Shown here piece after piece: positions 1-36,276 of a DNA stretch of 36,276 bases (the stretch's first letter is position 1; the number at the start of each line of letters is the position of its first letter). A program made the position numbers and the translations under genes. The notes beneath the pieces were generated by a model. It searched no databases. It had not been told where the DNA came from and saw only the letters and a program-made list of their open reading frames with translations. This stretch comes from an uncultured Bacteroidota bacterium. GTDB taxonomy: Bacteria; Bacteroidota; Bacteroidia; Chitinophagales; Chitinophagaceae. Where the stretch lies: the NCBI GenBank assembly GCA_903916555.1, contig CAIWXG010000412.1:1-36276 (forward strand), read 5' to 3'.

Positions 1-1
1 C

Positions 2-850
2 CAAAAAGAAGTATTACTTACAACAAAGAAAAAAACATTAGAAATCGGGCAGCAAAGTTCAACAAGCATAAAAGAAGAATATGACCCATTTATAACCGAC
101 TTTAATAATTTTAAACAAGAGAATACAAAAGAAACAATACAAGAAAAACCGCAACAAACAGTATATATTCAAGAAAAAGAATTTGCAAATAACAACTATG
201 AAGATGCGATTATTGAAGAAGTATATGAAACCAAAAATATTCCTGAAATACAACCCGAACACAATCATATAGTAGAGCAAACAAATGTTATAACAAATAA
301 CTTTAAAGAAAAAGCAAAGGCAGAAAGAATTAGAAGCTATGATGATGATAAAGAAATAATTGAACCCTTATATAGAACAGATTATTTTCAGCAACAAGGC
401 ATACCTAATACAAATGAAATACCTAAAATAATACAGGAAGAGTTACCTAATAATTTAAATAGAAATGTTGATAGTACTAAAAATGAAGAAGATAAATCTT
501 TAATGGTAGTAATGAGTTTTGCAGAGTGGCTATTATTTTTTAAGAAAAAAGAACTGGCAACTGCCGAGGAGATAGAAAGCAAGAGGGCTGTAAGGTCATT
601 ATGGCAAAAAGAAAAACTTGCAGCTGCTTTTCAAGAAGAAAATGATGAAATTCCTGAAAATGTATTCGATATGGCAGTCAATTCTATTACAATGGAAGAT
701 GATATGGCAAGTGAGTCTTTGGCAAATATATATATAAAACAAGAAAAGTATGATAAGGCAATAGAGATGTATCGCAAATTAAGTTTGTTATATCCCGAAA
801 AAAATCTTTACTTTGCCCGCAAAATTGATGAAATTTTAAAGGATAGATAA
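2..850 (+). CDS. C-terminal part of a TPR-containing hypothetical protein (5' end outside window)
   Basis: Frame 2 is open from the window edge (QKEVLLTTKKKTLEIGQQ...) into the listed ORF 503..850. The C-terminus has a TPR-like SLANIYIKQEKYDKAIEMYRKLSLLYPEKN, preceded by an Asn/Gln/Glu-rich linker. Confidence 0.75.
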   Translation, partial: QKEVLLTTKKKTLEIGQQSSTSIKEEYDPFITDFNNFKQENTKETIQEKPQQTVYIQEKEFANNNYEDAIIEEVYETKNIPEIQPEHNHIVEQTNVITNNFKEKAKAERIRSYDDDKEIIEPLYRTDYFQQQGIPNTNEIPKIIQEELPNNLNRNVDSTKNEEDKSLMVVMSFAEWLLFFKKKELATAEEIESKRAVRSLWQKEKLAAAFQEENDEIPENVFDMAVNSITMEDDMASESLANIYIKQEKYDKAIEMYRKLSLLYPEKNLYFARKIDEILKDR

Positions 851-852
851 TT

Positions 853-1137
853 ATGGTAATCTTAGTTACAATATTAATAATATTAGCGTGTGCGGTTTTG
901 GCATTTTTTGTATTAATACAAAGCCCTAAAGGTGGTGGATTAACGGGCTCATTTGGCAATATGAGTACGGCAGTTATGGGTGTAAAGCAATCTACCGACG
1001 TAATTGAAAAAGGTACTTGGGTATCGGTAAGTGTTATTGCAGGCTTATGTATAGTTTGTGTATTTTTCTTACATAAACCACAAGGTAGTGCAGATACTAA
1101 AAGTAAAGCACCAACTAGTAATACGAAGACAAAATAA
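853..1137 (+). CDS. secG: Preprotein translocase subunit SecG
   Basis: Small two-TM protein with FFVLIQSPKGGGLTGSFG, the typical SecG motif. Confidence 0.9.
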   Translation: MVILVTILIILACAVLAFFVLIQSPKGGGLTGSFGNMSTAVMGVKQSTDVIEKGTWVSVSVIAGLCIVCVFFLHKPQGSADTKSKAPTSNTKTK

Positions 1138-1151
1138 TTTTCATATTTTCT

Positions 1152-1205
1152 ATAACAATGAGGTATAAAATTTAATCTCTATTAAATTTTATACCTCATT
1201 GTTAT
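1152..1205. terminator. Bidirectional hairpin between convergent secG and lpxH-like genes
   Basis: Perfect 25-bp stem (1152-1176 / 1181-1205) with a 4-nt CTCT loop, followed by TTTTTTG on the + strand. It includes the stop codon of the minus-strand gene. Confidence 0.8.
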
Positions 1206-1960
1206 TTTTTGTAAAATTTTAAGGATAAATTAGTTCCATCAAATACCGCATAACTGTCATAAATTATCCAGTCGCCAAGATTTATGTAATGACTTTTATC
1301 ATTTAAGATATAATCTATAGCTATGTGTCTATGCCCAAAAATAAAATAGTCGAAATATTCTACTTTCAATTTTTCATAACAAAACTGTACTAACCATTCT
1401 TTTTCAGGTCCTAAAAATGGTTTTTCAGGCATATCGGCATGTTTAGGTCCTAAACGGCTAAACCAAGAAGCTAAACCCACCCCTGTATCCGGATGCACTC
1501 TTCTATAAAGCCATTGTGAAAAATTATTGCGTAATACTTTCTTCAACATCTTATAACCATGGTCTCCCGGTCCTAAACCATCACCATGGCCTATATAAAA
1601 CTTTTTACCATTAAATGTTCTGCATATTGGTTCGTGATGTACCGGTATATTTAGTTCATCAGTAAAATAGCCTTTCATCCACAAGTCATGATTGCCCGAA
1701 AAAACCTCAATACTAATACCTTTATCGCTTAATTCAGCAATTTTACCCATGAATCTAAGAAACCCCTTTGGTACAACATTCCGATATTCAAACCAAGTAT
1801 CAAAAATATCTCCTACCAAATATATTTGAGCAGCATCTATTGAAATTTCATTAAGCCAAGCACATAAACGTCTTTCCCTCGCTATACTTGTTTGCAAATC
1901 CGGAATACCTAAGTGAAAATCAGAAGCAAAATATATCTTTTTACCTATTGGTAAATCCAT
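1202..1960 (-). CDS. lpxH: UDP-2,3-diacylglucosamine diphosphatase-like metallophosphoesterase (LpxH family)
   Basis: Metallophosphoesterase motifs FASDFHLG, GDIFDTW, SGNHDLW, GHGDGLGPGD and FGHRH. Confidence 0.85.
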   Translation of the reverse strand: MDLPIGKKIYFASDFHLGIPDLQTSIARERRLCAWLNEISIDAAQIYLVGDIFDTWFEYRNVVPKGFLRFMGKIAELSDKGISIEVFSGNHDLWMKGYFTDELNIPVHHEPICRTFNGKKFYIGHGDGLGPGDHGYKMLKKVLRNNFSQWLYRRVHPDTGVGLASWFSRLGPKHADMPEKPFLGPEKEWLVQFCYEKLKVEYFDYFIFGHRHIAIDYILNDKSHYINLGDWIIYDSYAVFDGTNLSLKFYKK

Positions 1961-1985
1961 TTGAATATATAATTAAAATATTTTA

Positions 1986-2357
1986 TTAGCAATTCTTGTT
2001 AGGATTTTCGTAATTGTCAGACTGGTCTTCACCGGAACCATTGTCAATACATTTAAAATCTTTTTCAACTAAAATAAATAATTGTTTTCCTTTCGTTAAA
2101 TCAATTTTATGCTCTAAACTAATAGTATCAGTATTTACCCAATTGTCAGCAATTCTTGTAGGTAAAAATACTGTAATAGTATTATTTGTCATGTTTGCAC
2201 AAATAGCGTCAACACTATTTTCTTTTTTTAGTACATAATACAAAGAATTCGTACCAAAATCGGTTTCAGCATTTATTATTCCTGTTGCTCCAAATGTAGC
2301 AACCTCTGTTTTGGAAAGCCTCAATCTGATGGAATTACTATTTATACGTAGTTTCAT
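1986..2357 (-). CDS. Hypothetical protein, 123 aa (possibly DUF7009-like)
   Basis: Complete ORF MKLRINSNSIRLRLSKTEV..., tightly linked to fdhD (5 bp gap). Confidence 0.6.
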   Translation of the reverse strand: MKLRINSNSIRLRLSKTEVATFGATGIINAETDFGTNSLYYVLKKENSVDAICANMTNNTITVFLPTRIADNWVNTDTISLEHKIDLTKGKQLFILVEKDFKCIDNGSGEDQSDNYENPNKNC

Positions 2358-2361
2358 GATG

Positions 2362-3207
2362 CTAAATTACAATTCTTTGCGAACCTGTGTAAATATTAAA
2401 TTTATCGCCACGTAAAAAACCTATAAGTGTAATATTAAATTCTTCTGCAAGTTCTACTGCCAAGCTGGATGGAGCACCAACTGCAATAACCATTTTAATG
2501 CCTGCAATAATTGCTTTTTGTATTAATTCAAAACTGGCTCTACCACTTAATAATAACATAGATTCTATATTATTATTATTATTATTAATTAGTATTGCAC
2601 CTATTAGTTTATCTAATGCATTATGTCTGCCAACGTCTTCTTTTAATTCTATTAAATTGCCTTCAAGAGTAAAAAAAGCACATGCATGTAAACCGCCGGT
2701 TTGTTCAAAAACATTTTGATTTTTTCGTAATTTTTGAGGTAATGAACATATTAATTCGGCAGATACAGTAAAATCAAGTTTACATGCAGTACTTGGAAAA
2801 TCATTGTTATATAATACTCTTATTGCATTTATTGATGCTTTTCCGCAGATACCACAACTAGAAGTAGTATAAAAATTACGGTCTAATTTGTTAATATTAG
2901 GCATAAAATCTTTTTGCAATGTAATTATTACCACATTTTTGTCTGTACCCGGCACATAACATATTTTTTCAACATTGCTATAAGAAACTATAATATTTTC
3001 TGTAAACAAAAAACCTATTGCCAATTCAAAATCATTACCTGGTGTACGCATTGTTACGGAAATACTTTTATGTTTTAGTATCTCATTTTCATAATATTCA
3101 ATTCGCATTTCCAAAGGTTCTTCAACAGCAAGAATATCAATAGTATCAACAAATTGATTATTTGACAATTTCTTGATTGGTGTGTTTGTTATGGAAATAT
3201 TCTTCAT
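2362..3207 (-). CDS. fdhD: Formate dehydrogenase accessory sulfurtransferase FdhD
   Basis: TSSCGICGKASI (CxxC), FTEQ/VFEQTGGLHACAFF and EDVGRHNALDKLIG motifs. The listed ORF starts at 3222, but MKNISITN at about 3207 is the likelier start. Confidence 0.9.
   Translation of the reverse strand: MKNISITNTPIKKLSNNQFVDTIDILAVEEPLEMRIEYYENEILKHKSISVTMRTPGNDFELAIGFLFTENIIVSYSNVEKICYVPGTDKNVVIITLQKDFMPNINKLDRNFYTTSSCGICGKASINAIRVLYNNDFPSTACKLDFTVSAELICSLPQKLRKNQNVFEQTGGLHACAFFTLEGNLIELKEDVGRHNALDKLIGAILINNNNNNIESMLLLSGRASFELIQKAIIAGIKMVIAVGAPSSLAVELAEEFNITLIGFLRGDKFNIYTGSQRIVI
2568..2586. repeat. In-frame (TAT/ATT)n trinucleotide microsatellite inside fdhD
   Basis: tattattattattattatta at 2568-2586 encodes NNNNNN in FdhD (GAILINNNNNNIESM). 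Confidence 0.8.
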
Positions 3208-3478
3208 TTTACAAAAATACAATATGCCGAAGAATTATTTGTTTATATATTTATATCAACAAAATAATGCAAGTTTATTTACTCCTAATTAATATACAAC
3301 ATATAAAATATGTTTTTTTATATACTACAATATTCTACAATGCAAATTCAATTAAAAAAAGTAATAGTGTTAATTCTTTTATTTGTGATTAGGTTTTTTG
3401 GTTTATAAAGTATAGTTTTGTTTCTGTTTGAATGTATAAAAAATATTTTATTAATATAAATTCCAATTTAAATATAAA

Positions 3479-4120
3479 ATGACAATTGCAATTCTTCTCA
3501 TTCTATCCTATTTTTTTGGTTCCATACCTACTGCAGTATGGGTTAGTAAATGGTTTTTTGGTATAGATATTAGAGAACATGGCAGTGGTAATGCGGGTGC
3601 TACAAATGCATTTAGAATTTTAGGTTCAAAAGCAGGTTCTATGGTTATGCTTGTAGATATGATGAAGGGTTTTTTAGCAGTTAAATTAGCCTACTTTTCA
3701 GCATATACCATAAACAGGGAAGCATTTGTTAATCTACAAGTATTTTTAGGTTTGGCAGCAGTAGTAGGGCATATTTTTCCTATTTGGGCAGATTTTCGCG
3801 GTGGAAAAGGTATTGCAACACTTTTTGGCATGATATTATCAATTCAATATATGGTAGCATTTAGCCTGATAGGTGTGTTTTTGCTTATGTTGTTTATAAC
3901 TAGGTATGTATCTTTAAGTTCTATTACGGCAAGTATCGCTTTTCCTTTATTAATTCTTTTTATTTTTAATGAAAAAGAGTTGAGTTATAGGCTTTTTGCA
4001 ATTTCTACTGCTTGCTTGGTATTGCTAACACATCATAAAAATATTAGCCGTCTTTTGCATGGCAATGAAAATAAAGTTCCTTTATTTCGCAAACATAAAA
4101 TGCGAAATAAAACGGATTGA
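3479..4120 (+). CDS. plsY: Glycerol-3-phosphate acyltransferase PlsY
   Basis: SYFFGSIPTAVWVSK, HGSGNAGATNAFR, GHIFPIWADFRGGKGIAT and LLTHHKNISRLLHGNE are PlsY signatures. Confidence 0.93.
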   Translation: MTIAILLILSYFFGSIPTAVWVSKWFFGIDIREHGSGNAGATNAFRILGSKAGSMVMLVDMMKGFLAVKLAYFSAYTINREAFVNLQVFLGLAAVVGHIFPIWADFRGGKGIATLFGMILSIQYMVAFSLIGVFLLMLFITRYVSLSSITASIAFPLLILFIFNEKELSYRLFAISTACLVLLTHHKNISRLLHGNENKVPLFRKHKMRNKTD

Positions 4121-4202
4121 TTTTTAATGAAATTATTTTTTTATCTAAAAGCTACTATTTCTTATTAAAGTTCCATTTCATAAAAGACTTCTAAGTTACT
4201 TT

Positions 4203-4814
4203 TTGCCTATTTCACTAAGGCGAAGTTCGAGTTTTTATAACGCTTATTTAGAATTGTTTTTACACAAAAACCACTATCAATTGGCTACTGAAAATGCTTA
4301 TTATTCAGATGGTTTAAATTATGCACCTGCATTTATTTTTATTGATAATATAAAGGAATCCTTACAAAACATTAAAAATGTATTAATATTGGGTGCAGGG
4401 GTGGGTAGCACTATACAAATATTAAATAGCATGGGTTATTATCCTGAATATACTATTGTAGATATTGATGAAGTAGTACTGAATATGGCAGTAGAATGTG
4501 TACAAGACTTTAAAAAAATAAAGCTAAATCCGGTATGTACCGATGCAAAAGAATATGTAAAAAAAAATAGTTTAAAATATGACCTTATTTTTATAGATGT
4601 TTTTCACGGCAGAGATGTACCTGAATTTGTAACTTCTACTGATTTTCTTATAAACTGTGGTAAGCTTTTAAATAAAGGAAGTTTTTTAGTTTTAAATTAT
4701 ATTATAAACGACCCTGTAAAATGGATTGAGGATAAAGAAACATTTACGTTACTTTATCCCCAGTATAAAATTCTTCCATTTGATATTAATAGAATCTTTT
4801 TAGCTACAACTTAG
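4203..4814 (+). CDS. Spermidine synthase-like / class I SAM methyltransferase (start codon uncertain)
   Basis: NVLILGAGVGSTIQIL (SAM-binding GxGxG), YTIVDIDEVV, DLIFIDVFHG. The listed start is TTG at 4203, but the frame is open upstream to 4149 with no ATG or GTG. Confidence 0.75.
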   Translation: MPISLRRSSSFYNAYLELFLHKNHYQLATENAYYSDGLNYAPAFIFIDNIKESLQNIKNVLILGAGVGSTIQILNSMGYYPEYTIVDIDEVVLNMAVECVQDFKKIKLNPVCTDAKEYVKKNSLKYDLIFIDVFHGRDVPEFVTSTDFLINCGKLLNKGSFLVLNYIINDPVKWIEDKETFTLLYPQYKILPFDINRIFLATT

Positions 4815-5760
4815 CACTTTGGATTCTTAAAACTTTACGGTTTTTCTTTTGTACTCTCATTTTTTCGGGTACGAGCTTCAATATCTCATCCATTAAGCTG
4901 TTTAAAACCGTTTCTCTTACAAAAAGGTCGTTAGTAACCAAGCTTATTTCTCTTACCGGTTCCGGATCTTCAAAATATCTTATATTATCCATTTGGTCTT
5001 CACTGAAATCTAATGTAGCCAATTCAGGTAATACAGTCATTCCACCATTTTTCTCTACCATTCTGCGTAATGTTTCAACATTACTAGATTCGTATCTATA
5101 AGGCCTGTCTGCTTGTAATCTTTGTAAATTATCACTACATAAATTAATAATTTGGTTACGCATACAATGCCCTTCATTTAAGAGCCAAATACGTTCCAAA
5201 TCAATATCATCCGGTTTTATCAAACGTTTGCTAAGTGCTTTTTCGTCTTTAGAAAAATAGGTCACAAACGGCTCAAAAAATAAAGGATATTCTCTAATTC
5301 CATTTTGCTCAAGGGGAGTACTTAATAGAGCCGCATCAATTTCATTATTGCGTAGTGCAATAATAATTTGATTTGTTTCCATTTCTTGCACCCGTAATTT
5401 AATATTAGGGTACAATTTTACATAATTCTGAAGTAAGCCGGGTAAAATGTTGGGAGCTACCGTAGGTATAACAGCTAGACGGAAAGAACCCGATAAATTT
5501 TTCTGTTGCAACTGAATAATTTCACCTATTCGTTCGCATTCGGATATTGCTATTTTTGCTTGGTTTACAACAATTTCTCCAATATCTGTAACTGTAATAG
5601 GGTGTTTATGTCTATCAAATAGCTTTACACCTAATTCGTCTTCCAGCTTTTGTATTTGCATACTAAGTGTTGGCTGTGTGGCAAAACACTTTTCAGATGC
5701 AACTACAAAACTTTTATACGTTGCAACCGCTACTATATATTCTAATTGTGTTATGGTCAT
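4804..5760 (-). CDS. oxyR: LysR-family peroxide-responsive regulator OxyR
   Basis: N-terminal LysR HTH (MTITQLEYIVAVATYKSFVVASEKCFATQPTLSMQIQKLEDELG) and the two-cysteine motif GHCMRNQIINLC. The best start is the internal ATG at about 5760 rather than 5805. Confidence 0.88.
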   Translation of the reverse strand: MTITQLEYIVAVATYKSFVVASEKCFATQPTLSMQIQKLEDELGVKLFDRHKHPITVTDIGEIVVNQAKIAISECERIGEIIQLQQKNLSGSFRLAVIPTVAPNILPGLLQNYVKLYPNIKLRVQEMETNQIIIALRNNEIDAALLSTPLEQNGIREYPLFFEPFVTYFSKDEKALSKRLIKPDDIDLERIWLLNEGHCMRNQIINLCSDNLQRLQADRPYRYESSNVETLRRMVEKNGGMTVLPELATLDFSEDQMDNIRYFEDPEPVREISLVTNDLFVRETVLNSLMDEILKLVPEKMRVQKKNRKVLRIQSAKL

Positions 5761-5847
5761 AATGAAAAATATTCTAGGAACAAAGATACATTGATTGTTT
5801 ACCAATAATGAAGAAAAGCTCCAACTTTATTGAGTTAAAAATGAAAT

Positions 5848-7020
5848 TTATGCAAATGCATCTTTTATTTTATCAAAAAAACCACGTTCGTCTCTTTCGT
5901 ATTTGGTATCTGTACCCGGCTTAAAATTTGGCGAATTTTTCATTTTCTCAATCATTTCCTTTTCGTCATGACTCAGATTTTGTGGTGTCCAAATTAGCAC
6001 TTCAACTAATTCATCCCCTTTTTCGTAAGACGATTGAAAAGCGGGGAATCCTTTACCCTTTAATCTAAAAATTTTACCACCCTGTGTGCCTGCCGGAATT
6101 TTAATTTTTGCTTTACCATCAATAGTAGGAACTTCAGTATTAATGCCCATTACGGCATCCGGAAAAGATAAATGCAGTTGGTAAATCACATCAAGTTCTC
6201 TGCGAGTAAGAAATTCGTGTTTTTCTTCTTCTATTTGTAGTAATAAATCTCCCGGAGGCCCGCCGCGTTCACCGGCATTACCACGTCCGTTCATACTTAA
6301 TTGCATACCATCTTGCACGCCTGGAGGTAAATCAAGGCTTAATGTTTCCTCACCAAAAACACGTCCTTCTCCTTTACAATTACCACATTTTTGAGTTATA
6401 GTTGCCCCTTCACCATTACAAGACGGGCAAGTACTCACTGTTTGCATTTGCCCCAAAAAAGTATTTGATACACGCCTTACCTGCCCTGTACCTCCACATG
6501 TACTACATGTTTGTATAGCACTTTTATCTTTAGCACCGTTCCCATTGCATAGGGTGCAGGTTATATTTTTCTTTACTTTAATTTTTTTATTAGCTCCATT
6601 GGCAATTTCCTCAAAGTTCATTTTTAGTTTTATTCTTAGGTTTGCTCCGCGAGTGCCTTGTCTGCGGCCACCGCCACCACCTTGCCTTGAGCCACCAAAT
6701 AAGTTACTAAAGACCTCTTCACCAAAAATATCTCCGAAATTAGAAAATATATCTTCGGGTCTCATACCGCCCGAACCACCAGCCGCACCGCTACCACTTA
6801 ATCCTGCATGACCGAATCTGTCGTATTGGGTACGTTTCTCAGGCGTACTAAGCACATCATAAGCCTCTGCTGCTTCTTTAAATTTTTCTTCGGCATCTTT
6901 ATTTCCCGGATTTCTGTCGGGGTGAAATTGCATCGCAATTTTTCGATATGCCTTTTTCAGTTCATCGGCAGTTGCACTGTTTGTAAGCCCTAAAACCTCG
7001 TAATAGTCTCTTTTTGCCAT
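5848..7020 (-). CDS. dnaJ: Chaperone DnaJ
   Basis: J-domain with HPD ([11 protein letters not shown]), Gly-rich region, and four zinc-finger CxxCxGxG repeats. Confidence 0.97.
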
Positions 7021-7093
7021 GTGTTATTATAAGAATTATGTATTAAATATAGTGTAAGGTAAATTTATGAAAATATATAATATAAAAAATAGT

Positions 7094-7726
7094 TTACAAT
7101 CTCACTTTACCTACAATAACTTTAGCATATCTTATTAATTTATCATTAAGATAGTAGCCCGGGTCAATAACATCAAAAATTTTACCTGCCAAATCATCAG
7201 TAGTAACGGCAATTTCTGTAATAGCTTCGTGTAGGTCGGGGTTAAATTCTTCTTTACCTGTTTCCATACGGCGCAACCCTTTTTGTTGCATAATACGTCT
7301 CATTTTGTCAAAAACTAATGTTACACCCTCGCGTATTAAATTAATATCTTTAGATGTTTCTAATTGTTTCGATGCTCTGTCCATATCATCCAGTACTTCT
7401 AATAGCGATTGGATTACTTCTTTATTTGCTGTTAGTTTTATTTCTAGATTTTCTTTTGCTGTTCTTCTTTTGTAATTATCAAATTCTGCTACCAAACGTA
7501 GATATTTTTCTTTTTGTTCGGTTAATTCAGCCTGTAGTTTTTGTTCTTTTTCTTCATTAGGCTCAACTAAGGCATCCATGTTTTCTTGGCTATCTCCGTT
7601 GGTATTTATGTTTGCTAAAACGTCTTCAATTGGTGTTTCATGTGCCATGTTGTCGGTATTAGAGTTCTCGTTTTTGTTTTTATTTAATTCATTATTGTGC
7701 ATAACCTTCTTTTTTTTGAAAAACAT
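7094..7726 (-). CDS. grpE: Nucleotide exchange factor GrpE
   Basis: RLVAEFDNYKRRTAKE, EVLDDMDRA, FNPDLHEAI and VIDPGYYLNDKLIRYAKVIVGK. Confidence 0.95.
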   Translation of the reverse strand: MFFKKKKVMHNNELNKNKNENSNTDNMAHETPIEDVLANINTNGDSQENMDALVEPNEEKEQKLQAELTEQKEKYLRLVAEFDNYKRRTAKENLEIKLTANKEVIQSLLEVLDDMDRASKQLETSKDINLIREGVTLVFDKMRRIMQQKGLRRMETGKEEFNPDLHEAITEIAVTTDDLAGKIFDVIDPGYYLNDKLIRYAKVIVGKVRL

Positions 7727-7836
7727 ATTATTCAGTATTTAGTCAATAATTTTGCCAATTTCATTAGTACGACAAAATGGCATATATTGTATTATCAATT
7801 AAATATGCAAATTAGTGCTTTTTTTGTTGCAGTGGT

Positions 7837-8079
7837 TTACTTTTCATTTTCTAAACTTTCTAAATATAAATCTTCTACTTTTTTACGAGCCCAAGGTGTT
7901 TTGCGCAAAAACTTTAAGCTGGAGCTAATAGAAGGGTCAAACGTAAAGCAGCGTATGTTTATCCGCTCGCCCATTTCATCCCAACCATAATGTATAACAA
8001 GATGATTGAGTATGTGTTCTAAAGTCATACCATGCAATAAATTATTAGGCTGTGCTGGTTTGTAAGGAGGATTTGACAT
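7837..8079 (-). CDS. VF530-like (DUF2132) small DNA-binding protein
   Basis: [60 protein letters not shown]. Confidence 0.85.
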
Positions 8080-8254
8080 AGGAAAATACTGATGTTAATA
8101 TTTATTGATTATTCGTATTTTGGTAATAATGGTAAAACCATTGGTATTTTATTTCTCAAAGCATTATTTAAAGTATGCATATATTTTGAACTTTAGAACG
8201 TTTGTTTTTGTCATTTAAGTCCATCTCCATACATAACAAGTGCAATTTAACAAA

Positions 8255-8280
8255 AAAGGCAATACGTTAATATTGCCTTT
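8255..8280 (-). terminator. Intrinsic terminator of rho
   Basis: 10-bp stem AAAGGCAATA / TATTGCCTTT with a 6-nt loop, followed on the minus strand by a T-run (TTTTTTG). It lies 26 bp past the rho stop. Confidence 0.8.
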
Positions 8281-8305
8281 ATATTTATTCACTACTTTCT
8301 AATAC

Positions 8306-10681
8306 CTATTTATTCATTGTTGCTAAAAACTCTTCGTTGCTTCTTGTTCCTTTCATTTGTTTAAGCAGGAAGTTCATTGCTTCGTCTGTATTCATATCGG
8401 AGATATGGTTGCGTAACAGCCACATTTTATTTTGCACATCTTTATCTAAAAGCAAGTCATCGCGACGAGTGGAAGAAGATGTAATATCTATAGCAGGGAA
8501 TATACGTTTATTAGCCAATTTGCGGTCTAATTGCAATTCCATGTTACCAGTACCCTTAAATTCTTCAAAAATAACTTCATCCATTTTAGAGCCTGTATCT
8601 ATTAAGGCTGTAGCAAGAATAGTTAAAGAGCCACCGTTTTCTATTTTACGGGCAGCACCAAAAAATTGTTTTGGTTTCTGCATGGCATTCGCTTCCACAC
8701 CACCACTTAATACTTTACCACTTGCCGGTGCTACCGTATTATGTGCACGAGCCAAGCGGGTAATACTATCTAATAATATAACAACATCATGCCCAACTTC
8801 AACAAGTCTTTTTGCTTTCTGTAAAGCTATAGTAGATACCTTAACGTGTTTGTCTGCCGGCTCGTCGAACGTAGAAGCAATAACTTCAGCATTTACACTT
8901 CGTTGCATGTCTGTAACCTCTTCCGGACGCTCATCTACCAATACAATCATTAAATAGCATTCAGGGTGGTTGCGAGCAATTGCATTGGCAACCTCTTTAA
9001 GCAACATGGTTTTACCTGTTTTGGGTTGTGCTACAATTAAGCCTCTTTGTCCTTTACCAATAGGCGTAAACAAATCCATTATTCTTGTACTGTAATTGCT
9101 TCCGGTAGTTGTTAAGTTTAGTTTTTCGAAAGGAAATAGAGGGGTAAGATAATCAAAAGGAACTCTGTCTCTTATTTCATCGGGTAATTTCCCGTTTATA
9201 GATTCTACTTTAAGTAAGGCAAAATATTTTTCTCCTTCTTTGGGTGGTCTTACATTTCCTTTTACAGTATCACCTGTTTTAAGACCAAACAATTTTATTT
9301 GCGATGGTGATACATAAATATCATCAGGCGAGCTTAGGTAATTATAATCACTGCTACGTAAAAAACCATAACCATCCGGCATCATTTCCAAAACCCCTTC
9401 ACTTGCTACTACTCCTTCAAATTCCAAATTAAAAGTAGGTGCCTCACGTCTTTGTGGCTTATTAAAGTGTTGTGGTGGCGGTGTTGCAGATACCGGCTTT
9501 TCTGCTTCTATGTCTATTATTGCTTGTGGTGGTTGCACATCGGGTGTTTCGGCCGATGGCATGGTAATACCTGTGTTTTCTTCAATTTTAATTGGTTCTT
9601 CACTGTTCTCAGCTACTACATCTCCAATTAAAGTATCATTAATATTTTCTGTTTTTATTGTATCCCAATCTACGGGTGGTTTATTTTCTTTTTGTTCCGG
9701 TAGCTCTCTTGAAAACGTATTTTCACGTGGCAATTCGTCTTTGGGCCTTCTTAGTCTTCTCCTACGTTCTCCATTTTCGTCTAAAGCTCCTGCTGCATCA
9801 TTGTCACTAAGAATATTATTTTTGGAAGTCTGTTCCGTATTCGGCTCTTTACTTTGTGGCTGGTTTGTAGGGTTGGGTCTGTTTTCCCTATTATTTATGG
9901 GTCTTCTTTCTGATTCCCTTATTCTTGTGAAATTTTGATTTGTTTCTCTTTGTTGATTGGGTCTAATGTTATTATTTAAAGTTGTTTCTTTAGCTTCTAC
10001 AATAGGTATTGCAATTTCCTCAGTGTTACTTTTGGTATCGTTTGTTACAATAATTGGTTCGGTGCTTGGTTCTTGGGGTATGGTTTCAATTGGTTTTATT
10101 TCTTCAACAATTGCTAAAGATTCTTTTTTAATTTCCTCAACAATAGGATTATTTCTATTGATTGATTCCTTATTAGTATTTTCTTCTTTTTGTATTGTTT
10201 CTATTTTTTCTTCATTAATTATTGGGGCTGTAACGATAGTTGTTTCTATTTTTTGAGTACTATTTTTTGCCTGTTCAATAAGTATTTCAGGGTTTACTGC
10301 CGCAGCTCTAAGCGAAGCTTTTGTAATTGGTGCTTGTTTAGCAGTTTTAGTTACAGGCTGATTGCGAACGGGTTTAGTATTCGCATTTTGCGAATCAACT
10401 ATAGTTGTTGGCTTTACCGGTACTTCAATTACAGTTGGCTTTACATCTATTTCTACTTTTTGCTCCTTTTTATCCACATTTATTTCTTCAATATCGTCTT
10501 CTTTAGGTTTTCTGCCCCGTTTTTTTTTCGGTGGCATACTGTTTTCTACCTGTTGTTGCAGTATTTTATAAATAAGTGTGGTTTTATCGTCTCTACGTGT
10601 GTCCTGTATGTTGAGTGTATTAGCAACATCAACCAGCTCTGGTATGAGCATATCATTTAACTGCAATATGTCGTAAGGCAT
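8306..10681 (-). CDS. rho: Transcription termination factor Rho with a long N-terminal disordered insertion
   Basis: C-terminal half has [66 protein letters not shown] and [11 protein letters not shown]. About 370 aa of Asn/Glu/Pro/Thr-rich low-complexity sequence lies between the N-terminal Rho_N-like region and the RNA-binding domain. Confidence 0.96.
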
Positions 10682-10877
10682 GCTTCGCTTTTTTCTGAAT
10701 AATATTTTTTATATACTTAAAAATAGTTAATAATTATTAGGTAATGATTATTTATTTATTTTTTGAAATACTTGGTTAATTCACCGGGAATTCAATTTTC
10801 TATTACTGAAAGGATGGAACAATTACTGTTTCCTACTGCAATCTTACGAATGTTTTTGATAATAAAGAAAAAAAATC

Positions 10878-11864
10878 TTATTTTTTATTTTTTTCTGTTA
10901 GAAATACGTTTGCCATTTGCTCAATAGTTTGTTTAATTGGTTTGTATTGAAAATCAGGGAAATGTTTTAATAATTTTTGGTTATTAAAAAGAGTATTGGA
11001 ATGGGCAGAAATACTTGTTTCTTTTGTAATAGGAATTTCTTTTTTGCCTATGAAACTAAGCAATAAATACCATCGCCAAACAATACCGGTTAAAAATGAA
11101 TTTGCATAAATGTGTGGTGGCTTTTTATTCAGTGCATTGGCCATTAAAGTAATAACATCTTTAAATGTATAATTTCCACTACTTACCAAATAGCGTTCTG
11201 AATTTCTATTTGATTCCATAAGCATATATATTATTCTCACTACATCTTCCACATCAACCCAAGAAGTAATGCCTTTTGTATAAAAAGGAAATTCTTTATA
11301 AGCAATATTCATAATAGCAGCAGAACCATCTTGCCAATTGCCAGCACCTAATATTATGCCCGGATTAATAATTACGCCGTTTAAACCTTCGCCTATACCT
11401 CGCCAAACTTCTGTTTCTGCAAGGTATTTACTTATGCCGTAAGCAGAATTAAACGTACTTTCTCCCCACGACTCCTCTTCGCTAACTTCCTTTGAAGTAT
11501 CTGCTTGCCGCCCAATTGCAGCAGTAGAACTTATGTATGCAAATTTTTCTATATTGTGTTGTAATGCAGCATTAATTATATTTATGGTGCTTTCTACATT
11601 AAAATGCAACATTTCAGTTCTCTTCTCGGGTGCAAAATTTACAATTGCTGCACAATGATAAATTTGGGTAATGCCAAGTATGCATTCTTCAATATCAAAA
11701 ACATCTAAAAGATTACACGGCCTCCAATCTACACCACTTAAATTAATAAGGCTTTCTTTTGGCGGGTGATTAAAGTATAATGCACGTACTGCTTTACCCT
11801 GTGCCGATAGATATCTAACAAGATGCTGACCTAAAAAACCACTCGCGCCTGTAACTAAAACCAT
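10878..11864 (-). CDS. NAD-dependent epimerase/dehydratase (extended SDR)
   Basis: MVLVTGASGFLGQHLVRYL nucleotide-binding motif and YGISKYLAE (YxxxK). Confidence 0.85.
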   Translation of the reverse strand: MVLVTGASGFLGQHLVRYLSAQGKAVRALYFNHPPKESLINLSGVDWRPCNLLDVFDIEECILGITQIYHCAAIVNFAPEKRTEMLHFNVESTINIINAALQHNIEKFAYISSTAAIGRQADTSKEVSEEESWGESTFNSAYGISKYLAETEVWRGIGEGLNGVIINPGIILGAGNWQDGSAAIMNIAYKEFPFYTKGITSWVDVEDVVRIIYMLMESNRNSERYLVSSGNYTFKDVITLMANALNKKPPHIYANSFLTGIVWRWYLLLSFIGKKEIPITKETSISAHSNTLFNNQKLLKHFPDFQYKPIKQTIEQMANVFLTEKNKK

Positions 11865-11948
11865 AGCTATTTACAAAATATTAAATACTATTTATGGTGA
11901 GCTGCAAATTAATACTAATTAATTATTTTGCTATTTAAGATGATTATT

Positions 11949-12827
11949 CTAATCCTCTGCCGATTGTGTAATGGGTGCACCATGAAATACTCTGTTTTCC
12001 AAATCATACGTATCGCCATTAGACATAATATTTACAATTAAGTTTTCTACTGAAATTGATTCTCCGAAACCAACTTCTGCAATATTGTTAAAATCTATTT
12101 TTCTGCCGTCAATTATTATTACCGTACCTTTACCTATAGTTCTCAATTTATAGCCTTCGCTAACTATAACGCCAGTATCCTCACTAAGGCCGACACCAAT
12201 TGTACCCGGCTGAGCAGCTACTGCTTGTGCAAGCCGGTTAAATCTACCACGTTTGTCAAAATGGGTATCAATTATAGATTTTTTAAGTAAACCAAGTCCT
12301 GTTGTAATTTTCACTTCGCCTTTAAGGTGTGCCAAAGATGCATTACCTTCATATATCATAGTGGCACTCATAGCCATCGCACCTGCACTTGTACCACCAA
12401 TTACAAATTTCTCTGTTTTATATCTTGTTTTTAGAATTTCTAAAAACTCTGTACCTCCAAATATAGAAGAAAGTCTTAATTGATTGCCACCTGAAAACAT
12501 GATACAGTTGCATGTTTTCAGTCTTTCAAGGTATTCAGGCATTGCCACATCTTCGCGATTACGGATGCGCATGTGTCCAAAATTACTAATGCCTAATTTC
12601 TCAAATGCATGCTGATAATTTGGAGCTATTTCATCGGGAATAGCAGAGGCTGTTGTTATTACTTCTACTCTCGGATTATCACCTTGTATTAAGTTGACGA
12701 TATTTTTAAGAATACCTAATTCAAAAAAATTGTTCCTATCTCTTTGAAAAATACCTTTTTCTAAATCTGTGCCTTTGTCTTCTGCGCCACCAACAGCAAC
12801 CAAATTACCTACTGGATAAGATGCCAC
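11949..12827 (-). CDS. cphB: Cyanophycinase (peptidase S51 family)
   Basis: NLVAVGGAEDKG, FSGGNQLRLSSIFGGTEF, VIGGTSAGAMAMS (nucleophile Ser) and VGLSEDTGVIV. Confidence 0.88.
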   Translation of the reverse strand: MASYPVGNLVAVGGAEDKGTDLEKGIFQRDRNNFFELGILKNIVNLIQGDNPRVEVITTASAIPDEIAPNYQHAFEKLGISNFGHMRIRNREDVAMPEYLERLKTCNCIMFSGGNQLRLSSIFGGTEFLEILKTRYKTEKFVIGGTSAGAMAMSATMIYEGNASLAHLKGEVKITTGLGLLKKSIIDTHFDKRGRFNRLAQAVAAQPGTIGVGLSEDTGVIVSEGYKLRTIGKGTVIIIDGRKIDFNNIAEVGFGESISVENLIVNIMSNGDTYDLENRVFHGAPITQSAED

Positions 12828-12931
12828 TTTGTAAATTTATTATATGTAAGAGTATAAAAACGGTAAAATTAAACTTATTTTGGAAATAGTAGTACATAGA
12901 AATAAAACATTAATACCTGTTTGCGTTTTTG

Positions 12932-13810
12932 CTACGGTACAATTACTTTTTGTGCACCTTTTTTTATAGTAAAAATTATTTTATTTTCACATGGAAATGC
13001 ATCTCCGTCTGTTTGCATTAATCGCAATAAAGGGTGCGTAATTGTAATTTTTTTGCCGGTATAATGCTTTACAAATGGACTATTAAGTAAACTGCCGGTA
13101 AGCCCACGAATAGCAATGATTGCCCCCAAAATTTTTGGAAAATTTCTAATGATTACTACATCAAGCACACCATCCGTATAACTTGCTGTTGGAGCTATTT
13201 TAAAATTATAACCAAATTGCTGTCCATTCGCAATGTTTACTACAAAAGCATGTTCTTTATATTCCTTACCATCAATTGTAATATGCCAATCCCATTCCTT
13301 ATACAGCCACAAGTGTTTGGTTATCAACCATGCGTACATTAATAGTCCACGTTGTTTACTTTTGGCAAATTTTTTAGATATTAATGCATCAAAAGCTACA
13401 CCGGCATTGCTAATAAATGTTTTATTGTTGGCAAAAGCCAAGTCCATTTCAGCTGTTTTTCCTATATTTATTAATTTCAATGCTTCTATGGTATCTAAAG
13501 GAATCCCAATTGTACGAGCCATACCATTACCCGACCCTTTTGGTATAATTGCCAATAATGTTTCAGTATCCATTAAGCCATTCACAATGTCATTTACCGA
13601 CCCATCTCCACCTACTGCAACAACACAATATGCATTATTTCTAGCGGCTTCTTTTGCCAATTCAGTACCATGTTTCGCAAATTCAGTATGTATTATTTCG
13701 TAACTAAATAGAGCTAAATCGAGCGTTATATCAATCGCTTTTTTTATTTCTTTACGTCTATCTATGCCTGAATTAGGATTGATTATGAAAACCAAATGCT
13801 TTTTACTCAT
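12932..13810 (-). CDS. Diacylglycerol kinase-like lipid kinase (YegS/Rv2252/BmrU family)
   Basis: FIINPNSGID, VAVGGDGSVNDIVNGL, IIPKGSGNGMART. Confidence 0.88.
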   Translation of the reverse strand: MSKKHLVFIINPNSGIDRRKEIKKAIDITLDLALFSYEIIHTEFAKHGTELAKEAARNNAYCVVAVGGDGSVNDIVNGLMDTETLLAIIPKGSGNGMARTIGIPLDTIEALKLINIGKTAEMDLAFANNKTFISNAGVAFDALISKKFAKSKQRGLLMYAWLITKHLWLYKEWDWHITIDGKEYKEHAFVVNIANGQQFGYNFKIAPTASYTDGVLDVVIIRNFPKILGAIIAIRGLTGSLLNSPFVKHYTGKKITITHPLLRLMQTDGDAFPCENKIIFTIKKGAQKVIVP

Positions 13811-14646
13811 AATATTTGTGCTTTCAAGCTTAAATCCATACTTACCGCATGATGAATTGTTGCACCCACTGATATATAATCCACACCTGTTTTGGCATAG
13901 TCTATTATATTATCCAAATTCATACCGCCCGATGCCTCTGTTTCAAATTTGCCGTCAATTAGTTTTATTGCTTCTGCTAATTGTTGCGGCGAAAAATTAT
14001 CAAGCATTATTCTATTTACCTGCCCTATTGCCAATACTTTTTTTACTTCATCCAAATTTCTGGTTTCTATTTCAATTTTTATTTCTAAGTTTTTAGCTTT
14101 TAAATAGGTATTCGTTTGAATGATAGCATTTTCTATACCTCCGCAAAAATCAATATGATTATCTTTTAGCATCACCATATCATAAAGCCCCATTCTGTGG
14201 TTATAACCGCCACCAATCCGTTCTGCTTCTTTCTCAAATTGACGAAATAGTGGTGTAGTCTTTCTTGTGTCAAGTATTTTTACAGGATATTCTTTTACTT
14301 TTTCAACATATTTATGTGTAAGCGTTGCAATACCACTCATACGTTGCATACAATTTAATGCAAGTCGTTCTGCTTTTAATATTGTATGCACTGTTGCATA
14401 TACTTCAAATGCTATTTCTCCATTTTTTACTGCATCACCATCATTTTTAAATAGCCTAAATTTGGCATTCGGTTCTATAAAATGAAAAATCTCTTGTGCA
14501 AGTTGGATACCTGCAATTATGCCGTCTTCTTTTATTTTTAAGATAGCTTTACCGTTTGTACCATCGGGTATGCATGCCATTGTTGAAATATCTCCTGTGC
14601 CAACATCTTCTCTAAGCGACTCATTAATAAATTCTTGTATATTCAC
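13807..14646 (-). CDS. nadC: Nicotinate-nucleotide pyrophosphorylase (carboxylating)
   Basis: REDVGTGDIST, RLALNCMQRMSGIATLT, ILDTRKTTPLFR, HRMGLYDMVMLKDNHI and EASGGMNLDNI. The likely start is GTG at 14646. The ATGA overlap with the downstream lipid kinase suggests translational coupling. Confidence 0.93.
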   Translation of the reverse strand: MNIQEFINESLREDVGTGDISTMACIPDGTNGKAILKIKEDGIIAGIQLAQEIFHFIEPNAKFRLFKNDGDAVKNGEIAFEVYATVHTILKAERLALNCMQRMSGIATLTHKYVEKVKEYPVKILDTRKTTPLFRQFEKEAERIGGGYNHRMGLYDMVMLKDNHIDFCGGIENAIIQTNTYLKAKNLEIKIEIETRNLDEVKKVLAIGQVNRIMLDNFSPQQLAEAIKLIDGKFETEASGGMNLDNIIDYAKTGVDYISVGATIHHAVSMDLSLKAQIL

Positions 14647-14874
14647 GTTTTTAATAATTAGGTGCAAAAATAATGAATTAAATGTAATACTTATAGGTTT
14701 CAATATTAAGTTTTATAAGAAAATAAATGTCATTTAAATAAGTAAATTCGCAAGATTTTCAATAGTTAGGCAACTACATACCTCGTAAAATATAATATAA
14801 AAATTTAAACAAAAAGAAGCTAATTTTACAAATCAATTACCTTGCTTTAAATTGTATAAAGTAATTATAATATT

Positions 14875-16086
14875 ATGATATTAAACAAACCTTTTATACC
14901 CAATTTTTTAGGGAAACAACAATTTCTTATAAAAATTCTGTTCATAGCATTTCTTTTCTGTTTCCAGAAACAAAAAGCAATTGCACAATACGAAAATAGC
15001 TATTTGTCTTATGCTGATTTTTATGAAAATCTTGCCCCTTATGGTCAATGGATAGAAGATGAAACATTAGGTTATGTGTGGTCTCCGGATGTGGAAGGTG
15101 CTTTTAGACCCTATTTTACGAATGGACATTGGGCAATGACTGAATTTGGCAATACATGGGTGTCTGATTATATGTGGGGTTGGGCCTGTTTCCACTATGG
15201 TCGTTGGACATTTGACAGTTATTACGGCTGGTTATGGGTTCCGGGTTCAAATTGGGGGCCTGCATGGGTAATGTGGCGTTCAATTCCCGGTTCATTCGGT
15301 TGGGCTCCACTTAGCCCGGGTTATGTTATAAAAAAAGGTACTAATGCAATACAAGATAATTATGTTTGTCCTAAAGATTGGTGGGTATATATACCTGCAC
15401 AATATTTATATAGCGGCAATTATTATAGCTATTGGTCTGGAGCTAAGGGTAACACAATTGTATTAAAAAATACAGTACTAATAAAAAATACTTACGAAAA
15501 TGATGACAAAACATATATACCCGGTCCTTATGCAGCACAAATAAAATTAGTAACCAAAAAACCAGTGGAACAATTTCATTTATTACCCTCTAATAATTTA
15601 TCTACAAAGGTGCATTTAAAAGAAATAAGGATGTATAAACCTGCTGAGATAAAACCAACGCTTGAAGACGGCATAAAACCAATACCTCAACGATTGGTAA
15701 AAGCACCTCAACCGGTAACAACAAAACCGCAAACCATTAATTCGTTAGATGGTAAAACGACACCCACTTTTAGAGTTGAATTACCTAAATTACAACAACA
15801 AAAAGTAATAATTCCTAAGGTAGTACACCCTAAAAATGATGTACCCAAAATAATTGCACCCCAGCCGGTAGATGCCCATCCGTATGAGTGGGTGAATATG
15901 GAGCCTAAAGACCAACCCGATACAATAGACCATTTAATATTACGCAAAACAAAACCTGACCATGGTCCTGTACAAAAAATGGAACCATTGCCAACACCTA
16001 AACATCCACCTTTAAAGAAGCTTCCCGAACAACCGGCACAAGCCCCCGACCCAGTGAAACCGGAAGACCACGGTATCAAAAAATGA
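14875..16086 (+). CDS. Secreted Trp-rich protein, DUF6600-like, with a Pro/Lys-rich C-terminal tail
   Basis: Signal-peptide-like N-terminus, then FYENLAPYGQWIEDETLGYVWSPDV..GHWAMTEFGNTWVSDYMWGWACFHYGRWTFDSYYGWLWVPGSNWGPAWVMWRSIPGSFGWAPLSPG, which is typical of DUF6600 proteins. Confidence 0.75.
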   Translation: MILNKPFIPNFLGKQQFLIKILFIAFLFCFQKQKAIAQYENSYLSYADFYENLAPYGQWIEDETLGYVWSPDVEGAFRPYFTNGHWAMTEFGNTWVSDYMWGWACFHYGRWTFDSYYGWLWVPGSNWGPAWVMWRSIPGSFGWAPLSPGYVIKKGTNAIQDNYVCPKDWWVYIPAQYLYSGNYYSYWSGAKGNTIVLKNTVLIKNTYENDDKTYIPGPYAAQIKLVTKKPVEQFHLLPSNNLSTKVHLKEIRMYKPAEIKPTLEDGIKPIPQRLVKAPQPVTTKPQTINSLDGKTTPTFRVELPKLQQQKVIIPKVVHPKNDVPKIIAPQPVDAHPYEWVNMEPKDQPDTIDHLILRKTKPDHGPVQKMEPLPTPKHPPLKKLPEQPAQAPDPVKPEDHGIKK

Positions 16087-16160
16087 GGATGAGTTTGGTT
16101 ATGGTATTTTTTATCTTGATGCAATTTATTAAAAAATGTTGCCCCTACCTTTCTATACAA

Positions 16161-16691
16161 TCAAGTTGTGATATTCTTTTTCTTTTTTAATACTAATGCG
16201 CTTATTAACGCTATTAATAAGCCTACTGGTACTATTTCGAAATAAGTAAGTAAAGCTACCATTATAGGGCTTTTGTACATCGTTTTATAACTTTCTATTT
16301 CTTTTAGTTTTGCAGCCATTTCGGTAGCACTTAATTTTAATGTTTTTGCATTTTCTAACATTTTAGCTGCATATATATCCATAAAATCTGGAATAAAAAC
16401 ATAGTATTCTATCATCCATGAAATTACATACATTGTAGATGCAATTAGAGTAATATATAACCCTATTGTAAATGCTTTGCCGAAACCAATATATCCATTT
16501 CCGATATTTGTCTTGTATTTTTTTATACCTACAAAAACCATAGAAAATGCAATTAGCATACCGGAATAACCTATTATCAATCCGTATTTTTCAAAATTCA
16601 TATCTTTGTGGTAACAAAGCATAGAAATTATCATAAATACAGACACAATAATACCTGCTAGTATTCCATAAGTAAGTGAATATTTTTTCAT
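16161..16691 (-). CDS. DUF4199-like membrane protein
   Basis: Four predicted TM segments and the GFGKAFTIGLYITLIAS pattern common in DUF4199 proteins of Bacteroidota. Confidence 0.65.
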   Translation of the reverse strand: MKKYSLTYGILAGIIVSVFMIISMLCYHKDMNFEKYGLIIGYSGMLIAFSMVFVGIKKYKTNIGNGYIGFGKAFTIGLYITLIASTMYVISWMIEYYVFIPDFMDIYAAKMLENAKTLKLSATEMAAKLKEIESYKTMYKSPIMVALLTYFEIVPVGLLIALISALVLKKKKNITT

Positions 16692-16945
16692 ATTTTTTGT
16701 TTTATTCTTAAATATAATAGATAAATTATAGAAAACAAATTTATTCTTTTACATTTAATATTAAAAGTAAAAAACAGTACAGCTACTTTTTCTTGATGAA
16801 TATATACAACAACACTCATATATATTAAATTAATTTAACATATATAGCAAACCATAATTACATGTAATAAAACTTATTTTTTAGATTTGAATTATTAAAT
16901 CTTCATTAATCTACAGCTATTAGAATAGGACAAGAATATAAGTCT

Positions 16946-16953
16946 TAATTTTG
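16946..16953 (+). promoter_or_regulatory. Candidate Bacteroidetes -7 element (TAATTTTG) upstream of the CoA-transferase gene
   Basis: Matches the TAnnTTTG consensus 26 bp before the 16979 ATG. No convincing -33 TTTG was seen. Confidence 0.35.
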
Positions 16954-16978
16954 CACTTTTTACAAACAAACAGAATTA

Positions 16979-18274
16979 ATGATTGACATAAAATATTCAA
17001 CTGCCGATGAAGCAGTGCAAATAATAAAAAGCGGTGAACGAGTTTTTTTACATGGAGGTGCTGCTACACCATTAAAATTGATAAACGCATTACTTAATAG
17101 ATATAATAGTCTTGAAAATGTAGAATTAGTATCTATAAGCTTAAATGGCAATATTGATTGGAATAGAAAAGAAGTATTAGAAAGTTTTTATTTAAATTCA
17201 TTATTTGTATCAGAAAATATTAGAGGATGGGCGAATTCGGAATATGGCGGATTTGTGCCTATATTTTTAAGCGAAATACCGCAATTGTTCGACAATGGTA
17301 TATTACCGTTAGATGTTGCATTATTACATGTATCTCCTCCCGACCAACATGGCTATTGTACCTTAGGCACATCGAGTGATGTTGCAATAAGTGCGGTTAG
17401 AAATACTAAGAAAATAATAGCACAGGTAAATCCTAAAATGCCCAGCGTTATGGGCGAAGGTTTTATTCATGTTTCTAAATTTAATGCAATGATTTGGGAA
17501 GATGTAGAATTGGAACAAGTTGATTATTCGTTGAAGGCAGATGAAGAAACAGTAAAAATAGGATATAATATTGCAACACTTATTGAAGACGGTGCAACAT
17601 TACAAATGGGAATTGGTGCTGTTCCAGATGCTGTTCTAAAATCATTGGTAAATCATAAAAATTTGGGCATTCATACAGAAATGTTTTCGGACGGTGTAAT
17701 ACCATTAGTAGAAAAAGGTGTGATTACAAATGCAAATAAAAATGTAGAAAGAGGGAAAATAGTTTGCTCATTTGTATTAGGCACACGTAAAGTTTATGAT
17801 TTTATTGACAATAATCCGCTTATTAATTGCATGAATGTAGATTTTGTAAACGATACTTCAGTAATAAGGAGAAATCCGAAAGTAATTGCTATTAATAGTG
17901 CTATAGAAATTGATATTACCGGGCAGGTATGTGCAGATTCTATTGGCACAATGCAATACTCCGGTATTGGCGGACAAATGGACTTTATGAGAGGTGCTTC
18001 TTTGTCTAATGGCGGTAAACCAATAATTGCACTACCTTCAACAACAAAAGGTGGTATTTCTCGCATTGTACCACACTTAAAAGAAGGGGCAGGTGTTGTA
18101 ACTACACGTGGCAATATACATTATATTGCAACTGAATATGGTGTAGTAAATCTATATGGCAAAAATATGCAACAAAGAGCAGAACTTCTTACATCTATCG
18201 CACATCCACAGCATAGAGAAATGCTTGAAAAGGATTATCATACTCGCTTTAAAAGACTCATAAAAGGAATATAA
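16979..18274 (+). CDS. Acetyl-CoA hydrolase / 4-hydroxybutyrate CoA-transferase family protein
   Basis: FLHGGAATPLKLINAL, LLHVSPPDQHGYCTLGTSSDVA, LQMGIGAVPDAVL, GIHTEMFSDGVIPLVEKGVI and GIGGQMDFMRGASLSNGGKPIIAL. Confidence 0.88.
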   Translation: MIDIKYSTADEAVQIIKSGERVFLHGGAATPLKLINALLNRYNSLENVELVSISLNGNIDWNRKEVLESFYLNSLFVSENIRGWANSEYGGFVPIFLSEIPQLFDNGILPLDVALLHVSPPDQHGYCTLGTSSDVAISAVRNTKKIIAQVNPKMPSVMGEGFIHVSKFNAMIWEDVELEQVDYSLKADEETVKIGYNIATLIEDGATLQMGIGAVPDAVLKSLVNHKNLGIHTEMFSDGVIPLVEKGVITNANKNVERGKIVCSFVLGTRKVYDFIDNNPLINCMNVDFVNDTSVIRRNPKVIAINSAIEIDITGQVCADSIGTMQYSGIGGQMDFMRGASLSNGGKPIIALPSTTKGGISRIVPHLKEGAGVVTTRGNIHYIATEYGVVNLYGKNMQQRAELLTSIAHPQHREMLEKDYHTRFKRLIKGI

Positions 18275-18377
18275 AATTTAATTAAAAAAATAAGTTTTAG
18301 TAATTAGAACCAAACCTAAAACAAATGTTTATTTTTACGAAAGTACATTTTAAAATTGTAAAAATAAATGATAACCT

Positions 18378-19280
18378 ATGCAAGTTACCATACTTGGCAA
18401 TAATTCTGCACTTCCTGCTTTTGGAAGGCATCCTACATCACAGGCTGTGTCAATATGCGGAGAAATTATACTAATTGATTGTGGAGAGGGTACACAATCT
18501 CAAATGCAGCGTTATGGTATAAAGTGGAGAAATATACACAATATACTTATCAGCCATTTGCATGGCGACCATTATTTCGGTTTACCGGGACTAATTAACA
18601 GTATGAGCTTATTAGGAAGAACAATACCATTACATTTATTTGCTCCCGCTGCTTTATTACAAATTATTGATACTATATTACAAGTTGCTGATACAGTTTT
18701 AAGCTATGAACTTATCTTCCACCCATTACCGGACGGAACAGCGGTATTGGCAGACAATCCTATTTATAATATAACTTGCTTTCCCGTAGAACATAGAATT
18801 AAATGCCACGGCTTTTTAATAGAAACTAAAAACAAAGGCAGAAGAATATTACCTGATAAATGTAACGAATACGAAATACCTAATGCCTACTATAATGCTT
18901 TAAAACAAGGCGAAGATTATGAGCGTAAAGACGGATTTATTATAAAAAATGAATTGGTTACTGATGAAGGCCCCAAAGTAAAAAAATATGCTTTTTGTGC
19001 GGACACACTTTTTACAAAAAGTTTTATACATATAATAAAAGGAGCTGATACTATCTATCACGAATGCACCTATCTGGAAATTGATAAAGAAAAAGCAATT
19101 AACCGTTTTCACAGTACAGCCGCACAAGCAGCGCAAATAGCCATTCTTGCAGAAACAAAACAACTATTATTGGGTCATTTTTCATCAAAATACAAAGAAT
19201 TAGAGCCATTTGAATTAGAGGCAGCAGCTATTTTCGCAAATGTAAAAAATGGTTTAGAAGGCGTAACCTATGAAATTTAA
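18378..19280 (+). CDS. rnz: Ribonuclease Z
   Basis: GEGTQSQMQRYGIKWRNIHNILISHLHGDHYFGLPGLI, VEHRIKCHGFLIE, CADTLF..HECTYL and FHSTAAQAAQIA. Confidence 0.95.
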   Translation: MQVTILGNNSALPAFGRHPTSQAVSICGEIILIDCGEGTQSQMQRYGIKWRNIHNILISHLHGDHYFGLPGLINSMSLLGRTIPLHLFAPAALLQIIDTILQVADTVLSYELIFHPLPDGTAVLADNPIYNITCFPVEHRIKCHGFLIETKNKGRRILPDKCNEYEIPNAYYNALKQGEDYERKDGFIIKNELVTDEGPKVKKYAFCADTLFTKSFIHIIKGADTIYHECTYLEIDKEKAINRFHSTAAQAAQIAILAETKQLLLGHFSSKYKELEPFELEAAAIFANVKNGLEGVTYEI

Positions 19281-19395
19281 TTTTCAGAATATATTGCCTT
19301 TCGCTGTTTGAAATGTATTTTTAATTGATTTCTCGATATTAGTATTATTATACCATTTAGACATTAAAAAGTGTGATGAATATTTTATATCATAT

Positions 19396-19443
19396 AGCCC
19401 TGAAAGGGCTTAATAGCATAACATGGGCATAGCCCTATGCTAT
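19396..19443. repeat. REP-like double-hairpin intergenic repeat (single copy in window)
   Basis: Hairpin 1 is AGCCCT-gaa-AGGGCT (19396-19410). Hairpin 2 is ATAGCATA..GGGC-ata-GCCC..TATGCTAT (19413-19443). Both are non-coding. Confidence 0.55.
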
Positions 19444-19641
19444 GCGAGTGTGCGTAGCATTTTGATGTCCAATTGGTATCACATTATATCCCCCCTCTTC
19501 GGGATTAATATTTTGCGAATTATATTTTTTCTATAACAATACCACACTTTTCAGAATATTAATTTTGCGTACAAATCCGCTCAAATCCTTTATTTTATGT
19601 GTAGGCGCAAAGAGTTTTATTTGATAATTTGTGCGAGCATT

Positions 19642-19696
19642 TCATAAAATCAATAATGCCATTCCAAAATAGGGAATGGCATTATTGATTTTATGA
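19642..19696. terminator. Long perfect hairpin 3' of the minus-strand outer-membrane protein gene
   Basis: Perfect 24-bp stem TCATAAAATCAATAATGCCATTCC / GGAATGGCATTATTGATTTTATGA with a 7-nt AAAATAG loop, 14 bp from the stop at 19711. Confidence 0.7.
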
Positions 19697-19710
19697 TAGA
19701 TAGAATATTA

Positions 19711-20436
19711 CTATTCTTCTTCGTCTCTATTTTTAAATTTTTTGCTCGATTTAGGAGCAATTTCGTCTTCGTTATCTAATTTCTCTAAATCTCTATGAAA
19801 AACTTCATTGCCACCACTCAAATGCTTTGGAGAACATGTGCGGTGCATAGGGCAACAAAAAGATTTTTCAATGCCAATCCGTATAGATTGACCAATGTTA
19901 ACATTTACATGGTTTGATACACCTAAGTTATTATTATAATTTAATGAAGAATAACTTATTCCGCCAATGTTTAAAGTTAATGCGAAACCATGTGCTACAT
20001 TAATACCTAATGACGGTGTATAATTAATCAGAAAACCCGTACCTAAAAGCGAGTCGTTAGTTTCGGTAGCATAACTTGCATTTATTTGGTTAAAAAAGAA
20101 AAATGTTTTTCCTGCACAACAAGTATGTCTGAAAAACAAACCTACATTATTCATCTCTGAACTTAAATTAGTAGTAAGTTTTGCACCTTTATTTTGCATA
20201 AATGTACCTGTGTAACCACCCTGTAAACCTACAGCAAATCTGTTTGATAAATTATACCCGATACCAGGATTAAAAGACATTACAGATTGTGTATTGTTAC
20301 CACCATTATTGCTGGCGTTATCAAAACCGGCATTACCGTAAACCAACCAGTTATCACAAGACTTTGCACAATCTAACTGTGCAAAAGAAGCAGAAAGACT
20401 ACCTGCAAATAAAATAGATAAAATAATTTTTTTCAT
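19711..20436 (-). CDS. Outer-membrane beta-barrel-like protein with acidic C-terminal tail (paralog 1)
   Basis: Signal peptide (MKKIILSILFAGSLSASFA), alternating beta-strand pattern, and tail LEKLDNEDEIAPKSSKKFKNRDEEE. Confidence 0.7.
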   Translation of the reverse strand: MKKIILSILFAGSLSASFAQLDCAKSCDNWLVYGNAGFDNASNNGGNNTQSVMSFNPGIGYNLSNRFAVGLQGGYTGTFMQNKGAKLTTNLSSEMNNVGLFFRHTCCAGKTFFFFNQINASYATETNDSLLGTGFLINYTPSLGINVAHGFALTLNIGGISYSSLNYNNNLGVSNHVNVNIGQSIRIGIEKSFCCPMHRTCSPKHLSGGNEVFHRDLEKLDNEDEIAPKSSKKFKNRDEEE

Positions 20437-20584
20437 CTTTAAAGTAAATTGTTTTTAATTTTTAAGCTTTAAAAGTAAACTAATATTTATTACTTTTATT
20501 AGTCGTTTCGTAAGTATTAAATCAGTGCAAAGTTATTCACAATTTCTACAAATGCAAGAAGAACAAACATAAAATATTTTTTAA

Positions 20585-20623
20585 AGGGAATATCTACTAG
20601 TAACACTTTAGTAAATATTCCCT
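20585..20623 (-). terminator. Hairpin 3' of paralog 2
   Basis: 15-bp stem AGGGAATATCTACTA / TAGTAAATATTCCCT. The one C/A mismatch becomes a G-U pair in the minus-strand transcript. Confidence 0.65.
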
Positions 20624-20632
20624 ATAAATTAT

Positions 20633-21352
20633 TTATTCGTCTTCATCTCTGTTTCTTTCTTTTCTTTTTGGTTTTGGTGCTGCATCATCTTCATCATCCA
20701 ACCTGTCTAATTTTCTATGATTAATTTCATCACCCGGCTCGTGGCTAGCATGCATTTTGTGCCCTGTATTGAAATTTTTACTAATTCCAATGTTCATTGT
20801 ATGCCCGAAAGTAAAGTTGAATGCATTAGTACTGTAAACAACATTCGCATTTTGAGATTTATCGGTAGCATAATTAAGTCCACCAACAGAAAAATTAATA
20901 CAAAGACCTTTACAAATATTAATACCTAAACCAGGATAGATGCCGGAATAAATACCTGTGTGTTTGTTAGTAGCAGGGTCGCCTTCGTGTGTATGGTAAC
21001 CACCTTGATACAAGAAATCTAACTGTGCATACCAGAAAAATATTTCGCCTCTGTTAAAATAATGAGAGTAACGAGCGAAAGGACCTATTCTATACAAATT
21101 ATCTGTATTTTTAATGCCTGCACTGTCTTTTTTAGCTTCTTGTCCCCAACTAATGTTACCTCCTAAAGTCCAATGTTGATTAAATTGATAACCTACTCCA
21201 AAAGTAGCATCCCAATGAGTATCTTTATTTAAGTTGGAATCTCTAACTGTATTTAAGTTAAGATCTCCATAAACCAATAGACTTTTTGGTTCTTGAGCAT
21301 TTGCTGCTACAATCGTACCCGCGAATAAAAAAGCGAGAATCAGTTTTTTCAT
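20633..21352 (-). CDS. Outer-membrane beta-barrel-like protein with acidic C-terminal tail (paralog 2)
   Basis: Signal peptide MKKLILAFLFAGTIVAANAQ and tail LDRLDDEDDAAPKPKRKERNRDEDE, parallel to the 19711..20436 product. Confidence 0.7.
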   Translation of the reverse strand: MKKLILAFLFAGTIVAANAQEPKSLLVYGDLNLNTVRDSNLNKDTHWDATFGVGYQFNQHWTLGGNISWGQEAKKDSAGIKNTDNLYRIGPFARYSHYFNRGEIFFWYAQLDFLYQGGYHTHEGDPATNKHTGIYSGIYPGLGINICKGLCINFSVGGLNYATDKSQNANVVYSTNAFNFTFGHTMNIGISKNFNTGHKMHASHEPGDEINHRKLDRLDDEDDAAPKPKRKERNRDEDE

Positions 21353-21470
21353 ACAGTGTGTATTTATTATTTTAGACTTGCAAATATAATAGGGATTTTT
21401 AGAAAACCATAACTTTCTAAAATAAAATAAAAGTTTTTTGAAAAATATCTTTTTCGCATATCTTTTATTT

Positions 21471-21983
21471 CTACTTTAACCAAGAGCTATACATCAAGTA
21501 ATTATTTGCAATTCTTTGTATTTCTCCTTCCTGAAGTTCTATACTTATATCTTTAATTTTTTTTGCAGGCACACCGGCATAGATGCTGCCCGCAGGCACT
21601 TTTGTACCCTCCAGCACTACGGCACCGGCTGCTATAATACTATTCTCCCCTATCTCTACATTATCCATTACAATTGCTCCCATGCCTATTAATACATTAT
21701 TGGCTATTTTACAGCCATGTACTATTGCATTATGCCCTATAGATACATTATTGCCTAATTCTACAGTTGTTTTTTGATACGTACAATGTATGCAAGCCCC
21801 ATCTTGCACATTTACTTTATTTCCCATTCTTATACTATTCACATCGCCCCGCACTACTGCATTAAACCATATACTACATTCCTCACCCATAATTACATCG
21901 CCAATAATTGTTGCATTGGGTGCTATAAAACAACTTTCGGGTATTTGCGGGTATATTCCTTTTATTGATAAAATAATTGGCAT
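21471..21983 (-). CDS. Gamma-carbonic-anhydrase-like hexapeptide-repeat protein (PaaY/YrdA type)
   Basis: Left-handed beta-helix repeats: NATIIGDVIMGEECSIWFNAVVRGDVNSIRMGNKVNVQDGACIH..SIGHNAIVHGCKI..VLIGMGAIVMD. Confidence 0.88.
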   Translation of the reverse strand: MPIILSIKGIYPQIPESCFIAPNATIIGDVIMGEECSIWFNAVVRGDVNSIRMGNKVNVQDGACIHCTYQKTTVELGNNVSIGHNAIVHGCKIANNVLIGMGAIVMDNVEIGENSIIAAGAVVLEGTKVPAGSIYAGVPAKKIKDISIELQEGEIQRIANNYLMYSSWLK

Positions 21984-22243
21984 GTTCTTTTTTTAGGGTA
22001 AAGTTATAATTCTTTGTATGAAAGTGGAAAAGTAAGTAATGGTAGTTTAAAATCCCCGTTATTAAAACCCTCTTCCCCTCCAGGCATCAAGAAGCATCAA
22101 TAAAACCCGTTCTCTATACATATTCATAATATGTAGGCTAAATGAAAAGTACCATACCTAAAGCTTTACCCCAATATTCAATTTTTAAAAACACTCTTTT
22201 TCTTAAAAATAATTCGTTAATTTTATTTAAGAATTATTAAATA

Positions 22244-23856
22244 ATGAAAAAACTCTTTTTTTACTTAATTATATTTAGCCTTTTAACTACTATTGTTAAA
22301 GCACAAAGCCTATATATAGACAGCACAAGGTTTGTAGGTGGTGCTGATGCTTGTGGCGGAACAGAATGTAGATATGCATTTAAAACAGTAGATGGTAATA
22401 TATTTTTTAGCGGTGTTACTAATTGTGCTAATGGAGGTGGAAATATTCCTGTAAATTTCGTAGGAGAAGAGAATATTGTAGTCGGCAAATTAGACAGTAA
22501 TTTGAATGTAGTTTGGGTAAAGGTTTATGGTGGTTCCAGAAGTGATGTGCCAAAAAGTGCTGTTCAAACAAGAGATGGCGGTTATGCTGTTTTAACTACT
22601 ACCTATTCAAACGACCACGATGTTTCAGGTAACCATGATACCACAGGTAGTACAGGTGATTTATGGGTAATAAAGATAGATAGTAACGGGAATCTTTTAT
22701 GGCAAAAATGCTATGGAAGTATTAGCGATGAGCAGGCAATTTCTATTACTACAACCCAAGATAATGGATTAATTTTTTTTGGTAATAGCCAGGGACAAGG
22801 TGGTGATGTACCCTCCCATCATTATGGTTCTGCATGGAATTACGATTGGGTTGTAATTAAAACAGACAGCGTGGGTAATTTGCAATGGAGTAAAACTATC
22901 GGAGGTACAGGTGATGAAAGTTCTGTAGGGGGGGTATTATAACAGCAAACAATGGTTATTATATGGTCGGTTCAAGCTGGTCTCGAGACTTTGATTGTAA
23001 CGATACTTTCTGGCATCCGAATGTTGGGTGCGGTATGGATTATTTTATGTTCAGGTTAGAAAATAATGGTAATATTTTGTGGGACAGCAGCTATGGTGGC
23101 AGCGGAAATGAATGGATTTATGGGGCTGTATTAGACAGCAGGGACAGCAGTATTGTAATTAACGGAAGCACATATAGTAATGATTTCATGGTAACCGGAT
23201 ACCACGGAAATGGAGATTACTGGGTAATAAAAACAGATAAGAATGGAAAATTATTGTGGCAAAAATGCCTCGGTGATTCTTTATTACAAGATGCGTATGG
23301 TATTTGCAATACACAAAATGGTTACATGGCTTATGGAAGTACCGGACCCGGCAGTATCGGTCAAACTGATGGATGGATTTTTCAATTAGACATGTTAGGT
23401 AATTCGATTACCAATAAACAATTTGGCGGACTACATTATGAAGACCCTGCAAGTATTTTAGCTTTTAAAAACGGTTTTATTGCAACCGGTGCAAGTAATT
23501 CTTTATATTTTACTGAAGGTAAAAATATAAGTTTTTTACCAGGTGCGGATGCCGATGCCTATTTTACTTATATTAGTAATGTGCCTTGTGAAGTAAGGTA
23601 TGTAAATTATAATACATGCAAACAAATAATTGCGTACCCAAACCCTATATATGATAAAGTTAATATTTTGCTACCAAATAAAAATGGAAATATAGTAATC
23701 AAAAATTATTTTGGTAAAAATATTTATCAAAGAAAAATAGTTGAAACAGATAAAGTTTTAGATGTCAATACAACAAATTGGAGCAAAGGTTTATACATAA
23801 TAGAGTGGATTGATGACGATGGTACATTTTTAACAAATAAAATTATTATTTATTAA
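22244..23856 (+). pseudogene. T9SS type A sorting-domain secreted protein split by a frameshift at a G7 tract
   Basis: ORFs 22244..22942 (signal peptide, repeats such as TGDLWVIKIDSNGNLLWQKCYGS) and 22963..23856 (the same repeats, e.g. GDYWVIKTDKNGKLLWQKCLGD, then AYPNPIYDKVNILLP...WSKGLYIIEW CTD). Reading through after the G-run in the other frame gives GGIITANNGYYMVGSSWSRD, continuous with ORF 2. Confidence 0.8.
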
Positions 23857-23872
23857 TTATAAAAATACAGTT

Positions 23873-24049
23873 ATGAAGCCAATTTTAAAAAGTGCAATTG
23901 CGATTTTGTTACTATGTATTAACGGCAAAGCATATTCCCAGTTATACAATGTTTCGGCACCTGTTGTAACAGTAAATAGTGCGGCAAATGCATTCAGGTC
24001 TAATTTGTCTGTAAGTAATACTCTTGAAGGGGTGGTCTTGACCAGTTAA
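23873..24049 (+). pseudogene. 3'-truncated secreted protein gene (58 aa remains)
   Basis: ATG at 23873: MKPILKSAIAILLLCINGKAYSQLYNVSAPVVTVNSAANAFRSNLSVSNTLEGVVLTS*. It has a clear signal peptide followed by an abrupt stop at the edge of the accessory region. Confidence 0.6.
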
Positions 24050-24139
24050 AGTTTTTCAATACATTTTGGTCAGAGCGGGTTTATAGGAACGATTCATCCG
24101 GGCATACAATGTTTGAACAATATCATAGAAGTTTATTGT

Positions 24140-24313
24140 GCCTTTGTTGGTGTTTTCACCAACAAACAACATCATAATCCAAAATAGCTAAGTTTTTTAT
24201 CTTTATATTCGCTTTGTTGGTGCTTTCATAAACAAAAACTTATTATAATTAAAATGGATTATACTCGTCATCGGAAGAACCAACTATTTGTTGGTGAAAA
24301 CACCAACAAAGGC
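24140..24313. repeat. 174-bp MITE-like element, copy A (direct repeat flanking cassette)
   Basis: Exact 27-bp terminal inverted repeats GCCTTTGTTGGTGTTTTCACCAACAAA / TTTGTTGGTGAAAACACCAACAAAGGC, each also an internal hairpin. A degenerate third copy is at 24211-24236. Near-identical to 27482..27655. Confidence 0.9.
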
Positions 24314-24383
24314 GTAAAAGAATATATTTGTTATTGCAAAGGTTTATATGTTTTTTGAATAAAAAAAATAAATATTCATAATA

Positions 24384-24415
24384 TTGTTAAATTATTTGAA
24401 AATAAGGTATCTTTG
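24384..24415 (+). promoter_or_regulatory. Candidate Bacteroidetes sigma-ABfr promoter in front of the cassette
   Basis: TTG at 24384-24386, 21-nt spacer, TATCTTTG at 24408-24415 (TAnnTTTG). Confidence 0.35.
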
Positions 24416-24624
24416 ACCTGTATAACTACCAATCTTTTAATGGCAATAAGGAATATGATGATTTACTAAGAAGGAGTATAGAATGTATTGATGCTGAAAT
24501 TGTTTTTTACGTTAGGGATACTAAAGGCAATTGGCCTGAAAATCAGAAGGAAATACATTTTGGAAACGAAAACAGAAATGAAGTAAGGATTTGTGTAAAC
24601 GAAATAATAAAACATTTGAAATAA
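24406..24624 (+). pseudogene. 5'-truncated gene fragment of unknown family
   Basis: Open frame with no start codon: GIFDLYNYQSFNGNKEYDDLLRRSIECIDAEIVFYVRDTKGNWPENQKEIHFGNENRNEVRICVNEIIKHLK*. It ends 3 nt before the next ATG. Confidence 0.55.
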
Positions 24625-24627
24625 CAA

Positions 24628-25602
24628 ATGGAATATCATGTACCCGATGCAAGGTGGGCAATATTTGGAATGCCTGATTTTGAGAGCTACAATAATAAGC
24701 TTGTGGTTAAGGGACTATTTCATTCTGGTGTACCAAAAGATGTATTAGAAGCGTACAAAGTTGCCGAGTATATAATGGCACATGCTTATTATCACTACAC
24801 TCTTTATGAAGAAGCATTTTCAAAATTATTATTGATATTTGAAATGGCTATTAAATTAAGATGTGGACAAATGGGTATAACTTTAAACACCATTACCGTT
24901 AACAAGAAAACCCAGGAGAAGGTAACAACAGATAAAAAACTAAAAACCTTAATTGATGAATTATCTGTTAAAATAGATTTGAAGGATATTGAGGAACAAT
25001 TACAGATTCTTCGTGAAATAAGAAACACTAAAATGCACCCAATAACAAATGGAGTTTCCGGTGCAATATCTTTTAAGTCTATAAAAATCTCTGTTGTTCT
25101 TCTCAATAAGTTATTCTTACATGAACAAAAAATAAAGAATAGACAACTTAAAACAGTGGAAATCGAAACGGTTTTTGCAGCTTTTAAAATGGGTAATTTT
25201 GTTTTAGAGCGAGAAGGAAAAAGGTTCCTGAGTATAGGGATACTTATTCTTGATTCAGTTCAAGTTGATGAACAATGGTTTCACCTAATGGTATGTTTCC
25301 CTGTAATCGAAAAGTTAAACAACCTGATTGTTGAAAAGAAATATCCAAATCCTTTTATTTTTACTATTAGTAACATTGTCTTAGAAAAGAACCGTTTTTC
25401 TGCAATTGAAATTGAAAATAATAAGCCAGTTAAATTTTACAGAACAAATAATCCATTGGATTTAGGTAAGTTTAGTAATTTTCACAACGAAATAATAAAG
25501 GTAACTGAAGATGATAGAATAATTTATGATTCTTGGGTTCGTGATGAAATAAACTGGGAAAGAACTGATTTTTTGTATCAATGGTTATGGAGGGTTAAAT
25601 AA
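24628..25602 (+). CDS. Hypothetical protein with HEPN-like N-terminal region (candidate defence component)
   Basis: Predicted helical N-terminus with LQILREIRNTKMHP, matching the HEPN Rx4-6H motif (R-NTKM-H). The C-terminal region is of unknown family. Confidence 0.55.
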   Translation: MEYHVPDARWAIFGMPDFESYNNKLVVKGLFHSGVPKDVLEAYKVAEYIMAHAYYHYTLYEEAFSKLLLIFEMAIKLRCGQMGITLNTITVNKKTQEKVTTDKKLKTLIDELSVKIDLKDIEEQLQILREIRNTKMHPITNGVSGAISFKSIKISVVLLNKLFLHEQKIKNRQLKTVEIETVFAAFKMGNFVLEREGKRFLSIGILILDSVQVDEQWFHLMVCFPVIEKLNNLIVEKKYPNPFIFTISNIVLEKNRFSAIEIENNKPVKFYRTNNPLDLGKFSNFHNEIIKVTEDDRIIYDSWVRDEINWERTDFLYQWLWRVK

Positions 25603-25656
25603 TTGAAACTTAGATAATATGCCTAATTTTGTAAAAGTCAGTCAAAAAATTAAACT

Positions 25657-26907
25657 ATGAGAAAGATTAAAATAAAAAATTTTGGACCCATAAAGGAAGG
25701 TTATCAAGATGGAGATGGCTTTATGGAAGTAAAAAAAGCAACTGTTTTTATTGGCAATCAAGGTAGTGGAAAAAGCTGTGTAGCAAAATTGATTTCTACA
25801 TTGAGTTGGATGGAGAAAGCAATGGTAAGAGGTGATTTTAAAACTCAAGACCTAACTGTTTATAACAGATTTAGAAAGCATTGTTCTTACCAAAATATTG
25901 GCAATTATTTTATTGATAGCACTTCTCCTATTCATGGTACAGTTATTGAATACCAGGGGAAGGCATATAATATAAGCTATAAAAACGGTGAAACATTAGT
26001 AGAAAAGAATGCCGAAAATGGTTATTCCTTTCCTAAAATAATGTATGTGCCGGCAGAACGTAATTTTGTGAGTGCTGTAAAGAATGTAATCAAATTAAAA
26101 GGACTGCCAAACACATTATATACATTTACGGAGGAAGATAACAAAGCAAAGGAAGATTTGAATAGTCCACTGGAATTACCTATCAACAAAGCAAAGTTTG
26201 AATACAGAAAGCCAAGTGGCGTATCATGGATTGTAGGCGATGGTTATGAAGTGAGGTTATCAGAAGCCTCAAGTGGTTTCCAGTCATCTGTTCCGTTGTT
26301 TCTTGTAACAAGATATTTAGCATTATCTATCAATAAAGAAAAGGATGGCTCTGTAAAAGAAATTAGCATAGAAGAAGAAAGAAGGATAAGAAAAGAGATT
26401 GAGAAAATTTTATCCAATCCCAATTTAACTGAAGATGTTAAAAAGGCATCATTAGAATTCCTTTCCGCAAAATTTAAATACTCTTGTTTTATTAATATTG
26501 TGGAAGAACCTGAGCAAAATTTGTTCCCAACTTCCCAACAAAATCTATTGAATAGTTTGTTGTCGTTTAATAATATGAACGAAGGGAATATGTTAGTAAT
26601 AACCACCCATAGCCCTTATATAATAAACTATCTTACCTTAGCAATTAAAGCCTTTTTTCTTTTGGGGCTAATAAAAACTACCGATAAAATAGATGAATTA
26701 AATACAAAACTGAAAGAAATTGTTCCACTTGAATCAACTGTCAATCCAGAAGAATTGGCAATATATGAATTAGATGACAAAGGGAATATTATTAAGCTTG
26801 GAAATTATAAGGGGTTGCCATCTGATGAAAACTATTTGAATGACAGGCTATCCGAAACAAATGACTTATTTTCTCAACTTTTAGATATAGAAGACTTATG
26901 CCAATAG
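25657..26907 (+). CDS. SMC/OLD-like AAA (AAA15/AAA21-type) ATPase, candidate defence component
   Basis: N-terminal IKNFGPIKEG, Walker A FIGNQGSGKSCVAK, signature-like LSEASSGFQSSVPL, Walker B FINIVEEPEQNLFP and H-loop VITTHSPYIIN. Confidence 0.88.
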   Translation: MRKIKIKNFGPIKEGYQDGDGFMEVKKATVFIGNQGSGKSCVAKLISTLSWMEKAMVRGDFKTQDLTVYNRFRKHCSYQNIGNYFIDSTSPIHGTVIEYQGKAYNISYKNGETLVEKNAENGYSFPKIMYVPAERNFVSAVKNVIKLKGLPNTLYTFTEEDNKAKEDLNSPLELPINKAKFEYRKPSGVSWIVGDGYEVRLSEASSGFQSSVPLFLVTRYLALSINKEKDGSVKEISIEEERRIRKEIEKILSNPNLTEDVKKASLEFLSAKFKYSCFINIVEEPEQNLFPTSQQNLLNSLLSFNNMNEGNMLVITTHSPYIINYLTLAIKAFFLLGLIKTTDKIDELNTKLKEIVPLESTVNPEELAIYELDDKGNIIKLGNYKGLPSDENYLNDRLSETNDLFSQLLDIEDLCQ

Positions 26908-27395
26908 ATTTTTTTCAAGCGGGCTGTAGAACTGAATCATCTATTAAAATATTTGGACTTTGCGATAACCCTCCACCAGCTACCGACCCAGCATATATAG
27001 ATGAGTTAGATACTTCAAAATGGATTGGGGAGGTTGTCAAAGACGATGAATTACCAGTAGCATTTTATGCAATAGACCATTGTGTAGAAGTGCGCAGACC
27101 AAATAATGACCTGGCAAAGCGATGCGACGGAATTCTTGTTTATAGAGATAATATAACTTTTGTCGAATTAAAAGACAGGGGTTCAAGTGGTTGGGTTAGT
27201 GGTGGTAGAAAACAGCTTACTGAAACAATATTATTTTTCAAAGCAAACCATGACATTGGAGTTTATTCAATTGCAGATGCAAGGATTTGTAATAAACAAC
27301 AACCATTGGCTGTAACAAATATTGCCACAGAAATTCAAAAATTAAAGGATGATACTGGATTGAAATTAATTGTAGATAGGGCAATAAAAATTTAG
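26898..27395 (+). CDS. Small PD-(D/E)xK-like nuclease, candidate effector
   Basis: RCDGILVYRDNITFVELKDRGSSGWVSGGRKQLTETI resembles the D...ExK catalytic core. It overlaps the ATPase gene by 10 bp. Confidence 0.55.
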   Translation: MPIDFFQAGCRTESSIKIFGLCDNPPPATDPAYIDELDTSKWIGEVVKDDELPVAFYAIDHCVEVRRPNNDLAKRCDGILVYRDNITFVELKDRGSSGWVSGGRKQLTETILFFKANHDIGVYSIADARICNKQQPLAVTNIATEIQKLKDDTGLKLIVDRAIKI

Positions 27396-27397
27396 CG

Positions 27398-27529
27398 ATG
27401 TCTTTTAACGAACTCAATAGTGTTGAACATCTTATTATAAAGGAATTGACCGGTGTCAACCTGAATAATACCGAAATTTGTGCCTTTGTTGGTGTTTTCA
27501 CCGACAAACAACATCATAATCCAAAATAG
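27398..27529 (+). pseudogene. N-terminal fragment of a type I restriction HsdR-like protein, truncated by repeat copy B
   Basis: MSFNELNSVEHLIIKELTGVNLNNTE resembles HsdR N-termini. The frame then runs into the repeat (ICAFVGVFTDKQHHNPK*) and stops. Confidence 0.45.
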
Positions 27530-27655
27530 CTAAGTTTTTTATCTTTACATTCGCTTTGTTGCTGTTTTCATAAACAAAAACTTATTATAATTAAAATGGA
27601 TTATACTTGTCATCGGAAGAACCAACTATTTGTTGGTGAAAACACCAACAAAAGC
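27482..27655. repeat. 174-bp MITE-like element, copy B
   Basis: Same length and orientation as copy A with 6 substitutions counted by eye. The match extends to 24136-24317 vs 27478-27659 (constant offset 3342). Confidence 0.9.
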
Positions 27656-27699
27656 GTAATATATACCTTACAAAGCAAATAAAAAAAACCGGAGACAGC

Positions 27700-28899
27700 T
27701 TAGTATTCTCTACTTGTACCTAAGTTTAAATGGTTTCTTAAATCGCCGGATACAGCAGATTTATGTAGAAGAATAGCAGTAGTTTTATATTTTACATACG
27801 TTTTGGTAACGTACATATAGCCATTATGGTCATTTTTACTGTCCCATGAGTTTTTAACTTTATAGTATTTTTTATGATACTGGTCTTCTGCAATTCCTAC
27901 AATATGCATACCATGGTCATCTGTGGTTTCATAATTATCAAAAGCAGTTTGGCGCATACCCGGTGTTATAAAACGTTCTTTAAAAATAGGCCCGAAGAAC
28001 ATCATTTTCTTTTCATCTTCACTCATGTCATCCACTTCTTTTTCGGGTACATACGCAATACCGTTTTTCCAGCTAAAATATTTTTCGCTAATGTCTGCTG
28101 CCCAAGCTACCGTAAAACCATGATTGATAGCACGGTCTATTATATCGGTTAGGTCATCCATACGCACATTATATACTCTATTATAAGACCAGTTATCGGG
28201 TACCATAAGTATGGTTTTCTTATAATAAGGTTGATTTGAAAACGAAGAAAACTCAATATAATCTTCGGGATGAATACCTACTCTTTCGCGTGCAAAACTG
28301 ATAGGTGTATATCTTCTACCGTCAAATTTAAATGTTTCTGTCAATTCGCCTAAGTAGGCATCAAGGGTAGCACTAACAGCGTTTTTCCAGGCAGAAGTCA
28401 ATTTTCCGTTAGGGTTAGAAACAACTGCATCCAGCATTCCTTTAAGTACTGCAGCTAATTCGCCTGTTTTATTTTTTGTTGTACCATAATTTAATCCCGG
28501 ATAGGCATCGTAAGGCATAGCCCCATATTTAGAATACATATTTAATACATCATGACATTCCCCTCCATCGCCCCAAGCAATAGCACCATGCATTCTAACA
28601 TAATTCTCTGCTTTATCTAAATACACGCATCTTGTACTATACATCTGTGATAATTCAACCGGATTTTTGCCCATTCTCATCATTTCGCTCTCTAAAAACG
28701 AATTGGTAGAATAGCTCCAGCATGTACCCGAACTTGCTTGGTTCTTTATTGATGTATGTTCTAATGTAATAAGGTCTTTAAAATGAAATCTCTTATTGCA
28801 AAAGTTACATTCACTTGGTTCTATGTCTTTTATAAAATAATCCTGTGCATGCACCAATAATGGCATTATGCATAAAAAAAGGATAGTTAGTTTCTTCAT
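27700..28899 (-). CDS. Secreted C1-family cysteine peptidase (aminopeptidase C / bleomycin hydrolase-like)
   Basis: Signal peptide MKKLTILFLCIMPLLVHAQ, active-site Cys context NQASSGTCWSYSTNSFLESE, His context DDHGMHIVGIAED and Asn context VKNSWDSKNDHNGYMYV. Confidence 0.88.
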   Translation of the reverse strand: MKKLTILFLCIMPLLVHAQDYFIKDIEPSECNFCNKRFHFKDLITLEHTSIKNQASSGTCWSYSTNSFLESEMMRMGKNPVELSQMYSTRCVYLDKAENYVRMHGAIAWGDGGECHDVLNMYSKYGAMPYDAYPGLNYGTTKNKTGELAAVLKGMLDAVVSNPNGKLTSAWKNAVSATLDAYLGELTETFKFDGRRYTPISFARERVGIHPEDYIEFSSFSNQPYYKKTILMVPDNWSYNRVYNVRMDDLTDIIDRAINHGFTVAWAADISEKYFSWKNGIAYVPEKEVDDMSEDEKKMMFFGPIFKERFITPGMRQTAFDNYETTDDHGMHIVGIAEDQYHKKYYKVKNSWDSKNDHNGYMYVTKTYVKYKTTAILLHKSAVSGDLRNHLNLGTSREY

Positions 28900-29066
28900 T
28901 TAAGAGATGAAATTTTTCAGTGTTACAAATGTAATTATAATAACCAAATAATTGGTAATTTTTCAGGTAATGATGTTTCAAAAACAAGAAATACTTACTT
29001 TGGGCTTTTGTTTTATTTTTTATTAAAGATTTTGCTTAATTTTATTGCAGTAAATATATAATTATA

Positions 29067-29993
29067 ATGGTAAAAAATGCAAGAGTTTTCTTATACTTTT
29101 TTTCGGGTTTAGTATTAGGTTCTTTGTTAATAATCGTTTTAGCATCAAAGAAAAATGAGTCGGGAACTACCCCTATTGAGGTAAATAAAGATGGGAGACC
29201 AATCTATAAATGTTACACACCCATAATGCCAGATAAGCTGGATTTTTGTGGTGAAGAAGTACCTTTATATCAATGGGATGTAAGAGAACGAATGGAAAGA
29301 GAACTTTTAAGCAATTATTATCTTCGTGGCAGCGAATTATATATTCTTAAATTAGCAGGTCGTTATTTCCCTATTATTGAAGAACGATTGAAGGCAAATA
29401 ATATGCCCGATGACCTTAAATATATATGTGTTGCAGAAAGTTCGTTGCAACAAAATGTTCTTTCACCGGTTGGTGCAGCCAGCTTTTGGCAATTTATGAA
29501 GGATACCGGACCTAATTTCGGATTGGAAATTAATGATGAAGTTGACCAAAGATTTAATGTGGTAAAGGCAACGGATGCTGCTTGTAAGTATTTAAAACTA
29601 CTACACGATAAATTTGGCAGTTGGACTTCTGCTGCCGCTGCTTATAATTGTGGACAAGGTTCGTTTTCAAATCAAGTAGATTTTCAACAAGCAACTAATT
29701 ATTACGACCTTATTTTTCCGGAAGAAACAAACCGTTATGTATTTAGAATAGTGGCTTTGAAATATCTACTTACTAATGCAAAAAGTTTAGGAGTTATTTT
29801 AGAACCTTCGGAAGAGTACAAACCGCTTAAATACAGAACTGTTACAGTTGAGAAAACAGTTGATAATCTTACTGAATTTGCAAAAGCAAATAACACATCT
29901 TATAAAATGCTTAAAATTTATAACCCTTGGTTAAGGGCTCATAAGCTTACCATAAAACCGGGCAAAAAATATGAAATAGCATTGCCGTTGTAA
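29067..29993 (+). CDS. Lytic murein transglycosylase (SLT domain, MltD-like)
   Basis: CVAESSLQQNVLSPVGAASFWQFMKDTGPNFGLEINDEVDQRFNVVKATDAACKYLKLLHDKFGSWTSAAAAYNCGQG, followed by a LysM-like C-terminus. Confidence 0.88.
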   Translation: MVKNARVFLYFFSGLVLGSLLIIVLASKKNESGTTPIEVNKDGRPIYKCYTPIMPDKLDFCGEEVPLYQWDVRERMERELLSNYYLRGSELYILKLAGRYFPIIEERLKANNMPDDLKYICVAESSLQQNVLSPVGAASFWQFMKDTGPNFGLEINDEVDQRFNVVKATDAACKYLKLLHDKFGSWTSAAAAYNCGQGSFSNQVDFQQATNYYDLIFPEETNRYVFRIVALKYLLTNAKSLGVILEPSEEYKPLKYRTVTVEKTVDNLTEFAKANNTSYKMLKIYNPWLRAHKLTIKPGKKYEIALPL

Positions 29994-30043
29994 TACAACA
30001 CTGTTCGTTTTATAAAATAATATATTTTACTTTCACTCTTAAA

Positions 30044-31780
30044 TTAAAAAAAGGTATCATAAGCCCTTCTTGGTGCATTTATTCTGATGCCAAAATAATA
30101 TAAAGTAGTAGAGCTATTCCCAAATGTTTTCCCGGTAGTAGAGCTTAACTCTGTATTTATAATGCTTGCAACAAAATCGCGGGAAACAGAACCTAAATCT
30201 AAAAATACATTTCGGAACAATTGGTACGAAACATTTAAACCAAATGTATTACAATAAGTGCTTACACCGCTAATCCATGGCACACCACGCTCAGCATAAT
30301 GATTGGAATAATCTAAGAAAACATTGTTTCCGTAATTAATATTACCGGTATCTGCACCTTTGTTATAATGCATTCCTTTTAAAGTAAAATACAAGTTTTT
30401 AACAGGTTGGTATCTTGCAACAAAAAGCATTTCTATAAACCCTGAACCTAAAGGATGTGCGAGCGGTTGATTATAATTTGTATAATTAATAACTGTATCA
30501 TTATGAGAATAGGTAAAAGGTCTAACGCAGTTTAGCTCTGCCTGCAAGTCTAGATTTTTTATCCCTAGCGCATCAAATATTTTTCCCCCTAATTGAATTC
30601 CATATTTATTTGCCCAATAACCATGCCCACCAAAAAACTCTTTTGCTGTAAACTCATCAAGCATAAGTTGTCCATATAGTTGCAGTTTATGCGCTGCTAT
30701 TGCTTTAAAATTAAAACCTAATAATTCATTATCGGGGCTACCATTATAACGCTCTACGTAACGATACAGAATAATTGGGTTTAGGTAATCGATTTCATAA
30801 GAATTAGGACGATTAAAAACTACAGCTTCAAACACGCCTACATTTAGCCATTTATTTAAGTTTATACTTAAATGATGCATAGTAGCAAAATTATGAGGCA
30901 AACGTTCGCTTAGCTTCGAGAATTGTGGTGTAAGTTCTAAATAGAGATTTTGATAATTAAATTTCCATATTCTGGTTGTAATTTTTAAATAAGGAGTATT
31001 TGCAGATGCATCACTTAAAAACAAACTGCGAATACCATCCCCAATAAAATTTTTACCATTTCCAAAGGTTACATTAATTTTATTTTTTATTAATGCGAAA
31101 TCAAAATATCCTGATGCATGAAAATAATCTACTCTATTAGCTAAACTATTTACATATGTATAGTAATCTAAGCCCGGAATACTACGCCTACCCGTTGATG
31201 CATTAGCAATATAAGATGGTAGAGCCTCTTGATTATCAGTAATTAAGGTATAAAAACCAATTTTAGACATTATTCTCCCTCTCACTTCAAAATAATGAGA
31301 ATTAAATAACATCGGGTTTTTTATCAAAGCATTTTTTTGCTGGCTGCTTTCATGCGTTTCAGTTAAATTTATTACGGGGTTTAAAACAAGAAATAACTCT
31401 TTTGTATTTAAATGGAAGAAATCATATTGTTTTTTATAAAAAGTATTAAATAAAGAATGTTTAGAATTTATTGCCGCGTCTGTATCTCCTGCCCATTCTC
31501 CATTTTCAGAAATTAGCTGTTGTATATTATATTTCTCAACATGGTTAAGTTTAAAAAGCGTATCGTTCTTTTTTTGATTAATAAATTGTATTGCTCTACT
31601 CCTAGATTCTGCCTTTGCCGTTAAACAAAGCGTATCAGACAATCTACCGGAACGTGTTTCAAGTCTATCAAGTAAATAATTATCTTCAGATTCTAAAGGC
31701 AAATAAGTTGTTTGACCAACGGCATAAACTGTGAAGAAAAAAGAGGAAAGAAAAAAAAGGAAGGAGTATTTATATTTCAT
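30044..31780 (-). CDS. Wzi-like capsule-assembly outer-membrane protein
   Basis: Signal peptide, beta-barrel pattern and the FGNGKNFIGDGIRSLFLSD motif. It is adjacent to glycan genes. Confidence 0.65.
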   Translation of the reverse strand: MKYKYSFLFFLSSFFFTVYAVGQTTYLPLESEDNYLLDRLETRSGRLSDTLCLTAKAESRSRAIQFINQKKNDTLFKLNHVEKYNIQQLISENGEWAGDTDAAINSKHSLFNTFYKKQYDFFHLNTKELFLVLNPVINLTETHESSQQKNALIKNPMLFNSHYFEVRGRIMSKIGFYTLITDNQEALPSYIANASTGRRSIPGLDYYTYVNSLANRVDYFHASGYFDFALIKNKINVTFGNGKNFIGDGIRSLFLSDASANTPYLKITTRIWKFNYQNLYLELTPQFSKLSERLPHNFATMHHLSINLNKWLNVGVFEAVVFNRPNSYEIDYLNPIILYRYVERYNGSPDNELLGFNFKAIAAHKLQLYGQLMLDEFTAKEFFGGHGYWANKYGIQLGGKIFDALGIKNLDLQAELNCVRPFTYSHNDTVINYTNYNQPLAHPLGSGFIEMLFVARYQPVKNLYFTLKGMHYNKGADTGNINYGNNVFLDYSNHYAERGVPWISGVSTYCNTFGLNVSYQLFRNVFLDLGSVSRDFVASIINTELSSTTGKTFGNSSTTLYYFGIRINAPRRAYDTFF

Positions 31781-31838
31781 TATACATTTTTGAAAACCGA
31801 TAAAATCTTTACAATATATTAAATAATTTAAATAATAT

Positions 31839-32432
31839 TTATTTTTTAAATACCCTTTTAATCGTAAGGAAAATAATTTGAAAATAAAGTTTAATTGAAA
31901 TTTTTTGTATGTAAATTTTATTTAGACGTATTTTATTAGGTAAAATTGTATTTATATAATACCGTTCCGGGTCTTTTTGTTTTTCTAATAATGTATTTTC
32001 GTCTTGATATGTTACGGATGCCAAATCAGTAATTCCCGGTTTTATTGACAATACAATTTTCTGTTCTTCTGTGTATAAATCAACATATTTCTTTACTTCT
32101 GGTCTTGGCCCCACAATACTCATATTTCCTATTAATACATTCCATAATTGTGGTAGTTCGTCTAATTTATATTTCCTCAAAATATAACCAACATTTGTAA
32201 TTCTTGGGTCTCTACCACCAACCGTTAATAATAGCCCCTTCTTATCTGCATCAACAAACATTGAACGGAATTTTATCATTGAAAAAGGAATACCCTTTTT
32301 TCCAATTCTTGTTTGTTTATAAAAAAAAGGACCTTTAGAACTCAATTTAACCCAGATAGCAATAATAATTAAAATTGGGCTTAATAGTATTAAGCCCAAA
32401 AAGGAAAATAAAATATCAAACAATCTAATCAT
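31839..32432 (-). CDS. Undecaprenyl-phosphate sugar phosphotransferase (PglC/WcaJ C-terminal type)
   Basis: KLSSKGPFFYKQTRIGKKGIPFSMIKFRSM, LRKYKLDELPQLWNVLIGNMSIVGPRPE and KPGITDLASV. Confidence 0.93.
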   Translation of the reverse strand: MIRLFDILFSFLGLILLSPILIIIAIWVKLSSKGPFFYKQTRIGKKGIPFSMIKFRSMFVDADKKGLLLTVGGRDPRITNVGYILRKYKLDELPQLWNVLIGNMSIVGPRPEVKKYVDLYTEEQKIVLSIKPGITDLASVTYQDENTLLEKQKDPERYYINTILPNKIRLNKIYIQKISIKLYFQIIFLTIKRVFKK

Positions 32433-33644
32433 TTAAATAACCTCATTATATGCTTTTTCAATTTGTTGTGCAACATATAAACACTCTTCGTTTGTAAGTT
32501 GTGGATATATTGGCAACGATATTTCATGTGCATAATTCTCATAAGCAGCAGGATAGTCTTGTATTTTAAAACCCATGTTCTTAAATAAAGTTAACATAGG
32601 TAATGGTATAAAATGCACATTTGTACTTACTCCGGCTTCAGCTGTAATTTGTATTATCTTATCACGTTGTTCTTCTGTAATATTATTAATTCTTAATGGA
32701 AAAAGGTGAAATGACGATTTTCTATTTTCTGTATTTACAGGTGGCAAAACTGCCCAATCTTTTTGTTTAAAAAAATCATAATAAACGTAACAAACACGTT
32801 CCCTTTCTGGCAATAAAACATTTGCATACTTTCTCAATTGGGCCAATCCTAATGCTGCACATAAATCGGGCATATTAATTTTTAAACCTGGGGAAACAAT
32901 GTCATAACGCCAACTTCCTATTTGGGATTTTGCAAATGCATCTTTAGTCTGCCCATTTAAAGAATTCAATTTCATCCAATTATATATAGCAGCATTATCA
33001 AATGGAATTGGTAAATTCAAACAAATAACGCCACCCTCAGCAGTAGTAACATTTTTTACAGCATGCAAAGAAAATATTGTTATGTCGGATGCTAGTGCGG
33101 CAGATTTGGATTCATAGGTAGCACCTAAAGAATGTGCTGCATCTGATATTAATATAGGTCTTCCAAAACTATATTGAATATCATTTTTAGGAGAAAAACC
33201 GGCTTTTACTTTTTCAGAATCTAATACTTCTCTAATTTTTGCATAATCGCAGGGATATCCTGCTATATCAACAGCAATAACTGCTTTCGTTGCAGTTGTA
33301 ATTTTTTTCTTTATTTCTTCGTAATTGATGGTAAAATCATCTAAAATATCTGCCATAATTACAGTAGCACCTGTATGTATAACAGCCAAGGCTGTAGCAG
33401 AATAAGTATAAGCAGGTATAATTACTTCATCACCGGGGCCGATACCTAACCACTTAAGCACCAAAGCAGCACCGGATGTCCATGAATTTACACAAATGGC
33501 TTTTTCTACATTTACATATTCAGCACATAATTTTTCTAAATCTCTTACTTTAGGGCCTGATGTTATCCAACCACTACGTAGTGTTTCTACAACCTGCTCG
33601 GTAATATCGTCATCTATGTATGGTGGCGAAAATGATATCTTCAT
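32433..33644 (-). CDS. DegT/DnrJ/EryC1/StrS family aminotransferase
   Basis: GPGDEVIIPAYTYSATALAVIHTGA, ISDAAHSLGA and PLP-Lys context SLHAVKNVTTAEGG. Confidence 0.93.
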   Translation of the reverse strand: MKISFSPPYIDDDITEQVVETLRSGWITSGPKVRDLEKLCAEYVNVEKAICVNSWTSGAALVLKWLGIGPGDEVIIPAYTYSATALAVIHTGATVIMADILDDFTINYEEIKKKITTATKAVIAVDIAGYPCDYAKIREVLDSEKVKAGFSPKNDIQYSFGRPILISDAAHSLGATYESKSAALASDITIFSLHAVKNVTTAEGGVICLNLPIPFDNAAIYNWMKLNSLNGQTKDAFAKSQIGSWRYDIVSPGLKINMPDLCAALGLAQLRKYANVLLPERERVCYVYYDFFKQKDWAVLPPVNTENRKSSFHLFPLRINNITEEQRDKIIQITAEAGVSTNVHFIPLPMLTLFKNMGFKIQDYPAAYENYAHEISLPIYPQLTNEECLYVAQQIEKAYNEVI

Positions 33645-33663
33645 ATTTATGAATATTTTTTAG

Positions 33664-33708
33664 CTTATTATTTTGCTTAAATACATGTTTTTTAAGCAAA
33701 ATAATAAG
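33664..33708. terminator. Strong intergenic hairpin between GNAT and DegT genes
   Basis: Perfect 18-bp stem CTTATTATTTTGCTTAAA / TTTAAGCAAAATAATAAG with a 9-nt loop. It lies upstream of the DegT start and about 150 bp after the GNAT start-to-end unit. Confidence 0.5.
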
Positions 33709-33861
33709 TCTGACTTTTGTAAATTTAAAAATTTTATATCAACAATACAAATCAATTTAAATATTTTCTTTACAAAGATAATATTTATGTATAAAAACTA
33801 ACTATTTAAAAATAAAACAAATAAAAAACATACTATGCATTTCACGAATAGCAATACTATA

Positions 33862-34512
33862 TTAAACATATTTATACATTGTCATTCCCTTTCCATGTAT
33901 TGCGCCGCGCTTCCACCCGTTTCTTTCATCGGCTTTAATAGCTCTTTCATTGTCGATTAATACTGTTAGCTCTAATTTATTTACATTCAATCTTTTTGCC
34001 AGTTTATCTGATTCTTGCAACATTGCAGAGCCAACGCCTTTGCTAAATAATTCCGGATTTGTTCCCATTACAACAAGTGCTAAAACCGGAATATTTTCAT
34101 TGGAACTTTTAAAAGACTCAGGAGTAATAACATTACCTATTTTAAAAAATTTTCGCAATATGTTACTTATCATCAATTTGTATTTATTTTTCATCTCTTT
34201 ATGAAAAACTAACCATGGTCGTTTTATAAAAGCTATTATAGCATTATTAAAACTATATTGCAACATGCCGGATGCAGAACCTGTAGGAAGTACCCCGTCT
34301 TTAAGCATTGCACCTGTATATCCTACAATTTCGCCATCTTCATTTCTTGTATAATATAAATATGTTTTATTTGTTGACAAAAACCATTCTAACATTTTTT
34401 CTACATAAGTTTGTCCCATTGCAGTAGCCAAAGAATTAGGAAATGCTCTTCTGTGGATTGCAGCTATTTTGGGTAGTTCGGTTTGTGTAGCATTACACAT
34501 AATGTATTCCAT
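33862..34512 (-). CDS. GNAT-family N-acetyltransferase
   Basis: LALVVMGTNPELFSKGVGSAMLQESDKLAKRLNVNKLELTVLIDNERAIKADERNGWKRG. Confidence 0.8.
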   Translation of the reverse strand: MEYIMCNATQTELPKIAAIHRRAFPNSLATAMGQTYVEKMLEWFLSTNKTYLYYTRNEDGEIVGYTGAMLKDGVLPTGSASGMLQYSFNNAIIAFIKRPWLVFHKEMKNKYKLMISNILRKFFKIGNVITPESFKSSNENIPVLALVVMGTNPELFSKGVGSAMLQESDKLAKRLNVNKLELTVLIDNERAIKADERNGWKRGAIHGKGMTMYKYV

Positions 34513-34539
34513 AATTAATATATTATTTATTTATTATAC

Positions 34540-35868
34540 TTAAATTATTTCTTTGGGCAATTTCGACAAAATTATTTGCGGCTTTCCTGATGCGGTTGCA
34601 GGTATTATATCAACAATAGTAAATCTTAAAGGAAAAATTTCAGTTGCTCTCTCAAATAATTTGTTTTTTAATGCATCTAAAATAGTATTACTAAAACCAC
34701 TATCTGGAATTACTTCAATTTCAATATCATCTATGCGGTGCTGAATAACCCTAAATTGTTTAATTTCACTAATATGTTCGCATATTCCTGTAAAAAAATG
34801 TACAATTAATCTTTTCCCATTTGGAGTGATTATTATATCTGTATCTCTACCAATTATCATATCCAGCATTGGCAATTTGCGGCCACAGAGGCATTCTTTG
34901 TCATTTTTACTTTTAATAGCTAAATCGCCTAAATAGTATCTAATTAATGGCATTGTATAAGCATCTAGTCTTGTAACAACAACATAACCTTGCTCACCTG
35001 GCGCAACTTCATTTCCGTTTCCATCTAATAGTTCAAGATAAACATGCGGAGTAATTATATGTTGATTACCGTGTTCGCATTCTGCTGATATGATTATACC
35101 TTCTGTACAGCCATAATTATCATATACTCTTGTATTAAAAACTTGCTCAATTTTTTTACGATAATGCGGAAACATTTTGTCTCCGAAAGAAATAACAGAC
35201 TTAAATTTTATATCATTTAATCCCTTCTCTTCTGCAATTTTTGCATAAGTATATAATCCTGAAGCATATCCACAAAAAAAACCATTCGTTCTTTGCTTTT
35301 TCAATACATCTACTACTATTTTTTCATCTATTTTATATGCATTTGTATAAGTAGTATTAAGTATTAGATCTTTTATACGTTTTACATGTGTTCTTTCTAT
35401 TGACATTCCTAATTGCAAAACGCTGTCTCCTAAATGATATCCCCCCCATTCCCATGCTAATATTTGCAAACCTTGCGAATATGACGCTTCTTTCTTAGAC
35501 ATATAAACAGTACTTTGAATGCCAGACGATCCACTGCTTGCCTCTTTAACTAAATTTTCAATTTCCGGTTTTATAAGCATTTCAGATAAATTATCTTTTA
35601 TCCTTTTCTTAGTTAACAAAGGAAATTGTTTAATCCATTCATAGGGGTTTGAGCATCTACTTACATTTATTTTTTTATAATAATTAATATTAGTAGTAGA
35701 ATATGTGAGTAAATCTTCTAATGCCTTCTTTTGTAACTTTTGCAACGAATCGGCGTCTTTATATTGTAAACTACGCCAATGTTTTAATCCTTTAATAAAA
35801 GAAGTACCAAGAACTTTATCTCCTACTGGTAAAATTATTTTTTCAACAATATTATTGTATAAATCCAT
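34540..35868 (-). CDS. Phenylacetate-CoA ligase / CapK-like adenylate-forming enzyme
   Basis: EASSGSSGIQSTVYMSKKEA, DNYGCTEGIIISAECEHGNQHI, VVTRLDAYTMPLIRYYLGDLA, CLCGRKLPMLDMIIGRDTD. Confidence 0.88.
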   Translation of the reverse strand: MDLYNNIVEKIILPVGDKVLGTSFIKGLKHWRSLQYKDADSLQKLQKKALEDLLTYSTTNINYYKKINVSRCSNPYEWIKQFPLLTKKRIKDNLSEMLIKPEIENLVKEASSGSSGIQSTVYMSKKEASYSQGLQILAWEWGGYHLGDSVLQLGMSIERTHVKRIKDLILNTTYTNAYKIDEKIVVDVLKKQRTNGFFCGYASGLYTYAKIAEEKGLNDIKFKSVISFGDKMFPHYRKKIEQVFNTRVYDNYGCTEGIIISAECEHGNQHIITPHVYLELLDGNGNEVAPGEQGYVVVTRLDAYTMPLIRYYLGDLAIKSKNDKECLCGRKLPMLDMIIGRDTDIIITPNGKRLIVHFFTGICEHISEIKQFRVIQHRIDDIEIEVIPDSGFSNTILDALKNKLFERATEIFPLRFTIVDIIPATASGKPQIILSKLPKEII

Positions 35869-35941
35869 TTATATTATGTTATTCTTATTTGCTTTTTATA
35901 TAAGCCATATAGTGTTGATAGACAACGAATCTTTTTTATTT

Positions 35942-36262
35942 TCAAATAGCAATGGCAACAGCAACAGCCGTCTCATCTGTATGGGAAATTGAAAGAGAAT
36001 ATTCTTCAAAAAAAGGCTTTCCAAAATCATTATGTCTAATATCAATATCAATAAAATTTAAATTTTCTTTACTATACCCTGCTTTAAATATAGCCTCTTT
36101 TGCACAAAAAAGTCCTGCAAAACTTTGTATAGGGTTATTTTGCTTAATACAATAACCTATTTCCTGTTTTGTAAAATTACTTATATAAAACTCTTCTTCC
36201 CAAAAATTGTTTGTTTTTGGGAATTTATTAATTAATTCTATATCAATACCTATGCAAACCAA
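35942..36262 (-). CDS. 4'-phosphopantetheinyl transferase superfamily protein (AcpS-like); 5' end uncertain at window edge
   Basis: CIGIDIELINKFPKT, FCAKEAIFKAGYS and LSISHTDETAVAVAIA. The listed start is TTG and the frame stays open into the (TA)n tract at the window edge. Confidence 0.8.
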   Translation of the reverse strand: MVCIGIDIELINKFPKTNNFWEEEFYISNFTKQEIGYCIKQNNPIQSFAGLFCAKEAIFKAGYSKENLNFIDIDIRHNDFGKPFFEEYSLSISHTDETAVAVAIAI

Positions 36263-36276
36263 TATATATATATATA
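36262..36276. repeat. (TA)n simple repeat at the window edge
   Basis: atatatatatatata ends the window. Confidence 0.7.

Follow-up and report, generated by a model that had tools for sequence, protein, structure and literature searches.

A probable slice of a type I restriction-modification operon, with a HEPN gene and PDC-M29, between direct repeats in a Chitinophagaceae genome

Some type I restriction-modification (RM) operons carry toxin-like genes among their hsd genes, such as PrrC in EcoprrI and the rarely linked RloC. These accessories are HEPN-type RNases, and PrrC-like proteins are freed when the restriction enzyme is blocked by a phage (PMC3874168, PMC12707154). The HEPN RNases as a whole are defined by the motifs Rx4-6H and Ex3[KR] (PMC3710099). 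Another relevant system, PDC-M29, is a phage defence candidate in PADLOC-DB. In the window (the whole 36,276-nucleotide stretch analysed, from an uncultured Chitinophagaceae bacterium), genes of both kinds lie on the forward strand in one cassette bordered by two direct repeats. The cassette consists of the remnant of a GIY-YIG-like nuclease gene, an intact HEPN gene, M29A, M29B and the start of hsdR, and is very probably a slice of a type I RM operon held in a variable slot.

By sequence, the ATPase and nuclease of the cassette correspond to PDC-M29, a known candidate system. The first gene (25657-26907) encodes a full-length PDC-M29A, an AAA_15/AAA_21 (ABC-type) ATPase (5.4e-176). The second (26898-27395) encodes a full-length PDC-M29B (2.5e-52) containing D60, E90 and K92, a PD-(D/E)XK-like signature that is invariant in 12 aligned proteins. 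The two genes are adjacent and in the order of the described system. The window copy differs from that system in having a HEPN gene upstream and truncated GIY-YIG-like and hsdR genes at its borders.

The HEPN-family gene (24628-25602) encodes a protein of 324 aa. Both defining motifs are present, with R132 and H137 (Rx4H) and E72 and K76 (Ex3K) invariant in nine aligned homologues and N133 supplying the polar residue in the window protein. For the four-helix fold of the superfamily, the structure model reached a pLDDT of 37 and the DUF4145 match only E 0.056. Relatives are encoded beside or near hsdR (C152, G081, G049 and G011), with BrxA and BrxC (G151), and with SngA-SngB-SngC on a Hymenobacter plasmid. 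This is an uncharacterised family, lacking a PADLOC model, whose genes are found alongside type I RM, BREX and Shango operons in Bacteroidota, and it offers a concrete target for the study of shared abortive-infection effectors. Besides the window gene, family members were located at L098:5671-6636, L100:5256-6227, L105:9995-10957, L099:5868-6839 and L101:5345-6295.

The right edge of the cassette points to its donor. Directly after M29B, the first ~25 codons of hsdR, the type I restriction endonuclease gene (27398-27477), are cut by repeat B, and similarity to hsdR ends at about 27473. The peptide encoded from 27398, MSFNELNSVEHLIIKELTGVNLNNT, has 100% identity across 25 aa with the N-terminus of an HsdR encoded on another contig of the same genome (C152), with 87% identity between the two hsdR starts at the DNA level. 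The C152 operon reads hsdM-hsdS-HEPN-DarT-DarG-hsdR. Its Pfam assignments are Methylase_S, DarT, Macro and HSDR_N, while HsdM was assigned by its position and its similarity to the counterpart in a distant relative (G212). The C152 HEPN is 44-45% identical to that of the window (79% in DNA over the first 237 bp), and the C152 hsdR is itself broken after ~350 residues. An Abi_2 / PD-T4-5-like gene is also present upstream at this locus (L098:2755-9963).

In the distant relative the operon reads hsdM-hsdS-Macro-M29A-M29B-hsdR, and its Macro protein is 53% identical to the C152 DarG. This 146-aa Macro-domain protein sits between hsdS and M29A (L053:9133-9573), which looks like a replacement of the remainder of DarTG by M29AB. 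The same slot is thus filled by DarTG in C152 and by M29AB in G212, which argues that the cassette is a slice of an operon of this kind. DarTG itself, which occupies the place between HEPN and hsdR in C152, is absent from the window, and its proteins are unrelated to those found there. The sequence-only reading had proposed that truncated genes stand at both borders of a cassette cut from a larger operon. Both parts of this are supported by the GIY-YIG-like remnant on the left, the hsdR N-terminus on the right, and whole type I RM operons in which HEPN-DarTG or Macro-M29AB fills this place. These comparisons support a type I RM operon with an exchangeable accessory slot as the predicted donor. 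The border thereby gains a traceable history, in which DarTG, PDC-M29AB and HEPN modules exchange within one type I RM slot.

The cassette derives from a type I RM operon but is not one, as the window contains neither hsdM nor hsdS and only ~25 codons of hsdR. A slice of an accessory slot can evidently be carried off without its hsd genes. In this it is unlike the loci of PrrC and RloC, and the window HEPN also does not have the anticodon-nuclease domain architecture of those proteins. Since hsdM, hsdS and most of hsdR are missing from the slice, control by the restriction enzyme would have been lost. By analogy with PrrC, the window HEPN would then either be deprived of its restriction-enzyme partner or answer in trans to another enzyme.

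The left edge is less obvious. The earlier description was of a 72-codon frame without a start codon that stops 3 nt short of the HEPN gene and starts less than 100 bp after a repeat, and each of these details was borne out. Translation of 24406-24624 returns the 72 residues quoted there followed by TAA, the HEPN ATG is at 24628, and because repeat A spans 24136-24317 the frame opens 88 bp downstream of it. A stop codon (TAA, 24403-24405) directly precedes the frame, and no in-frame ATG, GTG or TTG is present. Start codons are missing from just 2 of the 82 open stretches of at least 72 codons in the whole window.

A stretch of this kind could be a chance stop-free run within a 5′ leader of the HEPN operon that is transcribed from a promoter-like motif overlapping its beginning (TTG-N21-TATCTTTG, 24384-24415), and both this motif and the missing start codon fit that idea. 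Under a first-order random model of the window, a stop-free run of 72 codons has a probability of ~0.0065 per frame, and only 1% of such runs are scored as resembling coding sequence. The GC content at the three codon positions (0.40/0.24/0.26) resembles that of the neighbouring HEPN gene (0.41/0.26/0.25), which also speaks against a chance leader. The coding origin of the fragment is settled by its homology to full-length proteins.

These relatives were reached through sub-threshold tblastn matches on a Persicobacter plasmid, a Sinorhizobium plasmid and in a Vibrio phage. The corresponding full-length proteins match one another (E 2e-11 and 6e-6) and thus form one family, which two viral contigs joined through a profile scan to give five full-length homologues. 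A profile built from these five proteins, with the fragment excluded to avoid circularity, scored the fragment at 42.8 bits (E 5.5e-10, Z=200,000), while the best of 20,000 shuffles scored 12.4 bits. The match covers profile positions 104-149 out of 173 (104-153 are present in frame) and contains the C-terminal block of the family, IExAEIVFxIRxxxGxWPxxQxEIHF, including WP-x2-Q-x-EIHF. This match refutes the chance-leader reading, which we consider extremely improbable. The fragment is instead an ordinary pseudogene, the C-terminal remnant of a gene whose N-terminal core is gone.

Single-sequence searches with the fragment in 396 genomes of the phylum and 299 of the family returned chance matches only, to HtpG and other unrelated proteins. 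Neither an intact nor an N-terminal copy of its gene was found elsewhere in the same genome or in 40 sampled relatives, and scans of viral contigs with the fragment, the HEPN protein and M29A gave no matches. A degraded match in one genome (G123, E 0.16) was left unclassified. Two other identities for the fragment were rejected. Pfam HNH_3 (E 0.049) was below threshold and is contradicted by the later five-protein profile, and an HsdS C-terminus is at odds with the lack of similarity to the C152 HsdS, which precedes the HEPN gene in that operon.

The family looks like GIY-YIG nucleases, although it stays below curated thresholds. In the full-length relatives the N-terminal part contains K-x-Y-(L/I)...YVG-x-T together with a conserved later Glu, as in the GIY-YIG (URI) superfamily. 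The best Pfam match of one viral-contig protein (L152) is PF01541 (GIY-YIG), at 12.7 bits and E 0.16 against a cut-off of 22.6, and its sole PDB family match is the UvrC GIY-YIG domain, also below threshold (E 0.44-0.49). The next Bacteroidota match of the profile is a bona fide PF01541 protein (domain E 1.8e-6). The name GIY-YIG-like is based on the Y...YVG-x-T motif, the PF01541 and UvrC matches and this profile neighbour; a structure prediction for the family had a pLDDT of 39, too low for use. The window copy departs from the superfamily in retaining the C-terminal part alone, and with no intact core and no start codon it would be inactive. The full-length L152 gene (7920-8429) is located among the structural genes of its viral contig, as a homing or moron gene would be.

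Between repeat A and the fragment is an AT-rich stretch of 88 bp (24318-24405) with stops in all three frames. This 88-bp offset between the repeat border and the beginning of the frame counts against the operon-slice explanation. The gene may have been cut at the border and have decayed since, with the 88 bp as what is left of the GIY-YIG core. In the frame of the fragment, the sequence directly after repeat A reads RIYLL (24319-24333), 33 codons before LYNYQ, and its counterpart in the family is KIYIA, ~36 positions before YYGYQW. A search constrained to that frame and distance gave p of about 0.015-0.018, but it was designed after the sequence had been seen, so the match is only a hint of such decay. 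With frameshifts allowed and neither frame nor distance constrained, a search of 24318-24418 for the core gave a non-significant p of 0.165.

The stretch also holds most of the promoter-like motif noted above, and a second motif of the form TTG-N21-TATCTTTG is found at 25603, between the HEPN gene and M29A. Bacteroides promoters have this form. As it has nine matches in the window, on both strands, a promoter function for either copy can only be suggested. The motif at 24384-24415 may be a working promoter even with the chance-leader reading refuted.

The sequence-only reading had further suggested that the missing N-terminal portion may be a fourth component, to be checked by whether full-length homologues lie upstream of the same HEPN, ATPase and nuclease genes. 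The 3-nt, operon-like spacing to HEPN and the coding-like composition would suit the remains of a genuine fourth gene in a HEPN-M29A-M29B defence system, its N-terminal part having been lost at the border, and nucleases of both the GIY-YIG and the HEPN type are known to accompany modification systems (PMC10853773). Full-length homologues were indeed found, but none of the five, the only ones known, has HEPN or PDC-M29 genes nearby. The full-length GIY-YIG-like gene is likewise missing from the 19 M29AB loci and the nine other HEPN-family loci examined. Nor are HEPN and M29AB themselves a fixed pair. The window-type HEPN is absent from those 19 M29AB loci (18 other genomes), so that M29A-M29B stands without it in every other locus examined, and its family occurs instead with DarTG, hsdR, BrxA/BrxC or SngABC. 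As HEPN and M29AB occur apart, the trio is best described as two exchangeable modules and not as a fixed three-gene system. The suggestion of a fourth component is therefore not supported by the loci examined, in which full-length homologues never adjoin these genes, the outcome named beforehand as refuting it, and we regard it as unlikely. No operon with a full-length GIY-YIG-like gene directly before a window-type HEPN was found, and the place of the remnant in the donor operon is inferred from its 3-nt spacing to HEPN alone.

The elements that border the cassette are genus-specific interspersed repeats. Repeat A (24136-24317) is 182 bp long, with ends TTGTGCC...GGCGTAA and 27-bp terminal inverted repeats, each a palindrome in its own right, and repeat B (27478-27659) is a direct copy that is 97% identical. 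Fifteen copies align with the same sharp ends, and the repeat is predicted to fold into a long hairpin whose stem measures 27 bp (z -7.9). An Rfam match to MIR530 was rejected at 25 bits against a cut-off of 85, as it reflects the long hairpin only. Among 61 genomes searched, full-length copies were found only in the same genome and in a congener (G397). To the left of repeat A, a 58-codon frame with a signal-peptide-like start (23873-24049) ends ~90 bp before the repeat with no downstream remainder, and is probably another truncated gene.

In the congener the right flank is kept together with a 98% identical repeat copy, and the left flank is kept up to window position 22046, followed by 282 bp and then by a repeat copy at the contig end. 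The cassette is missing from this corresponding locus. As both flanks and the repeat copies are present without the cassette, the interval is a variable slot marked by the repeats. Window positions 22047-24135 are also absent at the same place in the congener; two outer-protein-like frames lie in this segment, and the reading frame is broken near 22942-22963.

That the slice stands between these particular flanks could be the product of an assembly join through the 182-bp repeats, since the draft assembly is fragmented into 494 contigs, and one contig of the congener (C115) breaks off within a repeat. Several positions distinguish repeat A from repeat B, and the junctions of repeat A with the GIY-YIG-like remnant and of hsdR with repeat B are internal to the contig, both of which argue against an artefact. 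The truncations would stand even if the outer flanks had been swapped, and we consider such a misjoin quite unlikely.

For the operon slice, a small GIY-YIG-like nuclease gene would have been the upstream neighbour of HEPN in the accessory region of a type I RM operon. The end of that gene, HEPN, M29A, M29B and the hsdR start now appear by sequence between two direct repeat copies, and excision by recombination between copies inserted in the donor operon would be the simplest account. HEPN, M29A and M29B are full length and, judging by their families and motifs, probably still form an anti-phage module. M29A, as an ABC-type ATPase, would sense or gate, M29B would be a PD-(D/E)XK-like DNA nuclease, and HEPN would be an RNase effector that was at first linked to the restriction enzyme. 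Transcription may proceed from the promoter-like motifs immediately ahead of HEPN and ahead of M29A.

The genes enclosed by direct repeat pairs elsewhere include a Trypsin_2 gene and one for a RelE-type toxin. A broader proposal, which we find unlikely, is that the repeats are the ends of a genus-specific cassette-capturing element, integron-like without a known integrase. On this proposal, direct pairs would take operon slices (here from a type I RM accessory slot), cut wherever the element happens to lie, into repeat-marked chromosomal slots. If the repeats do move slices, this would be a novel way for defence genes to spread among Bacteroidota. Repeats were also seen in direct pairs or arrays at L061 and L133-L140, and a gene-fragment-like frame adjoins one copy (L137).
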